From: Sulfurimonas sp.
Lineage (GTDB): Bacteria; Campylobacterota; Campylobacteria; Campylobacterales; Sulfurimonadaceae
DNA length: 64,000 nt
Direction of reading: 5' to 3'
Assembly: GCF_018698455.1 (NCBI RefSeq)
Contig: NZ_JABIOQ010000014.1
Coordinates: 1 to 64,000 of the forward strand
Part shown: in pieces, positions 1 through 64,000 of the stretch
Position numbering within the stretch: position 1 is the first letter of the stretch
Layout of the letters: each line of letters opens with the position of its first letter
The notes under the pieces: model-generated
Database searches by the model: none
What the model saw: the letters and a program-made list of their open reading frames with translations, nothing else
Told to the model about the DNA's origin: nothing
Program-made: the position numbers and the translations under genes

Positions 1-677
1 AATTCTTCTTCACTCAACTCATCAACAGCATTCTCTATTTGAGCTTCTATATCTAGTTCCTCTTCCTCTTGGGCCGGAGCTTCTTTAGGTTCTTCTTCGA
101 GGTCTAGTGATAACTCTTCGTCTAGCTCAAGGTCATCTTCTCCTAAATCTAAATCGTCTAAGTCTAGTTCCTCTTCCTCATCTGTTTCATTTAACAGATC
201 CTTTACTTTTTGTGCCTCTTCATCATCTAAAATACTGTCACTAAGATCCTCATCTATATCAGCTAGCTCTTCAAGGTCATCTAGTTCATCTAGCTCCTCA
301 AATTCTTCAAGTTCAGCTTCAGGTGTACTTTCTTCTACAGTATCCAGAGTTATCTTTTGAGATTCTTTTCCAAGAGTTGCAAAAATTTCCACTAATTCTG
401 TGGGTAAAAAAGGTTTACTTAGTATGTTTGTAAAAGCATCTACTTTCTCAGCACCTCTTGCACATATGTATAAAGATTTAGTAAATGTGATTTTAGTTTT
501 AATTTCATCAAGTAAATCATCAGTATAGAGTGTATCATCAATAACTATTAGGTCGTATACAGATGATGCAACACTATCAATAGAACTTACAACTTCTAAG
601 TTATCTGATGTCTTTTGTGCACTTAGTGTAACGAGTTTATTAACAACTGGATTATCATTTAAAAGTAATATTTTCAC
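1..677 (-). CDS. Receiver-like protein with highly acidic C-terminal tail (partial)
   Basis: The reading frame starts at a GTG at 677 and is open to the window edge (225 codons visible, C-terminus missing). The first ~120 residues look like a divergent response-regulator receiver fold: hydrophobic beta strand KILLLND at the start, VYDLIVIDDT in the middle where a phospho-acceptor region would lie, and ILSKPFLP near the end, like the conserved Lys-Pro of receivers. From about residue 125 the protein becomes almost entirely Glu/Asp/Leu, apparently a disordered acidic tail. Phosphorylation is not established because the canonical aspartate cannot be assigned with certainty. It lies upstream of fliR on the same strand, so a chemotaxis or motility role is possible but only inferred. 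Confidence 0.6.
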   Translation of the reverse strand, partial: MKILLLNDNPVVNKLVTLSAQKTSDNLEVVSSIDSVASSVYDLIVIDDTLYTDDLLDEIKTKITFTKSLYICARGAEKVDAFTNILSKPFLPTELVEIFATLGKESQKITLDTVEESTPEAELEEFEELDELDDLEELADIDEDLSDSILDDEEAQKVKDLLNETDEEEELDLDDLDLGEDDLELDEELSLDLEEEPKEAPAQEEEELDIEAQIENAVDELSEEE

Positions 678-743
678 GTAGATTCCTTGAACTTAAGTAG
701 TTTCTTTTAAAAACTATATGTTTATTATTGTATCTAAATAAAA

Positions 744-1508
744 TTAAAAAAACATCTCTAATACATTAAATGCTTCGAGCATCTCGTTTTTGAGAATAAG
801 CATAGTTGATGTAAAAGTAGCAATTAAAACAACAAAAGCAACCATGATTTTAATAGGAAACCCAATAACAAGTAAATTAAATTGAGGCATTGTTTTCATC
901 AGCATTCCAAATATAACATCAGCGAGCCAGGAGAGAGCTATTATTGGGAAAGCTATCATAAATCCAACTATAAACATGTTCGAAGTTGCCTTAATAACAT
1001 AGTTGAAAATATCTTCTGTTAGTAAAAAGCCACCTAGAGGTACAGTTTTTAAAGAGTTGTCTACAAAAAGTAACATCCAATGGTGTAGGTCTAAAGAAAG
1101 CAGTACCATTAAACCCATTAACGATAAAAACTGAGAGATGATTGGCATTGAAACACCAGTCTGTGGATCTATAGCACTTGCCATTGAAAACCCCATCATA
1201 AAAGATATAAGACCTCCAGCATAAGTGATAACATTATAAGAGATTAGAAGTACTATACCAATAACAAGACCTAACATCAACTCACTTAAAATAGCTAAAA
1301 ATATTGTTGGTACATCTATAGATATTTGAGTATTTGGCATTGATGAGTAGAAGACAATAGTAAAAAAGAATGCCATTGAAGCTTTAATATTCATTGGGAT
1401 ATTTTTATGTGAAAAAATAGGAACAGCCATAAAAAGAGCAGCAAAACGAAAAAAGAGAAGTATAAAACCTACAATAAAAGTTTCGTTAAAAACCTGTGCC
1501 CATTCCAC
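744..1508 (-). CDS. fliR: Flagellar biosynthetic protein FliR
   Basis: FliR is an integral inner-membrane component of the flagellar type III export gate (FliP/FliQ/FliR). The 254-residue product has the family length and about six hydrophobic segments, with FMMGFSMASAIDPQTG and the C-terminal FPIKIMVAF stretch typical of FliR/YscT. The GTG at 1508 is chosen because an in-frame TAG lies immediately before it and an AAAGG element sits at ribosome-binding distance; the nearby ATG is out of frame. The LolD-like ATPase gene precedes it by 14 bp, so the two are probably cotranscribed. Confidence 0.93.
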   Translation of the reverse strand: MEWAQVFNETFIVGFILLFFRFAALFMAVPIFSHKNIPMNIKASMAFFFTIVFYSSMPNTQISIDVPTIFLAILSELMLGLVIGIVLLISYNVITYAGGLISFMMGFSMASAIDPQTGVSMPIISQFLSLMGLMVLLSLDLHHWMLLFVDNSLKTVPLGGFLLTEDIFNYVIKATSNMFIVGFMIAFPIIALSWLADVIFGMLMKTMPQFNLLVIGFPIKIMVAFVVLIATFTSTMLILKNEMLEAFNVLEMFF

Positions 1509-1522
1509 CTAAACTACCTTTA

Positions 1523-2167
1523 TTATTTTATCTGTTGAAGTTTTTTATTTTCTAGTTTAAAAACTTTGTCACATTTGTGTGCGAGTTCATCATCGTGTGT
1601 TACAAGTATCATTCCCGCATTGTTATCTTCGCAGTATTGGAAAAAAAGTTTCATGACTTCATCGGCTGTCTTTTTATCTAAATTTCCTGTTGGTTCATCA
1701 GCAAATATAATTCGAGGTTTTTTAGTAAGCACTCTTGCTATAGAAACACGTTGCTGCTGTCCACCGGAAAGTTCTGTAACTTTTTGCTTTATTACATCTG
1801 TAATTTGCAGTCTATTTAAAAGTTCTTTCTCTATAGTTATCCCAGAAAGTATTTCTGCTACTTCTAAGTTTTCATAAGCACTAAAACCATTAAAAAGATA
1901 ATGTGATTGGAAAATAAGCCCTAGATCATGGCGTTTAATCTGAGAAAGTCTCTTGTTATTCATACTTTTGATATCTTCGTTAAAGAGTGAAACTGTTCCA
2001 TGTTCTTGTGTTAGAAGTGTTGAAAGTATGTGAAGGAGTGTGGACTTTCCACTACCGCTCATCCCTATAATAGCTATAGACTCTTGTTCATTTAGATCTA
2101 ATGAGACATCAGAAAAAAGTTCATATTCAAATGTATGTGATATATTTTGTGCAGATAGTAAATTCAT
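1523..2167 (-). CDS. ABC transporter ATP-binding protein, LolD/MacB-type
   Basis: Cytoplasmic ATPase subunit of a lipoprotein-release or MacB-like ABC system. Walker A GMSGSGKST at residues 35-43, signature LSGGQQQR at 133-140, Walker B IIFADEPTGNLD at 153-164, then an H-loop in VTHDDELA. The EPTGNLD motif and 214-residue length fit the LolD/FtsE/MacB clade. No permease gene adjoins it (fliR is downstream, the tsf terminator upstream), so the partner is probably elsewhere; in Campylobacterota LolD-like proteins are often separated from LolC/E. The exact substrate is inferred. Confidence 0.85.
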   Translation of the reverse strand: MNLLSAQNISHTFEYELFSDVSLDLNEQESIAIIGMSGSGKSTLLHILSTLLTQEHGTVSLFNEDIKSMNNKRLSQIKRHDLGLIFQSHYLFNGFSAYENLEVAEILSGITIEKELLNRLQITDVIKQKVTELSGGQQQRVSIARVLTKKPRIIFADEPTGNLDKKTADEVMKLFFQYCEDNNAGMILVTHDDELAHKCDKVFKLENKKLQQIK

Positions 2168-2208
2168 AAAGAGGATTATAGCAAGTCTTACTAAAAAATT
2201 GGCAAAAA

Positions 2209-2238
2209 AAAAGGCTAAGACCTAAGTCCTAGCCTTTT
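2209..2238 (-). terminator. Intrinsic terminator after tsf
   Basis: A hairpin with arms AAGGCTA/TAGCCTT plus a short inner stem, flanked by A-rich and T-rich runs on both sides. It is downstream of tsf on the minus strand and upstream of the LolD-like gene, so it separates the two transcription units. The flanking runs would let it work in either direction. Confidence 0.7.
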
Positions 2239-2268
2239 AATAAAAAGAGAGAATGTTAATCCTAAGGA

Positions 2269-3321
2269 TTAACTCATTTGTGCAGCAACTTCCGCAGCAA
2301 AATCATCTTCAGCTTTTTCAATTCCTTCACCTACTTCAAGGCGAACAAATTCAGTAATCTCAGCAGTTCCACCTAGAGCTTTAGCCGCTTTGTCAATAGC
2401 TTGTGCTACTGTTAACTTCTCGTCTAAAACATAGTTTTGGTCAAGAAGAGCTTGCTCTTTATCTAAAGTCGTGTTATCAGAGATAAAACGAGCTAAAGAA
2501 CCAGGAACAATTTTGTCCCAGATTTTTTCTGGTTTACCTTGAGCCGCTAAATCAGCTTTGATATCAGCTTCAGCTTGTGCTAAAACTTCATCAGTTAATT
2601 GACTCATAGAAATGTATGTTGGCACATTTTTAAGAGGCTTCTTAAGACGAGCTAATTCTTCGTTCTCTTTTTTAATAACTTCAATTCTACCAATAGTTTC
2701 AGATGCAACGTAAGCAGCATCAAAATCTTTGTAAGAAAGTGTCGTTGGTTTCATTGCAGATGTATGCATAGCTACTTGTTTAAGAACAGCTCTCATACCC
2801 TCAGCAGTTTTTTCACTGTCACATTTAGCAGTAAGAATAACTGCTATACGAGTGTTTGAGTGAATGTAACCATTTAAAGCCGTAGTAGCATCAGCAGTAA
2901 GTGTGTTAAAACGACGAACTTCAATTTTCTCACCGATTTTAATAACAGCAGCTTGAAAAGTTGCACCAAATGCAGATGCATTAAATGCAGCTACATCAGC
3001 AGGATTGTTATCATAAACTTCTTTTGCAGAATCTTTTACAAGGTTTTGGAAACCTTCATTTTGTGCAACAAAGTCAGTTTCAGAGTTAATCTCTATAACT
3101 GTAGCCTTAGAGAAATCTCGTGCAATAACAATTCCAGCAAGACCTTCAGCAGCAACTCTATCAGCTTTTTTAGCTGCTTTAGCAATACCACGTTCTTTTA
3201 AAAGTTCAGTTGCTCTGTCCATGTCTCCATCAGCTTCAACAAGAACTTTTTTACAATCCATCATAGGTGCATCAGTAGCAGAGCGAAGCTCTTTTACCAT
3301 TGCCGCTGTAATAGCTGCCAT
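2269..3321 (-). CDS. tsf: Translation elongation factor Ts
   Basis: Nucleotide-exchange factor for EF-Tu. The N-terminal UBA-like domain (about residues 1-55) reads [20 protein letters not shown], followed by the diagnostic core motif [12 protein letters not shown]. At 350 residues it is longer than the E. coli protein (about 280), as is usual in Campylobacterota, where an insertion extends the dimerisation region. It begins 2 bp after the rpsB stop, the classic rpsB-tsf operon, and ends at a strong hairpin terminator. Confidence 0.98.
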
Positions 3322-3323
3322 TA

Positions 3324-4088
3324 TTATGCTTCCTCTGTTATTGCCGCTTCAGCTACAGGAGCCTCAGTTGCTACTTCTTCTTCAACTTGCTCTTCTTCAG
3401 CAGGTGCATCTCTAAGAGCTTTACCTTCGTTGATTGCAGCAGTCATTTCACGACAAAAAAGTTGAATCGAACGGATTGCATCATCATTACCAGGAATTGG
3501 ATAGTCAATTAAATCTGGATCACAGTTAGTATCTAGTGGAGCAACAACTGGGATTTTAAGACATCTTGCTTCTAAAACAGCAATGTGCTCTTTAACAGCA
3601 TCTACAACAAAAAGCATATCTGGAAGTTTTTTCATGTTACGGATACCACCGAAATATGCTTCTAGTTTAACTTTTTGACGAGCAAGCATTAATGCTTCTT
3701 TCTTAGTAAGAAGATCAATTTGACCATTTTCTTGCATTTCAGAAATAACATCAAGTTTACGGATAGACTTTTGAATAGTTGGGAAGTTTGTAAGCATACC
3801 ACCTAACCATCTGTTATCTACATAAGGCATACCACAATCGATTGCAGCTTGTCTTACAGAGTTACGAGCTTGTTTTTTAGTACCAACAAAAAGAACAGTT
3901 TGTCCTTCAGCAGCAGCGTCCATAACAATTGTATAAGTATTACGGAAATAACGTAAAGTCTTCTGTAAATCAATTATATAGATATTTTTACGAACACCAA
4001 AAATGTATTTTTTCATTTTCGGATTCCAACGACGAGTTTGGTGTCCAAAGTGTACACCACATTCTAAAAGGTCTTTCATAGTTACCAT
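3324..4088 (-). CDS. rpsB: 30S ribosomal protein S2
   Basis: S2 binds the back of the 30S subunit between head and body. The N-terminus carries the family signature [19 protein letters not shown], with IYIIDLQKT and [13 protein letters not shown] further on. The 254 residues include an acidic/Ala-rich C-terminal tail. It is the first gene of the rpsB-tsf operon; its leader lies in 4089-4250. Confidence 0.98.
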
Positions 4089-4283
4089 AGGTAATCCTTA
4101 AATTGCACATTCGTGCAAAGAGTTTTGTTAGTTGACTTCGGTAATGTGGGACATTGACTCACTAAAAAGAGAGTTGCACTAACTTTTGACACATACCTGT
4201 TTAATGTTCTCTTCTACATTTAAAGAAGAAAAATCCGCGAATTATACTAAAATTTTATTTAAATTATCATAAAATGTAACCAA

Positions 4284-4395
4284 ATAACTATTTATTATCA
4301 ATTACCCTCATTTAAAGATTCCTTCATAAATATATAAAGAGTGACTTTATAACTATTTATTATAAAATTACCCTCGTTTAAAAGTCCTTTTATAA
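4284..4395. repeat. Tandem ~46-bp direct repeat in the porin promoter region
   Basis: Two imperfect copies, at 4284-4329 and 4349-4395, each begin ATAACTATTTATTAT, continue with ATTACCCTC, then a TTTAAA stretch and a run ending ATAA. The copies are 65-66 bp apart, close to six helical turns, and end about 46 bp before the porin ATG. This could be a pair of regulator sites or a duplicated promoter; the regulator is unknown. The rest of 4089-4441 is AT-rich leader and promoter sequence without a further gene. Confidence 0.6.
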
Positions 4396-4441
4396 TAGAT
4401 AATGTATAGTGTTGGCATATTATATTCAAAAAGGGATAAAA

Positions 4442-6130
4442 ATGAATAAATACATAATACTACTCTTAGCATTGATAACAATGTTAAGTACTAACTTAAG
4501 TGCACTATCTATGTTTGATCGCATTCAAGGCATGGAACTGGAAATGAAGAAAATGCAAGAAGAAATAGTTACTCTTAAAACATCTGAAGCTGATGATGAA
4601 GAGTCTGATGATGAAGACGCAGATGAAGAAAGTTCTGAGTCTGATGATGAAGATGCAGATGAAGAAGAGTCTGATGATGAAGATGCAGATGAAGAAGAGT
4701 CTGATGATGAAGATGCAGATGAAGAAGAGTCTGATGATGAAGAGTCTTTATTTGGCGATGACATGACTATTGAAGAACGTTTGGAAGAAGCTGAAGAAAC
4801 TATTAATGAACTTAACATTCGTACTAATGGTAACAAGTTAAAATTGGGTGTTGATTATAGATTTGCACTAGACAATATGCAATACACAATGGCGGATGGT
4901 TCGACACAAGGCAATGATGCCTTTATGACAAACAGACTATGGATTAATATGAACTGGAAAGCTACGGACAACCTAAGTTTCTCTGGTCAATTAGCATACA
5001 ATAAAGCATTTGGTGCTAGAAGTGGTTGGAATTCAAATATGGCTGGAATGGAAACATTTGACTGGATAACGAATGAAAATGCATATGATGATGTAGTTAG
5101 AGTTCGTACTGCTTATTTCTTATATAAAAATGATACTTTTGCAGGCATTGACACACCATGGACATTTAGTATTGGTCGTCGTCCATCTACCAATGGTCAC
5201 TTAATTAATTTAAGAGATGACGATGGCAAAGCTTCACCTATGGCTCACACTATCAATGTTGAGTTTGATGGTGCAAGTGCTAAGTTTGGACTAGAAGAAC
5301 TTACAGGTATTAATGGAATGTATGTTAAATTTTGTGCAGGTCTAGGTGGAACAAATGCAAGTCCTAAATTCTTTGCTGTCAACCCAAATACAGGCTCTCC
5401 TGAGCCAAGCAGAGCTCCATATAGTACAAACCCAGATGATATTCCAAACATTCATCTATTTGGTTTCATCTTTACTCCTTATGATAATGGTCAATATGCA
5501 CTTGCTACTCAGTATTATTATGCAGAAAACTTAATTGATGCAGATGTTAATGCCAGTAGAACTATGTTAGGTATGAAAACTGTTGGTGGTATGCACAGTG
5601 TAACAGCTAACTTTACGGTAAATGGAATCGGTGATGAGTGGAGTGATTATCTTGATGATACTTTTTTCTTTGTAAGTGGTGCTATGAGTGTATCTAATCC
5701 AAAAGACGGTGTTGTAGGTGGCATGTTCGGTTCAGAAGAAGCTAAAACAGGTCATTCTGTATGGGTTGGACTTCAAATGCCTTCGGTTATGACGGGTGAT
5801 GGTAGATGGGGAATTGAATATAATCAAGGTTCTAAGTACTGGAGAAGTATTACTTATGCAGAAGATACAAATATAGGTTCCAAAATAGCTGCTCGTGGTG
5901 AAGCATATGAAATCTACTTTACAGAACCTCTTGTAGAAGATATCCTTACATTCCAAGTTCGTGCTACATATATCGACTATAAGTATTCTGGAAGTAATGG
6001 TTTCTTCGGAAATATAACAGGAACACCTGTTAAGATAGCTAACTCAATGCCAACACCTATGGGTAACATTGAGTCAACGACTGTTGACACAGCACAAGAC
6101 ATCCGTTTTTACTTACGTTATAGATTCTAA
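4442..6130 (+). CDS. DUF3373-like outer-membrane porin with acidic repeat tract
   Basis: A Sec signal (MNKYIILLLALITMLSTNLSA) is followed by a short coiled-coil segment (RIQGMELEMKKMQEEI), a 10-residue acidic tandem repeat (about residues 50-100), another helix (IEERLEEAEETINEL) and a roughly 420-residue beta barrel ending in aromatic RFYLRYRF. NDAFMTNRLWINMNW and LSFSGQLAYNKAFG resemble DUF3373 proteins of Campylobacterota, which I infer to be barrels with a periplasmic coiled coil. The ATG at 4442 is preferred to a GTG at 4409 because it starts a good signal peptide and follows an AAGGGA site. Substrate unknown. A promoter-region repeat precedes it and a hairpin follows, so it is probably monocistronic. 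Confidence 0.75.
   Translation: MNKYIILLLALITMLSTNLSALSMFDRIQGMELEMKKMQEEIVTLKTSEADDEESDDEDADEESSESDDEDADEEESDDEDADEEESDDEDADEEESDDEESLFGDDMTIEERLEEAEETINELNIRTNGNKLKLGVDYRFALDNMQYTMADGSTQGNDAFMTNRLWINMNWKATDNLSFSGQLAYNKAFGARSGWNSNMAGMETFDWITNENAYDDVVRVRTAYFLYKNDTFAGIDTPWTFSIGRRPSTNGHLINLRDDDGKASPMAHTINVEFDGASAKFGLEELTGINGMYVKFCAGLGGTNASPKFFAVNPNTGSPEPSRAPYSTNPDDIPNIHLFGFIFTPYDNGQYALATQYYYAENLIDADVNASRTMLGMKTVGGMHSVTANFTVNGIGDEWSDYLDDTFFFVSGAMSVSNPKDGVVGGMFGSEEAKTGHSVWVGLQMPSVMTGDGRWGIEYNQGSKYWRSITYAEDTNIGSKIAARGEAYEIYFTEPLVEDILTFQVRATYIDYKYSGSNGFFGNITGTPVKIANSMPTPMGNIESTTVDTAQDIRFYLRYRF
4601..4745 (+). repeat. 30-bp coding minisatellite (acidic decapeptide)
   Basis: Within the porin gene a 30-bp unit encoding DEDADEEESD is repeated about four times; the last three copies are nearly identical in DNA and the first is diverged (with GACGCA and ESSES variation). 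The near identity of the later copies suggests recent slippage expansion, so copy number may vary between strains. The translated tract is in the periplasmic neck between two helical segments and should bind cations. Confidence 0.85.
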
Positions 6131-6136
6131 GTCTTA

Positions 6137-6163
6137 TAAGTTCTCACATTATGTGAGAACTTA
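6137..6163 (+). terminator. Hairpin after the porin gene
   Basis: A perfect 12-bp inverted repeat (TAAGTTCTCACA with its complement) and a 3-nt loop, starting 6 bp after the porin stop. It lacks a strong T tract, so it may also act as an mRNA 3'-end stabiliser. It lies between convergent porin and bcp genes. Confidence 0.6.
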
Positions 6164-6205
6164 ATCTTCCACACTTACTTTTAACTCATAAATCACAAAC
6201 TAAAT

Positions 6206-6676
6206 TTATTCAGCTACAAGTCTTTCTAGTTCTACTTTTACTTTAGCAACATGCTCTTTCACACGAACCTTTTCAAACACAGCTTTTACTATTCCATCAG
6301 GATTGATAATTAAAGTCGTTCTTACAATTCCCATATACTCTTTACCGTAGTTCATTTTCATCTGCCAAACGCCATACTCTTGCATCATGTTAGTAGACTC
6401 ATCACTGAGTAATGTTATACCTAAGTTTTGCTTCTCTATGAAGCTACGGTGCTTTTTAGTTGTGTCTGCACTTACACCAATTATGATAGCATCAAGCGAG
6501 TTAAAGTCTGGAGCAGCTTCTGTAAACTCACAGGCTTCAGTTGTGCAACCTGGTGTACTGTCTCTAGGGTAAAAGTATAAAACTATCCACTTGCCTTTTA
6601 TATCTCTTAAACATATCTCTACATCATCTTGATTGGGTAAACAAAACTCTGGTGCCTTGTCATCTATTTTTATCAA
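6206..6676 (-). CDS. bcp: Thioredoxin-dependent peroxiredoxin (Bcp/PrxQ)
   Basis: Reduces hydrogen peroxide and organic peroxides in the cytoplasm using thioredoxin. The active-site motif PRDSTPGCTTEACEF gives the peroxidatic cysteine at residue 44 and a resolving cysteine at 49, the atypical 2-Cys PrxQ arrangement. Length (156) is normal. No signal peptide. It is the last gene of the minus-strand run from ftsW through the DUF420-like gene, 17 bp downstream of the latter. Confidence 0.95.
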   Translation of the reverse strand: MIKIDDKAPEFCLPNQDDVEICLRDIKGKWIVLYFYPRDSTPGCTTEACEFTEAAPDFNSLDAIIIGVSADTTKKHRSFIEKQNLGITLLSDESTNMMQEYGVWQMKMNYGKEYMGIVRTTLIINPDGIVKAVFEKVRVKEHVAKVKVELERLVAE

Positions 6677-6693
6677 ATCTTATCCTTTTTTAT

Positions 6694-7152
6694 TTAGTAT
6701 ACAAAAAGAAGCATATATACCCATGCTCCTGTAAGCATTATCAAAGTGACACCTGTAAATGTTATCCACCCAGCACGTTTATGTTTTCCATTTTCAAGTT
6801 GCTTTTTTGCCATAAGAAGTGTTGTCGTCCAAATAATAATCGTTACCACAGCTATAGATATATGAACAATCAAAACAATAAAAGCATAATCATGCCCTAC
6901 ACCACTTCCTTGCATAAAACTTTTAAATCCACCAACAAAGCGAACACCAACTTCAAAAAATGATAAGACTATTAGTGAAACAATGTACAAGATTCCTTGC
7001 AATAGTGCATGTAGCTTATACTTCTTTTGTCTCGCTAAGAAAATGATTCCCAACATTAGGAAAGGTAAAGCCGCAACTATGAGACTTACTATATCCATAA
7101 ACAAAGGAGCCCGTGTTCCAAAAAAACCTGGTAAATTCATAAATTCTAACAT
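6694..7152 (-). CDS. DUF420-like four-helix membrane protein
   Basis: A 152-residue inner-membrane protein with four hydrophobic helices. The pattern fits DUF420: HALLQG after helix 1, VLIVHISIAVVTI in helix 3, and the basic HKRAGWITFTGV before the last helix ending in GAWVYMLLFVY. DUF420 proteins elsewhere are linked to heme-copper oxidase assembly (CtaM-like), but no oxidase gene is nearby and the role here is unassigned. It starts 8 bp after the dedA stop, in the same operon. Confidence 0.65.
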   Translation of the reverse strand: MLEFMNLPGFFGTRAPLFMDIVSLIVAALPFLMLGIIFLARQKKYKLHALLQGILYIVSLIVLSFFEVGVRFVGGFKSFMQGSGVGHDYAFIVLIVHISIAVVTIIIWTTTLLMAKKQLENGKHKRAGWITFTGVTLIMLTGAWVYMLLFVY

Positions 7153-7160
7153 TAAAATTC

Positions 7161-7757
7161 CTATATTTTTTTATTTTTGTAAGTGTACCAAAAGCCAAGT
7201 AAAACTATTAATACTAAGAGAACAATAGTTATTTGTTTTAAGTAAGCATCTAGCATTTCTTGATTTTCGCCTATAAAGTACCCCAGCATTACTAAAACTA
7301 AAGACCAAATACCTGCACCAAGTGTTGTATAAGTAGAGAAAGTAACTAAATTCATACGTGATAAGCCAGCAGGAATAGAAATTAGCTGTCTAATCCCAGG
7401 AATAAGCCTTCCTATAAAAGTAGAAATTGCCCCGTGTTTTAAAAAATACCTATCCATTTTATACAAACTTTCATTAGAAACAAAAAAATACTTTCCATAA
7501 CGAAGGAGTATTTTACGTCCTAAAAAAAGCGCTAAAAAGTAGTTTATGAAAGCTCCAATAAGTGAACCACTCAGAGCACAGAGTATAATAACTAATAAGT
7601 TCATTTCCCCTTGTGAAGCTAAATATCCAGCAGGTATCATAACAATCTCACTAGGAAAAGGTACAAAACTACTCTCTACGGCCATAAGTAAAAATATTCC
7701 TAAGTATCCCCAGTCGAAAATTAAATCAACTAAGAGCTGTGCTATATCATGTATCAT
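7161..7757 (-). CDS. DedA-family membrane protein
   Basis: DedA proteins are inner-membrane lipid transporters (undecaprenyl phosphate or phosphatidylethanolamine flippases in characterised cases). The 198-residue sequence has the family landmarks: ESSFVPFPSEIVMIPAGYLAS near the start, the re-entrant GSLIGAFINYFLALFLGR, and FIGRLIPGIRQLISIPAG with the essential arginines. Its ATG overlaps the murG stop as ATGA, so translation is coupled to a lipid-II enzyme, consistent with a role in carrier-lipid recycling (inference). Confidence 0.93.
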   Translation of the reverse strand: MIHDIAQLLVDLIFDWGYLGIFLLMAVESSFVPFPSEIVMIPAGYLASQGEMNLLVIILCALSGSLIGAFINYFLALFLGRKILLRYGKYFFVSNESLYKMDRYFLKHGAISTFIGRLIPGIRQLISIPAGLSRMNLVTFSTYTTLGAGIWSLVLVMLGYFIGENQEMLDAYLKQITIVLLVLIVLLGFWYTYKNKKI

Positions 7758-8773
7758 TTTAAAACTTCCTCGACATCTTTTATCATTTTATACGCTACAT
7801 CTTTGTTTGAGTAGCTAAGTAGTTTCTCACTTTTTTCAGTAAGAGGTTCACTAACTGCACCCCAAAACTTATCCTCAAGATTTTCATCTTCTCTATAGCA
7901 CCAACCCATGCTATTGTCTACTATAAATTTAGCATTATAAAACTGGTGGTCACCTGCTGCATAAGGATAAGGAATATAAAACGCAGGACATCCATTTGTC
8001 GTGAGTTCCCACAGTGTACTCGCACCTGCACGACTCACTGCAAAGTCAGCTTTTACAATCAAAGAATCTAGCTCTTTGGTAAATGCATAGACTTCAGCAT
8101 CAATACCAAGTTTTTCATACTCTTTGCAAACTCTCTCATAATCTAAATCACCCGCTTGGTGAATAATTTTAATACCCATTTCATCTAGTTTCTTTGCAAC
8201 AGACAGTGCTAAATCATTAATAGCCTTTGCCCCATGAGATCCACCTAAAAATATAATACTTTTGAATTCATCGCGTTTTCTAGCATTTACAGAGAAAGTC
8301 TCTTTTACAGGATAACCTTGAATTTGAGAGTTTTCATCATATGCAGAAATAAATCTCTTTGCAAATGGCTTTAACATCGCGTTTAGTCTACCATTTACTG
8401 CATTTTGCTCATGAATAAAAAGAGGTAGAAATTTACTCAGGCAAGCAAGAGAAGCAGGTGCAGCAGAAAAACCACCGACACTATAAGTAGCCTGTATCTG
8501 ATGATTTTTCAGTAGAGAACGTGCTTTTAAAAACGCTTTAAAAATCTTGTAAAGTGCTATAAACTTAGCAAAACCTTTTTGGTTCACTACCCCAGTAGTT
8601 TCTAAAAAATAAACATGAGAAAAAGAACTATGCTCCCCAAAGTACCTTTTATCTTGTCCTTTTGTAGAACCTATAAATATGACTTCGTGCCCATCTTTTA
8701 CAGCAGCCTCAACAAGAGCCTCAGCTATCATAAGATGTCCACCCGTGCCACCACCTGTTATACATAATTTCAT
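7754..8773 (-). CDS. murG: UDP-GlcNAc:undecaprenyl-PP-MurNAc-pentapeptide GlcNAc transferase
   Basis: Makes lipid II from lipid I on the cytoplasmic membrane face. The glycine-rich loop ITGGGTGGHL (residues 5-14) opens the N-terminal Rossmann domain; TYSVGGFSAAPASLA and HEQNAVNGRLN are family signatures; the C-terminal domain has IIFLGGSHGAKAIN and SRAGASTLWELTTNGCP for UDP-sugar binding. 339 residues, slightly short as is common in the phylum. It follows ftsW by 10 bp. Confidence 0.97.
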   Translation of the reverse strand: MKLCITGGGTGGHLMIAEALVEAAVKDGHEVIFIGSTKGQDKRYFGEHSSFSHVYFLETTGVVNQKGFAKFIALYKIFKAFLKARSLLKNHQIQATYSVGGFSAAPASLACLSKFLPLFIHEQNAVNGRLNAMLKPFAKRFISAYDENSQIQGYPVKETFSVNARKRDEFKSIIFLGGSHGAKAINDLALSVAKKLDEMGIKIIHQAGDLDYERVCKEYEKLGIDAEVYAFTKELDSLIVKADFAVSRAGASTLWELTTNGCPAFYIPYPYAAGDHQFYNAKFIVDNSMGWCYREDENLEDKFWGAVSEPLTEKSEKLLSYSNKDVAYKMIKDVEEVLK

Positions 8774-8783
8774 ATTAAATCCA

Positions 8784-9950
8784 TCAACTCATATCTGCTT
8801 TTTTAGAAGCCATTAAAACCATACCAATTCCAAAAGCACTTCCTAGCATTGCCGACCCACCATAAGATAAAAAAGGAACACTTATACCTTTAATGGGTGT
8901 AATTCCACTGATGCCATAAGCATTTACTAAAAAAGAAAATGCTAGACTTAATCCTATTCCTATACTAAATAGATAAGCACTTTTATCCCTAGTTCTATTT
9001 GCCACTTTAAAAATTCTTTGGAGTATCCATAAAAAAACAACTACTACAAAGAATACTCCAAAAAACCCAAACTCTTCTGCCAGACCAGCTAAAACAAAAT
9101 CCGTATGCACTTCTGAGAGAAATCCGAGTTTAAAAGTTCCATTTCCTAAACCAACACCTATAAAACCACCATTGTGTATGGCGTTTAAAGAGTGCCCTAT
9201 CTGGTAAGGTTCAACTTCAACAGGTACTCTTAATTGGTCAGCTATAGAAGCTGGAAATATCTCCAATACACTATTTTGAGCTAAAGACCACCAAGATTTT
9301 ATACGCAGAATTCTATGTTCTGCTGTAAAAATAAAGATAAGTATAGAGATAAAAATACCTCCTAAAATACTAAGAAAAAACCGAAAACTACTTCCAGCAA
9401 AGATAAGCATAAAAAGAAGTGTCAAACCTAAAACAACGACTTGTCCTAAATCTTTTTGTAAAAATGCGATAACAAACATCGCCCCGATGAATACAACTCC
9501 ATAAGGAATAAAACGCTTAAACTCATTTGTTAAACCCATTCCACCATGATCTCCAAGTTTACGGGAGAAACTCCAAGCCAAAAAGTAAACAAATCCAACT
9601 TTAAAAAACTCAACAGGTGCAAGAGAAAAACCTGCTACTTTAATCCAGCGTTTTGCACCACCAACGGCAGAAACTAAACTCTCAGGTAAGAAAGGCATTG
9701 CTATCATCAGAAATAAAGATCCCAAAAAAAGTAAAAATCCGATGGGTGTAAGCCATTTATCAGGGTCTAATTGAGAGAGAATAAATATAAGACTAATACC
9801 TAAAAGCGCAAAAACAGCTTGTCTTATAGCAAAATGAAACTCATTTACTCCAAAAAGAAGTGTTGTATAGGGAGCAAGTGTGTAAGACAGAATTACACCT
9901 GTAAAGATAAGTATCGACACTAAGGTGAAAAGTTTTCTATCTGCACTCAT
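8784..9950 (-). CDS. ftsW: Septal peptidoglycan glycosyltransferase / division protein FtsW
   Basis: SEDS-family polymerase with about ten transmembrane helices (388 residues). Signature regions include GGAKRWIKVAGFSLAPVEFFK, FLQKDLGQVVVLG, the large periplasmic loop with QSLNAIHNGGFIGVGLGN-like sequence (here SLNAIHNGGFIGVGLGNG), LAEEFGFFGV, and SGITPIKGISVPFLSYGGS near the end. Being paired with murG favours FtsW over RodA. It begins the ftsW-murG-dedA block, 4 bp after the preceding stop. Confidence 0.93.
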   Translation of the reverse strand: MSADRKLFTLVSILIFTGVILSYTLAPYTTLLFGVNEFHFAIRQAVFALLGISLIFILSQLDPDKWLTPIGFLLFLGSLFLMIAMPFLPESLVSAVGGAKRWIKVAGFSLAPVEFFKVGFVYFLAWSFSRKLGDHGGMGLTNEFKRFIPYGVVFIGAMFVIAFLQKDLGQVVVLGLTLLFMLIFAGSSFRFFLSILGGIFISILIFIFTAEHRILRIKSWWSLAQNSVLEIFPASIADQLRVPVEVEPYQIGHSLNAIHNGGFIGVGLGNGTFKLGFLSEVHTDFVLAGLAEEFGFFGVFFVVVVFLWILQRIFKVANRTRDKSAYLFSIGIGLSLAFSFLVNAYGISGITPIKGISVPFLSYGGSAMLGSAFGIGMVLMASKKADMS

Positions 9951-9954
9951 GAGA

Positions 9955-10473
9955 CTACTTTATCTTGTTTATTTTGAGGACAAACTCAACTTCAGGTTTA
10001 GATATATGAAGCTCTTTTGATATAGTCTCTACTGAGACGCCTTGCTTGAACAGTGAAATAATTTTTTCATCATCATTTCCATGGATAGAGTTTGGAATAC
10101 TTATTTGTTTTACTCCACTTTCTAAAAGAGCTATGCGGTTTCCTATTTCTACATCTATGGTGCTAATATTCTCTTGGAGTTGAGTAATTGCCGCCTTGAG
10201 CGGTTGAACCATATCGTAGACACTACGTTCTACCTCTTCATAAATATTTTCATCATTCATTCTTTGTGAATTATTTTCTAGATTTTCCTGTGTCTCACTG
10301 AGATTCTTTTTAAGATAAAAAAGTTCACGATTTAAATCTTCTACAACAGAAGCAACAGAGTGAATACTTTTGGAGTAGTCTGCATCCTTTGTATATACAT
10401 AGTAAAGAAGGTATAAAATGACCCCAGCCATTCCAACAACAATGTACTCTATGTTAAAGTTTACAATGTTCAC
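9955..10473 (-). CDS. Membrane-anchored coiled-coil protein (DUF6115-like)
   Basis: About 172 residues starting at a GTG at 10473, whose GTGA overlaps the upstream stop; longer upstream frames would run deep into the preceding gene. One N-terminal membrane helix (YIVVGMAGVILYLLYYVY) is followed by a long coiled coil (about residues 35-130) and a C-terminal helix-turn-helix-like unit, IISLFKQGVSVETISKELHI. The architecture resembles DUF6115 proteins. Function unknown; the position between a PilZ-like gene and ftsW hints at an envelope or motility role without proof. Confidence 0.6.
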   Translation of the reverse strand: MNIVNFNIEYIVVGMAGVILYLLYYVYTKDADYSKSIHSVASVVEDLNRELFYLKKNLSETQENLENNSQRMNDENIYEEVERSVYDMVQPLKAAITQLQENISTIDVEIGNRIALLESGVKQISIPNSIHGNDDEKIISLFKQGVSVETISKELHISKPEVEFVLKINKIK

Positions 10474-10994
10474 GATTTTTTCTCTCTTGATTCTCTTATT
10501 AAAACTCTTTCTCTTGCTGTCATATAGGCACTCCACTCTTTTTCATCTCTATCATGTATCTTTAAAAATTTTGCTAATGTTTCACTCACAGCCTCAAAAA
10601 AAACTCCTACATCGCGTTTAGGATAAACAGGCATCTCAATACGACCATAGTAAACTTTTCCAACTTCAAAGAGTGCTTCTTCTAGATTAAAATGCTCAAA
10701 TCCTATAGATTCGATTTGTCCTTCATGCATAAGTGAAATTCTTTGTGGTACTTCATCTTTTAAAAACATCTCTAATGTATCTATTTTTCTATGCAGTTCT
10801 ACTACTAGTTGCAGTAATACTTGGTCAGTATCTCTTGTGTCGCCCTTTGCTTTTGCAAGCTTTAACCACTGGCTAATAGGATCGTCATCTGCCTCACTTA
10901 ACTGCTGATATTCTCTCTTATAAACTTCTTTATTTACTGACTCTTCACTAAAGTAAAGATGTATAGGAGCAGGAACTAAACGCGGTGTACTCAT
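10470..10994 (-). CDS. PilZ-like protein, degenerate
   Basis: A soluble 174-residue protein. The layout (N-terminal helical region with LLQLVVELHRKIDTLEMFL, then a beta-rich half with RISLMHEGQIESIGFEHF and YGRIEMPVYPKRDVGVFFE, then a C-terminal helix TARERVLIRESREKK) matches the flagellar/regulatory PilZ-like proteins of proteobacteria in which the domain follows a dimerising helix. The canonical c-di-GMP motifs RxxxR and D/NxSxxG are not evident, so ligand binding is doubtful. Start overlaps the mqnP stop as ATGA. A conserved phylum-specific protein of unknown role is the alternative. Confidence 0.45.
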   Translation of the reverse strand: MSTPRLVPAPIHLYFSEESVNKEVYKREYQQLSEADDDPISQWLKLAKAKGDTRDTDQVLLQLVVELHRKIDTLEMFLKDEVPQRISLMHEGQIESIGFEHFNLEEALFEVGKVYYGRIEMPVYPKRDVGVFFEAVSETLAKFLKIHDRDEKEWSAYMTARERVLIRESREKKS

Positions 10995-11851
10995 GCCAAA
11001 CTCCTGTCTAAAATAATAAGAGCTAAAAAGGCTATGCCTAAGTACCCGTTAACAGTAAAAAATGCACGATCTATCTGAGTGAAATCACGACGTACTAACT
11101 TTTGCTCATAAGCTAAAACTACTCCACTACCAAATGCAGCCACTAAAGCAGAGAAACCAAGTCCTGCTGACCACACAAAAAGAATCCAAAAAAGAACTGC
11201 AAGAGAGTGAAAAATAGCAGATATAAAAAGTGTAGCTTGTGCACCATACATGGATGGAATAGAATGAAGTCCCTTCTCTTTGTCAAAATCTATATCTTGA
11301 AGAGAGTATAAAAGATCAAAACCAGCTACCCAAAAAATAACTCCAAGACTAAGAAGAACTGACCAAAGAGGAATACTTGCACTTACAGCTACAACACCAG
11401 CGATAGGTGCTAAACCAAGAGATATACCTAAAATAATATGCGCTAGAGAAGAAAAACGCTTGAAGTAAGAGTAAGAACCTAAAACAAAAAGTATAGGAAT
11501 TGCGAGCTTAAACGCTAAGGGATTTATTATGTATGCTACCACGACAAATACAAAAGCATTCACTCCTATAAAAACTAAAATAGATGAAGCATCAAGTCTT
11601 CCATCTACATTTGGACGACTAGCTGTTCGAGGATTTTGTGAATCTATGTCACGATCAGCATAACGGTTTACACCCATCGCAAAGTTTCTTGCACTTAGAG
11701 CTGCTAAAACACCTAAGAGTAGAAGCCAAAAACCGAACCAACCATTTGCGGAAACGATCATAGCTATAAAGATAAACGGCAAAGAAAAGATAGAGTGTTC
11801 AAACATTACCAACTCGTTAAAATCTTTTGCTTTTTGTATGACTCTTTGCAA
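10991..11851 (-). CDS. mqnP: UbiA-family prenyltransferase, probable menaquinone MqnP
   Basis: Polytopic inner-membrane enzyme of about nine helices that prenylates an aromatic acid. First aspartate motif NRYADRDIDSQNPRT and second motif YSLQDIDFDKEKG bind Mg-prenyl diphosphate. With mqnC also in this window, the organism uses the futalosine pathway, making the polyprenyltransferase MqnP the likely identity rather than UbiA of ubiquinone synthesis. First gene of a minus-strand run and divergent from miaA, with 69 bp between. Confidence 0.85.
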   Translation of the reverse strand: MQRVIQKAKDFNELVMFEHSIFSLPFIFIAMIVSANGWFGFWLLLLGVLAALSARNFAMGVNRYADRDIDSQNPRTASRPNVDGRLDASSILVFIGVNAFVFVVVAYIINPLAFKLAIPILFVLGSYSYFKRFSSLAHIILGISLGLAPIAGVVAVSASIPLWSVLLSLGVIFWVAGFDLLYSLQDIDFDKEKGLHSIPSMYGAQATLFISAIFHSLAVLFWILFVWSAGLGFSALVAAFGSGVVLAYEQKLVRRDFTQIDRAFFTVNGYLGIAFLALIILDRSLA

Positions 11852-11905
11852 GTTTTCAACCCTCTTATGTTAATTACTATCATTCTATCTAAAAGAGCTT
11901 AAAAA

Positions 11906-11914
11906 TGATATAAT
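11906..11914 (+). promoter_or_regulatory. Extended -10 promoter, probably leaderless miaA
   Basis: TGATATAAT ends six bases before the miaA ATG, so initiation at the usual distance would fall on or next to the start codon. No Shine-Dalgarno sequence fits between them. This suggests a leaderless transcript. Confidence 0.6.
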
Positions 11915-11920
11915 TCTCCC

Positions 11921-12820
11921 ATGAAAAAACTCGCTATTATTGGACCTACAGCATCTGGAAAGAGTGATTTAGCTATTAAAATCGCACAACAAATAGATGC
12001 TTACATACTTTCCATAGACTCTTTAAGTATCTACAAAGAGATAGATGTAGTCTCGGCAAAGCCTTCTTTAACAGACTTAAACGCCATCAAGCATTTTGGT
12101 ATTAATGTTTTAAACCCTGATGAGTACTTTAGTGTTGACATCTTTATATCTCTGTATAAAGAAGTTCTCAAAACATGTAAAAAAGATTCTAAAAACCTTG
12201 TTATAGTAGGTGGTACTTCTTTTTATTTGAAGTCGCTTGTTGAGGGTTTATCTTCTCTTCCAGCTATGGATGAAGATGTAAAACACAGAGTCCAAGTTAG
12301 ACTCAAAGAGCTTCATAAATCATATGAATTACTTTTAAATCTTGATGAAAAATACATGCAAAAAATAGACAAAAACGACTCTTACCGTATAGAAAAAGCT
12401 CTGCTTATTTATGAGGCTTCAGGGCTAACTCCAAGTGAGTGGTTTAAGCAAAACCCACCAAAGCCAATCATTGAGAACCTTCCTATATTTAACATTGACG
12501 TAGAGCGCGACGTATTAAGAAAAAGGATTGCTTCTCGCAGTCAAAAAATGCTTGAAATGGGTCTTGTAGATGAAGTGTGTATACTTGAGAGAAAGTACTC
12601 GCGTTTACCACATTCTATGAAAAGCATTGGAATTGTAGAAGTTTTGGATTTTCTTGATGGAAAGGTTGATAAAAAGCAGATGATAGAGTTAATCTCTATA
12701 CATACCGCTCAACTTGCTAAACGCCAACAAACTTTTAATAAAACTCAGTTTGATGGCATTGTAAACGCAAGGTTAGAAGAACTAGAAGAGTTAATACTCA
12801 ACTCGCTAAGCGAGGACTAA
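11921..12820 (+). CDS. miaA: tRNA dimethylallyltransferase
   Basis: Adds dimethylallyl to A37 of tRNAs reading UNN codons. P-loop GPTASGKSDLA at residues 8-18, DSLSIYKEIDVVSAKPS and VIVGGTSFYLKSL are family motifs, and LAKRQQTFNKTQF near the end corresponds to the RQ-TF tRNA-binding segment. 299 residues, normal. It is convergent with the small parvulin gene, their ends overlapping by 4 bp. Confidence 0.96.
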   Translation: MKKLAIIGPTASGKSDLAIKIAQQIDAYILSIDSLSIYKEIDVVSAKPSLTDLNAIKHFGINVLNPDEYFSVDIFISLYKEVLKTCKKDSKNLVIVGGTSFYLKSLVEGLSSLPAMDEDVKHRVQVRLKELHKSYELLLNLDEKYMQKIDKNDSYRIEKALLIYEASGLTPSEWFKQNPPKPIIENLPIFNIDVERDVLRKRIASRSQKMLEMGLVDEVCILERKYSRLPHSMKSIGIVEVLDFLDGKVDKKQMIELISIHTAQLAKRQQTFNKTQFDGIVNARLEELEELILNSLSED

Positions 12821-13095
12821 CCTCTTCCCGTTACTTCTAGTAAGTGGTAACCAAACTGTGTTTTAATTGGTCCATAAACAACACCAACGTCACCATTAAA
12901 AACAGCCTTATCAAATTCAGGAACCATTTGTCCTGGTCCAAACTTACCTAAGTCTCCACCCTCATTAGATGAAGGACAGTTTGAATTTGCTTTTGCAGCA
13001 GCACCAAACTCAGTTCCGTTTGCTATTTCTGTTTTAATTTCACTACATTTATCTTCGCTATCTACTAGTATGTGTCTTGCTGTTGCCCATGCCAT
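12817..13095 (-). CDS. Small parvulin-type peptidyl-prolyl isomerase
   Basis: A single PpiC/rotamase domain of 92 residues with no signal peptide, so cytoplasmic like E. coli PpiC. Motifs: TARHILV at the start, GGDLGKFGPGQMVPEFDKAVF in the middle and GPIKTQFGYHLLEV at the end, which form the parvulin active-site cradle. Single gene, convergent with miaA. Confidence 0.93.
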   Translation of the reverse strand: MAWATARHILVDSEDKCSEIKTEIANGTEFGAAAKANSNCPSSNEGGDLGKFGPGQMVPEFDKAVFNGDVGVVYGPIKTQFGYHLLEVTGRG

Positions 13096-13235
13096 ATTAT
13101 TTTCCTTGTGATTTTATAGTGAAATTTTACACTTAAGTTCTTTAAATTTTATTAAGATTAATAGCTAACTATTATAAGAATCAAAATAACAACACTACTC
13201 TTGTATTATATTGTATATAAAAATTAGGATAAAAA

Positions 13236-13778
13236 ATGATAAAAACATTACTAGTTATAGCTGCTCTTTTCTTTGTTGGATGTAGTTCAGATGAAACGAA
13301 TGTACCTGTTGTACCAAAACTTGTAGTTGGTAAAAGTTTAGCCGACCTAAAGTTAAATGACCAGTTTGAAAAAGCACACACACTTAATGAAGATACATAT
13401 AGAGTTATTTTTGCATTGGGCAAAGAGTCTGGACATATTTGTAACGACTTCTTTGTAACGCAAGAGCCTACATACTTAGCAGAGCACAACACTCAGTTTG
13501 TTGCTGACATAAGTTCTGCACCTTCTGTCATTAGAAGCCTTTTTATCATGCCTGGTCTTAAAGACTTTAAACATACAGTTTTACTTCTTGATAACAAAGC
13601 TATCGCCGCACCTTACAGAGAAGGTATGGATGTAGAGAAAATTGTTGTTGTTTATATTTTAAATAAAGAGATTAGTGAGATTAAAACTATTAGTACAACA
13701 GAAGAGTTAAAAGCTACTATAGAAAAGAAATCTGTTATGTCTGTCATCGCTCCAGTTATAAACTCTGTTTTAAACTAA
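13236..13778 (+). CDS. Lipoprotein of unknown function, possibly thioredoxin-like fold
   Basis: Signal II peptide with lipobox FVGC (Cys16) followed by 160 residues. GKSLADLKLNDQFEKAHTL and TYRVIFALGKESGHICNDFF resemble the start of periplasmic thioredoxin-fold proteins, but there is no CxxC pair, so catalysis is unlikely. Its stop codon overlaps the left copy of the recD2-end repeat, implying that it was once directly convergent with recD2. Confidence 0.6.
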   Translation: MIKTLLVIAALFFVGCSSDETNVPVVPKLVVGKSLADLKLNDQFEKAHTLNEDTYRVIFALGKESGHICNDFFVTQEPTYLAEHNTQFVADISSAPSVIRSLFIMPGLKDFKHTVLLLDNKAIAAPYREGMDVEKIVVVYILNKEISEIKTISTTEELKATIEKKSVMSVIAPVINSVLN

Positions 13779-13819
13779 AGTTCTAAAAGCACGGTATCTC
13801 GCCGTGTGGATTCAAACTT
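13775..13819. repeat. Left island boundary: 45-bp direct repeat (recD2 3' end)
   Basis: This 45-bp stretch matches 25812-25856 at 43 of 45 positions. On the minus strand it reads as the last 14 codons plus stop of recD2 (KFESTRRDTVLLEL). Both mismatches are synonymous (AGA/CGA, GAG/GAA). It sits exactly at the stop of the lipoprotein gene, as expected for an attachment site inside the 3' end of a coding gene. Confidence 0.8.
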
Positions 13820-13892
13820 AGGTTGATAAATCTAAGTATTCAGATATATCTTCAAATTTTTTATCAAACTCTTCAGCTGTTATTTTTTTCAT
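13818..13892 (-). pseudogene. Truncated CopG/BrnA-type antitoxin remnant
   Basis: A 24-codon frame (MKKITAEEFDKKFEDISEY and five more residues) that stops inside the left repeat. The sequence matches the N-terminus of antitoxins that start with xxITAxEFDKxFDxGEDISEYxD. Everything after the first 24 residues is missing, so the gene was cut at the island boundary. Confidence 0.6.
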
Positions 13893-13912
13893 AATTTGTT
13901 ATGTGTTTAGTC

Positions 13913-14179
13913 CTAAGCATCTTGTCTATGCTTATAATCAACAATTGCTATAATAAGTTTATTATCTTCAATAAGATAAAAAAGTCTATAGTTCCCAACC
14001 CTATATCTATAATAACCTTCTAAATTATCTTTTAATTTTTTTATATTAGAACCATAAAATGGATTTTCTTTAAGCTGGGGATAAACAAAAATTTTAATCT
14101 TTAAATATAATTTTTTGTCTATCTTTTTTTTAGCTTTTTCAAAAGTTTTAGTTTCAGCAATCTGATACTTTAATGGCAT
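13913..14179 (-). CDS. RelE/ParE-superfamily toxin
   Basis: Predicted ribosome-dependent endonuclease or gyrase-poison type toxin. From the ATG at 14179 it has 88 residues: YQIAETKTFEKAKKKIDKK, then LKENPFYGSNIKKLKDNLEGYYRYRVGNYRLFYLIED (seen in two parts: the L-K-D-N strand and the R-x-G-x-Y-R-L motif), ending VDYKHRQDA. These are the RelE fold landmarks. A GTG at 14206 would overlap the antitoxin by 23 bp; the ATG 2-4 bp after the antitoxin stop is preferred. Preceded by its antitoxin gene. Confidence 0.8.
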   Translation of the reverse strand: MPLKYQIAETKTFEKAKKKIDKKLYLKIKIFVYPQLKENPFYGSNIKKLKDNLEGYYRYRVGNYRLFYLIEDNKLIIAIVDYKHRQDA

Positions 14180-14183
14180 GCCC

Positions 14184-14423
14184 TTAGGGTACAATTGTAT
14201 AGTCACCTTTTTTAAAGTCTTCTAATCCATTCATTAGGTTTTTAAAAAGCTCTTTATCTTCTAAAATTTCTGCCATTTCATCTTTTTCTACAAATTGTGA
14301 TGAAGTTAGATATTGCAGTGTTGCAAATTCTATGAAATTTGAAAGGTTTCTTCTTTGACCTTCTGCTGCAAGCTTTATCATATCATAGATTGAATCGTCA
14401 ACTCTCATCGTTACCGTTTTCAT
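14184..14423 (-). CDS. Ribbon-helix-helix-type antitoxin
   Basis: 79 residues; the N-terminal MKTVTMRVDDSIYDMIKLAA is a beta strand plus helix typical of RHH/RelB-like DNA-binding antitoxins, followed by SNFIEFATLQYL and an acidic C-terminal toxin-neutralising tail. First gene of the pair, with AAAGGAG upstream of its ATG, so antitoxin is made before toxin and probably autoregulates the operon. Confidence 0.78.
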   Translation of the reverse strand: MKTVTMRVDDSIYDMIKLAAEGQRRNLSNFIEFATLQYLTSSQFVEKDEMAEILEDKELFKNLMNGLEDFKKGDYTIVP

Positions 14424-14496
14424 TGCATACTCCTTTGAATATTTATATATCTAATTATATTCAAATTTATTCACTTTGTCAATTTATTGAATTATC

Positions 14497-14566
14497 ACAT
14501 AACGACTGTCGTGAGCGATAATTTTCCCGCTAGGGTAAATTATTGGTCTCCTCATACTTGTTATAT
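14497..14566 (-). other. Possible attC-like recombination site between two TA modules
   Basis: On the minus strand the segment starts ATATAAC and ends GTTATGT, outer arms complementary with one wobble. Inside are a TGAG/CTCA pair and a long central hairpin (ATAATTTTCCC at 14518-14528 against GGGTAAATTAT at 14533-14543). This layout of outer boxes, inner boxes and variable terminal stem is that of integron attC sites. ACATAAC also occurs just after the next module (complement at 13898-13904). No integron integrase is seen, so this is a structural suggestion only. Confidence 0.35.
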
Positions 14567-14806
14567 AGCTGCGGCAGTAGTGTTTAAGCTTTGAAGTTTT
14601 TCTGCTAACCACATTTTTATAACAGCTTGACGACTTACACCAACATGCTTAGCTTCTTTGTCTAAAGATTGAACCATCCAAACTGGAAAGTCAATATTAA
14701 CTCTTTTTGGTTCTTCATTTATCATCTTAATTTTTGATGTATCAAAATGCTCTAATATATCATCTTGATTATCATCGAATATTTTATCTAGCTCTGATGC
14801 TTTCAT
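14561..14806 (-). CDS. BrnA-type antitoxin
   Basis: 81 residues from the ATG at 14806: MKASELDKIFDDNQDDILEH, a linker with EPKRVNIDFPVWMVQSLD, and the helix pair AKHVGVSRQAVIKMWLAEKL. The RVNIDFP strand and SRQAVIKMWLA helix are the BrnA ribbon-helix-helix domain. It overlaps the end of the upstream toxin frame, the normal toxin-first brnTA order. A longer upstream start is rejected because it would re-read the toxin gene. Confidence 0.8.
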   Translation of the reverse strand: MKASELDKIFDDNQDDILEHFDTSKIKMINEEPKRVNIDFPVWMVQSLDKEAKHVGVSRQAVIKMWLAEKLQSLNTTAAAI

Positions 14807-15055
14807 AAAGTTTACTCTCCTTTTCTCTTGAAAGTCTAACAGAAATAATTCTAACATTTGCATTTCTGTATGTAATAATAGCAGTATAGTTTTTTGAGTC
14901 AATTTGTCCTAAAACTAAAAATCTATCTTCATCTTTACTTTGTGGAGACGGAATTTCAAAAGAATACGGGTCTTCCCATAACTTTTGAGCTTCTTCAAAA
15001 TCAATACAATGTTTAGACTTATTTATATTTTTGTTTTGTCATATTCAAATTTCAT
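14784..15055 (-). pseudogene. BrnT-type toxin with frameshift
   Basis: From ATG 15055 the frame gives MKFEYDKTKI and stops. One base out, it continues as a full BrnT body: HCIDFEEAQKLWEDPYSFEI, DEDRFLVLGQIDSKNYTAII and VRIISVRLSREKESKLYES. One A missing from the AAAAA run near 15025 would explain the break. Either the toxin is inactivated while the antitoxin survives, or this is a homopolymer sequencing error. Confidence 0.75.
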
Positions 15056-15132
15056 ACCTAAGTTATACCATAATTATATGAGAATTGATTTTATAGGGAA
15101 GTTTTGATATATCTTTATTGTTTCTTACACTC

Positions 15133-15172
15133 AAAAAAGTGGAGATGTTACCCCTGGGGTGTAATTTTGGGT
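15133..15172. repeat. Left inverted repeat of the regulator/OMP module
   Basis: AAAAAAGTGGAGAT followed by TACCCCTGGGGTGTAATTTT. Its reverse complement aligns with 17142-17178: both share a TACACCCC block and an ATCTCCACTTTTT block separated by a variable core. No transposase lies between the two copies. Confidence 0.45.
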
Positions 15173-15405
15173 GTAATTTTGAAGCTTTTCTTCATACATG
15201 AGCAGTTACAAAAGAAATTTTAGAAAAGATAAATGATAAGTGAATTATTACAGAAAAAGATTATCAATTTTGACTAGAATTTTTAAAAACACAAGAAGAT
15301 CAAGAAAAAAATAAAACGCATATTGATGAGGCTATAGAAAACATCAATTCAAGATTAAATTGAATAACGATAGAAATGCCACAACCAAACACTCAAATCA
15401 CATAA
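15145..15405 (+). other. TGA-interrupted reading frame (recoded or decayed gene)
   Basis: From ATG 15145 to TAA 15403-15405 this frame contains no TAA or TAG in 86 codons but four TGA codons, at 15199, 15241, 15271 and 15361. Between them the translation is protein-like: AVTKEILEKINDK, IITEKDYQF, LEFLKTQEDQEKNKTHIDEA, ITIEMPQPNTQIT. No GGN or TGG codon occurs after 15181, so TGA could stand for Gly (as in Absconditabacteria/Gracilibacteria) or Trp. Alternatively it is a decaying gene. No family recognised. The rest of 15056-15434 holds only an inverted repeat and a terminator. Confidence 0.4.
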
Positions 15406-15432
15406 AAAGTTTAGACTAAAAATCTAAGCTTT
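15406..15432 (-). terminator. Hairpin terminator between TGA frame and regulator
   Basis: Stem AAAGTTTAGA/TCTAAGCTTT with one G-T pair, a 7-nt loop, and A/T runs on either side. It lies just past the stop of the minus-strand regulator and just past the TAA of the plus-strand frame, so it could serve both. Its stem resembles that of the terminator at 17104-17131. Confidence 0.65.
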
Positions 15433-15434
15433 TT

Positions 15435-15623
15435 TTACTTCCCACCCTCAAACTTCTTCTTCAACTCCTTAGCCTTTTCAGCACTCTCCACATTCAACTC
15501 AACAATATCATCAAATGCAAATCCTTTCATAATAATCTCATACAATTCAGGCTTATTTTTTCTCCAATTTCTAAGTGTTACAGGTGTAACATCAATATAC
15601 CCAGCCATATCTCTTTGAGTCAT
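15435..15623 (-). CDS. Small helix-turn-helix DNA-binding protein
   Basis: 62 residues from ATG 15623 (AGGTGG is at ribosome-binding distance; a GTG at 15632 is less likely). MTQRDMAGYIDVTPVTLRNW is a MerR/Cro-like recognition helix, followed by KNKPELYEIIMKGFAFDD and a charged C-terminal helix. Likely a local repressor: three palindromes lie between it and the divergent outer-membrane gene. Its 5' end and control region are duplicated at 25421-25643. Confidence 0.65.
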   Translation of the reverse strand: MTQRDMAGYIDVTPVTLRNWRKNKPELYEIIMKGFAFDDIVELNVESAEKAKELKKKFEGGK

Positions 15624-15866
15624 ATTTCCCACCTTTTTTAGGTAAGAATTTAACCCATAAGTCTTGAAACTACAACTAGTTAAATATTAACTATTATTTG
15701 TTGATTTATAGTTATATTTAACTATAATCTATTTTGCTAGTTAAATATTAACTCAAAAAATTAAAAAAGAGTTAATTTTAATAAATAAAATTTGACATTG
15801 TCAAGTAAATTCATAACATATAAATACTTTCCTTATGAAAGTACAGTAAAACAATGTACTTTTGTA
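15584..15866. repeat. Duplicated control region, copy A
   Basis: 283 bp covering the regulator's first codons, the operator array and the leader of the outer-membrane gene. Copy B (25421-25643, 223 bp) is nearly identical except that one 60-bp unit between two TAGTTAAATATTAACT elements is missing. Copy A also contains a palindrome TTGACATTGTCAA near 15792 and a leader hairpin AAAGTAC/GTACTTT at about 15838-15863. Confidence 0.85.
15677..15753. promoter_or_regulatory. Three phased palindromic operators
   Basis: Site 1 (15677-15693) TAGTTAA-ATA-TTAACTA; site 2 (15707-15726) TATAGTTA-TATT-TAACTATA; site 3 (15739-15753) AGTTAA-ATA-TTAACT. Centres are about 31 and 30 bp apart, three helical turns, so all face one side of the DNA. 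They lie between the divergent regulator and outer-membrane genes and are probably bound by the adjacent small regulator (inference). Confidence 0.65.
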
Positions 15867-15908
15867 AGCAAAAGTAACAAAATTAAAATAAAAAGTGAGG
15901 AAGAAATC

Positions 15909-17090
15909 ATGAAAAAGTTATTAATAACTGGATTAGTTGGTTTAAGTTTAGTAGTTGGAGCGAATGCTTCTGTAAGAGATACAACTGTAAATGTTTACGG
16001 TGTTGGTGCAAAGACTGATAAAAATCAGGACAGTTCTGCTGGTGCAGGTATTATGCTTGACAGTGAAAATGTTAAAGTAAAATTAGAAGCTACTTCTGAT
16101 TTTATCAAAACTGGTGCTGTTTTAAAGTTTAATCCTTTAGAAAAGTATTACATTAAAGTTGGTTTGAATTATTTAAATCAAAAAATGTATGCTCCTGATA
16201 ATACAAATGCAAAAGTTAATCAATACTCTGGTGCTTTAGGTACTGGTTATATGATAAGCAATGATTTGTATATTGAACTTGGTGGTTCTATTACTCAGCT
16301 TGACGGTTCTAAAGTTGGTGCTGATTATGAAGTAAAAGATGAAACAACTTCATTAACTTACTTAGAAGTAGCAAAGCGTTGGTTTGATGTACTAGATACA
16401 ACAGCAAATGCAGGACAAGTATTTCACGAGTTTAGTAATGATGAGTTCTCATATGGTGTCGGTGTAGATTACTACCCTACAAATAACTCAAAATTAGGAT
16501 TTAACTATCAAAATGAAAAGAATAATATCGTAAGTGTTTATTCTGCTCAATACGGTTATCTTTTTGCTGAGTATGTAGATAATATCTCCAGCAAGACTAA
16601 TCAAGTAAATGCAGGTTTCAAAATTGCATTTACAGACATTACAGACTTCTCTACTTACAGTATGCCTAAAAATATCAAGCCTCATCTTTCAGAACTTCAC
16701 AGATTTGAAAGTATTGCCTTTGGTACAAATATGGAAATACAAAGTAGTGCAGGTGTAAGTAAAACTGCTGAGGCTATAGCAAGAGATAACACTCCTGCAA
16801 TATCAAGTCCTACTATATCGTTAGCAAATCAAAGTGTTAATGATAATGGTGGTTTTATAACTACTGATTTACCTGCTCCTACAGTTTCAAATGTTAATGC
16901 TGGTGCTGTTTATAGCATAGTTGGAGACCCTACAGGTGGAAAACTTACTATTAATGCAGGAACTGGTGTGGCTACTTGGGATGGAGATTTAGGTGGAGAT
17001 ACTGATTATAGTATTACTATTAAAGTTCTAAATACTGATGGTGGAACTAGTTCTACTACATTTACTTTAACAGTTATTGATAACGGTTAA
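15909..17090 (+). CDS. Outer-membrane beta-barrel protein with C-terminal Ig-like domain
   Basis: Start at ATG 15909 with GAGGAAG upstream; the signal peptide is MKKLLITGLVGLSLVVGANA. Residues about 20-260 alternate polar and hydrophobic residues with aromatic strand ends (YYIKVGLNY, FSYGVGVDYYPTN, VSVYSAQYGYLFAEY), a barrel pattern. The last ~90 residues (SPTISLANQSVNDNGGF onward, ending ITIKVLNTDGGTSSTTFTLTV) are a cadherin-like/putative-Ig domain, which could be surface exposed. Substrate or partner unknown. Flanked by operators and by inverted repeats, suggesting a mobile regulator/adhesin-like module. Confidence 0.6.
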   Translation: MKKLLITGLVGLSLVVGANASVRDTTVNVYGVGAKTDKNQDSSAGAGIMLDSENVKVKLEATSDFIKTGAVLKFNPLEKYYIKVGLNYLNQKMYAPDNTNAKVNQYSGALGTGYMISNDLYIELGGSITQLDGSKVGADYEVKDETTSLTYLEVAKRWFDVLDTTANAGQVFHEFSNDEFSYGVGVDYYPTNNSKLGFNYQNEKNNIVSVYSAQYGYLFAEYVDNISSKTNQVNAGFKIAFTDITDFSTYSMPKNIKPHLSELHRFESIAFGTNMEIQSSAGVSKTAEAIARDNTPAISSPTISLANQSVNDNGGFITTDLPAPTVSNVNAGAVYSIVGDPTGGKLTINAGTGVATWDGDLGGDTDYSITIKVLNTDGGTSSTTFTLTVIDNG

Positions 17091-17103
17091 AGCAAAAAAA
17101 ATT

Positions 17104-17131
17104 AAAAGCTTAGATTTTTTTCTAAGCTTTT
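17104..17131 (+). terminator. Terminator after the barrel/Ig gene
   Basis: Perfect 11-bp stem AAAAGCTTAGA/TCTAAGCTTTT with a 6-T loop and following T run, 14 bp after the stop. Confidence 0.85.
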
Positions 17132-17141
17132 TTGTATAATA

Positions 17142-17178
17142 TAAAACTACACCCCTGTGAATGAATCTCCACTTTTTA
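17142..17178. repeat. Right inverted repeat of the regulator/OMP module
   Basis: Reads AAAACTACACCCCTG, then ATCTCCACTTTTTAC; inverse of 15133-15172. It abuts the truncated DUF1501 gene, as if an insertion had removed that gene's 5' part. Confidence 0.45.
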
Positions 17179-17734
17179 CAACTTTGCTAATCAAAGATTT
17201 AGAAAGATTGAGATAACGACACATTTTGGTATTGCGGCCTATAAAGCTGAGCAAATGTGTTTAGTTATAAATGCAAGAACAAGTGGAGCAGTAGGAGGAA
17301 TGGATACTCATGGAGACCATGACATACAACATCCTTTATGCATTGATGAAATCGTAGAACAGATAGATGCTTTAGTCACTGACTTAAAAGAAATGGGGGT
17401 TTACGATGATAGTGTAATCGTCGTTGGCTCTGATATGGGTAGGACGCCTCAGTACAACTCCTTTAACGGTAAAGATCACTGGCCTATCACTAGTATGCTA
17501 CTTCTAGGAGGACGAGTCCAAGGTAACCAAGTAATAGGAGAAACTACAGACCTTCTTGAAGCTAAAAAAGTCGATCCTCAAACTTTAGAACTATCAGAAA
17601 ATGGGATAGAACTAACCTACCCTGATATGCATCAACTCTTTCGTCGTTACTCAGGTATTGAAAATACAGCTGTTTCAAAAAAATATGATCTCAAAGCACA
17701 AGAGTTAAACATTACAAAGTTTTTCAAAATTTAA
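17165..17734 (+). pseudogene. DUF1501-family gene remnant (C-terminal third)
   Basis: The frame opens after a TGA at 17162 and gives a C-terminal DUF1501 segment: FGIAAYKAEQ, GGMDTHGDHDIQH, VIVVGSDMGRTPQYNS, GKDHWPITSMLLLGG, and a terminal region with YPDMHQLFRRYSGI. It aligns well with the last ~190 residues of the intact DUF1501 protein at 21139-22452 (FDTHGNHD, SEFGRTPGYNSGNGKDHW). The Tat signal and N-terminal two thirds are missing. A first ATG at 17255 exists but lacks a good ribosome site. It is convergent with the apbE-like gene and not a copy of identical sequence, so it derives from a second, related locus. Confidence 0.75.
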
Positions 17735-17765
17735 TAAATACTAAAATAGTTGTAGATCAAAAAAT

Positions 17766-18686
17766 TTACGTACAGTTAAATGCAACTGAAGATACTTTTA
17801 GGCCCTTAATATTTGAGAGTATCATGCTAGAGTCTTTTTCAATTGCAATAAGTCCAATGTTTTTTGCTTTTGTAAACTCTTTTAAATAGTTAGAATTCTT
17901 ATTAAAAAGTGCTGTTGCATATGCATCTAGTAGGTCTATATCCAATCCGTTTTGTATAATTGTAACTGAACTATATATGTTAGATGACATTCCAGTTTGT
18001 GTGTTGAGTATATGGTTGTTTTGTGGTGAGTCAATAAATCTTTCATAGTCTCCACTTGTCGAAATAGAGATGGCATCTTTTGAAGTCTTTATAAAACCAA
18101 TAGACCCATCACTGTTGGGGTCTTTTATAGCTATATTATAACTTTTACCAAAACCAACTATTTCTCCACCTACATCAACAAGTGCCTTTGTTGCCCCTAC
18201 TTCTTTTAAATATAGTGCTATTAACTTAGACACATACCCCTTACCAATACCACCTAAGTCTATCCTCACTCCACTCTTTTTAAATGATATACTCTGCTCT
18301 TGTATATCAAGTAGTTTGTAGTTGACAAGTTCCTTTTTCTCTTCTAGCTCTTCTTTACTTGCTAGCTTTTGATTGGAAAACCCAAAATGATATGCTCCAT
18401 GACTTAAAGAGCCAATGGTAATGTCAAATGCACCAGCACAAAGCCTTGATGCTTCAATGCATCTTTTAAAAAGTACAATATCTTCTTCTTCACAAAACAC
18501 TTTTTCTTTACTGGCCGTTGTATTTATTTCATATAAAAAAGAGTCTTGCTTGTATGCACTATACCTCTTCTCAAAATCAGTTGCTATTTTATAAGCTTGA
18601 TAGAGAATACTTTTTGAGACATTTGCCCTTATGAGAATTTTTGTACTCATAACTTTAGCTTCAAGAGCCTTTTCAAAAAATCTCAA
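17766..18686 (-). CDS. apbE: FAD:protein FMN transferase (ApbE)
   Basis: ApbE covalently attaches FMN to threonine of exported flavoproteins. Motifs in order: SRLCAGAFDITIGSL, the Mg/FAD-binding IDLGGIGKGYVSKLIA, LVDVGGEIVGFG, AISISTSGDYERF and NHILNTQTG, and DLLDAYATALF near the end. 306 residues, normal, but no clear signal peptide or lipobox is present at the chosen start (most homologues are exported), so it may act in the cytoplasm or be exported by an atypical N-terminus. Last gene of the seven-gene operon, 2 bp after the DUF3570 stop. No obvious ApbE target (DgxtsAT motif) is seen in the operon. Confidence 0.92.
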   Translation of the reverse strand: MRFFEKALEAKVMSTKILIRANVSKSILYQAYKIATDFEKRYSAYKQDSFLYEINTTASKEKVFCEEEDIVLFKRCIEASRLCAGAFDITIGSLSHGAYHFGFSNQKLASKEELEEKKELVNYKLLDIQEQSISFKKSGVRIDLGGIGKGYVSKLIALYLKEVGATKALVDVGGEIVGFGKSYNIAIKDPNSDGSIGFIKTSKDAISISTSGDYERFIDSPQNNHILNTQTGMSSNIYSSVTIIQNGLDIDLLDAYATALFNKNSNYLKEFTKAKNIGLIAIEKDSSMILSNIKGLKVSSVAFNCT

Positions 18687-18688
18687 TA

Positions 18689-19801
18689 TTAAAAATCGTA
18701 TTCTATAGATAGAGTAGTATATACTGCTGTTATTTTATCAATGTCATACCAATTTTTTATATATGCATTTTCAGTTGTTTGATACATATCTATACTCGCA
18801 GTTACTTTATATGGACTAGAAATTGATGGTTTGTATATAAAAGGAATTCCAATATCATAAGAGTCAAAAGCACTCATTCTATAATCAACCGCAAAGTATT
18901 GGTCATCTAAACCATAAGCACCAACATCTTTAGCAAAAAATGCATCCGATTGTGAATAATATCTTAATCGTAATCCTGATGTAACACTACTTCCAAAATC
19001 ACTTAACCATTCTGTACTAACAGTATGTGAAGATATATCCCAATCATCTGCATAGTATCTATATGAGTAGTTAATACTGTTTCTATCATTTAGCATTACT
19101 ATGCCCTTGAATGCGAATGCATGAGCTGTTCTTGTTTCAGGGTATTTCTCAAACTTTGCAAAAGTATCTTGTTTGACATAGTTGTATGGAGATGCTAAAA
19201 AACCTTCGCTATACATAAGTGAGTATATAAACTGAATGGATGCCGTAGGGGATAAAAGTTGATTTATCGACATATCAATTTTACCCTCTTTTCTATCATC
19301 TCTTGGAAGGTTTCTGTCAAATGCAGGAATCCATGTATCATCTGATTGTGAAATACCTATTCCAATTGCTGTATTTTGCTCATTGAGTTGTCTTGTATAG
19401 TTAATAAAAAATGCCCTACCTTCATAGTCACTCTCAGTAGAGTAATAAACACCACCACTCAAAGCATTGTTAGTATCTTCATATGCCATAGTTAAAGTTG
19501 GAGCGTAACGAACTTCTTCAAAAGTGCCCTCTTTTGGAGATGCACCAGTCACAACATCAACCACAGCTGGACTACCTCCATTTTTAAAACTTGCAGCAGC
19601 TATAGTGTCTACTCTAAGTTTTACTCCAATTAAAAAGTTTTTTGAAAGGGTTTTCATTAATGAAAATGTTGGGGAGTAAACTTGAACATCTGCTGTATCG
19701 TTGTAGCTGTTCAAACCTACAGTTGTGCTGTCTTTTAAAGAAGATGCATAAGATTTTAAAAATGGTACTAGAAGCATTAAACTAATAAAAAGAGATTTCA
19801 T
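18689..19801 (-). CDS. DUF3570 outer-membrane protein
   Basis: Starts at ATG 19801 overlapping the previous stop as TGATG. Signal peptide MKSLFISLMLLVPFLKSYAS, then a beta-rich protein (about 370 residues) with TTVGLNSYNDTADVQVYSP, the DUF3570 mark TGASPKEGTFEEVRYAPT, multiple aromatic strands, and a C-terminal YTTLSIEYDF typical of barrels recognised by BAM. DUF3570 genes commonly adjoin DUF4266, thioredoxin and apbE genes, as here. Function unknown; may form the outer-membrane part of the redox system. Confidence 0.85.
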   Translation of the reverse strand: MKSLFISLMLLVPFLKSYASSLKDSTTVGLNSYNDTADVQVYSPTFSLMKTLSKNFLIGVKLRVDTIAAASFKNGGSPAVVDVVTGASPKEGTFEEVRYAPTLTMAYEDTNNALSGGVYYSTESDYEGRAFFINYTRQLNEQNTAIGIGISQSDDTWIPAFDRNLPRDDRKEGKIDMSINQLLSPTASIQFIYSLMYSEGFLASPYNYVKQDTFAKFEKYPETRTAHAFAFKGIVMLNDRNSINYSYRYYADDWDISSHTVSTEWLSDFGSSVTSGLRLRYYSQSDAFFAKDVGAYGLDDQYFAVDYRMSAFDSYDIGIPFIYKPSISSPYKVTASIDMYQTTENAYIKNWYDIDKITAVYTTLSIEYDF

Positions 19802-20016
19802 CACCTGCATCCACATCCTCCTTGAAAACTACTATCTCCTCCTGCACTTGCTTCACGTATTAAGAAGATATGACTCTCTTGTTCAGCTCTCTGCGCTAAA
19901 GGTGAAAGGCTCATCTTATCTTGTGCAAAATATTCTTTTTCATAAGGCATAACTCGCACAAGTGCATCAGAACATCCAGTAAGTAGTACTAATGATACTA
20001 AAAAAATATACTGCAT
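19801..20016 (-). CDS. DUF4266 small lipoprotein with Gly/Cys tail
   Basis: 71 residues: signal with lipobox LLTGC (Cys15), then VMPYEKEYFAQDKMSLSPLA, a glutamate-rich helix, and the tail GGDSSFQGGCGCR. The combination is DUF4266. The terminal CGC could ligate a metal or form a redox disulfide serviced by the TlpA-like protein encoded just upstream. Coupled to the DUF3570 gene by overlap. Confidence 0.85.
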   Translation of the reverse strand: MQYIFLVSLVLLTGCSDALVRVMPYEKEYFAQDKMSLSPLAQRAEQESHIFLIREASAGGDSSFQGGCGCR

Positions 20017-20021
20017 TTAAA

Positions 20022-20516
20022 TTACTTTAATTTATCTATTTTAATTTTGAGTTTAGCTATATCATCATGCGATAAACTACCCACAATCACATCTCTAACT
20101 ACTCCTTGTTTATCTATGAGGTATGAAGATGGCATACCTTTTGCACCATAAGCTTTTGGCATAGATTTACTAGGATCATATAACGCTATAAATGGTCTTT
20201 TATAGCCTAACTCTTTTTCAACACTTTCTAGGAACTCTTGTGAGCTACTACTTGACTTATCTATGCTTACTGTTACTATTTTAAAGCCACTCTTATACTC
20301 TTGTTGAAGTGTGAAAAACTCTGGCATCTCTTTTTTACATCCTCCACACCAACTAGCCCATAAGTTTACCAGTACAACTTCTCCTTTGAAGTCATCCATA
20401 GAGTATGATGTAGTAGCATCTAGTGTTTGAAGTTTAAAAGCAACCGCATTATCGCCTTTTGTAACTTCTGCAGATAGACTGAGTGTTAGTAGCACCATTG
20501 TTATAATTTTTTTCAT
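20022..20516 (-). CDS. TlpA/ResA-like periplasmic thioredoxin
   Basis: 164 residues with a signal peptide (MKKIITMVLLTLSLSA) and a thioredoxin fold: VVLVNLWASWCGGCKKEMPEF with Cys57 and Cys60 as CGGC, cis-proline region AKGMPSSYLIDKQGVV. Likely reduces or exchanges disulfides of exported proteins, for example heme-binding CxxCH cysteines of the two cytochromes or the CGC tail of the DUF4266 protein (inference). 9 bp after the diheme lipoprotein gene. Confidence 0.9.
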   Translation of the reverse strand: MKKIITMVLLTLSLSAEVTKGDNAVAFKLQTLDATTSYSMDDFKGEVVLVNLWASWCGGCKKEMPEFFTLQQEYKSGFKIVTVSIDKSSSSSQEFLESVEKELGYKRPFIALYDPSKSMPKAYGAKGMPSSYLIDKQGVVRDVIVGSLSHDDIAKLKIKIDKLK

Positions 20517-20525
20517 ATTTTATTC

Positions 20526-21113
20526 CTATTGACATAAATTTACATTTGATTGTACAAATAATGGACTTGTTACACCATTATTATGACAAGCATTACATGA
20601 TATTCTATTGCTGAAGTCTATTGCTGAATCTATAGAATATTCTGCACTACTAAAACTATGAGAAGCAAAATTTGATTGTGCTAGAGTTTGGTTTGTGTCT
20701 CTTGTTATGATTCTCATAGTATATGTTCCATTAAGAGGAGCATTAAAGAGTCTATCTAGTAAAAATACATTTCCTTGACCAAGGTTACCTTTTGACTCTT
20801 CATCATAGTAGTTTACAGTAGAGTGAACTACATTCGAACTAGCATCTAAAAACTCAACTGCCAAGTCTGCATTACAGGTATTTTCTAAGTCGTTCATATC
20901 TTCAACATTAGCACTTTTATAAAGTGTACCTGCTATTGTTAGATGTTTGTTCGGAGCTAAGTCAAGATTGTGACAGGAAAGGCAATCTCTTCCTTGAAAG
21001 TGTGATCCTCTATCTGCCGCACTTACTGGTTGTGTTAACTTTTGAGTTTCTTCTCCACACCCAATGAAAAAGAGTGCAAGAGTAGTAGCAACAATGGTTT
21101 TATAGTATTTCAC
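20526..21113 (-). CDS. Diheme c-type cytochrome lipoprotein
   Basis: 195 residues; lipobox FFIGC (Cys19); heme sites CLSCH (44-48) and CNACH (173-177) at opposite ends, with a beta-sandwich-like middle (NPLNGTYTMRI-type strands; here APLNGTYTMRIITRDTNQ). Membrane-anchored periplasmic electron carrier, unassigned family. 25 bp after the DUF1501 gene. Confidence 0.8.
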   Translation of the reverse strand: MKYYKTIVATTLALFFIGCGEETQKLTQPVSAADRGSHFQGRDCLSCHNLDLAPNKHLTIAGTLYKSANVEDMNDLENTCNADLAVEFLDASSNVVHSTVNYYDEESKGNLGQGNVFLLDRLFNAPLNGTYTMRIITRDTNQTLAQSNFASHSFSSAEYSIDSAIDFSNRISCNACHNNGVTSPLFVQSNVNLCQ

Positions 21114-21138
21114 TTAAAGTTCCTTAACGATACACATT

Positions 21139-22452
21139 TTATGAAAATATATCTAAATCTTCAATAGTTCCAGCTAGGGGGTAGTATTGTGTTAAGAGTT
21201 GGTTATTCTCTATTTTTGCTAGTTTTCGCATGGCTTTATTTATATGAGCATAAGTTATATTTATCCCATTTTCATCAACTGCTAAAGTGGTAGGGTTTAC
21301 TTTTAAAGCATCGTGTCTATGAGTAGAAGCACCGACAACACGGCCACCTGTAATTCCTTTACCCATAAACATCATAGAACTAACACTCCAGTGATCTTTA
21401 CCGTTACCACTATTATAGCCAGGTGTTCTGCCAAATTCAGAGCCAATTACAAAAATAACATTATCAGAGATACCTTGGTTTTCTGCCTCTTGTTTGAGTA
21501 AATCTACACCTTTTAATAATCTAGCTAGTCTTGGTATATGAGTAGCATCATGGTTTCCATGTGTATCAAAACTACCAAAATTGATATTAACACTTGCAGT
21601 CAGTCCAGCCTTATAGCCCGCCATTGCAAAACGACCTTGAGAAAAAACTTGATTGTTTCTATCTGGGTGTGTATTTACATCATCTGGTAAAAACTCTACT
21701 AATTTTTTAAGTTCATTGGAGCCACTATGAGCTAAACCATATTGTTTTGCTAACTTTATAATAGACTCCAGACCTTGATTTGCTATTGTTCTGTTTGTGC
21801 GTGCTTCATTTGCTGCTTTAATTCTATTAAAATCATCATCATGAAAATAGTTATTATCATCATTATATCGATTTACAAAAGCGAGTTCATTTATTGCATT
21901 CATATTGCTCAGTCGTGTTCCTGCTACAACACCAAATGTTTCATCATATCCACCAGCTGTAATAAATGCTAAAGGAGAAGCAGGATTACTTATACCTGCA
22001 ACTAAGGCAGATAAAGCAGGGTATCCCTCTGAAAGTTTTCCACTCATCATATATCTACGACCTGAGTCATGACCATTTGTTTGAGTATCTATTCCGTTAA
22101 CGACTAAAAGTTCCGCACCAAACTTATCAAAAAAAGTTGAGAATTCATAATCAACATTGTTGTCATCTAAACCTCTAACTGGAGCATATTTAATAGCAGA
22201 AGCTGAAGTTGATGTTGCAATATCAACATTTGCATAACTCCTATTCATTGCTGCTGATGTAGGGTTGTCATTTGAATCCAACTCTTCTTCAAGGAAGCCT
22301 TTAGGGTCACAAAAAGATGTTGGATCCCAACCACCAGATGCTTGAACAAACACCCAAAGAGGGTTATCGCCTACATTTGCTTGAAGTGTGTTTGGAAAAA
22401 GAGCCATTGCCGCAACAACCGATGTGTATTTCAAAAAATTTCTACGTAACAT
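21139..22452 (-). CDS. DUF1501 family protein, Tat-exported
   Basis: Start at ATG 22452 behind AAGGAGAA. Twin-arginine signal LRRNFLKYTSVVAAMALFP at residues 2-20. The body belongs to the alkaline-phosphatase-like DUF1501 family: WVFVQASGGWDPTSFCDPKG, VVNGIDTQTNGHDSGRRY, NFGSFDTHGNHDATHI and VIGSEFGRTPGYNSGNGKDH, where His/Asp/Gly positions could form a metal site. About 437 residues. DUF1501 genes usually pair with planctomycete-type cytochrome genes; here the partner starts 10 bp upstream. Biochemical activity is unknown. Confidence 0.88.
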   Translation of the reverse strand: MLRRNFLKYTSVVAAMALFPNTLQANVGDNPLWVFVQASGGWDPTSFCDPKGFLEEELDSNDNPTSAAMNRSYANVDIATSTSASAIKYAPVRGLDDNNVDYEFSTFFDKFGAELLVVNGIDTQTNGHDSGRRYMMSGKLSEGYPALSALVAGISNPASPLAFITAGGYDETFGVVAGTRLSNMNAINELAFVNRYNDDNNYFHDDDFNRIKAANEARTNRTIANQGLESIIKLAKQYGLAHSGSNELKKLVEFLPDDVNTHPDRNNQVFSQGRFAMAGYKAGLTASVNINFGSFDTHGNHDATHIPRLARLLKGVDLLKQEAENQGISDNVIFVIGSEFGRTPGYNSGNGKDHWSVSSMMFMGKGITGGRVVGASTHRHDALKVNPTTLAVDENGINITYAHINKAMRKLAKIENNQLLTQYYPLAGTIEDLDIFS

Positions 22453-22462
22453 AATATTCTCC

Positions 22463-24766
22463 TTACTCTGCACTATTTTCATAGACAAATTTAAAATCAC
22501 TTAAAAGATAAGCGACAACTACTTGCCATGAACGGATAACATAATTAGCATCTCGATAAACTCGATCATCTGCTCTACCATCATTGTATAATCCTTCACG
22601 AGTTACTGGATCATAGTGAAGTTCACATACATCCATTATTTCTTTTGATTCATCACCAAGAGAAATACGATTTTTACCCGCAGTATACGTTTGCATAAAT
22701 AGCTCATATGTCTTTTCTAGCTCAACAGTACCTAGAGGAAGTTCTTCGCCTAATATATGCTTATGAAGATGCTGAATATTTTTCTTTATCGCTGCGATAA
22801 AAAATTCATTTTCAGGTTCTAATGTTGTACTCACATATGGGAAAAGCTTACGTTCACTAGCAGGAAAATAAAAATCTCTTGAAACAGGATAGCATGACAT
22901 CTGAAGAGCCATACGAGTCTGAATACTTGCCATAACGCCATTAAGCTCTTCTACTCTAGTTGAAATAGATCCTGAGTTAATACCTCCATAAAGTATCTTG
23001 TAATTATCATCTCTTAGAAGTCTGTGAGTATATGATCTATTGTTGTCAGCATCACCTTGTCTTCTATATATACTCCAGTAGTAACCCATAACATCATATA
23101 TTTTACTGTTAAGTGCTTCTGGCGTTATAAGTTTAGCCTGCCCTAGTCTCTCTGAGAGTACACTATTTGTACTCCCAGTTGCTACAGCTCTATAGAGTGG
23201 TGACTTTACAATCTCTTTTATAACAAGTTTAGCATCAAGACTACTTGCTATAAACTTATCTTTAATAGCCTCTAAAATAGAATTTTCATATGTATATGCT
23301 TCTAGTTTATTGACATAGTCAATATCGTCACTGACAGGCTGAGTTAATGCATCTCTTCCTAACAGTGCTTTATAAAACAGCTTTACTATAGACTTAGCAA
23401 AACGTTCATCTTTTGTAATTTCACCTGCTAACCATTGTAGTAAGTTTCCTGATGCACTTTGTGGTGCAGTATTTGACAAGCTTATTCCAGCAGTTTGTGC
23501 TACGTCTCCACGAAAACCAGGTCTATATCTACCATTATTATCCCAGTTTTTAAAAGCACTTGCTATAGGCTCCATCACATTGTGACATACTGTACAGTTA
23601 GGATTTGTCCATGTTGCTGTATCGCTTACTACTTCATCAGAATTTAGCGGACGATTTGCCAATCCTAATATATCTGTATCTAGAAAGAAAATCTGTGCTT
23701 TAGCAGATCTGTGACGGTCCAAGTTAGTATTTGTAGAAGGAAATCTATTTAAGTAAGTGATAGTTGTAAAAATTCCTGCATGAGGAATACCATCTATTTT
23801 TGCTTCTCTAAATACATCTTGTGGATATTTTGCTTCTATCTCGTCTTTAGTGACATTTAACTCATGCACATATGTAAACCCACTTATGTCAATGTCATAT
23901 GTTTTTGCAGAAAATGGATTTACCATTACATAATCAGCTGTTAATATCTCACTAAATGGACGGTTCTCTTTGATTACATGGACTATTAACTCTATCGCTT
24001 CTCGTGATATTGCATAGTTTGTGTAGTTGTCAATTTCGTTGTATTCACCATCATCAATATCTTCCCACCATCTCCTTTGTGGAAAGTCCGTACTACTTAA
24101 AAGGTTTTCTCCATCATGTCCAGGTGTATAAAAGTCTGTTAATAGTACATCGTTAAAACTAAGTCTAACCCAGTCATAAAAAGCTTTGCTTTGCATATAT
24201 TTGTCAAGGGAAGCATCTATGTCTTCTATAGATTTTACACTGTTTATTTCATCACTATTTGGTGCTTTTCCTTGTATGGCATAAGAGGCACTTCTAAGAG
24301 TTTTTGTGGGCGAGAGCAGTGATACTGCTGCATTTGTAAGTGTTGTATTTTGAGTGGCACTTACACATGTCTTGGTGTCTTTAACATATGCAACAAATTC
24401 TTCAACATTATCTTTAGCAGTACCAGTTAGCTGTACACCCCCACTATGAGAAACTTCATTTGAACCTTTTTGGACAAGTTGTGATCCTGCTGATTTTATA
24501 TAGGTCTGTAAAATATTATAATTTTCAGCCTTATTATCACCAAGAGGACTCGCTAAAACTAACCTATTACCCTTGTAGTCACCGCCAGAAGAGTGGCAAG
24601 AGACACATGAGCTAAGTGCTAAAGAAACAGAGTCATTAAAATACTCTTGCTTACATGATTCAGTATTACCTTGTACTTTTGCACTATCGTCTGTGGTCTC
24701 TTGAGAATTACATCCTACAAGAAAAAGAGCAGTAATAATCGAACTATATGAAAGTAATTTTTTCAT
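22463..24766 (-). CDS. Planctomycete-type diheme cytochrome c lipoprotein (DUF1588-like)
   Basis: 767 residues, first gene of the operon. Lipobox LVGC (Cys19); heme site CVSCH at 54-58 in an N-terminal cytochrome domain; second site CTVCH in the centre followed by MEPIASAFKNWDNNGRYRPG, the DUF1588 hallmark, preceded by HAGIFTTITYLNRFPSTNTN. A further ~330 residues follow with no heme site. This is the type of large periplasmic protein usually encoded next to DUF1501/DUF1552 genes. AGGAGAA precedes the ATG, and a c-di-GMP riboswitch-like leader lies 72 bp upstream. Confidence 0.82.
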   Translation of the reverse strand: MKKLLSYSSIITALFLVGCNSQETTDDSAKVQGNTESCKQEYFNDSVSLALSSCVSCHSSGGDYKGNRLVLASPLGDNKAENYNILQTYIKSAGSQLVQKGSNEVSHSGGVQLTGTAKDNVEEFVAYVKDTKTCVSATQNTTLTNAAVSLLSPTKTLRSASYAIQGKAPNSDEINSVKSIEDIDASLDKYMQSKAFYDWVRLSFNDVLLTDFYTPGHDGENLLSSTDFPQRRWWEDIDDGEYNEIDNYTNYAISREAIELIVHVIKENRPFSEILTADYVMVNPFSAKTYDIDISGFTYVHELNVTKDEIEAKYPQDVFREAKIDGIPHAGIFTTITYLNRFPSTNTNLDRHRSAKAQIFFLDTDILGLANRPLNSDEVVSDTATWTNPNCTVCHNVMEPIASAFKNWDNNGRYRPGFRGDVAQTAGISLSNTAPQSASGNLLQWLAGEITKDERFAKSIVKLFYKALLGRDALTQPVSDDIDYVNKLEAYTYENSILEAIKDKFIASSLDAKLVIKEIVKSPLYRAVATGSTNSVLSERLGQAKLITPEALNSKIYDVMGYYWSIYRRQGDADNNRSYTHRLLRDDNYKILYGGINSGSISTRVEELNGVMASIQTRMALQMSCYPVSRDFYFPASERKLFPYVSTTLEPENEFFIAAIKKNIQHLHKHILGEELPLGTVELEKTYELFMQTYTAGKNRISLGDESKEIMDVCELHYDPVTREGLYNDGRADDRVYRDANYVIRSWQVVVAYLLSDFKFVYENSAE

Positions 24767-24837
24767 TTTATTCTCCTAAATGTTTAAAGTTTTTAAGGTT
24801 TAATAAGAATTATAGGTGGCAAGTATAATGTTGAAGA

Positions 24838-24916
24838 ATATTTGCAACTCGGCTATCTTAATAACATAAGACCCATAAGCTTTCCGTCCTTGCTTCGCAA
24901 CAAGTTTGGCATTTTA
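24838..24916 (-). promoter_or_regulatory. Class I cyclic-di-GMP (GEMM) riboswitch
   Basis: On the minus strand, GCCAAAC, a small hairpin with CGAAG loop, GGACGGAAAGC, GGGTCT, an AT-rich hairpin and AGCCGAGTTGC follow in the order and spacing of the GEMM-I aptamer (GCAAAC..GAAA..GGACGCAAAGC..GGGTCT..AGCCGGGTT). It is 72 bp upstream of the DUF1588-like gene, in the correct orientation. No strong terminator separates it from the ATG, so control may be at translation (AGGAG accessibility) or by an unrecognised attenuator. Confidence 0.8.
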
Positions 24917-25023
24917 AATACTTATATAAGAAAATTCTATAATAAGTAACATTAAATCATTATTAAACATATAAATAAGAATTTGCAAGAAGCTAGAGAA
25001 GGCTGTCAAAAATTATGCGATGA

Positions 25024-25185
25024 TTAGCTTGTTTTACTACTAGACTCTTCTGTAGAGTTTTCTTCTTCCATTTTTGCTCTATCTGCTTTACAGATATAAC
25101 GCGGTTTAGACGAAGTGTTTAACTTCTTTCTAGCACTTTTGAGGCGTTTATCGTACAGTTTTTGAATCTTAGCATTTCTATTCAT
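25024..25185 (-). CDS. DUF2986-like small basic protein
   Basis: 53 residues: MNRNAKIQKLYDKRLKSARK, KLNTSSKPRYICKADRAKME, then an acidic Ser/Glu tail. The N-terminal MNRxxKI and central KPxYIxKADRAKxE pattern match DUF2986. Role unknown. Own transcription unit; AGGAAG is upstream of the ATG. Confidence 0.7.
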   Translation of the reverse strand: MNRNAKIQKLYDKRLKSARKKLNTSSKPRYICKADRAKMEEENSTEESSSKTS

Positions 25186-25308
25186 CTTATTCTTCCTTAA
25201 CTATCTTAACTTTTAGCATATATAATGCATTTTTGAAAGTATACACTTCTTTTTTATCTTCACCTAATCCTTTATTTTTTTTATTGGTGTATTTAGTTAA
25301 AATGCGGC

Positions 25309-25455
25309 ATGAATAAAAAACAAATAGCTATTTTAAGTGTCGGAAATATATCAAATCAAGATGAAGGTATTGCTTTATATGCGAGTAAATACTTAGAATC
25401 TAACTACAGTTTTCACCCAAGTGTAACATCAATATCCCCAGCCATATCTCTTTGA
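25309..25455 (+). pseudogene. Truncated hydrogenase maturation protease
   Basis: MNKKQIAILSVGNISNQDEG, IALYASKYLESNYSFHPS is the N-terminus of a HybD/HupD-type [NiFe]-hydrogenase maturation endopeptidase (xxILGVGNILxxDEGxG). At 25421, after HPS, it runs into the inserted copy B repeat and stops at 25453-25455. The catalytic His and C-terminal half are gone. No hydrogenase genes are in the window. Confidence 0.7.
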
Positions 25456-25643
25456 GTCATATTTCCCACCTTTTTTAGGTAAGAATTTAACCCATAAGTC
25501 TTGAAACTACAACTAGTTAAATATTAACTCAAAAAATTAAAAAAGAGTTAATTTTAATAAATTAAATATTGACATTGTCAAGTAAATTCATAACATATAA
25601 ATACTTTCCTTATGAAAGTACAGTAAAACAATGAACTTTTGTA
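25421..25643. repeat. Duplicated control region, copy B
   Basis: Near-identical partial copy of 15584-15866 lacking one 60-bp unit between two operator repeats, so it keeps a single palindrome at 25515-25529. It interrupts the protease fragment. Its leader-hairpin arm is mutated (GTACTTT to GAACTTT). The remaining 25644-25811 shows only a small hairpin GCGAT/ATCGC near 25765. Confidence 0.85.
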
Positions 25644-25811
25644 TTCATTCCCATTATAGTTAACTAAACCTTAAATCACATTATTAATAGACATAAAGAG
25701 TGTCCTCTACTATCAGCTTAAAACTGGCTAATATTAGGGGAGTATTTGTATTTTTGGAAGCATATGCGATGAAAATTATCGCTTAATCTTAAGAAACTGT
25801 ACTATATTATT

Positions 25812-25856
25812 CTAAAGCTCTAAAAGCACGGTATCTCTCCGTGTGGATTCAAACTT
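25812..25856. repeat. Right island boundary: 45-bp direct repeat (functional recD2 end)
   Basis: The in-frame end of the intact recD2 gene, matching 13775-13819 at 43/45 positions with only synonymous differences. Together they bound ~12 kb of accessory DNA. Confidence 0.8.
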
Positions 25857-28049
25857 TTTACATCCACTCTCAAAAGCACCGCCCTCTCCCACTAAAATAC
25901 ACTTATGTTTTGCACGAGTAATCGCAGTATAGATAAGCTTTGTATTATGCATAATGAAGTGTGTGAAACTCATAGGAATTACCACTATGTCATACTCCAT
26001 ACCTTGCACTTTATGAATTGTCAGAGCATATGAGAGCATCAGGTGAGACTTTAACTCTTCATACTCATACACCACTACGACATCTTCATTTGGATAAAAA
26101 ACAAAAAGCTGTTCATCATCTTCTTCTATCTTAAAAAGGAGTCCACTCATTCCGTTAAATATTCTTCTAACACTAGACTCCTCTCCCGTCTTAAAACCAT
26201 CCCCACTCCAAGAAGTCATGTTTTCATTTTTTGTATGGACTACTTTATCCATTAAACGAAACTCTAAACTACCGCGTTTAACACACTTGCTCGGGTTTGG
26301 GTTAAAGTAGTCTTGGAGAACTTTGTTTAGGTTTGTAGTGCCTAGTATGCCACCCTTCATAGGTGTTATGACTTGAAAGTAATTTAGATACTCTTTTATC
26401 TGTTTATTCTTTAGTCTGTACCTAGCTTTTTCTATGGACTCTACAACTCTGTGTACTATTTCGGCCACGATATTGTTAGAGTTCTCATCACGAAGATTTT
26501 TGAGTTCATCTTGGGAAAGTTGGTTTCGTAGAGAATAGTAGTTTTGTATACTCACATCTGTAAATTCAAAGTCATCATACTTCTCTCTATAATGAGGTAC
26601 ATTCCCTTTTCGGATATCATTGGCTATAAGGGTTATGGCTTGTTCTTCACTCTGTCTATAAATCTTTGTTAGCTTTACTATAGGCGCAAGAGAGAGTTCT
26701 AAAACATCACTCAGTACATTGCCTGCTCCAATCGGAGGAAGTTGTGCATCATCACCTACGATGATTACTACAGCCTTTTTAGATATCTTTCTCATAAGTC
26801 GCGCAAAAAGCGAAGAGTTTATCATAGAAGCCTCATCAATAAGCACAACGGAATAAGGAAAAGTATCTAGACTCTCATGCTTTATAAGTAAAGACTGAAT
26901 CGTAGCCGACTCATACCCAGTTGTGTCACTTATACGCTGAGATGCTATCCCACTTAAAGCACATGTCATGATTTCTTTTTTATCATATCTTGTGTTGAGT
27001 ATTTCTAAAATTGTTTTTGAAGTTGTACTCTTTCCTGTTCCTGCATAACCAACTAAAAACAGAAGTCCTACTCCTGAGTTTATCATTTGGACAGCTTCTG
27101 TTTGTTGCTCTCCAAGTTTTAATTCTGACTCTTTTAAAAAAGCATCTAAATCGCCAACAAAACCGCTATTTTTTATCTTCGAACGAGTAGCAAAGTCATC
27201 ATATAAAAACTTTTCTGCATCATAAAGTCTAGAAGGTGAAACACGGTTGTTCTTCATAATGACTATGCTTCCCTCACCTACTCTCTCAACTAAAGCAGCT
27301 TCATAAAGGTTCGTCCTATTTGTAAAAAGTAACAACTCATCGAGCCCACTAAAAAGAACTTCTTTAGAGATACAAGAGTTTCCTTGTGCTTCGCAGTAAT
27401 TAAGCAAAACATAATCCATAGCAGAGCTAATACGCCCTTCATCTTCTTTTTCTACTCCCATTTTAAGAGCAAGTTCATCTGCTCTTTTAAAACCTATGGA
27501 GTTTATATTTGTCAGGACATATGGGTTTTCTTTTATTTTTGCACAGGGTGCGTCAACATCTTTCATCGCAGTTGCTATAGTAGTTAAAAGAGCTGGTGAA
27601 ACGTCAAAAGGACTTAAAAATTCTCCGAGTTCTCTCATGGAACGAAATTGTTTCCAAGAGTTCTGAATCTTTTTAAGTCGTTTCTCTTTAATACCTTTAA
27701 ATTCTAATAGTCTCTCGATGTCGTTATCGAGTATATCTATAAGCCCCTCTTGTCCAAACTGCTCAATTAAATCTGCTGAGAGTTTTTTAGTGAAGCCTTT
27801 GATGATTTTGTTTAAGAAGAAAAAGAGTTCGTTTTGATTTACTTTGAGGGAGTCAAACTTGAAAGTTTTGCCATGTTTTTTATGCTCATGCCACTCACCA
27901 CTTAGAGTGATTGCAGAACCTTTTATATTTTCAACAGAACTCTCATAATAAGTACCACTTATCTTCTCATCAGACTTTAAAACAGCTATAAAAAAGCCAT
28001 CTTCTTCAAAAAGGATTCTATCAATTTGACCTATTAAAGTAGTTGCCAA
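25812..28049 (-). CDS. recD2: RecD2-like 5'-3' DNA helicase
   Basis: 745 residues. An N-terminal OB/YrrC-like region (TTLIGQIDRILFEEDGFFIA), tandem helix-hairpin-helix-like segments around residues 90-200 (FGQEGLIDILDNDIERLLEF), then the SF1B helicase core: Walker A GYAGTGKSTTSK, Walker B VVLIDEASMI, and C-terminal YALTIHKVQGMEYDIVVIPM with TAITRAKHKC. The start is a TTG at 28049 two bases after the stop of a small upstream ORF, so translation is probably coupled. No recB/recC nearby, which fits the RecD2 type. Its last codons are duplicated at 13775-13819. Confidence 0.88.
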   Translation of the reverse strand: MATTLIGQIDRILFEEDGFFIAVLKSDEKISGTYYESSVENIKGSAITLSGEWHEHKKHGKTFKFDSLKVNQNELFFFLNKIIKGFTKKLSADLIEQFGQEGLIDILDNDIERLLEFKGIKEKRLKKIQNSWKQFRSMRELGEFLSPFDVSPALLTTIATAMKDVDAPCAKIKENPYVLTNINSIGFKRADELALKMGVEKEDEGRISSAMDYVLLNYCEAQGNSCISKEVLFSGLDELLLFTNRTNLYEAALVERVGEGSIVIMKNNRVSPSRLYDAEKFLYDDFATRSKIKNSGFVGDLDAFLKESELKLGEQQTEAVQMINSGVGLLFLVGYAGTGKSTTSKTILEILNTRYDKKEIMTCALSGIASQRISDTTGYESATIQSLLIKHESLDTFPYSVVLIDEASMINSSLFARLMRKISKKAVVIIVGDDAQLPPIGAGNVLSDVLELSLAPIVKLTKIYRQSEEQAITLIANDIRKGNVPHYREKYDDFEFTDVSIQNYYSLRNQLSQDELKNLRDENSNNIVAEIVHRVVESIEKARYRLKNKQIKEYLNYFQVITPMKGGILGTTNLNKVLQDYFNPNPSKCVKRGSLEFRLMDKVVHTKNENMTSWSGDGFKTGEESSVRRIFNGMSGLLFKIEEDDEQLFVFYPNEDVVVVYEYEELKSHLMLSYALTIHKVQGMEYDIVVIPMSFTHFIMHNTKLIYTAITRAKHKCILVGEGGAFESGCKKFESTRRDTVLLEL

Positions 28050-28051
28050 TG

Positions 28052-28204
28052 TTATATACTTAAATAATTTTCTATGATTTGGTCTGAAACATCTTCATGT
28101 TCATGAAGTATCATTTTTGATATTACAAAATCTATTTTATTAATTATTTCTTCCTTACTCAATAAATATTTTTCTAAAATTAATATTTTTTCTTGATTAT
28201 TCAT
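28052..28204 (-). CDS. Small ORF (50 aa) coupled to recD2
   Basis: ATG 28204 preceded by AGAGATAATA; encodes a charged, helical 50-residue product (MNNQEKILILEKYLLSKEEI, INKIDFVISKMILHEHEDVS). Its TAA is two bases from the recD2 TTG, suggesting translational coupling. No family recognised; the coding call rests on open frame, ribosome site and position. Confidence 0.5.
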   Translation of the reverse strand: MNNQEKILILEKYLLSKEEIINKIDFVISKMILHEHEDVSDQIIENYLSI

Positions 28205-28266
28205 TATTATCTCTATTTATCTTATTTAACTAGAATTGACATATTACTTTCAAGAATTAAAATTTA

Positions 28267-28275
28267 TGCTATAAT
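28267..28275 (+). promoter_or_regulatory. Extended -10 promoter TGCTATAAT
   Basis: Perfect Campylobacterota-style extended -10 box with an AT-rich upstream region. It predicts initiation near 28282, exactly at the start of the structured segment at 28283-28420, and there is no ORF downstream on this strand. Confidence 0.65.
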
Positions 28276-28282
28276 TTTATCA

Positions 28283-28420
28283 GTTGGGACAATTAGAGAG
28301 CATCAACTCTCTAAAAGCTTTTAATATAACCTTAGTTCATAAAGAACTAAAAGTATAACAATTATGACGCTTAATCGCATTGTTACATCCTTTTGGTTAC
28401 AAGGCTGACCCTGTCCCACC
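28283..28420 (+). ncRNA. Candidate structured small RNA
   Basis: TGGGACA at 28285-28291 can pair with TGTCCCA at 28412-28418, closing a multi-branched fold with four internal hairpins: AGAGAG/CTCTCT, TTAGTTC/GAACTAA, AACA..ATG.CG with its complement (ending CGCATTGTT), and CCTT/AAGG. A strong promoter lies just upstream and no ORF is present on this strand. It does not match tmRNA, SRP RNA, RNase P or a riboswitch I recognise. The rest of 28205-28528 has an AATCG/CGATT hairpin and a TGGCA/TGCCA terminator for the M16 gene near 28504-28516. Confidence 0.45.
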
Positions 28421-28528
28421 TTCCACCTCACAATACAACTCATACATCATAATCGACAACCGATTGTACAATTATAATATTTTTTGTAATGCTTAGTAGA
28501 AAACATGGCAATATGCCACACTTTAAAG

Positions 28529-29809
28529 CTATTTTGTAACTATTGCGAAGCTTATGTCTAGAATCTCTTTATGCTCTTTAATATACTTGTTTAAATCTTT
28601 GAGTTTTAGATTTTGGATCTGTTCTAGTTCTAGTTCAGAACTTCCTAGCTCAAAACCTTTATAGTACTCCTGAAAAGTTCTACTTAAACGCTGACTCATA
28701 GTCTCAACACGTAATGGCTCTGAACCAAGTATGAACTTTTTCGTCTGCTCTAATTCATCTTTAGTCACACCCTTTTTAACAAAAGTAGCTATCACTTCTT
28801 TAACTGTTGCTTTAGCTTCTTCCATAGACTCAAGTTTTGTTTGTAAATAACCGCTCATATAAGAGCTAGATTTTGTCACATTTACTCTTGCGTATGCAGA
28901 GTAAGCAAGACCACGTTTTACACGTACTTCTTCCATTAAACGTGAACCAAATCCACCTGTACCAAGTATAAACATAGCAACTCTAGCCTTGTAAAACTCA
29001 GAGGAATCTATACTGATGTCATATGGCGAACCAAAATAAACATATGCTTGTTCAGTCTCGCGTTTAAGTACAGAATTTTTAATTTTTTTATCAACTTTAA
29101 TCTGTACTAAAGGCTCACTTTTTCCAACTTCTAATGTAGATAAAACCTCAGTAAGTGTCTTTTTAACAAGTTTAATATCAATATCACCACCAACAACAAC
29201 AATAGCACGAGAAAGTACTATATGTTCTGCTGTAAATTTCTTTACATCTGTCATATTAATACTTTCAACACTCTCTTTCGTTCCACTTGATGGCTGTGCA
29301 AGAACAGAACCAGTAAACAAAAGACTTTTAAGTTCATTCCCTGCAATATAATCAAAGTCATTCTCTTTACGACTCAAACCACCAACTGTCATAGTTTTTA
29401 TCTTCTCGAGTGCTTTAGCAGAATAGTTAGGGTCTTTTAACAGTGTCTCTAAGCAATTCATACTATTTGCATACTCATCTTTTAAAGAACTTACTTCTAA
29501 AACAAAAGTTTCAGTTCCTGAATGAGCAGAGATACTAATGGCCTTAGATTCAAGTGCCTCAGCAAAAGCATTAGAACCCTCTGTTTTTGTACCCTCATTT
29601 AAAATCTTAGCTGATACTTTGGCTAAACCTGCCTTTTGAATATCAGTGATACTTCCACTGTTTGTAAAAACTATTTGTGTACTTACAAGTGGTAATCTGT
29701 TGTCTTCTTCATAGATTAAAGGGATTTTTACACCCTTGATTTCTATTGTTTCTGTTTTAGCTGCCATAAGTATCTGTCCTATTATTAGTAGTGTTAAAAA
29801 TATTTTCAT
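28529..29809 (-). CDS. M16-family peptidase homologue, probably inactive subunit
   Basis: 426 residues with an N-terminal signal (MKIFLTLLIIGQILMAAKT), so periplasmic. The pitrilysin-type two-domain layout is clear (LPLVSTQIVFTNSGSITD; VRVKRGLAYSAYARVN; KFILGSEPLRVETMSQRLSR), but the zinc motif HxxEH expected after AGLAKVSAK is absent. This identifies the non-catalytic partner type of M16B proteins. It follows mqnC by 5 bp; the two are probably cotranscribed although not functionally linked. Confidence 0.85.
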   Translation of the reverse strand: MKIFLTLLIIGQILMAAKTETIEIKGVKIPLIYEEDNRLPLVSTQIVFTNSGSITDIQKAGLAKVSAKILNEGTKTEGSNAFAEALESKAISISAHSGTETFVLEVSSLKDEYANSMNCLETLLKDPNYSAKALEKIKTMTVGGLSRKENDFDYIAGNELKSLLFTGSVLAQPSSGTKESVESINMTDVKKFTAEHIVLSRAIVVVGGDIDIKLVKKTLTEVLSTLEVGKSEPLVQIKVDKKIKNSVLKRETEQAYVYFGSPYDISIDSSEFYKARVAMFILGTGGFGSRLMEEVRVKRGLAYSAYARVNVTKSSSYMSGYLQTKLESMEEAKATVKEVIATFVKKGVTKDELEQTKKFILGSEPLRVETMSQRLSRTFQEYYKGFELGSSELELEQIQNLKLKDLNKYIKEHKEILDISFAIVTK

Positions 29810-29814
29810 TATAT

Positions 29815-30879
29815 CTAGTTGAAAATTTCTAATGTTTCATATGCTGTATTTCTTACAGCTGGTATTTCATCTATGTCTTTAATGAGTTGTACCATCTCTT
29901 CTTTAGCCATTACATAAGCTGCGCCTGCAGAACTTACAACATTTTCTTCCATCATAGTAGAACCAAGATCATTTGCTCCAAAACGCAGTGCCATCTGACC
30001 GATGTAAGGACCTTGTGTTACCCAAGAACTTTGTATGTTTGGCACATTATCAATGTAAAGTCGTGCAACTGCGAGTAAACGCAGGTAACGGTTTGAAGAT
30101 GGTTTGTCCATATCTGGAATCAAAGCTAAAAGTTCAGTATTTTTTCCCTGAAAACTCCACATGATAAATGCACGAAAACCACCAGTTTCATCTTGAAGGT
30201 TTCGTATCATATCAAAGTGATCTACAATCTGTTCATCAGTTTCAACTGTTCCATACATCATAGTAGCAGTACTCATGATGTCGAGTTTATGAGCTTGACG
30301 ATGTACATTTACCCAAACTTCCGCATCTATTTTCTTTGGAGCGATGATATCACGAACTTTATCTGAAAGTATTTCTGCACCAGCACCAGGTATGGAAGCT
30401 AAACCTTTTACTTTTAAACGCGATAGCACTTCTCCAATTGTTATGCGAGAAACCTTAGCAATAAAATCTAGCTCAATAGAAGAAAAACCGTGAATAGTAA
30501 TACTCGGGTATTTAGTATGAATATGTTCAACTAAATCCTCGTACCACTCTATTTTTAGCTTAGGGTGTACTCCACCTTGAAAAAGTATCTGTGTACCACC
30601 GATTTCAAGAAGTTCGTCTATTTTGTCATCTATCTCTTCGAAAGTTAAAACGTAAGCATCTGCATCTTTTTCATGTCTATAAAAGGCACAAAACTTACAG
30701 TCAACCCAACAAATGTTCGTATAGTTAATATTTCTATCAATTACAAAAGTGGTAATACCTTTTGGGTGAAGTTCTTTTTTACGAGCACTAGCCATCCGGC
30801 CAAGTTCCTTTAAATCAGCATTCTTTATTAAATCGAGAGCCTCTTCTTTAGTCATTCTTTGGCGTACAATTTTACTCAT
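29815..30879 (-). CDS. mqnC: Cyclic dehypoxanthine futalosine synthase
   Basis: Radical SAM enzyme of the futalosine menaquinone pathway. Cluster motif CWVDCKFC at Cys57/61/64, then AFYRHEKDADAYVLT, GGTQILFQGGVHP, HGFSSIELDFIAKVS, RLKVKGLASIPGAGAEIL and a C-terminal FGANDLGSTMMEENVV. Start at ATG 30879, sharing its A with the stop of the upstream cytochrome gene (TAATG). 354 residues. Membrane menaquinone is the likely partner of the adjacent multiheme cytochrome. Confidence 0.95.
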   Translation of the reverse strand: MSKIVRQRMTKEEALDLIKNADLKELGRMASARKKELHPKGITTFVIDRNINYTNICWVDCKFCAFYRHEKDADAYVLTFEEIDDKIDELLEIGGTQILFQGGVHPKLKIEWYEDLVEHIHTKYPSITIHGFSSIELDFIAKVSRITIGEVLSRLKVKGLASIPGAGAEILSDKVRDIIAPKKIDAEVWVNVHRQAHKLDIMSTATMMYGTVETDEQIVDHFDMIRNLQDETGGFRAFIMWSFQGKNTELLALIPDMDKPSSNRYLRLLAVARLYIDNVPNIQSSWVTQGPYIGQMALRFGANDLGSTMMEENVVSSAGAAYVMAKEEMVQLIKDIDEIPAVRNTAYETLEIFN

Positions 30880-33287
30880 TATTTCCAACCTTTATTTTTA
30901 GGGTTTATCGATTTTTTCTTAACAAAAACAGTGTAAGCTATATAAAAAATAATCATCATAAAAATCATAAGTCCAAATATTTGAACCCATGCACTTAGGT
31001 TCATTACTTTAGAAACTATGCTCCTATGCTCTTTGTTATCTATGTTAACTTCAGCCATTTGGGCAACATGTGTCATTGCAGATACTGCTAAATTACCATC
31101 AGGTATATTTATATGACAAGAGATACAAACACCTCTTCTATCTAACTTATCTCTCTGCTCTTTTGAAAGGGCTTGTGAAAGTTTAAAGTGATGACCAACA
31201 GTCATTACCTGTGTACCATTTTCATCAACAAACTGAGAATAATCATACTTTAGGTTAGGAATTGCAGGTATTTGCTCATCCGTCTTTTTTACAAGTAACT
31301 TTTTATCAGCAGTCATTAAATCCATAATAGTTGTTTTAGTGGCATCACCATTCATTTTTCCGCCACCTATACCTAAACCAAGTGCCTTATCTGAAGAGTG
31401 ACAAGATTCACAAGTTCTAGACTCTTTACTTATAGTATGTGGTTGAACAGGGGACATATCAATAGCATTTTGTCCTTCTTCACCAGCACCTTCGACATTT
31501 GGTATTTTAAAGATATGGTTTTGTAAAAGTGCTTCGCCATCTTGCCCAATTACAGTAATTGTAGTCTGACAACCTGGGATAACTGGAGTGATGCGACCCT
31601 CACCGTTTTGAGCAAGTGCTGGGTCTTCCCATCTTAAAAAACTTCTTGTTTCTGTTACTTTTCCTGGGACTAAGTACTTCTTCAAGTCACGCATTCCACC
31701 CGTTGTACCGTGGATATCTTTATCATGTGAAGCTTTTAAAAAGTCAGGGTTTTGTTTTCCACCAGAGTAGTCAACTTTTACATGACATCCATAACATTGT
31801 GGTGCCCATGCAGCATGACAAGTGTAGCACTCAAGCTCCGTTGTATGTGCTTCAATCACATCCATTGCAACGAGTGCTTTTTTAGATAGCTTATTTTGAG
31901 CTTTTAAAAGCTTCAAAGGTTTTAGTTCTATGTCTTTTCCGGATGCAAGATGCATTATGATTGTATTGCCCTTTTTAACAGCCTTTGGTAATGGATTACC
32001 ACGTGCTGTAAGTATAAAACCATCTTCTTTCTCTGGTACATATCCTTGCTTTAGATAATCAGCTACATTTTGAGCAACACCACGTGCTTTACCTTTTTTC
32101 ACCTCATCTTCGAACTCATCAGAGTAACCAATAGGAAGTTCCCAAGGGTAAGAAGTTGTTGTTCCGTGACAATCTTGACACTCAACCTCAACCGCGGCTA
32201 AGTTTGCTCCACCTAAAAAGCCATCTCCATGAAGGTCATTTGATGTATGACAATCCTGACATAACATCCCCTTTTGATAGTGAATATCTTCTTTCATATG
32301 AAGATAGCGTTTAGTATGAAGTTTTGGTTGACCATTGCCTTGTTTATCAAATGTTGAGTTATACGCAGTTTCCATAAGACCTTGGTAAGAAACACCTATT
32401 CTTTTACCACGGTTATGACAAGTAGCGCATGTCTCAACTGGAACTCCGGAATACTCTACATCGTTTACTTTTACTTTTACCTTACGAGAAGATTGGAGTT
32501 GGTGAGTAAGCATATGACCTGGATTTTTCTTTGAAGTTGCTTTATCATTTCCTTCATAAAAACCCTCATTAGAGTATGGAACATGACACGATGCACAGCC
32601 AATTCCTCTAAAATCACCGCGTTTTTCTCGTCCTTTACTACCAGTATGGCAGCGTAGGCACTCTTGACGAAGATATGTATAAACAGCTAAAGATGGATCT
32701 TTGTGTACTTCTTCAACTGTTGGAGCATCTCGAAGTTGTCTCATTTGCTTAGGAAATGCCTGTGGTTCCATAGTCGCTAGTTTTTCCATATACTTTTTAT
32801 ATACATCCGTACCTAGTCTGGAGTTTTTGTCTTTAGGGTTTGCCGTTTTATATGTTCCTACTTCGTGCTTGTACCCATCATTTTGACCAAAACTCCACAT
32901 TGCCCCTTGAATCTTACCTTGTTCAGTCATCATCAAAGAGTTCATCTGTGCACCAACTTGTGACGCATGACACATTCCACAAGTGTTTTCATTTACCCAT
33001 GTAGAAGCAGGTGCCGGATAATAATTTTTCGGGCCCTTATTTTCTTTAAAATACTTTACTGTTCCATTATGTGCATACTTTTTTCTCTTTGACTTTGGAT
33101 TACCACCGTGACAAACTATACAGTCATTGTCTTTGTGTCCAGCCTTTTGTGCAATCTTGAGTATCTCTTGCATCATGCTCGAGTTTCTATCACGGATATC
33201 TTCTATACCCTCATGACAGACTATGCACTGATTAGCTCCAAAAACGAAAGAGTTTACAAAAATAAATAATAGAACGAAAGCTTTCAT
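30879..33287 (-). CDS. Dodecaheme membrane-anchored cytochrome c
   Basis: 802 residues: signal peptide (MKAFVLLFIFVNSFVFGANQ), twelve CxxCH heme sites (CIVCH twice, CGMCH, CLRCH, CASCH, CATCH, CQDCH twice, CYTCH, CYGCH, CESCH, CISCH), and a C-terminal membrane anchor (VQIFGLMIFMMIIFYIAYTVF) with a positive cytoplasmic end. The heme count and single anchor differ from NrfA, OTR and HAO. It probably carries electrons between the quinone pool and a periplasmic donor or acceptor; the substrate cannot be told. Between nusB (3 bp upstream) and mqnC, with which it overlaps. Confidence 0.88.
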   Translation of the reverse strand: MKAFVLLFIFVNSFVFGANQCIVCHEGIEDIRDRNSSMMQEILKIAQKAGHKDNDCIVCHGGNPKSKRKKYAHNGTVKYFKENKGPKNYYPAPASTWVNENTCGMCHASQVGAQMNSLMMTEQGKIQGAMWSFGQNDGYKHEVGTYKTANPKDKNSRLGTDVYKKYMEKLATMEPQAFPKQMRQLRDAPTVEEVHKDPSLAVYTYLRQECLRCHTGSKGREKRGDFRGIGCASCHVPYSNEGFYEGNDKATSKKNPGHMLTHQLQSSRKVKVKVNDVEYSGVPVETCATCHNRGKRIGVSYQGLMETAYNSTFDKQGNGQPKLHTKRYLHMKEDIHYQKGMLCQDCHTSNDLHGDGFLGGANLAAVEVECQDCHGTTTSYPWELPIGYSDEFEDEVKKGKARGVAQNVADYLKQGYVPEKEDGFILTARGNPLPKAVKKGNTIIMHLASGKDIELKPLKLLKAQNKLSKKALVAMDVIEAHTTELECYTCHAAWAPQCYGCHVKVDYSGGKQNPDFLKASHDKDIHGTTGGMRDLKKYLVPGKVTETRSFLRWEDPALAQNGEGRITPVIPGCQTTITVIGQDGEALLQNHIFKIPNVEGAGEEGQNAIDMSPVQPHTISKESRTCESCHSSDKALGLGIGGGKMNGDATKTTIMDLMTADKKLLVKKTDEQIPAIPNLKYDYSQFVDENGTQVMTVGHHFKLSQALSKEQRDKLDRRGVCISCHINIPDGNLAVSAMTHVAQMAEVNIDNKEHRSIVSKVMNLSAWVQIFGLMIFMMIIFYIAYTVFVKKKSINPKNKGWK

Positions 33288-33290
33288 AAT

Positions 33291-33692
33291 TTAGTTTTTA
33301 AGTTTAGATATACCGTCTAAAACGCCATTAATAAATTTTGGTGATTGCTCAGTACCAAACGCTTTAGTAATTTCAACTGCCTCGTTAATGACAACAGCAG
33401 AATCTAACTCACCATATAAAATCTCATAAGTAGCTAAACGCAGTGTAGCCCGTTCAATAGTTCCTAAACGCTCAAAATCCCACTCTTTTAGACTTTCAAC
33501 TATCGCTTTATCACAAGCTTCTAAATGTTCCATTACTCCATCATAAAGAGTAAGTGCAAAATCTTTTTGTTTGTTACGAATCTTTTTTTCTTCTAGTATT
33601 TCATTTGCATGTTCTGCAGTGTTTCCATTTCCTAAGTCAAATGCATAAAGAAGACTTACTACTGCCATTCTTGCGTGATGTCTAGTTGCCAT
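33291..33692 (-). CDS. nusB: Transcription antitermination factor NusB
   Basis: 133 residues, all-helical NusB fold: [20 protein letters not shown] at the start and TYEILYGELDSAVVINEAVE, FGTEQSPKFINGVLDGI at the end. Binds boxA RNA with S10 in rRNA antitermination. Its start overlaps the ribH stop by one base, the common ribH-nusB arrangement. Confidence 0.96.
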   Translation of the reverse strand: MATRHHARMAVVSLLYAFDLGNGNTAEHANEILEEKKIRNKQKDFALTLYDGVMEHLEACDKAIVESLKEWDFERLGTIERATLRLATYEILYGELDSAVVINEAVEITKAFGTEQSPKFINGVLDGISKLKN

Positions 33693-34156
33693 TATATAGC
33701 CTCATAAAGGTCAAGCATTTCAATAACCGTAGTCATTGCTTCAAACCCTTTATTTCCAGCTTTAGTTCCAGCTCTTTCTATTGCTTGCTCGATTGTATCA
33801 GTTGTTAAAAGTCCAAAACTTACTGGTTTTTGGTACTTTAAACTCATAGTTGCTATTCCCTTTGTCGCTTCAGCTGAAACATAGTCAAAGTGAGGAGTTG
33901 CCCCTCTTATAACTGCACCAAGAGCACAAACAGCGTCATACTTTCCAGAAGCTAGTAGTTGATCCACTACCATTGGAAGTTCAAATGCACCAGGGATTAA
34001 AACATGTGTGATATCTTCATCATTTCCACCATGGCGTTTAAATGCATCTTCTGCACCTTCAACAAGTCTATCAACTATAAAGTGATTCCATCTTGTACTT
34101 ACTATCGCTATCTTTTTTCCGTTAATTACTTTTAATTTACCTTCAACTACTTTCAT
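33692..34156 (-). CDS. ribH: 6,7-dimethyl-8-ribityllumazine synthase
   Basis: Penultimate riboflavin enzyme, forming lumazine. Motifs: [47 protein letters not shown] (catalytic His) and [18 protein letters not shown]. 154 residues, normal. Lies between kdsA (9 bp) and nusB. With ribA in this window it supplies flavin, including for the ApbE system. Confidence 0.97.
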
Positions 34157-34165
34157 TTCTTTCCT

Positions 34166-34957
34166 TTAAATTGCTTGTATTTTTTTAATTTTTTGAATCA
34201 CTTCATCTAAATCTTGAAGTTTTAACATATTTGGTCCATCGCTAAGAGCACTACTTGGGTCAAAGTGCGTCTCAAAAAAGAAACCATCAACACCAATAGC
34301 GGCTGCAGCTTTTGCCAAGTGTGGTACCATTGAGCTATCTCCACCTGTTTTACCATTCTCTGCAGTTGGCATTTGAACAGAGTGTGTCGCATCAAATATC
34401 ACTGGTGCAAATTCTCTCATTATCACTAAGTTTCGCATATCAACAACCATGTTTCCATAACCAAAGCTATTGCCACGTTCACAAAGATAAACACCATGTT
34501 TTTTTGCATTCTCATATGTTGGTTCAGAACATCCTCGCGTTTGAAGAATTTTTAAGAGTGGGTACTTCATAGCATCCGCACTTAAAAACTGTCCTTTTTT
34601 AATGTTTACTTCACATGATGTCTTTGCACATGCAACAAGTAAGTCAGTTTGACGACATAAAAATGCAGGAATTTGTAGCATATCAACAACTGCTGCTACT
34701 TGTTCAACTTGCACTGACTCATGAACATCAGTCACTATTTTATAACCAAAATCATCTTTGACTTTTTGAAGTATTCTAAGCCCTTCATCTATGCCAAGTC
34801 CACGAAAAGACTCCAAAGATGTACGATTCGCTTTGTCAAAACTAGCTTTAAAATAAAAGTCTATTGTCTCATCATTATGATATTTTTCTAATTCTCGAGC
34901 AATTTTGAAGATATTCTCTTCACTCTCGATTACACAAGGTCCTGCTAAAAGTTTCAT
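34166..34957 (-). CDS. kdsA: KDO-8-phosphate synthase
   Basis: Condenses phosphoenolpyruvate and arabinose-5-phosphate for LPS inner core. TIM-barrel motifs: [54 protein letters not shown] and [10 protein letters not shown]. 263 residues. First gene of the kdsA-ribH-nusB-cytochrome-mqnC-M16 run. Confidence 0.97.
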
Positions 34958-35053
34958 ATACTCTACCTAATAAAAATATAGTAAATTATAGCACAATTGA
35001 TTTAAGCTGCCATTAACAGACTGGGTTAAGCCCTTTATCTAAGTCTACAAATC

Positions 35054-35151
35054 CTAGATGTCGTCTATTTTAATAACTCTGTTTCTTCCATTGTCCTTTG
35101 CTTTGCACTGTCCCTTGTCTCAATTTTTATAGAGCTTTTCCATATTTATCA
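35054..35151 (-). pseudogene. Diguanylate cyclase (GGDEF) C-terminal remnant
   Basis: On the minus strand, KAKDNGRNRVIKIDDI followed by TAG is the typical end of a GGDEF domain (xALYxAKxxGRNRV). Just upstream, in another frame, DKYGKAL corresponds to the preceding ADxALY segment, so the remnant is frameshifted. The rest of 34958-35227 has no recognisable gene. Confidence 0.55.
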
Positions 35152-35227
35152 CTTGACAACCTGTTGCTATTAACTGAACATTCTTACTTTATACTTCAAT
35201 CACATTTTTTTCAATAATTTTACTTAA

Positions 35228-36124
35228 TTATTTTGTTTTAGCTACCAGTATTCCCGCAAACACTATTAGCAAAATTCCGAAACTACTAGCAAGTGATGGA
35301 AGAGAATCACCAAGCATAACTCCGACCATAATAGAGAATAAAATATTTGTATAACTCACCGCTCCAACTATTCCTGCCTTTGTCTCTCCATAAGCCTTTG
35401 TCATTAGAAGCTGAGAGATGGTTGCAAAAACTCCCATGCAGATGACGTAAAACCAAACTATCCCTTGAGGCATAACAAACTCACCTAATAAAAAATCCAA
35501 CTCTGGAGCATCTAAATATGGCGATATTAAAAATAAAACTATTGGTCCAATGGTTCCGACAAGCATAAATGAAAGTACAATTGCTCTTGTGTCATAGTAA
35601 GATTTTAACTCTCGTACGGAAGTGTATGCAAGAGCTGCTCCTACACCTGAAAATACCCCTAAAACATCATACTTTGTAAAGCCAAGTTCACTAGGTTGAG
35701 TTATAAAAAGAATACCTATAAAACCTATGAAAACTGCACCCCAAGCCTTAGCAGATAGTTTTTCTTGTAGAAATAAAAATGCGAAGATTGCTGTAAAAAT
35801 AGGTGATGTTTTTGAGTATGTCATCGCATCCCCAAGTGAAATATGTGCGATGTTGTAAAAGAATGCTAAAAGTGCGATAAAACCAATAAAACCACGGAAG
35901 AAAAGAAGAAGTGGTTTTCCTCCGACATGCCTCATTGGTTTTTTTAAAATTGCAAAACCGACAATAAGTACTCCCGCAATGTTCCTAAAAAATACAACTT
36001 CTAGTGAACTCATACTTACAGATGCTAGTTTGGCAAAAGCACCCATAATCGCAAATGTAAAAGAAGCGATAAGCATATACTTTACACCCTTGTTCAAGTT
36101 TTTAAAATATGTACGACTCATCAC
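35228..36124 (-). CDS. EamA-family (DMT) transporter
   Basis: 298 residues, ten predicted membrane helices in two EamA repeats: the first starts MLIASFTFAIMGAFAKLAS, with VVFFRNIAGVL and TYSKTSPIFTAIFAFLFLQE; the second ends GDSLPSLASSFGILLIVFAG. Similar to RhaT/YdcZ-type metabolite exporters; substrate unknown. Single gene. Confidence 0.9.
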   Translation of the reverse strand: MMSRTYFKNLNKGVKYMLIASFTFAIMGAFAKLASVSMSSLEVVFFRNIAGVLIVGFAILKKPMRHVGGKPLLLFFRGFIGFIALLAFFYNIAHISLGDAMTYSKTSPIFTAIFAFLFLQEKLSAKAWGAVFIGFIGILFITQPSELGFTKYDVLGVFSGVGAALAYTSVRELKSYYDTRAIVLSFMLVGTIGPIVLFLISPYLDAPELDFLLGEFVMPQGIVWFYVICMGVFATISQLLMTKAYGETKAGIVGAVSYTNILFSIMVGVMLGDSLPSLASSFGILLIVFAGILVAKTK

Positions 36125-36226
36125 TAAGTGCTTCCTTTCACTGAACTGTTGCTTCTTGATTCGTAATTATATCTATTTATTTACTTCGAGTTTGTATACT
36201 CTCTTAAACATTTCACAGGATTTCAT

Positions 36227-36982
36227 ATGACAAACATCATAGTACTTGCAATAATCGGATACTTTTTTTACTATATATTTAAAAGTTACTCAAAGTATAC
36301 GGACTACTCAAAAGAGGCTTTTAAGAACTTCTCAGTTTCTCACGACTCCCTCAAGCATAGTGAACTTGGCCTTTTTGTAGCATTAGTTGCTAAAGTTGCT
36401 AAAGCAGATGGAAAAGTGGACGCACTTGAAGCAGAACTAGTCAGTATCATGTTTGATGATATCTCAGCAGTTTTTCCTGAGCCAGAAAAAACAAAACAAA
36501 TACTCAAAGATATATTTTCAGAGGAAAAAGGCAGAACAGATAATGTACATACAGTTGCAGATGCATTATCTCAAGCGACTAAACGCAACAAAGCAAAAGA
36601 ACAGCAATTTATGGGATTTTTGATTCAACTTGCATTTGTTGATGGAGAGTGTTCTAAAGAAGAAGAGGCCATTTTACAAATAATTGCTGAGGCCTTAGAA
36701 TTTGACCCTAATGCATACCATGCTATCTTCGAACAATTTGAAAATATGATAAAAAATGTCCAACCAAAAGCAAGTATAGAAGATGCATATAAACTTTTAG
36801 GAGTAAATGCTGAAGATGATATGCAAAGTATCAAAAAAGCTTATAGAAAACTTGTTAGAGAGTATCATCCAGATATCATTAAGTCACAAGGCAAGAGTGA
36901 AGAGTATATGAAAGTAGCAACTGCTAAAACACAAGAGATAAATCAGGCTTATGAAATGATAAAAAAGCAAAAAATAAAATAA
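36227..36982 (+). CDS. TerB/J-domain membrane protein (DjlA-like)
   Basis: 251 residues: an N-terminal membrane helix (NIIVLAIIGYFFYYIFKSY), a TerB-like helical domain at about 45-180 (LFVALVAKVAKADGKVDALE, then AFVDGECSKEEEAIL, each with the acidic repeat), and a C-terminal J domain (DAYKLLGVNAEDDMQSIKKA) with HPD in REYHPDI. This is the DjlA order: membrane anchor, TerB, DnaJ. Probable DnaK co-chaperone at the membrane. Confidence 0.88.
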   Translation: MTNIIVLAIIGYFFYYIFKSYSKYTDYSKEAFKNFSVSHDSLKHSELGLFVALVAKVAKADGKVDALEAELVSIMFDDISAVFPEPEKTKQILKDIFSEEKGRTDNVHTVADALSQATKRNKAKEQQFMGFLIQLAFVDGECSKEEEAILQIIAEALEFDPNAYHAIFEQFENMIKNVQPKASIEDAYKLLGVNAEDDMQSIKKAYRKLVREYHPDIIKSQGKSEEYMKVATAKTQEINQAYEMIKKQKIK

Positions 36983-37025
36983 CTTATGGTAATATTGACT
37001 TAACTAAAACTCAAGGATATATAAT

Positions 37026-37607
37026 ATGGTAAAAACACTTTCATCAATCGCATTCGCAGGTTTAATCGCTGCAACACTTACAGGTTGTAATGCAGCAGCT
37101 CCGGCTCCAGAAGAAACACTAGACGAGCGTTGTCGTAAAGCTGGAGAACTAGTTCCTGAATGGGTATGTTCTTCTAGTATAGAAGGTGCTACATATGCAG
37201 CTGTTGGTACTGGTAAGTCAAAAATGGCTTCAATGGCTATGAATAAAGCAATGGCTGGTGCTCGTGCTAAACTTGCTTATCAAGTAAACGTACAAGTAAA
37301 AGCGAAACTTGAAGACTTTATGCGTTCAACAGGCAATGGTGATACAGAAACTATAGATGCAGTAACAACTTCAGTAACTAAACAGACTGCAAAAGTTGAT
37401 CTTGCTGGTTCAAGAAAAGTAAAAGAATACACTACAAAGAGTGGACATCTTTTTGTTCTAGTAGCTGTTGATGAAAATATCGTTAATAAACAAGTAAAGA
37501 AATCTGTAGCAGTAGCTTCAAGTCGTAATAACGATGATGCTATGTGGCAACAATTTCAGTCTAAGCAAGCTATGGATAGTCTAGATAAAGAATTCCCAAC
37601 TGACTAA
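37026..37607 (+). CDS. LPP20-family lipoprotein
   Basis: 193 residues; lipobox LTGC, then a Pro/Ala linker and the LPP20 domain: PEWVCSSSIEGATYAAVGTG, AMNKAMAGARAKLAYQ, and HLFVLVAVDENIV. LPP20 of Helicobacter is a surface-exposed antigen associated with membrane integrity. First of two paralogous lipoprotein genes, TAATG-overlapped with the next. Confidence 0.88.
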   Translation: MVKTLSSIAFAGLIAATLTGCNAAAPAPEETLDERCRKAGELVPEWVCSSSIEGATYAAVGTGKSKMASMAMNKAMAGARAKLAYQVNVQVKAKLEDFMRSTGNGDTETIDAVTTSVTKQTAKVDLAGSRKVKEYTTKSGHLFVLVAVDENIVNKQVKKSVAVASSRNNDDAMWQQFQSKQAMDSLDKEFPTD

Positions 37608-37993
37608 TGAAATTATTCTTTAGTTCATTAATTCTTTCTTTGCTAGTTATGAGTGGTTGTGCAAACAATCCTCAGCCAGCAGAAAAACATACAAAACCTC
37701 TTTGGACAAACAATGGAGAAGGTGCTATCGGAGTTTGTGATTCCCACATCAATGGTAATGCAGCCCAAGAACAAGCAGCTATGGATCGTGCTTTAGAAAA
37801 GCTTGCGAAACAACAAGCAGTAAGTATAAAAACATCTTCATTGTCTTCACAACATGAAAATTCTGGGATGTACAGCTCTGGGTATAACTCTGCAACAGAG
37901 ATAAATGCTAATACAAAAATAAATGCTCATATCAAAAAATCTTGGCGAAATCCTAGAAATAACAGATATTATGTCTGGATGGAACTCGACTAA
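37607..37993 (+). CDS. Second LPP20-like lipoprotein
   Basis: 128 residues; lipobox MSGC, then PLWTNNGEGAIGVCDSHING, QEQAAMDRALEKLAKQQAV and a C-terminal NNRYYVWMELD strand, the same domain as the previous gene in a shorter form. Coupled to it by a stop/start overlap and followed by a strong terminator. Confidence 0.8.
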   Translation: MKLFFSSLILSLLVMSGCANNPQPAEKHTKPLWTNNGEGAIGVCDSHINGNAAQEQAAMDRALEKLAKQQAVSIKTSSLSSQHENSGMYSSGYNSATEINANTKINAHIKKSWRNPRNNRYYVWMELD

Positions 37994-38020
37994 AAATTCT
38001 CTTTTTTTTAAAGAGAATTT
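37994..38020 (+). terminator. Terminator after the LPP20 pair
   Basis: Stem AAATTCTCTTT/AAAGAGAATTT with a T-rich loop, starting directly after the stop codon. Confidence 0.8.
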
Positions 38021-38101
38021 CTACAACACTCACACAATCAAACCTTATTTTAGCTATAATTTCAAATAATATATAAATTATCTACTTAATCAAGGTTCCC
38101 C

Positions 38102-39595
38102 ATGAAAAAAATTGCTATTATCGGTCGTCCAAATGTTGGAAAAAGCTCTCTTTTTAATCGTCTTATAAAAAAACGTGATGCTATAACTGCGGAGATTGCT
38201 GGTACAACTCGTGATGTTAAACGCCGAACAGTTACTTTTATAGACAGAGAAGCAATGCTTCTTGACACTGGTGGACTTGACAAGGGATGCGAACTTTTTG
38301 ACAAGATTAAAGAGATGTCAATTAAAGCTGCATACTCTGCTGATATCATTTTATACATGGTTGATGGGAAAAGTATTCCAGAAGATGAAGATAAAAAGTT
38401 TTTTTATGAACTCCAAGCAATGGGAAAAGATATGGCCCTCGTTGTAAATAAAATTGACAATGATAAAATGAAAGAAAACCTCTGGGATTACTATGAGTTT
38501 GGAACCGATGCTATTTTTGGAATCTCAGTTGCACACAATAGAAACACAGTAGAGCTTTTAGACTGGATAGCCAGTAAAATTCCAGATAGCGATATTGTAA
38601 AAGAGGAAGAAGAAAAAGAGGAAGAAAAGATTCAAGTTTTCGAGCCAGAAGTAAACGATGAAGACTTTTTTGCTAATGTTGAAGATAGAGATAAAGACGA
38701 TGATGGTTATACTTACTGGGATGAAGATGAAATGGATGGTGTTATTGTTGATGATACAATCTTTGGAAACAACGACCGTATTAAAGAGTTTGATGAAGAA
38801 GATCTTAACCATATTAAAATTGCTATTATCGGTCGCACAAATGTCGGAAAAAGCTCACTACTAAATGCTCTTCTTGGTGAAGAACGTTGTGTTGTAAGTA
38901 GTGTTGCAGGAACAACTATTGACCCTATTGATGAGACTGTAGAGTATAAAGGTAAGCAACTTACATTTGTAGACACTGCCGGTCTTCGTCGTCGTGGTAA
39001 AATTCTAGGTATTGAGAAGTATGCACTTACGCGTACAACAGAAATGCTTGACAATTCAAATATGGCATTAATAGTTTTAGATGCAAGTGAGCCGTTCATG
39101 GACCTTGATGAAAAGATTGCAGGACTTGTTGATAGTAACAGACTATCTTGTATCATAGTTTTAAATAAGTGGGATATTTCTAAACGCGACGAGCATGACA
39201 AAATCATCAAAGAGGTTCGTGATAGATTTAAATTTCTTGCTTATGCACCTATTTTAACACTCTCCGCAAAATCACATCTAAGAGTTGATAAGCTTCACGA
39301 TATGATTTTAGAAATAACTGAGAACTACTCACAAAGAATTCCAACAAGTAAGATAAATGAAGTAATTGAAAAAGCACTTCGTCGCCATACACTTCCAAGT
39401 GTAAGCGGACAGGTTATTCGCATCTACTACGGAACACAGTATGAAACGCGACCACCAAAGATAGCGATAGTTATGAATAAACCAAGTGGTCTTCACTTTA
39501 CATATAGACGTTACCTTACAAACAAAATGCGCGAAGCATTTAACTTTACAGGAACACCAGTTCTATTTAAAGCGAAAAAACGCGGAGAGAAATAA
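38102..39595 (+). CDS. der: Ribosome-assembly GTPase Der (EngA)
   Basis: Double Era-like GTPase needed for 50S assembly. First G domain: GRPNVGKSSLFNRL (residues 7-20), DTGG and NKID; second: GRTNVGKSSLLNALLG around 241-256, DTAGLRRRGKI and NKWD; then a KH-like C-terminal domain (HTLPSVSGQVIRIYYGTQYE). The two G domains are joined by a long acidic linker (roughly residues 160-235), longer than in E. coli, as usual in this phylum. 497 residues. Confidence 0.96.
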   Translation: MKKIAIIGRPNVGKSSLFNRLIKKRDAITAEIAGTTRDVKRRTVTFIDREAMLLDTGGLDKGCELFDKIKEMSIKAAYSADIILYMVDGKSIPEDEDKKFFYELQAMGKDMALVVNKIDNDKMKENLWDYYEFGTDAIFGISVAHNRNTVELLDWIASKIPDSDIVKEEEEKEEEKIQVFEPEVNDEDFFANVEDRDKDDDGYTYWDEDEMDGVIVDDTIFGNNDRIKEFDEEDLNHIKIAIIGRTNVGKSSLLNALLGEERCVVSSVAGTTIDPIDETVEYKGKQLTFVDTAGLRRRGKILGIEKYALTRTTEMLDNSNMALIVLDASEPFMDLDEKIAGLVDSNRLSCIIVLNKWDISKRDEHDKIIKEVRDRFKFLAYAPILTLSAKSHLRVDKLHDMILEITENYSQRIPTSKINEVIEKALRRHTLPSVSGQVIRIYYGTQYETRPPKIAIVMNKPSGLHFTYRRYLTNKMREAFNFTGTPVLFKAKKRGEK

Positions 39596-39606
39596 GAAGA
39601 ACCTCT

Positions 39607-39628
39607 CTTTAGTGTTTATGCACTAAAG
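39607..39628. terminator. Bidirectional terminator between der and hemJ
   Basis: Stem CTTTAGTG/CACTAAAG with a 6-nt loop, between convergent der and hemJ; it overlaps the last codons of hemJ. Confidence 0.55.
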
Positions 39629-40044
39629 GGCTTAAAAACAACCATTGCAACAATAATAATCATTAAAATAGTTGGAACCTCATTATACATTCTAAAAAAT
39701 TTACCACTTTTAATACATCTATCTTCTAAGAACTCTTTTCTATACTTATTCATAGAGAAAAAATATACCATCAAAAGAAACACAAAAGTTATCTTTGCAT
39801 GTATCCATCCATTTCCAGCAAAACCATACATATAAGCTAAACCTAATCCACTCACTACACTCGCCCACATAGAAGGTACACCAATGTACTTATAAAGCTT
39901 CATCTCTTGTACTTTTACTACTTCTACGAAACCTTTATTTTCAATATTTTCAGCATGGTACACAAATAAACGCGGTAGGTAAAACAGGACTGCGAACCAA
40001 GATATAAATGAAATAACATGAAACCATAGTACTAACTCATACAT
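39616..40044 (-). CDS. hemJ: Protoporphyrinogen IX oxidase HemJ
   Basis: 142-residue four-helix membrane protein of the UPF0093/HemJ family that oxidises protoporphyrinogen. LWFHVISFISWFAVLFYLPR contains the conserved heme-ligand histidine, and WIHAKITFVFLLM and FFRMYNEVPTILMI carry further family residues. Fits with hemB in the window and the heavy demand of c-type cytochromes. Confidence 0.92.
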   Translation of the reverse strand: MYELVLWFHVISFISWFAVLFYLPRLFVYHAENIENKGFVEVVKVQEMKLYKYIGVPSMWASVVSGLGLAYMYGFAGNGWIHAKITFVFLLMVYFFSMNKYRKEFLEDRCIKSGKFFRMYNEVPTILMIIIVAMVVFKPFSA

Positions 40045-40056
40045 TATATAAACTCC

Positions 40057-40665
40057 TTAAAAGTTTTTTTCTAAATAAACAGTGTTATAATTTGAGCCAC
40101 CTTTAGTGACACCATTTATAAGTCCAAATATACCTGAACGATGTTTAAGTGCCCATCCAACATAAGTATTGTGCATCGGTTTATAGTGAATCAACCTTCC
40201 TAAATCTAAGTCTAGACTTAAGTCAATATAGTTTAAATAGTAAGATTTATTATCACCTATATCCCCTTCTAGCTCTTCAACTGATAAAATATTACTCGTA
40301 TACGAAGCACCTTCTCCAAAACCAAATCGTATTCTGTTATCTAAAAAGTCGATATTGTAGAACAGTTTTATATAAAGAGTCGCTTCATAAACTTTATCAC
40401 TATGTGCGGGATTTGCACTTTCGTCAAACTCCGCTAATCCACCTCTTAAATATAAATCTAAAGGCTTATCAAATAGCTTGTGTTTAAGTAAATACCCACC
40501 ATCAAGTCCAATAACAGTATAGTCGAACTCGTGTAGTTTTGAACCAAAGGATATGATTTCACCGAGTGTACTTGCCGATGCCTTACCATATGCTAAACGC
40601 ATTGAGTAATTATCTTGTGCGATAAGATTTAATGTTAATAATAGTGCTAGTAATAATGTTTTCAA
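40057..40665 (-). CDS. Small outer-membrane protein, PagL-like fold (paralogue 1)
   Basis: 202 residues with a signal peptide (MKTLLLALLLTLNLIAQ), followed by eight or so amphipathic strands (YSMRLAYGKAS, LDLYLRGGLAEF, IRFGFGEGASY) and a C-terminal KHRSGIFGLI..NYNTVYLEKNF ending in Phe. The H-x-S-G near the end resembles the His-Ser of lipid A 3-O-deacylase PagL, but the acidic partner cannot be assigned. Tandem paralogue of the next gene (9 bp apart). Confidence 0.55.
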   Translation of the reverse strand: MKTLLLALLLTLNLIAQDNYSMRLAYGKASASTLGEIISFGSKLHEFDYTVIGLDGGYLLKHKLFDKPLDLYLRGGLAEFDESANPAHSDKVYEATLYIKLFYNIDFLDNRIRFGFGEGASYTSNILSVEELEGDIGDNKSYYLNYIDLSLDLDLGRLIHYKPMHNTYVGWALKHRSGIFGLINGVTKGGSNYNTVYLEKNF

Positions 40666-40674
40666 ATATAATCC

Positions 40675-41331
40675 TTAAAAGTTTTTTTCTAAATAAATAG
40701 AGTTATAGTTCGAACCACCATCAGCTACACCACCATAAAGACCATGAAATCCTGAACGATGCTTAATCAAGTAACCTAAAAATAAATCTTCCATACTTTT
40801 AACACGAATAAGTTTACCAATATCAAAATCATATGAAAACTCTAAGTAGTTAAGAAAGGTTGATTGCTTATCGTTTTCTACTATTGCCTCTTGTGCTTCT
40901 ACCCAAGGAACTCTCCCTGCCCAAGAAACACCTTCTCCAAATCCAATCCGAAACTGATTATCAAATAAATTTAGCTTATAGATAATTTTGACACAAACAG
41001 TACCTTCAAGAAAATCAGCTTGATGATAATTTTCATCAAAGTAACTGATACCACCTTTTGCATAGATATCAAAAGGTAAATCAAATATCTCTTCTAATAC
41101 TTTATACCCTCCATCTATTCCATAAACATTAGTTTTAAAAGAGCTAGTATTTAATCCTGTAAAGGTATAGAGTTGATCAAAATCACTCGCAGAAGATGCA
41201 CCCCAAAAGGCTCGGACAGAGTATTGATTTTCTTTAGTATCATTAGCATAGCTAATCGTATTAAAAAAAACTAAAATTAAAAAGAGAAGTTTCAAATGGA
41301 TTTCCTTGAAGAAAGAGAGGCTATATGCCAA
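40675..41331 (-). CDS. Small outer-membrane protein, PagL-like fold (paralogue 2)
   Basis: 218 residues; signal-like hydrophobic start, then YSVRAFWGASSAS, FDIYAKGGISYFDE, FRIGFGEGVSWAGRVP and the C-terminal KHRSGFHGLYG..SNYNSIYLEKNF. Clear tandem duplicate of the downstream gene. Same HxSG feature; function unproven. Confidence 0.55.
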   Translation of the reverse strand: MAYSLSFFKEIHLKLLFLILVFFNTISYANDTKENQYSVRAFWGASSASDFDQLYTFTGLNTSSFKTNVYGIDGGYKVLEEIFDLPFDIYAKGGISYFDENYHQADFLEGTVCVKIIYKLNLFDNQFRIGFGEGVSWAGRVPWVEAQEAIVENDKQSTFLNYLEFSYDFDIGKLIRVKSMEDLFLGYLIKHRSGFHGLYGGVADGGSNYNSIYLEKNF

Positions 41332-41361
41332 AATAGCATATAGTTCTATGTGTTAAGTATT

Positions 41362-41694
41362 TTATGCGTCTAATGTTTCTAGATCTTTAACAGAAGTGGC
41401 TTTATGAGAAACAACTTTATCATGTAAACGACGAAGTGCTTTATTCCCTTTTTCGATTGCTAAATCTATAGCAGCATCTAGAGAGTCATCTTTTTGGTTA
41501 ATAACAACTGGTTGTGCATGAGCGATATGAATATCAAACTCAACATTTACACCTTTTTTCTCAGCAGTAACAACACAGTTAATAGTTGTAATATCTAATG
41601 AATATTTTGTAAATGCTTCAACAGCACCTTCGATGTGAGCTTTTGCAGCTTCATTTAATGTTATGTCTTTTGCTCTAATTTGTAAGTTCATCAT
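41362..41694 (-). CDS. hpf: Ribosome hibernation-promoting factor
   Basis: HPF/RaiA domain of ~110 residues: MNLQIRAKDITLNEAAKAHI, TTINCVVTAEKKGVNVEFDI, and DSLDAAIDLAIEKGNKALRR. Binds the 30S decoding site in stationary phase. Starts at ATG 41694 (or the next codon), behind AAAGGAC; a longer upstream frame has no ribosome site. Short form without a dimerisation domain. Confidence 0.9.
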   Translation of the reverse strand: MMNLQIRAKDITLNEAAKAHIEGAVEAFTKYSLDITTINCVVTAEKKGVNVEFDIHIAHAQPVVINQKDDSLDAAIDLAIEKGNKALRRLHDKVVSHKATSVKDLETLDA

Positions 41695-41764
41695 AAGTCC
41701 TTTGTCTTGAAGTATCTCTGACACCTCTGTATATAGTTATATAATAACAGAATAAAGCTGAAAT

Positions 41765-41773
41765 TGGTATAAT
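41765..41773 (+). promoter_or_regulatory. Extended -10 promoter of trpS
   Basis: TGGTATAAT, 28 bp before the trpS ATG, with TTTTAGGA serving as the ribosome-binding site. Confidence 0.6.
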
Positions 41774-41801
41774 TCTCATAAAAATTTTAGGATTTGTAAT
41801 T

Positions 41802-42767
41802 ATGAGAGTATTAACAGGTATTCAGCCATCAGGCGACTTACATATAGGAAACTACTTTGGCTCTATAAAGCAAATGGTAGACGCACAAAAGGACAGTGAC
41901 ACTTTCGCATTTATTGCAAATTATCATGCTATGAGTAGTGGAAATGGTGGAGAAAAACTAGCTAACCTTACAATGCAAACTGCTACAGACTTTTTATCAC
42001 TTGGAATTGATTCTGAGAAATCAACATTTTGGGTTCAATCTGATGTTAAAGAGGTACTAGAACTTTACTGGATACTCTCTACCTTTACTCCTATGGGTCT
42101 ACTAGAACGTGCTCATAGCTATAAAGATAAAACAGCCAAAGGTATCCCCGCGAGCCATTCTCTATTCTCATACCCTGTTTTAATGGCGGCAGATATACTT
42201 CTCTACTCTCCAGAAATTATTCCTGTTGGGAAAGACCAAATTCAGCATGTAGAAATAGCTCGTGACATCGCGACTAAGTTTAACAATGAATATGGAGACA
42301 TTTTAACAATTCCTGAGTTTCAAGTTCAAGAAGATGTGCAGACCGTTCCAGGAACTGACGGACAGAAAATGTCTAAGAGCTACAAAAATACAGTAAATAT
42401 ATTTGGTGAAGAGAAAAAACAACTCAAAACAATTAAAAAAATTGTTACTGAAAATGTAGCGATGGAAGAACCAAAAGAATTTGCAACATGCAATGTTTAC
42501 AACATGGCAAAACTTTTCTTAGAAGGTGAGAATCTCAAAGCACTTGAGCAAAGATACACTCAAGGTGGAGAAGGTCATGGACACTTTAAAGTTTATCTTG
42601 GTGAAGTTATGTGGGACTACTTTAAAGAGTACCGTGAAAAACGCGACTACTATATGAGTAATCAAAATGAAGTTAGAGAGATACTCAAAGCAGGAGCTTT
42701 AAAAGCAAGTGCTGTCGCACAGCCAATGATGGAAAAGATAAGAATGGCTACTGGGATTAAATACTAA
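41802..42767 (+). CDS. trpS: Tryptophanyl-tRNA synthetase
   Basis: Class I synthetase: GIQPSGDLHIGNYFGSIKQM contains the HIGH-type HIGN, and GTDGQKMSKSYKNT the KMSKS loop. ADILLYSPEIIPVGKDQIQH binds tryptophan. 321 residues, normal. Single transcription unit followed by a GGGACA/TGTCC hairpin near 42799-42818. Confidence 0.97.
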   Translation: MRVLTGIQPSGDLHIGNYFGSIKQMVDAQKDSDTFAFIANYHAMSSGNGGEKLANLTMQTATDFLSLGIDSEKSTFWVQSDVKEVLELYWILSTFTPMGLLERAHSYKDKTAKGIPASHSLFSYPVLMAADILLYSPEIIPVGKDQIQHVEIARDIATKFNNEYGDILTIPEFQVQEDVQTVPGTDGQKMSKSYKNTVNIFGEEKKQLKTIKKIVTENVAMEEPKEFATCNVYNMAKLFLEGENLKALEQRYTQGGEGHGHFKVYLGEVMWDYFKEYREKRDYYMSNQNEVREILKAGALKASAVAQPMMEKIRMATGIKY

Positions 42768-42980
42768 AAAGTATCTAATTATCTACATCAAAAACTTTAA
42801 GGGACATCATGTCCTTTTAGTAACTTCTTTTGTACTTACATAATAAACTCCCTTATTAACTATTGTTTTTTATATTTAAGGTTTTTATGCCTATAATGTG
42901 TTTGAATAGATAGTTACACTGGGGATTACCATCCTGATACTAATATCGTTCGTATTAGTTCAGATATACAATTAAAATCT

Positions 42981-44411
42981 ATGGCAGTGTTTGCAAAAAT
43001 ACGGAAAATGCCAGCTTTAGTGGCAAAATTTAGTATCCCTAAAGATACAACAGTTCAATATATCTTGAAACTAAGGATGCAAGACTATTATAATGGACCT
43101 GAGGTCGTAGTCATTGGAGAAGGAAGAGATGGAACTTTATATAAAAGTATCTCTTATTTAGGAAATTATGATAAAACTAGATTTATTGAAAATTGCAAAA
43201 AACAAAATAATAATTTAGACACTAATGCATGTAGAGAAACTGCTAATGAAATAAGTTTACAAAAACTGGGAAGTTATTATCAGTCCTTAATGAAAACAAG
43301 CTATTTACCAGCTTCTAGAAAACTATTAGTACAACAAGAGTCATGGCTACTAAATAGAAAAAATGTTTGTCCAAGTTTTAATGCCGATTGTCTTTCAAAA
43401 TACTATCAAAAAAGAATGGATACATTAAAAAAGACATATACAAAAAAACACTTAGGATTTACAGGTCAAGGTGTTTCATGTGAGTCTTTTCCCGGAAAAC
43501 TATTTTCTGATAATATACTCATATTTGGAGCTAAAGCAGACCATGGGAAAAGAGTTGACTATCAAGTTGCTGATAGCAATAGAGAAACTCATGTAATCGA
43601 TGTTGTTGTTAACTCGCCAGAAAAACCTGTGGGACTTATTCTTCAAGGACACTATCCATCAGTATGGAATATTAAATGGACAAAGGGAACCAAAATAGAA
43701 GCAGTTATAGCATTTGGAGATGATAAACAGTTTATCGCGGGCCTTCCAAAAGGAATACCTATTTTGGCGGGTAATGATAATAAGTCGTGTGATTTATCGT
43801 TTAGATATCAAGGGACATTTTCTACAAAAGATAATCAGCATACATATTCAGGGAGTTTAAAACATCTTTCCCAAAGGGCTTTTAATAAAAACTTTACAAG
43901 TGTTTTTATGGCTGAAGGAGGCAAGCTCTTAATAGGAAACAGTATAGATGACAAAACAAAATTTTATACTTCATCCGATGCACCTCCCGAATCATTTGCA
44001 GATAAATCAAAGCCATTAATTGGACAAGCTGGATTAAATAACTTCCTTAAAGAAGGTAAAATTCGTCCATTAAAAGAACAAGACTTGGATAGATGGTTGC
44101 AAAAAATGATTCTAATAAAAAAATCAGAAAAAAATGCAGTCAATGTAGTGACAGATTCCACTTTAGAAAAGTGGGAAGGAGAAAAGAAAATACAAGACAT
44201 GTTGAGCAAAAGACATGATACTCATAGAATTTTTAGTACAGGGTATATGATTTTAGAAAAAATCACAATTCCTATACAGGCCAAGGCACATTATTTTATT
44301 AAAGAGAATGTGCCTTATCCAGATATTTCAATGGATAATGAACCAACAATTTATGAACTTGATACTATGACATGCAATGGCAGTGTAGCAAGTGGCTGTA
44401 AGAATTATTAG
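42981..44411 (+). CDS. LprI-domain protein of unknown function, N-terminus uncertain
   Basis: 476 residues. About positions 65-135 (LGSYYQSLMKTSYLPASRKL, QQESWLLNRKNVCPSFNADC) match the LprI/DUF1311 domain of lysozyme-inhibitor-type proteins, with paired cysteines. The ~330 residues after it are unassigned. No signal peptide follows the ATG at 42981, although LprI proteins act in the periplasm; the frame stays open upstream to 42906 (YTGDYHPDTNIVRISSD) without an ATG, and a TATAAT box lies at 42891-42896. The gene may be 5'-truncated or frameshifted. Flanking codon use looks native. Confidence 0.55.
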   Translation: MAVFAKIRKMPALVAKFSIPKDTTVQYILKLRMQDYYNGPEVVVIGEGRDGTLYKSISYLGNYDKTRFIENCKKQNNNLDTNACRETANEISLQKLGSYYQSLMKTSYLPASRKLLVQQESWLLNRKNVCPSFNADCLSKYYQKRMDTLKKTYTKKHLGFTGQGVSCESFPGKLFSDNILIFGAKADHGKRVDYQVADSNRETHVIDVVVNSPEKPVGLILQGHYPSVWNIKWTKGTKIEAVIAFGDDKQFIAGLPKGIPILAGNDNKSCDLSFRYQGTFSTKDNQHTYSGSLKHLSQRAFNKNFTSVFMAEGGKLLIGNSIDDKTKFYTSSDAPPESFADKSKPLIGQAGLNNFLKEGKIRPLKEQDLDRWLQKMILIKKSEKNAVNVVTDSTLEKWEGEKKIQDMLSKRHDTHRIFSTGYMILEKITIPIQAKAHYFIKENVPYPDISMDNEPTIYELDTMTCNGSVASGCKNY

Positions 44412-44466
44412 CAACAAATAGCAGAACTGTCGTTGAAGATAAATGCTAGATAATAACCAGAGAAAA

Positions 44467-45387
44467 CTATCTCTGTCTATCTAACCAAACCATAAGACCT
44501 TTTTGAGCATGAAGTCTATTTTCTGCTTCATCAAAAATGATGTCTGCATGTGCATCCATAATCTCTTCTGAAACTTCTTGTCCACGATAAGCTGGTAAAC
44601 AGTGTAAGAATTTTGCATCTTTTTTCGCTAAACACATTTTTAAACCATCCACCATATAACCATCAAAAGCTTTTACTCTTTGGGCTTTCTCATCTTCTTG
44701 ACCCATTGAAGCCCAAGTATCTGTTGTTACTATAGTTGCATCTCTGAGTGCTTCCATTGGATCATTTGACACAGATATCACTGCCCCACTCTCTTTCGCT
44801 AAATGTACAGCATCGTCTAATACATCTCTATCTACTTCATAGCCTTTAGGTGTTGCTATACGAAGTTCAAAACCAATTTTTGCAGCGAGCATTAACCATG
44901 AATGTGTCATATTATTACCATCACCTATGTAAGCAACCACTGCGTTTTCATTAATGCCATATTCAGTCATAGTCATATAATCAGCAAGCAACTGTACTGG
45001 ATGATAAGAGTCTGTTAGTCCATTTATAACAGGTACTTTTGAGTAAGAAGCGAACTCTTCTATCATACTATGAGCAAAAGTTCTTATCATAACCATATCA
45101 CACATGCTAGAGATTACACGAGCCGTATCTTTTACAGGTTCACCACGACCTAAATGTATGTCACGGCTAGAAAGAAAGAGTGCATGACCACCAAGTTGGT
45201 ATATCCCTGTCTCAAAACTAACACGAGTTCGAGTAGAACTCTTTTCAAATATCATAGCAAGTGTCTGTTTTTTGAGTGGTTCTTTATAAACGCCAGCTTT
45301 TAAATCATTTTTGATTTCTAAGCCAATATTTATAATCTCTAAAATTTCTTCTTTTGTAAAATCTTTCAGTGTTAAAAAATGTCTCAT
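44467..45387 (-). CDS. argF: Ornithine carbamoyltransferase
   Basis: Makes citrulline from ornithine and carbamoyl phosphate. [18 protein letters not shown] binds carbamoyl phosphate, [12 protein letters not shown] and [14 protein letters not shown] are the ornithine/catalytic motifs. 306 residues. 9 bp after hemB. Confidence 0.96.
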
Positions 45388-45396
45388 GTCTCTTTC

Positions 45397-46368
45397 CTAT
45401 TTTTGTAGCATTGCTGCTACCTCTTTTGCATGGTATGTAATAATAATGTTAGCACCAGCACGCTTAAACGCCACCATTGTCTCCATAACTACTCTATCAT
45501 AATCTATAAGGTTGTTTTGCCCTGCCATCTTAAGCATTGCATACTCGCCACTTACATTATAAACAGCCATTGGTAGTGAGGTTGCGTCTTTTATCTCACG
45601 TACTAAGTCTAAGTAAGCAAGTGCTGGTTTTACCATAAGTATATCAGCACCCTGTATCTCATCACTTACAGACTCAGCTATAGCCTCACGACGATTTGCT
45701 GGGTCCATTTGGTATGAAGAACGGTCTCCAAAACTCGGAGTAGACTCAGCTACATCACGAAATGGTCCATAGTACCCTGAAGCAAATTTTGTAGAGTATG
45801 ACATAATCGGAAGGTTTTTAAAGCCTGCCCCATCAAGAGCTTCCCGCAGTGTTTCTATGATACCGTCCATCATACCCGATGGAGCTATCATATCTGCTCC
45901 AGCTTTTGCATGGATTATTGCTTGTTGTCCTGAAATTTCTAAGGTTGCATCGTTGTCTACCGTCTCATTCTTATCATCTATGATTCCACAGTGACCGTGA
46001 TCCGTGTACTCACAAAAACAGAGGTCAGTTACTATAAACATATCTGGATGAACTTCTTTTATAGCACGAATACTAGAAGCAATGATTCCATGTTCACATA
46101 GGCTGTCGCTTCCTATAGAATCTTTTGTATCAGGAATTCCAAAAAGGATTATTGAGAAGATTCCAAGTTTTTTCAACTCTGAACACTCTTTGATAATTTC
46201 ATCGATACTCATCTGAAAAACACCAGGCATTGAAGCAACTTCTTTTTTTATGCCCTCCCCACTTTTGATGAAAAGTGGATATATAAAGTCTTCAACACTG
46301 ACATTTGTCTCTCTTACAAGCGAACGAAGATGCTTGTTTAAACGAGTGCGACGAAATCTTTGAAACAT
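45397..46368 (-). CDS. hemB: Delta-aminolevulinic acid dehydratase
   Basis: Condenses two 5-aminolevulinates to porphobilinogen. [17 protein letters not shown] is the zinc/Mg site region, [17 protein letters not shown] and [17 protein letters not shown] carry the Schiff-base lysine segments. 323 residues. Divergent from ribA, whose start lies 68 bp away. Confidence 0.97.
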
Positions 46369-46384
46369 TCTTGAACCTTTTTTT

Positions 46385-46393
46385 TGCTATAAT
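46385..46393 (+). promoter_or_regulatory. Extended -10 promoter of ribA
   Basis: TGCTATAAT, 43 bp before the ribA start codon at 46437. Confidence 0.6.
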
Positions 46394-46436
46394 AATTTTT
46401 TTAAGAAAACATTTTACCCATTTAAAGATTAAATTA

Positions 46437-47000
46437 ATGAATATAGAAATATCAGAAGTAGCAAATTTACCATCAAAGTTCGGTCTCTTTAATGTCAAGG
46501 CATATAAAGAGGGTGAAAAAGAACATCTAGTTATCTATGCAAAAAAATTGCATGAGACACCTATTGTAAGGGTTCACTCAGAGTGTTTAACAGGTGATGC
46601 CATAGGAAGTTTAAAGTGTGACTGTCGTGAGCAACTAGAGTATGCTCTTGAGCTTGTTGCTAAAGAAGGAGGTATGGTTATCTACCTCAGACAAGAAGGA
46701 CGCAACATTGGTCTTTTAAACAAGATAAACGCTTATGCACTTCAAGATAAAGGTCTCAATACTATAGAGGCAAACCATCAACTAGGCTTTCAAGCAGATG
46801 AACGTACATATGAAGTTGTAAATTTTATCTTAGAAGATTTTGGTATTAAAAAGATTCAGCTCCTAACAAACAACCCAAAAAAAATGGATTCTATTAGTGG
46901 TGTTGAAATTATAAAGAGAGTCCCTATCGTTATCCAAGCAAATGGGTTTAACAAAGACTACCTAGGAACTAAACGTGACGAGATGGGACACCTGCTCTAA
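46437..47000 (+). CDS. ribA: GTP cyclohydrolase II
   Basis: First committed riboflavin enzyme. Starts at ATG 46437 (MNIEISEVANLPSKFG); an upstream frame overlapping hemB is not credible. Zinc site CDCREQLEYAL after SECLTGDAIGSLK, RQEGRNIGLLNKINAY and LLTNNPKKMD are the RibA motifs. 187 residues: stand-alone, not fused to RibB. Followed by an AAGGGCT/AGCCCTT terminator at 47025-47042. Confidence 0.96.
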   Translation: MNIEISEVANLPSKFGLFNVKAYKEGEKEHLVIYAKKLHETPIVRVHSECLTGDAIGSLKCDCREQLEYALELVAKEGGMVIYLRQEGRNIGLLNKINAYALQDKGLNTIEANHQLGFQADERTYEVVNFILEDFGIKKIQLLTNNPKKMDSISGVEIIKRVPIVIQANGFNKDYLGTKRDEMGHLL

Positions 47001-47024
47001 ACTAAATACACAAACCCCATAAAC

Positions 47025-47042
47025 AAGGGCTATAAAGCCCTT
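47025..47042 (+). terminator. Terminator after ribA
   Basis: Stem AAGGGCT/AGCCCTT with a 4-nt loop, 25 bp after the stop. No other function seen in 47001-47140. Confidence 0.65.
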
Positions 47043-47159
47043 AACTGCTACTTTTACTCCAAAATTAAAATCCTTTTAACCTCTTCAAACCACTTTAACC
47101 GTATCCTAAGTCTATACACTTTATTTTAAGTGTAATGGGTTTATGGAAAAAGAAAAGTT

Positions 47160-47902
47160 ATGGCAAGAAAGAATAAACTTGAACAAGCAAAAGATAAGAG
47201 TGGAAAAAATATTAAAAATAATACACACTAATTAATGCCAGTGGTCATACAGAATACTATACTTCATTTATGTTAGATGGTATGTCATATCAGAAGAAAA
47301 ATCTCACTAAAAGATACAATGCCAAAACACCAACACAAGCAATAGCAGCACTTGAATCAGCAAAAACAGATTTACGAAATATTAATATTAATCCTTTTGA
47401 AGATAATTCAAAAGGCGAAAAAGTGAAAGATATTGTTCTCAAACAGATTAAAGAAAAAAAACCAAAAACCAAAACAAAAGACAACACTCACTATAAGAGA
47501 AGTTTAGAGTTATTTTACTACAACTATATTGACCCAATAATAGGACACTTACGATTAGAAAAAGTTCAGAGAAAACACGCACTTCAAATTTTAGGCTCTC
47601 TCGAAGATAACACTAAAAGTTTCAAGCTCATACTTAATGTTTTAATGTTTAAAATATTTGAAAATGAGTTTAGAGCAAGAAGAATAGATACAAATCCATT
47701 TTATGAACTTGATTATGGAACACATAAGCCAAAGGAAGGATTTGATACAAGACTCAATGAACCTATGGAAGATGTAGCAAAGAAACTATACAAGACTACT
47801 GTTACCTTTAATCTATCGCATAGGCTGTTATTTATGATGTCCATTATGGTGGCTAGAAGGATAGGCGAACTTTTTCAACTTAAATTGCCATTGAGTTCAT
47901 AA
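47160..47902 (+). pseudogene. Tyrosine integrase remnant (5' part, frameshifted, 3' lost)
   Basis: MARKNKLEQAKDKSGKNIKN begins at 47160 and stops near 47230; in another frame INASGHTEYYTSFMLDG and then the main frame (47270 on) continue with SAM-like core-binding sequence and reach the first catalytic arginine in MSIMVARRIGELFQLK, where the frame runs into foreign sequence and stops. The HxxR and catalytic tyrosine are missing. The break coincides with the truncated Fic gene on the other strand at about 47880-47890. Confidence 0.7.
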
Positions 47903-48321
47903 AATGGGTGGAGTGCTATAAGTTCGCTCTGATAGTAAGCAACTTTTTTGGAAAACTCTATTTTGTCTTTGTAGATAGTAAGATATTTATCTTTTTCAAG
48001 TTCTGTAAAAATTCTTGTTGATTGGTTCGTAAGATATTCAGATAAGCAAAATTGAGAATTACCTTTGCTCATATTAACTGTTCTATAAACTCCAGCAAAA
48101 TCATAGAGAGCTTCAAAAGTTTTTTTATGTATATCTACAAAATACTCTTCATCAAATTTTGTGTTTTCATTTAGTTCGTGGGAGAATTTCGCATAAGCTT
48201 CTATAAGTAGGTTATTTTCTATTTCGTGGATTAGTTCAGGATTAGTAATATCTAATTTATTTTTTGGAACATCAGACCCATCAATATAAATGGGGCTATC
48301 ATCAAGCTGATACTTGGACAT
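47875..48321 (-). pseudogene. Fic-domain protein truncated in its active site
   Basis: MSKYQLDDSPIYIDGSDVPK, VDIHKKTFEALYDFAGVYRT, and SELIALHPFYELNGN: the Fic motif HPFxxxNGR is cut after NGN, exactly where integrase sequence begins. Without the rest of the anion-binding loop it should not transfer AMP. It was the toxin of a Fic/antitoxin pair. Confidence 0.75.
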
Positions 48322-48425
48322 TGTGTTTTGCCATTAACTCTTTTGCTTTTTGAGCCAATGATTTAGAAGCAGGTTTATAGCCCTCTATCTTTTGAGAATT
48401 AGCAACGATTTTAATAATCTCAAAG
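48302..48425 (-). pseudogene. Fic-associated antitoxin remnant
   Basis: IVANSQKIEGYKPASKSLAQ followed by KAKELMAKHNVQVSA and a stop overlapping the Fic start codon by 20 bp. No start codon is present; the 5' part is lost near 48425, where plus-strand FQLETDTVKYLEDLTPFEE (stop 48487-48489), the tail of another unidentified gene, overlaps. Confidence 0.45.
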
Positions 48426-48537
48426 GATTTCAGCTTGAAACTGATACAGTCAAATATCTTGAAGATTTGACACCCTTTGAGGAGTAGTTAAAATTATACT
48501 ATAAAAGAGTTCAATACATTTTGTCTGGACAAAGTGT

Positions 48538-48665
48538 CTATCTTATTTCTTTATACTCTCCATCAATCTCTCTTTCAACATAATAATCACTGCCTAAATA
48601 AGCTTTTAACTTTTGAGCCAATAAATGACCTTGATTATCAAACTTTTCCCAATTGTAGAGGAGCG
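48538..48665 (-). pseudogene. C-terminal remnant of an unidentified gene
   Basis: An open minus-strand frame LYNWEKFDNQGHLLAQKLKA, then YLGSDYYVEREIDGEYKEIR and stop. Protein-like but without start; its upstream side abuts an IS-like end at 48668. Family not recognised. Confidence 0.4.
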
Positions 48666-48667
48666 TA

Positions 48668-48701
48668 CACTTGGCCACCCAGAAGCGTCAACACTTGGCC
48701 A
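48668..48701. mobile_element. IS-like end with repeated CACTTGGCCA
   Basis: CACTTGGCCA occurs at 48668-48677 and 48692-48701, 24 bp apart, each preceded by a GCGT(A/C)A-like block. Multiple short direct repeats at an end are a habit of IS21-family elements, but no transposase is nearby. The rest of 48702-48938 shows no gene. Confidence 0.35.
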
Positions 48702-48938
48702 GTAGATTACTAAAAAATATTCTTATGTATTCTAAACCTAATAGAGTAATAGTGGTTCTTATTAACTGATAAATTAACACTCATTAGAGACATTCCTAGT
48801 ATGTTTCTAGATGTTTTGTTGTTCCCTCGCAGTAGCTGTGAAGTACTCTCAGAAGCTCTCAAATGCTCTGTAATGACTGTATTTAAGGGGTTTCATAGGG
48901 TTGTTATTAAGGGGTTATTGGTTTAAGTTTAGATTAAG

Positions 48939-48962
48939 GTGGTGGACCCTCAGAGATTCGAA
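48939..48962. repeat. Duplicate of tRNA-Ser 3' end (attachment-site scar)
   Basis: 24 bp identical to 51813-51836, i.e. the 3' end of tRNA-Ser including encoded CCA. The segment between the two copies carries an integrase reading away from the tRNA, the typical layout of an element integrated at a tRNA gene. 48963-49197 has no gene. Confidence 0.75.
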
Positions 48963-49197
48963 TAGTGTCCGTATGGTTTTCTTAAAATCTATTCAAACTA
49001 CCTACAATAGAGGTTTAGTCCGTAGTAAAGGGACTTAAAAAAATAATATTCGTTCAATTTATGCCCCTTGGTCTGCATAATGAATACATATTCAAGAACT
49101 AATACAGAGCTAAAACCGTACAAATAGCGTACAAAGTCTAAACTTAAGCTTCTCTACAAATTTCAGCAGTTCATTTCCGATGTATACAGGAAAAAAC

Positions 49198-49716
49198 TTA
49201 TAATTTCATATACATCCACTCATGCTTATTGGTCGCATAAGAAAAATCCATAGACTTATAAAAATCAACTAAGACTCTGTTTTCTTTGCCACCATCTGGG
49301 TATAAAATTAGATAGCTGACTCCAACATGTTCTCTGACTTCATAAAACTTTGAGATTGCATATTCTATCATCAGTTGAGATATTTTAGAATCATCAAGAT
49401 GTTCATATACTTTTGACCTGTAGTTGTTGTGAACTAAAAGTAAATCTATTAATACAGCAGGCTTCTTTGTTTCATCAATAATAACTTCAGATGCTGAAAG
49501 TGCAAGATAGCCAAGGATTCCTTTTAGTTGAGAACTTGTATCTCGTAAAGAGTATAATTTTGTACTATTGTTTTGAGCAAATGATATTGCTTTAGTTAAG
49601 AGAGCTTTCTCTCGTTCTGCTTTAGTTATGTCATCATTAAATTCAATGGCATTTAGAAGTGATCTTTTTTCTGATTTTACATTACTAGAAGTATATGATT
49701 TAAATCTATAGGACAT
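49198..49716 (-). CDS. GNAT-family acetyltransferase-like protein
   Basis: 172 residues. SQLKGILGYLALSASEVI, VLIDLLLVHNNYRSK (the central beta4 and pyrophosphate-loop region) and LVDFYKSMDFSYATNKHEWM (last beta strand) form a GNAT outline, though the Q/RxxGxG/A loop is weak. Preceded, 7 bp apart, by a 49-residue protein. Substrate unknown; small GNATs on islands are often toxins or modification enzymes. Confidence 0.55.
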   Translation of the reverse strand: MSYRFKSYTSSNVKSEKRSLLNAIEFNDDITKAEREKALLTKAISFAQNNSTKLYSLRDTSSQLKGILGYLALSASEVIIDETKKPAVLIDLLLVHNNYRSKVYEHLDDSKISQLMIEYAISKFYEVREHVGVSYLILYPDGGKENRVLVDFYKSMDFSYATNKHEWMYMKL

Positions 49717-49723
49717 TAAGTAG

Positions 49724-49873
49724 TTAAGCAGCTTCGGTTATGAATTTTTTTGCTTTTACTCTTTCTACAAGTTTTTCAGGAACTTTTGCATTAAGCATTT
49801 TTTTAGCATCTTCACCTGTAATATGTGGCATTGATACTTGAACTACTTTACCGTTTTCATATTTGAAAGCCAT
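49724..49873 (-). CDS. Small protein (49 aa) upstream of the GNAT gene
   Basis: MAFKYENGKVVQVSMPHITG followed by EDAKKMLNAKVPEKLVERVK and a Lys-rich tail. An open frame with good composition that ends 7 bp before the acetyltransferase gene. It could be an antitoxin-like partner but lacks a clear ribbon-helix-helix. Confidence 0.55.
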   Translation of the reverse strand: MAFKYENGKVVQVSMPHITGEDAKKMLNAKVPEKLVERVKAKKFITEAA

Positions 49874-49983
49874 TGCAAATCCTTTATAATTTTCTTGTAT
49901 TGATATTTTACCATAACTTAGCTTTTATTCTCAGAGCATAGTAAAAGTATGAAATGGAGCTTATGGTTTGTATTGTGATATGT

Positions 49984-50089
49984 AAGTTAGACAAGTTAGT
50001 CAAAGTTAGTTTACTAAGTTAGACATTAAAATAGACTCTTAAAGAGCCTATCTATCGGGTGTTTAGTTGTGAAAAATCTAAGTTAGACA
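49984..50089. repeat. Iteron-like repeats
   Basis: AAGTTAGACA occurs exactly at 49984-49993, 50016-50025 and 50080-50089, with partial copies AAGTTAGT between the first two. They sit directly 3' of the replication-protein remnant, suggesting a former plasmid or phage origin. Nothing else is seen in 49874-50104. Confidence 0.5.
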
Positions 50090-50104
50090 AATGAGACATA
50101 AATA

Positions 50105-50545
50105 TTATTTATTTAAAATTATTGCAGATTCAAAATCAAATATTTTGTCATCTATGAATAAATTATACTGACTTAACCTTTGACTTAGTATCTCTCTAAA
50201 TTTCTTAGTATCATCAAAAATATCAAATGAGATTCTATGTTTACTTTTAAAATCAATAGTGAACTCTACTCTGGTTAAATCTCCACCTAATTTTTCTTTA
50301 TTTGATTTATCATAGATATTTACTCTGTTATCTGGACGATTAGGCTTAAGGCTTTTAAGAAAATTACCTTTATACTTTTTAGTATGTTTTTGATTGAACT
50401 CTTGAATGTATTGATATCTGATTTTAATGTTATTAGTGTTAACTATAATGTCATAGGCATAATCTAGCCATCGCCTATTAACCGCATTTAAACTTGGAAT
50501 ATTATAATCTTTCTTTAAATTTTTAAACCATTCAATTTCTAGAAA
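50105..50545 (-). pseudogene. Replication-initiation-protein-like remnant (5' lost)
   Basis: A minus-strand frame without start codon reads FEKNNPSFLEIEWFKNLKKD, WLDYAYDIIVNTNNIK and GGDLTRVEFTIDFKSKHRIS before its TAA. The LTRVEFTID segment resembles Rep proteins of small plasmids and filamentous phages. It overlaps the cut end of the integrase, so a deletion fused the two. Confidence 0.5.
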
Positions 50546-51606
50546 ACTTGGATTGTTCTTCTCAAATCAAATTGACTATAATTTTTTCTGAATGAGTGAA
50601 ATGATTTTGACTTGTCAGTAATAATTTTATTCAAGTATCTGTTCAGCTTTTTAGAATTTGCAGAAGAATTTCCTTCAAAAAATAAGAACTCAAATCTTGA
50701 CTTTATTCTCTTTTCTAAAATTTTCTGAATCTTATTATGGATGGGAATTGCCCTTATAGCATTTTTTGTTTTCCCATCAAACACTTCTATAAAATTTATA
50801 TCTGTATTGATATTAACTTTCTTTAAATTACTGATTTCTGAAATTCTCAATCCAGTAAAAAGTGCAACCAAACAAAATTCTTTCAAGTCTTGACTTATAT
50901 CAGAATTGAAAATTAAATTTAAATCCTCTGGCTGATACTCTTCCTTCACAATAGTATCATCTTCCCATAATGTTTTTAACTTCTTCATATCTGTTGTGTA
51001 TTTACTATCATTATATTCAAGCCACTCAAAAAATTGTTTGTGAAAATTTATATGCTTATTAATTGTAGTAGGCTTAATAGTTTGATAGTCAGACTTAGGA
51101 AGATTATTCATAATCCAACTAATATCTTTTCCTCTCCATTTCTTTGCACGTAAGTAATCAAAAGGCATTACTTTCATTTTTTTCTGAACATCTTTATAGA
51201 ATTCCAAAGTTGGTACAGTATCTTTAACACAAAATAAATTTAAATATTTAAAACCACTCTTCATATTCTTGATTGTGTTGTCTACCATATGTCTTTGGTC
51301 TTGTATCTCAGCCAAAAATTCTTCTAGCTTAACATCTATATTTTCCCATATATCATTCCACATATCATTCTTTGAATTTATGTTGATTGAAACATTTTCT
51401 ATTGGAGTAGACATTAATTCTGCTTTTTTAACTTCTGCACCTTGCATTGTTTCCCCATCTTGATTGGGATAAACTTCATAATTCTTTGCAATTAATGTCA
51501 ATTTATCATTAATATCTGAACTAAATGTGCTTGTATCTTGAATTAACCAACCAGATTGATGCTTTTTGTGCATTAAAAACTCCATAATTGTGTCTCTTTC
51601 AAGCAT
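50539..51606 (-). pseudogene. Tyrosine recombinase/integrase, C-terminally truncated
   Basis: 355 residues are readable. The core-binding domain spans about 60-200; catalytic box I is ALFTGLRISEISNLKK, a beta-hairpin lysine region is DGKTKNAIRAIPIH, and box II is HSFRKNYSQF. After HSFR the frame changes to rep-like sequence and stops, so the second His/Trp and the catalytic Tyr are absent. Its start faces tRNA-Ser, as for elements integrated there. 51607-51813 contains no gene. Confidence 0.75.
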
Positions 51607-51813
51607 AGCGTAGTCTAAATTAGAACTTCTTAAACTCTTTTTGACTATTTTTTTGCCAAATCTTTTACAAAAATAATAATAATTATTAATTAAAATTAAA
51701 TATTTTGTAGTATTTGTATAATAATTTATGTTTCTTGATTGTTTCCAGGTTGTTTCTTTGTTGTTTTTTTGATTTTTGTTAAAGTAGCTATTATAGGGGT
51801 TTATTGAAGTAAG

Positions 51814-51902
51814 TGGTGGACCCTCAGAGATTCGAACTCTGGGAGGTGTAACCCTCGCCGGTTTTCAAGACCGGTGCATTCGACCAACTCTGCCAAAGAT
51901 CC
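51814..51902 (-). tRNA. tRNA-Ser (TGA)
   Basis: Minus-strand sequence begins GGATCTT, has anticodon stem CCGGT/ACCGG with loop CTTGAAA (anticodon TGA), a long variable arm (GAGGGTTACACCTC) and T arm AGAGTTCGAATCTCT, and ends AGGGTCC-A-CCA. Its last 24 bases are repeated at 48939-48962. Confidence 0.92.
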
Positions 51903-51938
51903 ACGTGTTTGTAACGATATGTTTTAGAACTATAAAAC

Positions 51939-52012
51939 TGGAGGTGCCACCCAGATTTGAACTGGGGATAGCAGCTTTGCAGGCTGCGGCCTTACCACTT
52001 GGCGATGGCACC
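51939..52012 (-). tRNA. tRNA-Cys (GCA)
   Basis: GGTGCCA/TGGCACC acceptor, anticodon stem GCAGC/GCTGC with loop CTGCAAA (anticodon GCA), T arm CCCAGTTCAAATCTGGG, encoded CCA preceded by discriminator T. Confidence 0.95.
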
Positions 52013-52030
52013 AGTTATCTTTCATGTCAA

Positions 52031-52117
52031 TGGTGCCCGGAGCCGGACTTGAACCGGCACAGTATTGCTACCGGGGGATTTTAAGTCCCCTGCGTCTACC
52101 AATTTCGCCATCCGGGC
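52031..52117 (-). tRNA. tRNA-Leu (TAA)
   Basis: GCCCGGA/TCCGGGC acceptor, anticodon stem GGGGA/TCCCC with loop CTTAAAA (anticodon TAA), long variable arm, T arm GCCGGTTCAAGTCCGGC, encoded ACCA end. Confidence 0.95.
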
Positions 52118-52158
52118 ATAGTGAATGAAATCACAGTTTATAATAATAAATTAAAAAA

Positions 52159-52233
52159 TGGAGCGGGAGACGAGGTTCGAACTCGCGACCCCAACCTTGG
52201 CAAGGTTATGCTCTACCGCTGAGCTACTCCCGC
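52159..52233 (-). tRNA. tRNA-Gly (GCC)
   Basis: GCGGGAG acceptor, D arm AGCTCAGCGGTAGAGC, anticodon loop TTGCCAA (anticodon GCC) between AACC stems, T arm GCGAGTTCGAACCTCGT, encoded CCA. First of four same-strand tRNA genes. Confidence 0.95.
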
Positions 52234-52329
52234 ATCCATACTCTTACACGATAAATCGGTAAGTGAGGTGGAATTATAGCCGATACTTTTTTGTTTGTAA
52301 AGTCTTTTTAGTTTAAATTATGAAAATAG

Positions 52330-52338
52330 TGCTATAAT
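52330..52338 (+). promoter_or_regulatory. Extended -10 promoter of ilvD-thrS-infC
   Basis: TGCTATAAT, 45 bp before the ilvD ATG, divergent from the tRNA cluster. Confidence 0.6.
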
Positions 52339-52383
52339 CACCTTTATAAACTAAATACATATGAGATGGATAAAGGATTATTT

Positions 52384-54072
52384 ATGAGAAGTGATATTAT
52401 TAAAAAAGGTTTTGACAAAGCCCCTCACCGTTCTTTGCTACGTGCAACAGGTCTTAAAGATGAAGATTTTGACAAGCCATTTATAGGTGTTGCCAACAGC
52501 TATATTGACATTATTCCTGGTCACTTTTTTCTTCATGAATATGGAGAGATTGTAAAAGAGGCTATCAGAGAAGCTGGTGGTGTGCCATTTGTTTTTAACA
52601 CTATTGGTGTTGACGATGGTATAGCTATGGGTCATGAAGGTATGCTTTACTCTCTTCCTTCACGTGAAATTATTGCAGACTCTATTGAGACTGTTATGAA
52701 CGCACACCAACTAGATGCGATGATTTGTATTCCTAACTGTGATAAGATTGTTCCAGGTATGATTATGGGTTCACTACGTGTTAATGTTCCTACTATATTT
52801 GTTTCAGGTGGTCCTATGGCTGCTGGACATAAGAAAGATGGAACTCCTATTGACCTTGCGACTGCGTTTGAGGCTGTTGGAAAACATGCTGAAGGTAAGA
52901 TGACAGATGAAGAACTTTATGAGATAGAGTGTGAAGCTTGTCCATCAGGTGGTTCATGTTCAGGTATGTTTACTGCAAACTCTATGAACACTCTATGTGA
53001 AGCTATGGGTATCGCACTTCCTGGTAATGGAACTATTTTAGCGATGACTCCCGAGCGTATAGAACTAGTTAAAAAAGCAGCTCGTCGTATAGTTGAACTA
53101 GCTAAGATGGAAAACAATGAAAAGTTTAGAATGAAAAACATTTTAAATGAAAAAGCAATTCATAATGCATTTGTTGTAGACATGGCAATGGGTGGAAGTT
53201 CAAACACAGTACTTCATCTTTTAGCGATAGCAAGAGAATCAGATATAGAATACAAGATAGAAAACATTAACAAGATTGCACATAAAGTAGCTCACATCGC
53301 TAAAATATCTCCATCAAAAAGTGATGTTCACATGGATGATGTTAATCGTGCAGGTGGTGTAAACGCAGTAATGTGTGAAGTTTCTAAACGAAGCGGCAGT
53401 TTAAACCTTGATTCTCTTATGATTACAGGTGAGACTTTAGCAGAGCGTATTGAAGGCTGTGAGATTTTAGATGAAGATATTATTCATACAAATGAAAATG
53501 CTTATTCTCAAGTTGGTGGTTTATCTATTCTTTTTGGAAATCTTGCAACTGAGGGTGCTGTTGTTAAAACTGCAGGTATCGCAGGAAATATGAGACAGTT
53601 CAAAGGAAAAGCGGTTTGTTTTAACTCTCAACCTGCAGCAATAGCTGGAATTATGGGACATCAAGTAAAGTCTGGCGATGTTGTTGTTATTCGTTATGAG
53701 GGTCCAAAAGGTGGTCCAGGTATGCAAGAGATGCTCGCTCCTACTTCACTTATCATGGGTATGGGCCTTGGCGAGTCAGTTGCTCTTATAACTGATGGTC
53801 GTTTCTCTGGAGCTACTCGTGGTGCATCTATAGGTCACGTTTCTCCAGAAGCTGCTGAGGGTGGTATGATAGCTCTTATTGAAGATGGTGATGAGATAGA
53901 GTTAGATACAGATGCTCACTTACTACAACTTAATGTAAGCGAAGAGATTATTGCAGAGCGTCGTGCTAAATGGACTCCGCATATCAATCATGTAACATCA
54001 AAATGGCTTAAGCGTTATGCACTTTTAGTTTCAAACGCATCAAATGGTGCTATTTTAAAAACAGAATTATAA
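52384..54072 (+). CDS. ilvD: Dihydroxy-acid dehydratase
   Basis: Iron-sulfur enzyme of valine/isoleucine synthesis. Starts at ATG 52384 behind AAAGGA. Cluster cysteines lie in [15 protein letters not shown] and [37 protein letters not shown] is the C-terminal signature. 562 residues. 13 bp before thrS. Confidence 0.97.
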
Positions 54073-54085
54073 AAGGAAATTTTTA

Positions 54086-55894
54086 GTGAATGCAATCGCA
54101 ATAAAACATAATGATCAAATTATTGACTTACAAACTGCTGAACAATTAGGTTTTGAAGGTGAGCAAATTCACCTTGATAATTCTGAAGATTCATTAGAAG
54201 TTTTACGTCACTCAACAGCACACTTAATGGCACAGGCTATAAAGTCACTTTATCCAGATGCTAAATTCTATGTCGGACCAACTGTAAAAGAGGGTTTTTA
54301 CTATGACTTTAAAACGCAAACTGAGATAGGTGAGGGTGACCTTAAAAAGATTGAAAAGCAAATGCTTTCTTTTGCAAAGAAAAAATACCCAATAGAAAAA
54401 TACGAAATTTCAATGGACGAAGCAAAAGTAAAGTTCGCAGATGACCATTTAAAACTTGCTGTTATGGAGAGAATTCCAGATGAGACTGTTTCTATCTACA
54501 AGCAAGGTGAGTTCGAAGATTTATGTCGTGGACCTCATTTACCTTCTATTGGTCTTATCCGTTACTTTAAACTTACAAAGGTTTCAGGTGCGTATCTTGG
54601 TGGAGATTCTAAAAATGAGATGCTTACTCGTATTTACGGTATTGCATTTGCAGACAAAGAATCATTAAAAGCACATATGGAAATGTTAGCAGAAGCTGCT
54701 AAACGCGACCACCGTAAACTTGGAAATGAAATGAAACTTTTCACTTTCCGTGAAGAAGTTGGAGCAGGTTTTCCTATCTGGCTTCCAGCTGGTGGACGTC
54801 TTCGTGCACGTTTAGAATCACTTCTCTTTAAAGCACACCGTAAACGCGGATATGAGCCAGTTCGTGGTCCTGAAATGTTAAAAAGTGACCTTTGGAAAAC
54901 ATCAGGGCACTATCAAAACTATGGTGAAAATATGTATTTTACTAGTATTGATGATGTAGAATTTGGTGTTAAACCAATGAACTGTGTTGGACATATTAAA
55001 GTATATGAAGATGAACTTCACTCTTACCGTGATTTACCAATAAAATATTTTGAATATGGTGTAGTCCATCGTCATGAGTTTACTGGTGCCCTGCATGGTC
55101 TATTTAGAGTACGTGAATTTACTCAAGATGATGCACATATCTTTTGTACTGTAGATCAGATAGAAGAACAAATTATTGAAGTAGTTGATTTTGTCGACAA
55201 AATTATGTCTACATTTGAATTTGATTATAAAATGATGGTTTCTACTCGTCCAGAAAAAGCTGTTGGTGATGATAAAGTATGGGAACTCTCAACTCAAGCA
55301 CTTAAAAATGCAATGGATAAAAACTCACTGCCATATGAAATAGATGAAGGTGGCGGAGCTTTTTATGGTCCTAAAATCGACATTAAAATTACGGATGCTA
55401 TTGGTCGTGAATGGCAATGTGGAACAATTCAGTTAGATTTTAATCTTCCTGAACGTTTTGAGCTAGAGTATAATGGAGATGATAACGAAAAGATACAACC
55501 TGTTATGATTCACCGTGCTATTCTTGGCTCATTTGAGCGTTTTATTGGAATTTTAACTGAGCATTATGCTGGTGAATTTCCTATGTTTATCGCTCCAACA
55601 CAGGTTGCAATTGTACCTGTCGCAGATGTGCATAAAGATTATGCTAAGCAATTATCAGATAAACTTATTGACATTAACACCGATAGTGAGATATATGCTA
55701 GGAATGATTCGTTAAATAAACGAATTCGTGTGGCTGAAAAAACTCGTGTTCCAATGATTGTTGTTATTGGTGATGAAGAGATAAAGAATAAAACTGTAGC
55801 TATTCGTGATAGAAGAACAAGAGAACAATATAACCTAAGTGAAGAAGAATTTCTTACACTTATACAAACTAAAGTAAATGAGGTAAATTTTTGA
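54086..55894 (+). CDS. thrS: Threonyl-tRNA synthetase
   Basis: 602 residues from a GTG at 54086 with AAAGGA upstream. TGS domain at 1-60, editing domain with [16 protein letters not shown] and the CRGPH segment, class II core motifs 2 and 3 ([38 protein letters not shown]), and an anticodon-binding domain from about 500. It overlaps infC by 4 bp. Confidence 0.97.
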
Positions 55895-56409
55895 GCCAAA
55901 AGAAAAACCGTGTAATAATGAATGACGATATCCGTGCAACTGAATTAAGATGTAGTATAGATGGGGGAGATTCTTTAGGAATTATCTCAATTGATGATGC
56001 TATGGAAAAAGCGAATGAACTAGGTCAAGATTTAGTTCTTATTGCTCCTGATGCAAAGCCACCTGTTGCTAAGATTATGGATTACGGCAAATACAGATAC
56101 CAAGAAGAGAAAAAACTTAAAGAACAACGTAAAAATCAAGTAAAGATTGTTGTTAAAGAAATTAAGCTTTCTGTGAAAATTGCTGAGAATGATGTTGCAT
56201 ATAAAGTTAAGCACGCAAGAGAGTTTTTAGAAAAAGGTTTTCATGTTAAGTTTAGAGTTTTCTTGAGAGGTCGTGAAATGGCTAATCCTCAAGCGGGTAG
56301 AGAAGTTCTTTTAAGTGTTTGGCCAATGGTTGAAGACATAGGTGTTATGGAAAAGCCACCTAAGTTTGAAGGTCGTTACTATAACATGTACGTAACACCA
56401 CAAAAATAA
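55891..56409 (+). CDS. infC: Translation initiation factor IF-3
   Basis: 172 residues; [14 protein letters not shown] at the N-terminus, [20 protein letters not shown] and [20 protein letters not shown] in the C-terminal domain. Starts at a TTG inside TTGA overlapping the thrS stop. A non-AUG start is characteristic of infC and enables IF-3 autoregulation. rpmI and rplT, which usually follow, are not in the next 8 kb. Confidence 0.95.
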
Positions 56410-56532
56410 AATAAGTCACAATAGCAATGCATCTACTGCGTTGCTTCATTCGTCATGTACTACCGCACACTTCCTCAATCAGCCCTTGTAACTACATCAC
56501 TCTTGTGATTATTTCCACTTTATTAATATTTT

Positions 56533-56823
56533 CTATAGAGCAATTTTAATTTTATCAGTAGCATAGTTATGAACTAGAAGCTGTATTAGGTTTTGATAAC
56601 CTATTCCTAGTTCTTTGGACTTGGCTTTTATGATAGCTAGGTCACTTACTGCAAATCTAATAGTAGTTTGTTTTTTTTCTTGAAGAGCTTTTGTATATTT
56701 AGCATAGTTTTTATACTCATTTATTTCATCTGTATTGATTGTATCATTTGTCCACTCATCGGATTCTAATGATTTTAAGAGTTCTAGCTCTTCATTATCA
56801 AGATATTTTGTATCACTATTCAT
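56533..56823 (-). CDS. BrnA-like antitoxin
   Basis: 96 residues: acidic N-terminal half (DNEELELLKSLESDEW), then KQTTIRFAVSDLAIIKAKSK and ELGIGYQNLIQLLVHNY, a ribbon-helix-helix of the BrnA type. Overlaps the upstream toxin gene by 8 bp. The 120 bp between infC and this gene show no other feature. Confidence 0.75.
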   Translation of the reverse strand: MNSDTKYLDNEELELLKSLESDEWTNDTINTDEINEYKNYAKYTKALQEKKQTTIRFAVSDLAIIKAKSKELGIGYQNLIQLLVHNYATDKIKIAL

Positions 56824-57100
56824 GTCTATCTCCTTTGTGCTCTTTATTTAGTTTTCTACTAGGAATGATGGTCTTTAGAAAAATCTCTGTGTCATTTTCT
56901 ACAAAAGCAACAAAGCAGATGTAGTCATCAAGTTCTAAAATAAATATCTTTTGATTTGGATATTTATTACTATTTGGATGAGATTTTCTTCCAATTATCT
57001 CTCCTTTTAGGAGTTTTTCCAAAACCATCTCAAAACTAATTCCTCTTTGAATTTGCAGAAGTTGATTTTTCTCTTCATTCCAATTTATCTGCTTATTCAA
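56816..57100 (-). CDS. BrnT-like toxin
   Basis: 94 residues: WNEEKNQLLQIQRGISFEMV, a Gly-Arg-Lys-Ser-His segment, KIFILELDDYICFVAFVEND and FLKTIIPSRKLNKEH. This is the BrnT/DUF4258-like ribonuclease outline (strand-rich core ending in S/T-R-K-x). Toxin-first order with the overlapping antitoxin behind it. Confidence 0.7.
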   Translation of the reverse strand: MNKQINWNEEKNQLLQIQRGISFEMVLEKLLKGEIIGRKSHPNSNKYPNQKIFILELDDYICFVAFVENDTEIFLKTIIPSRKLNKEHKGDRHE

Positions 57101-57225
57101 AATTCACCTTTTCTAGTAATTTATAGTCTATTATGTCATAATTGTAGATGTTTAGTCAATACATTAATTATATATTACATCCCCATATGTCAAGACCACT
57201 TAAACCAAGATTCTTATTTCACTTA

Positions 57226-57405
57226 TTATGCTACTTCTAGTAACTCTTGATTTTGTAACTTTAAACTAGTGATGAAGCTATCGTAAATCTCATTAGGAGT
57301 TTTATTTCCAAGAGCAGAGTGTAATCGTCTCGAATTGTATTTAACTATATAGTTATCTATAGAGTATCTCAATTCGCTCATACTTTTGTAATCTGGAGTG
57401 GTAAC
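57226..57405 (-). pseudogene. IS3-family transposase remnant (OrfB C-terminus)
   Basis: Minus-strand frame with KSMSELRYSIDNYIVKYNSR, RLHSALGNKTPNEIYDSF and stop: the integrase-core end (YxxxYNxxRxHxxLGxxTPxE) of IS3 transposases. No start, no ends seen; a short fossil. 57101-57225 is otherwise empty. Confidence 0.8.
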
Positions 57406-57473
57406 TTAAATGCATACTAATTTTTCGAAGAAACATATCATTGATAAGGGAATGTTACTCATAACAACGAAAC

Positions 57474-57929
57474 TTATTCTAAAATCTCTACACTAGAACA
57501 CAACACGTCATGCAATGCTTTTTTATCTTTTCTATAAAAAGGTAAGAGTAGACCAACGACTATAGTTGCAGAAAACAAAAACGCGATGAATCGTAGCACT
57601 GCTTTTATAAATGAAATATTTTTAAATGTTCTATTATCAACTACTTTAATTCCATAAGCTTTTTTTCCTGGTGTTTGTCCACTTATAGTAAGTAGTATAG
57701 AATAAATAAGCCCATAAATACTTACACCAACTAAAGGTGCTAGTTGAGAAGCTTGGAAATCTTCTTTTCCATCCAAGACTAAATAGGTAATGATGTAAAG
57801 AATAGGTGCATAAATCATAAACATATCTGTAATGAAAGCTTTTATTTTTAGAGGGTAAGAAGCATAGAGTACTTTTGGAATTTTTTTTTGTACTTTTGCT
57901 GTTTGTTTTTTTAGTTGACGAAATCTCAT
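57474..57929 (-). CDS. RDD-family membrane protein
   Basis: About 151 residues from ATG 57929 (a TTG 15 bp further is possible). YPLKIKAFITDMFMIYAPIL holds the first helix with the Arg/Asp-like motif (here K..D), TISGQTPGKKAYGIKVVD is the hallmark GxTxGK segment, and RKDKKALHDVLCSS ends the domain. Three or four helices; function of RDD proteins is largely unknown. Divergent from moaA. Confidence 0.85.
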   Translation of the reverse strand: MRFRQLKKQTAKVQKKIPKVLYASYPLKIKAFITDMFMIYAPILYIITYLVLDGKEDFQASQLAPLVGVSIYGLIYSILLTISGQTPGKKAYGIKVVDNRTFKNISFIKAVLRFIAFLFSATIVVGLLLPFYRKDKKALHDVLCSSVEILE

Positions 57930-58011
57930 GTGAGAGTATAACAAAAAAAGGTAAAGAAATTTTCAACTCTTATGGCTATAATAGCAAAATAAATGAGTGA
58001 TAGGGATAGTA

Positions 58012-58977
58012 ATGTTAATAGATAGCTATGATAGAGTGGTTGACTACCTAAGAGTTTCAGTCACAGAACGCTGTAATTTTAGATGTCAATACTGTATGCC
58101 AGAAAAGCCTTTTTCATGGGTTCCAAAAGAAAATCTTTTAAGTTTTGAAGAGCTTTTTGAGTTTATGAAAGTTGCTATTGATGAGGGAATCAAAAAAATC
58201 CGTATCACTGGTGGAGAACCTCTTCTTCGTGAAGACTTAGATAAATTCATAAAAATGATATACGATTACGAACCTACTATCGATCTTGCTATGACTACAA
58301 ATGCTTTTTTACTTAAAGGAACTGCTCAAAGACTTAAAGATGCAGGGCTCAAACGCATCAATGTAAGTATAGACACTTTAATCCCAAGTGTTGCCAAAGA
58401 TATAGCTGGAAAAGATGTTCTTAAAAATGTTTTAGAAGGTGTGGAAGAAGCTCTTAAGGTTGGGCTTAAAGTAAAAGTAAATATGGTTCCTATGAAAACA
58501 GTCAATGCAAATGAAATCATAGAGGTTTTAGAGTACTGTAAGAGTAAAAATATGACTATAAGATTTATAGAGTATATGGAAAATAAATTTGCAAAAGAAG
58601 GTATCGCTGGTCTGAAATCTCCTGAACTTTTAGATATTTTAAAAGAAAAGTATGAGTTTACTGATGAAGGATTTGATGGAACTTCCCCTTCTCATTATTA
58701 TAAAATGAGTGATGGTTATAAATTTGGGATCATTGAACCTTATGCGGATGACTTTTGTAAAAAATGTAACCGTATTCGTTTAACTGCCGAGGGTAACTTA
58801 ATTCCTTGTCTTTACTTTGATGAGGCCATGAGCATCTCCGAGTCTATCAAACGCGGTGACATTAAAGGTGCAGCTCTTGTTTTAAAAGAAGTTGTTCGCA
58901 CAAAACCCGAGAAAAATCGTTGGGGTGGTGAAGATGATGAAGTTTCTTCTCGTGCATTTTATGAGACTGGTGGCTGA
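58012..58977 (+). CDS. moaA: GTP 3',8-cyclase
   Basis: First enzyme of molybdopterin synthesis. Start ATG 58012 behind TAGGGA. N-terminal radical SAM cluster CNFRCQYC (Cys21/25/28), [10 protein letters not shown]-terminal cluster in [19 protein letters not shown], and the required C-terminal Gly-Gly (ETGG). 321 residues. With moeA at 62 kb it indicates molybdoenzymes. Confidence 0.96.
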
Positions 58978-58980
58978 TCG

Positions 58981-59739
58981 TTGATTTACCTAGTAGAACA
59001 CTTTTACTCTATTCAAGGTGAGGGAAAGTATGTCGGTACCCCTTCACTTTTCTTTCGTTTTGGCGGATGCAATATGAAGTGCGAAGGTTTCGGCTGCATT
59101 GAAAAAACAGATGATGGGACAGAAGTCTTAGGCTGCGATACTGTTTATGCCGTAAGTAAAGAACACTTCTCAAAAAACTGGGCAAGTATAGAAAATGCTC
59201 AAGAGCTTTTAAACGTACTCAATCTTTATGAATTGCCAGAAGCCGTAGACATAGTTTTAACTGGTGGAGAACCTCTTATATATGCTAATGATCCAATTTT
59301 TATAAAATTTTTAGAAGTTCTAGTTGAAAATGGCCATAATATAACCTTTGAAACAAACGGCTCTCTAAATGTTGATTTTGATGAATACCCAGTTTATAGG
59401 GAGTGTTTCTTTGCTCTTTCTGTAAAACTCAGTAACTCTCATGAACCTCTTAGTAAAAGAGTCCGTGGAGACACTATTTACAACATCGCTTCAAATGCCA
59501 AAGATGCTTTTTTCAAGTTCTCAATTGATGCTGAATCCATTAACCTAGGACTAGAAGAAGAGTTGTCAGAAATACTACAGCACTCTCCTAAAACCAAGGT
59601 ATATTGTATGCCTCTTGGTGGGAATAAAGAAGAAGTGGAGCTAAATACCGAACCTCTTATAGAATTTTGTAAAGTAAAAGGTTATAATTTTAGTGATAGA
59701 CTTCATATCAGAATCTGGGATATCAATAAGGGTGTATAG
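58981..59739 (+). CDS. queE: 7-carboxy-7-deazaguanine synthase
   Basis: Radical SAM enzyme of queuosine synthesis. FYSIQGEGKYVGTPSLFFRF precedes cluster cysteines GGCNMKCEGFGC (30, 34, 39); LTGGEPLIY follows. The third cysteine spacing (Cx3Cx4C) departs from the canonical Cx3Cx2C; QueE is a known variable-cluster family. TTG start 3 bp after moaA, no better alternative. Followed directly by queD. Confidence 0.92.
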   Translation: MIYLVEHFYSIQGEGKYVGTPSLFFRFGGCNMKCEGFGCIEKTDDGTEVLGCDTVYAVSKEHFSKNWASIENAQELLNVLNLYELPEAVDIVLTGGEPLIYANDPIFIKFLEVLVENGHNITFETNGSLNVDFDEYPVYRECFFALSVKLSNSHEPLSKRVRGDTIYNIASNAKDAFFKFSIDAESINLGLEEELSEILQHSPKTKVYCMPLGGNKEEVELNTEPLIEFCKVKGYNFSDRLHIRIWDINKGV

Positions 59740-60321
59740 ATGATAATTCGTAAACTTTTTAAATTTGAAAACGCACATGTAGTTCGTGGTTGCTCAACCG
59801 TAAAATGTAGAAGCTCTCTTCATGGTCACTCTTATAGAATTGAACTTCTTTTTGAATCGAACTTTCTAGATAATGGTCAAATGGTTTATGACTTTGGTCT
59901 TATGAAACAGAATATGAAAGATTTGATTGAAAGTTTTGATCATGCTGTGAGTTTATGGAGCGAAGATGATACTTCATACCTTGAAGATATGAAAAAGCAT
60001 TCAGCAAGATGGTTGCAACTACCTGTTTCTCCATCAGCAGAACAAATCTCTCGTGTTTTATATGTCATCATAGATAAACTTTTACAACTTACCTCAACAG
60101 TAAATGGTGAAAAAGAAGTAAAACTCAACTCTGTCATAGTTCATGAAACACAAACTGGTTATGCACAATGTTTTAAAGAAGACGCTTACTCTACTCAAAT
60201 GGGAGTTATAAACCTTGAAGATATCGTTTTCTCAAAAGCTGTTCTTGACGACTTTAAAGATAATCAACTTTTCGAAAAAATGAAAAGAAATGAAAAGTTT
60301 ATAAACCCTCTAAGTGTTTAA
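59740..60321 (+). CDS. queD: 6-carboxy-tetrahydropterin synthase
   Basis: FKFENAHVVRGCSTVKCRSS and LHGHSYRIELLFES give the zinc histidines and catalytic cysteine; MVYDFGLMKQNMKDLIESFDH carries the third family motif. 193 residues, longer than the ~120 of E. coli, with inserts between motifs. Start abuts the queE stop. Confidence 0.93.
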   Translation: MIIRKLFKFENAHVVRGCSTVKCRSSLHGHSYRIELLFESNFLDNGQMVYDFGLMKQNMKDLIESFDHAVSLWSEDDTSYLEDMKKHSARWLQLPVSPSAEQISRVLYVIIDKLLQLTSTVNGEKEVKLNSVIVHETQTGYAQCFKEDAYSTQMGVINLEDIVFSKAVLDDFKDNQLFEKMKRNEKFINPLSV

Positions 60322-60325
60322 CTAG

Positions 60326-62056
60326 ATGAATAGTCTAAGAACGCTTCTTTTAAAATACCCCCAAACATCTTTAATATTTATCATTTCTCTTGTTTACCTT
60401 TACTTTATGCAAGAGATGTATTTACCAACAACTGGTGATCAAAAAACATATATGGCTCAAGCTTTAGAGATGCATCGTGATGGGCATTGGTTTATGCAAA
60501 CTCTTTTTAATGAGAGTGATTACTACAAAGGACCTCTACACTTTATCTTTTTAAGAATTGGTTTTTTTATTTTTGGAACTAACAGTATGTTTGCCATAGT
60601 TTATATGAACTTTCTAGGGCTCATTCTTCTTAGTATTTTACTCTATAGATTTCTTCTCTCATCTTTATCTGACAAAGGCTGGGCATTTTTCTATTCCATT
60701 AGTGTAGTACTTAGTGTTGGTGTTTACTCACACTCTTTTGCCTCTCAAATGGAAACAGAACTCGTCGTGTGTTATGGGGTTGTTCTTTACCTCTTAAACA
60801 AGTTAGATAGTGATGAAAGTTTTATTACTGAACTTCTTTTATGGGGAGTTATAGGTCTTACTGGCTGGTTAAAATCACCAGCTTATAGTGTCTTTCTTGC
60901 GTTTAGTGTCTTTTTATACTGGATCATGACAAGTCAATTCAAAAGTAAAATCACAAATCTAAAAAGTTGGACAGCCCTTCTTTTTGGTATTGGTATTGGT
61001 GTTCTTGGTTATGCGCCTATACTCATCTATGACGGAGATGCTTTTATAGAGACTTATATCCTAAGAGAGTCTTTGAGTAAGGGTGCAAATGGTGTACCAT
61101 GGACTACAGCTTTTTTTCCAATCTTTACCTATTTTTTAGCTCCTTGGATGTTTGTTGCCATCTTTGCATATTTACTATCTTTTTATAAAGCTCTCTTGAG
61201 TAAAGTAAAAGTTTTAAATGATGAAGAGAGACGACTTATAAAACTGGGACTCTCAATTTCTCTTCCTACTTTAGCCTTTTTCACAATACATCCTTACCGT
61301 GGAGATATCTATGCACTTCCAATAGTAAATGCAACAATGCTGATGGCTTATGTATTTTTCAGAGCTTATATTAAAGAGTATGAGAAAACTTTTATCTGGA
61401 TGATGCGTCTCTCTAGTATAGTTTTATCTATACTTCCTCTACTAGTAATCGCTTTATATATTCACCTTTCACCTATGCCTGAGTGGTGGTCACCTCTTCT
61501 TTTCCCTATCGCTATTTTTACACTTATATTTACCCTTTGGTTTGTATTTGTAGAGAGTAAAAATGTCTTAAAAAAATCACCTATTCTGCTTGGTGTCGCG
61601 TTTGTACCATTACTACTCACATTAGGACTGATGTTTGAGTCTTTTGGAAAAGGGGAAGTTGTTGGTCTAAAAGAGTATGTGCAGAAAAATGCCATTAAAC
61701 AACCATTAGGAGATTACAATCTCTACCAAAACTTTTGGAATGAGTATGGAGCTTTAAACTTCTGGACGGGAGAGAAAGTCATTGGCATTCATACGAAAGA
61801 GTCGCTTGTCACATTTTTAAATGATGGTGGTTCCCTTATAGTAGAAGGTCAAGGAAGACTCAAGGAATTCCAGAAGAACACTCTAGACACATACAAGATG
61901 GATGATTTTGAAGTTTATATCTGGAAACGCTGGTTAACACATGGAAAAGGTCCAAATGGAGAGAGTATGTTCTTAAAGTACTGGAACTCTAAAAACATAG
62001 AAGACATACAAAGAGATTTTTATATCCTTAGACTAAAAGAATTAAAAACTCACTAG
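60326..62056 (+). CDS. GT-C glycosyltransferase (PMT/ArnT-like)
   Basis: 576 residues with about ten to eleven membrane helices and a soluble C-terminal part. The first periplasmic loop has TTGDQKTYMAQALEM (acidic DxxxY site) and NESDYYKGPLHFIFLR, as in ArnT/PMT enzymes that transfer sugar from polyprenyl phosphate. Target (lipid A, protein or glycan) unknown. 4 bp after queD; its 3' end overlaps convergent moeA by 15 bp. Confidence 0.85.
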   Translation: MNSLRTLLLKYPQTSLIFIISLVYLYFMQEMYLPTTGDQKTYMAQALEMHRDGHWFMQTLFNESDYYKGPLHFIFLRIGFFIFGTNSMFAIVYMNFLGLILLSILLYRFLLSSLSDKGWAFFYSISVVLSVGVYSHSFASQMETELVVCYGVVLYLLNKLDSDESFITELLLWGVIGLTGWLKSPAYSVFLAFSVFLYWIMTSQFKSKITNLKSWTALLFGIGIGVLGYAPILIYDGDAFIETYILRESLSKGANGVPWTTAFFPIFTYFLAPWMFVAIFAYLLSFYKALLSKVKVLNDEERRLIKLGLSISLPTLAFFTIHPYRGDIYALPIVNATMLMAYVFFRAYIKEYEKTFIWMMRLSSIVLSILPLLVIALYIHLSPMPEWWSPLLFPIAIFTLIFTLWFVFVESKNVLKKSPILLGVAFVPLLLTLGLMFESFGKGEVVGLKEYVQKNAIKQPLGDYNLYQNFWNEYGALNFWTGEKVIGIHTKESLVTFLNDGGSLIVEGQGRLKEFQKNTLDTYKMDDFEVYIWKRWLTHGKGPNGESMFLKYWNSKNIEDIQRDFYILRLKELKTH

Positions 62057-63259
62057 ATTTTTTGGTTCTTTTGCAGTAAAGTTAAACTTCGTGCTTATAA
62101 CTTTCACATAACTATCTTCAGCGAGAAAATCACACTCCGCATCTATCATGATGTAAGCGTTACCATGTGCGAGAGGAGATACCATACCCGGTGCAAACTG
62201 CTCGCATACTGTAAAATACTCTCCATCAAAAAAACCAGGGACTAAACTTCTTCGTCCAGCTCTTAGTTTATAATCATCGCTCATTTTAGCGACTATGGGG
62301 TTTATAAATTTTTCTTTTGCACCAGAGAGTGCATAGATGATAGAAGAAGCAAAAAGCTCGAAGTTTAATGCTGCGGCTAAAGGGTTACCAGGTAAGTTAA
62401 GCACTACGGTTTCGCCTATTTTTCCAAAAGTTGTTGGTTTTCCGGGTTTAATCTCGACCTTGTCAAAAAGTATTTTGTATCCAAATGCACCAAATGCTTC
62501 TTTAGTAAAATCAGCATCACCCACACTCACTCCACCACTAGTAATGATAAAGTCACAATCAAGAGCGGACTCTATGTGAGCATGGATATCGTCAAGAGTG
62601 TCTTGCGCAGTTCCTATAAACTCCACTGCACAGCCAAGTTCTTGAGCACGAGATAAAAGCGTCGGAGTATTAGTGTTGTAAAGTTGGTAGTCGGTAACAT
62701 CTTCAAAGTGCATCTTCAGTTCATTTCCAGATGCAAAAAGCGCCACACGAGGTTTTTTATAAACCTTTATATGACTTATCCCTTGTGATGCTAAAAGAGT
62801 TATTTGATGAGCATCTAGTTTTTCGCCTCTCTCAAGAAGTAACACTTCTTTTTTAATGTCTTCACCAGCAAAACGAATGTGCTTTGACATGATAAGATTA
62901 TCAGGGAGTTGTATACCGTCTTGCTCACATGTGATGTCTTCTATGGGGACAACGGCTTGTGTTCCTAGTGGAATTTTCGCACCTGTCATTATTTTGATGG
63001 CTTCACCATGGAAAAGTTCACCTCTAAAGTCATCACCCGCAAAAATCGTCTCTTTTACAGATACTACTTTTGCCGAGTCTTCTATCTTCACAGCATATCC
63101 ATCCATTGCAGAATTATCAAATGCTGGTAGGTTATGTGAAGCTACTATACCCTCAGCCAAAATATACCCAAGAGCATTTTCTATAGGTATAATTTTCAGG
63201 GATTTTGGCTTTGTATTTGTATAAATAAGCTCTAATGCTTTCTCAATTGTAACTGCCAT
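62042..63259 (-). CDS. moeA: Molybdopterin molybdenumtransferase
   Basis: Inserts molybdate into adenylated molybdopterin. LPAFDNSAMDGYAVK, IMTGAKIPLGTQAVVPIED, ITSGGVSVGDADFTKEAFG and VLNLPGNPLAAALNFELF are the four MoeA landmarks. 405 residues, normal. Confidence 0.96.
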   Translation of the reverse strand: MAVTIEKALELIYTNTKPKSLKIIPIENALGYILAEGIVASHNLPAFDNSAMDGYAVKIEDSAKVVSVKETIFAGDDFRGELFHGEAIKIMTGAKIPLGTQAVVPIEDITCEQDGIQLPDNLIMSKHIRFAGEDIKKEVLLLERGEKLDAHQITLLASQGISHIKVYKKPRVALFASGNELKMHFEDVTDYQLYNTNTPTLLSRAQELGCAVEFIGTAQDTLDDIHAHIESALDCDFIITSGGVSVGDADFTKEAFGAFGYKILFDKVEIKPGKPTTFGKIGETVVLNLPGNPLAAALNFELFASSIIYALSGAKEKFINPIVAKMSDDYKLRAGRRSLVPGFFDGEYFTVCEQFAPGMVSPLAHGNAYIMIDAECDFLAEDSYVKVISTKFNFTAKEPKNLVSF

Positions 63260-63294
63260 TTTTATGTACCCTTTGTTTAGTTGACATATTATAT

Positions 63295-63300
63295 TATAAT
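63295..63300 (+). promoter_or_regulatory. TATAAT box, probably leaderless downstream gene
   Basis: TATAAT six bases before the ATG at 63307, too close for a ribosome-binding site, as for miaA. Confidence 0.5.
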
Positions 63301-63306
63301 TTCGTT

Positions 63307-63720
63307 ATGAATGAAATGTACACTATGGGTTTATCCCTTCACTCTCTTACTAGCGTTGCTATTTTAGCAGTTGTATTTTTAAATCTTTTTCTTCTTATTA
63401 GTACACAAGAGTTATCAGACTATAAAAGATTAATGAGTATTTTTTTAGTTCCTCTTACTTTGACTACCTATGGAGCTGTTGTTTTTACGGGTATTATTAT
63501 GATGGCCTCTAGGCATTTAGACTTTAGCATTGAAAATATTATAATGATTGTAATAGCTCTCATTTATCTATACATAGAGGTTAAACGCATCAAGTCCTTA
63601 AAACATATGAATGAAACTAAAGATGGAGTATTTGATGCTTATAGACCTTTCGCTCGTCGTCTTCTACAAATAGAATTCTTATTGCTTTTACTTATTTCAT
63701 TATGGATGTGGCTTGTTTGA
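63307..63720 (+). CDS. Conserved four-helix membrane protein
   Basis: 137 residues, four hydrophobic segments (SVAILAVVFLNLFLLI; LVPLTLTTYGAVVFTGIIMM; IIMIVIALIYLYIEV; IEFLLLLLISLWMWLV) with charged loops FDAYRPFARR. No family recognised; TTGA overlap places it in one operon with rsmE. Confidence 0.7.
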   Translation: MNEMYTMGLSLHSLTSVAILAVVFLNLFLLISTQELSDYKRLMSIFLVPLTLTTYGAVVFTGIIMMASRHLDFSIENIIMIVIALIYLYIEVKRIKSLKHMNETKDGVFDAYRPFARRLLQIEFLLLLLISLWMWLV

Positions 63721-64000
63721 TCTACATACTTCACGATAATGCAGGAGAAGAGACTATTCACATAAAAGGGGAACTTCACAAGTACCTTATCAAAGTTCGT
63801 CGACACCAAGAAGGAGATGAGCTTCTCTTTAGAACAAAACAGAAGATACAAACTCTTTATCATTATAAAATAGACTCAGTAGATGGAAGAACACTTACTC
63901 TTTCTTTAGTTTCATCTAAGATAAAAGAAGTAAAGAGTCATAAAGAACTTCATTTAGCTTGGTGTGTCATAGATGTAAAATCTATAGAAAAAGTTCTTCC
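63717..64000 (+). CDS. rsmE: 16S rRNA U1498 N3-methyltransferase (partial)
   Basis: The TTG at 63717 overlaps the previous stop (TTGA) and the frame runs to the window end (94 codons). IYILHDNAGEETIHIKGELH, KVRRHQEGDELLFRTK and AWCVIDVKSIEKVLP match the N-terminal PUA-like domain and the start of the SPOUT domain of RsmE. The SAM-binding knot lies outside the window. Confidence 0.88.
   Translation, partial: MIYILHDNAGEETIHIKGELHKYLIKVRRHQEGDELLFRTKQKIQTLYHYKIDSVDGRTLTLSLVSSKIKEVKSHKELHLAWCVIDVKSIEKVL

Follow-up and report, generated by a model that had tools for sequence, protein, structure and literature searches.

A minus-strand operon in a Sulfurimonas genome may encode a c-di-GMP-controlled envelope electron chain of thiol, flavin, and heme carriers that serves a cytochrome/DUF1501 pair, a reading to which we assign a probability of roughly 0.45. 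The operon comprises seven genes at positions 17766–24766 of the window (i.e., the whole 64,000-nt stretch of DNA analyzed), separated by gaps of about 25 nt or less or joined by short overlaps. Judging by its nearest relatives, the genome belongs to Sulfurimonas. One half of the operon, DUF3570/DUF4266/thioredoxin/ApbE, is already known (PMC8238504); what is new is its joining to a CYT1588/DUF1501 pair, a diheme lipoprotein, and a c-di-GMP-I riboswitch. The features, in order from the 5' end of the operon, are as follows.

24840..24920, minus strand: c-di-GMP-I (GEMM-I) riboswitch aptamer (Rfam RF01051), about 75 nt upstream of the first gene
22463..24766, minus strand: CYT1588, a 767-aa diheme lipoprotein and divergent PSCyt (DUF1592/DUF1588) protein (Pfam, heme motifs)
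21139..22500 (likely start 22452), minus strand: DUF1501 protein with Tat signal RRNFLK (Pfam, AlphaFold)
20526..21113, minus strand: second diheme lipoprotein, 195 aa, with two CXXCH motifs (translation; no Pfam family above cut-off)
20022..20516, minus strand: TlpA/ResA-type exported thioredoxin with WCGGC (Pfam Redoxin, 83 bits)
19801..20016, minus strand: DUF4266 lipoprotein with C-terminal GGCGCR (CXC) (Pfam, 54 bits)
18689..19816, minus strand: DUF3570 outer-membrane barrel, predicted ApbE substrate (Pfam, 161 bits; TGAS motif)
17766..18686, minus strand: ApbE flavin transferase without a signal peptide (Pfam, 183 bits)

All seven genes lie at the place and on the strand at which a sequence-only reading of this DNA had proposed a compact operon. 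The Tat signal and lipid anchors that it described are also recognizable by eye in the translations, as a Tat motif whose twin arginine is invariant in 59 DUF1501 homologues and as the lipobox sequences LVGC, FIGC, and LTGC; the GGCGC tail noted for the DUF4266 protein reads GGCGCR. DsbD is absent from the operon, and one DsbD gene is found elsewhere in the same genome. The whole operon lies within the approximately 9.8 kb between direct-repeat blocks (112 nt each; 98% and 87% identical) at 15581–15866 and 25418–25643. A small HTH gene (15435–15632) reaches into the left copy with its 5' end, and a broken version of this gene is found in the right copy; these blocks may mark an insertion or a segmental duplication. 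Convergent with the ApbE gene, at 17255–17734 on the plus strand, is the C-terminal part of another, distinct DUF1501 protein, which lacks the N-terminal half and is 38% identical to the operon copy.

A lack of co-conservation between the two halves had been named beforehand as grounds for regarding the operon as a chance juxtaposition, and the neighborhood survey found the halves together in both Sulfurimonas and gammaproteobacteria. Among the neighborhoods of 80 DUF1501 relatives compared, the halves are linked in three Sulfurimonas genomes. The full seven-gene set with riboswitch recurs in a second Sulfurimonas (L005/G418), where CYT1588 is split by one apparent frameshift, and a third (L008) has the set without a detected TlpA. 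Near-complete sets are found in Thalassolituus-type bacteria, Methylococcales, and one further gammaproteobacterium. In five gammaproteobacterial loci (L040, L042, L048, L065, and L082) the set runs CYT1588, DUF1501, TlpA, DUF4266, DUF3570, and ApbE, with DUF4266 read directly in L040 and L065. Three others (L074, L083, and L084) have no TlpA match within the cluster, the contig of L052 ends inside ApbE, and in L178 the set is present with ApbE placed ahead of CYT1588.

Co-occurrence extends beyond linkage. Among 135 Sulfurimonas genomes, DUF1501 is present in 8, DUF3570 in 23, and both in 7 (p = 1.3e-5 by a Fisher test, which ignores shared ancestry). Thus, DUF3570 occurs in 7/8 genomes with DUF1501 and in 16/127 without, and the partners include unlinked cases. 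Among 369 gammaproteobacterial genomes, DUF3570 is found in 93, which include four of the five genomes with a CYT1588 match, two of these four being genomes entered as seeds. For the 38 pair-bearing genomes outside Sulfurimonas, DUF3570 is present somewhere in 26 and not detectable in 12. A phylum-wide protein search of 397 genomes found the pair in its own genome only, as carriers of the pair are scarce and the genomes drawn did not include the others. Together, linkage and co-occurrence rule out chance juxtaposition, and of the earlier suggestion of an electron-transfer complex they support a functional envelope redox operon, the complex itself being putative.

Several further loci deserve mention. 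Thalassolituus alkanivorans (L177; G500 C29) has a second, divergent CYT1588–DUF1501 pair; a lone DUF3570 gene, separated from it by one gene, is convergent with this pair. In another gammaproteobacterium (L180; G678 C21), a DUF1501 gene adjoins a very long open frame (about 2900 aa over the part read) that contains a CYT1588-like region. At L010 (G497 C69), CYT1588 is shortened, DUF1501 is spread over several frames, ApbE adjoins, and a possible transposase-like ORF lies upstream; these broken genes could be the result of decay or of long-read sequencing errors.

Clusters of thioredoxin, DUF4266, DUF3570, and ApbE, with or without DsbD, were described by Meheust et al. 2021 (PMC8238504), in agreement with the statement in the sequence-only reading that these genes form a separate module elsewhere, and DUF3570 flavinylation was shown for Chlorobium luteolum in the same work. 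The Sulfurimonas operon likewise has a thioredoxin-like protein, a DUF4266 protein with CXC, DUF3570, and ApbE in one cluster; DsbD adjoins in several other Sulfurimonas loci and is unlinked in this genome. In contrast to those clusters, the operon adds the diheme lipoprotein, the CYT1588/DUF1501 pair, and the c-di-GMP-I riboswitch, and its DUF3570 has one strict flavinylation motif rather than two. This single [ST]GA[ST] match is TGAS at residues 90–93, and the first site is degenerate (TIAAAS). Gammaproteobacterial DUF3570 copies have two SGAS motifs, and some near relatives of the operon copy have xGAS alone. The CXC tail of DUF4266 is conserved in all copies compared. Inspection of N-termini by eye revealed no obvious signal peptide in any joined or linked ApbE copy compared. 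Most ApbEs are secreted, yet cytosolic ones exist (PMC12052999), such that flavinylation may take place before or after export.

The layout of most other Sulfurimonas DUF3570 loci, subject to local losses and rearrangements, indicates where the pair was added. These loci start with a response regulator, a lipoprotein with three to four CXXCH motifs, the diheme lipoprotein, TlpA, DUF4266, DUF3570, and ApbE, followed by DsbD, an outer-membrane protein, a small exported protein, an HD-GYP response regulator, and a histidine kinase. In several of them, the HD and HHE-GYP motifs of the HD-GYP response regulator are intact. In the operon, the riboswitch, CYT1588, and DUF1501 hold the place of the 3–4-heme lipoprotein, and this occupation of its slot makes the pair most likely an electron partner or exit of the same thiol/flavin core. 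In most Sulfurimonas copies, the diheme lipoprotein gene immediately precedes TlpA-DUF4266-DUF3570-ApbE; the joined versions of gammaproteobacteria lack it. Consequently, the boundary between the halves lies elsewhere than envisaged earlier, as in Sulfurimonas the diheme lipoprotein goes with the DUF3570 module and not with DUF1501.

Phylogenies suggest that the join probably arose more than once, independently in other bacteria. In the DUF3570 tree, the operon copy and its G418 counterpart are nested among Sulfurimonas genes with multiheme front ends (SH-aLRT 98), and the L008 copy falls outside these genes on a long branch. In the DUF1501 tree, the Sulfurimonas clade is apart from the joined gammaproteobacterial clade, and a single clade of the two is rejected by the AU test (p = 0.032, a modest margin with long branches present). 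It is the nesting, the outside position of L008, and this rejection that point to a recurrent join. The simplest reading of these trees would be that the multiheme front-end lipoprotein was swapped for riboswitch-CYT1588-DUF1501 in this lineage and that the halves were joined at least once more elsewhere.

These patterns also bear on the alternative that survives best, namely that two independent systems exchange no electrons and share one promoter because the cell needs the two of them in the same c-di-GMP state. The CYT1588/DUF1501 pair is mostly bare in Myxococcota and stands alone in all Myxococcota loci examined as well as in L006, L009, and L119, and the DUF3570 module is alone in many Sulfurimonas genomes, all as expected of two separable systems. 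However, joins recur in separate lineages, the halves co-occur even when unlinked, and the pair sits immediately before the diheme gene, in the place that another heme lipoprotein otherwise holds. Taken together, these three observations favor a physical or redox partnership, and two independent systems appear unlikely, if still a serious contender.

The claim that the operon is riboswitch-led is borne out by an RF01051 match upstream of CYT1588 (24920–24840), which scores 60.6 bits against a gathering score of 35, covers all 87 model positions, and is the only copy in the 2.23-Mb genome. Each of the five intact Sulfurimonas pair loci for which 5' sequence is available (G000, G403, G410, G418, and G462) has a riboswitch ahead of CYT1588, and c-di-GMP-I riboswitches are also upstream of CYT1588 in loci L005, L006, and L009. 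Among the riboswitch matches listed, none is at the front of the multiheme-type DUF3570 loci read in Sulfurimonas. At CM position 11, which is read as position 20 on the basis of the structure layout, the aptamer has a G, as do 7/7 aligned aptamers. A G20A mutant of GEMM-I binds cGAMP (PMC6274999). The G at the presumed position 20 fits c-di-GMP over cGAMP, and its retention disfavors a cGAMP-type riboswitch; judging from the aptamer sequence, the ligand in this Sulfurimonas would be c-di-GMP. Geobacter also has GEMM-I switches upstream of envelope c-type cytochrome genes (PMC6456294), but those are cGAMP-selective GEMM-Ib switches, whereas the Sulfurimonas one keeps this G, and the cytochromes that they control belong to other families. 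In the leader, no intrinsic terminator was predicted and no expression platform was identified. The minimum-energy fold places a hairpin over the ribosome-binding site, yet the leader folds no better than shuffles.

Across the genus, c-di-GMP-I riboswitches occur in 49 of 135 genomes, some near genes for DUF4214-like repeat proteins or small exported proteins (loci L129–L157). One recurrent site is between gatB and an atpB-side gene (L006/L168, L009, L136, L140, L143, L148, L149, and L153). There, a riboswitch in the same position precedes either the CYT1588–DUF1501 pair (L006/L168; L009 up to the contig end) or an exported protein of about 96 aa (L136, L149, L153, and others), which indicates that the riboswitch slot can change cargo. 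A literature query joining Sulfurimonas, c-di-GMP, and riboswitch returned no paper.

CYT1588 had been described as a DUF1588-like diheme lipoprotein. The two hemes are present, at C54-x-x-C57-H58 and C391-x-x-C394-H395, and the DUF1592/PSD4 match is above its cut-off (29.3 vs. 23.3 bits). However, this match and that to DUF1588/PSCyt3 (26.3–27.4 bits, around the cut-off of 27) are both partial, which makes CYT1588 a divergent family member. Across 50 homologues, the CXXCH at 391–395 is invariant and that at 54–58 is found in 45, the other five having alignment gaps there. The AlphaFold model (pLDDT 85) is mostly helical, and profile comparison shows a resemblance between the N-terminal heme domain and class I cytochrome c. 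No clear solved relative was found for most of the protein, by sequence or by fold against the PDB, and such a missing fold match does not demonstrate a new fold. The rubber dioxygenase RoxC was rejected as an identity for CYT1588, as the match is weak and confined to the N-terminus (25 bits vs. a cut-off of 900). The order CYT1588–DUF1501 is kept in about 80 loci. Planctomycete-type PSCyt/PSD and DUF1501/DUF1552 pairs similarly combine a Tat-exported DUF1501 protein with a neighboring cytochrome that has DUF1592/DUF1588 segments; CYT1588 differs from these in being divergent, with partial PSCyt3/PSD4 matches, and in being a lipoprotein that is riboswitch-led and joined to a flavin module.

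The DUF1501 protein (Pfam match, 77 bits) probably starts at 22452 (MLRRNFLK) instead of 22500. Its AlphaFold model (pLDDT 82.7) matches sulfatases in Foldseek (prob 1.00, E 9e-6) and aligns with a nucleotide pyrophosphatase/phosphodiesterase (Z 18.2 (VIA); rmsd 3.4 over 241 residues). The modeled structure is an alkaline phosphatase/sulfatase superfamily fold, which narrows the earlier idea of metal handling. Its invariant residues (D59, D65, D138, H144, D312, H314, H317, D318, D369, and H370, plus D/E355) appear metal-site-like by type and motif, rather than by superposition on a catalytic site. DUF1501 would bind the terminal substrate, which may be a phosphorylated or sulfated ligand, or a metal.

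The predicted fold invites the alternative that CYT1588/DUF1501 remodels a surface polymer, as a redox-assisted esterase or oxidoreductase that acts on phosphorylated or sulfated exopolysaccharide and is powered or regenerated by flavin and heme. Matrix production is commonly under c-di-GMP control, and the modeled phosphatase/sulfatase fold with its invariant D/H residues is in keeping with such an activity. Furthermore, DUF1501 genes travel with chitin synthase genes (PMC5122149), and in Verrucomicrobia PSCyt genes lie near sulfatases, and some of these PSCyt genes include carbohydrate-binding domains (PMC5615132). Against this alternative, the operon contains no polysaccharide gene, and the superfamily's catalytic nucleophile could not be assigned in the DUF1501 model, leaving catalysis putative; on balance it is improbable. 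A more specific version is a long shot: covalently flavinylated DUF3570 would drive the pair as a heme-coupled enzyme of the envelope that is under c-di-GMP control and chemically modifies a phosphorylated or sulfated surface polymer; if true, the large PSCyt/DUF1501 families would be redox-driven surface-modifying enzymes. The fold together with the chitin synthase and sulfatase associations nonetheless makes surface polymer worth testing as a substrate. Acquisition of iron or another metal, in which extracellular or periplasmic metal is reduced for uptake and DUF1501 is the metal-binding capture protein, is hardly probable: a VIT1 iron transporter is found in 25 DUF3570-system clusters (PMC8238504) and L122 has a TonB receptor and a PepSY_TM protein just upstream, but an oppositely oriented gene separates these from the L122 operon, no metal transporter is among the genes of the Sulfurimonas operon described here, and the visible control is by c-di-GMP and not by an iron signal.

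The preferred electron chain would have been made by joining two modules, one of diheme lipoprotein, TlpA, DUF4266, DUF3570, and ApbE, and the other of CYT1588 and DUF1501, with the riboswitch arriving together with the latter and c-di-GMP setting expression. Reducing power may pass from DsbD to the exported TlpA and then to the CXC of the DUF4266 lipoprotein. From there it would reach FMN placed by ApbE on the DUF3570 outer-membrane barrel, and the diheme lipoprotein would act as a heme relay after this FMN. CYT1588 and the Tat-exported, phosphatase-fold DUF1501 protein would form the terminal unit, the partnership of these two being itself presumed. The order and direction of electron flow are likewise putative, the direction resting on analogy with the DsbD link in the previously described clusters (PMC8238504). 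That DsbD adjoins ApbE at several other loci of Sulfurimonas, and that several contain an HD-GYP response regulator, is consistent with this chain. Several findings count against it. The pair stands alone in Myxococcota and several Sulfurimonas genomes, suggesting that the flavin module is not always needed locally, and DUF3570 is common in gammaproteobacteria anyway (93/369). In addition, the other DUF3570 site is degenerate, ApbE has no export signal though its substrate is exported, and the leader gave neither an expression platform nor a fold better than shuffles.

Planctomycetes, Verrucomicrobia, and Myxococcota are rich in PSCyt cytochromes and DUF1501 proteins, for which the papers found give no known function. 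The recurrent join of such cytochromes and DUF1501 proteins to a flavin/thiol core provides a candidate redox partner and a regulatory input for these families. Riboswitch control by c-di-GMP would tie the chain to the sessile/motile decision, and the join occurs in a genus that includes cultivated members and is placed behind a defined second-messenger switch. Taken together, the operon may exemplify an envelope redox system of modular design, with heme front ends that can be exchanged on a thiol-flavin core.
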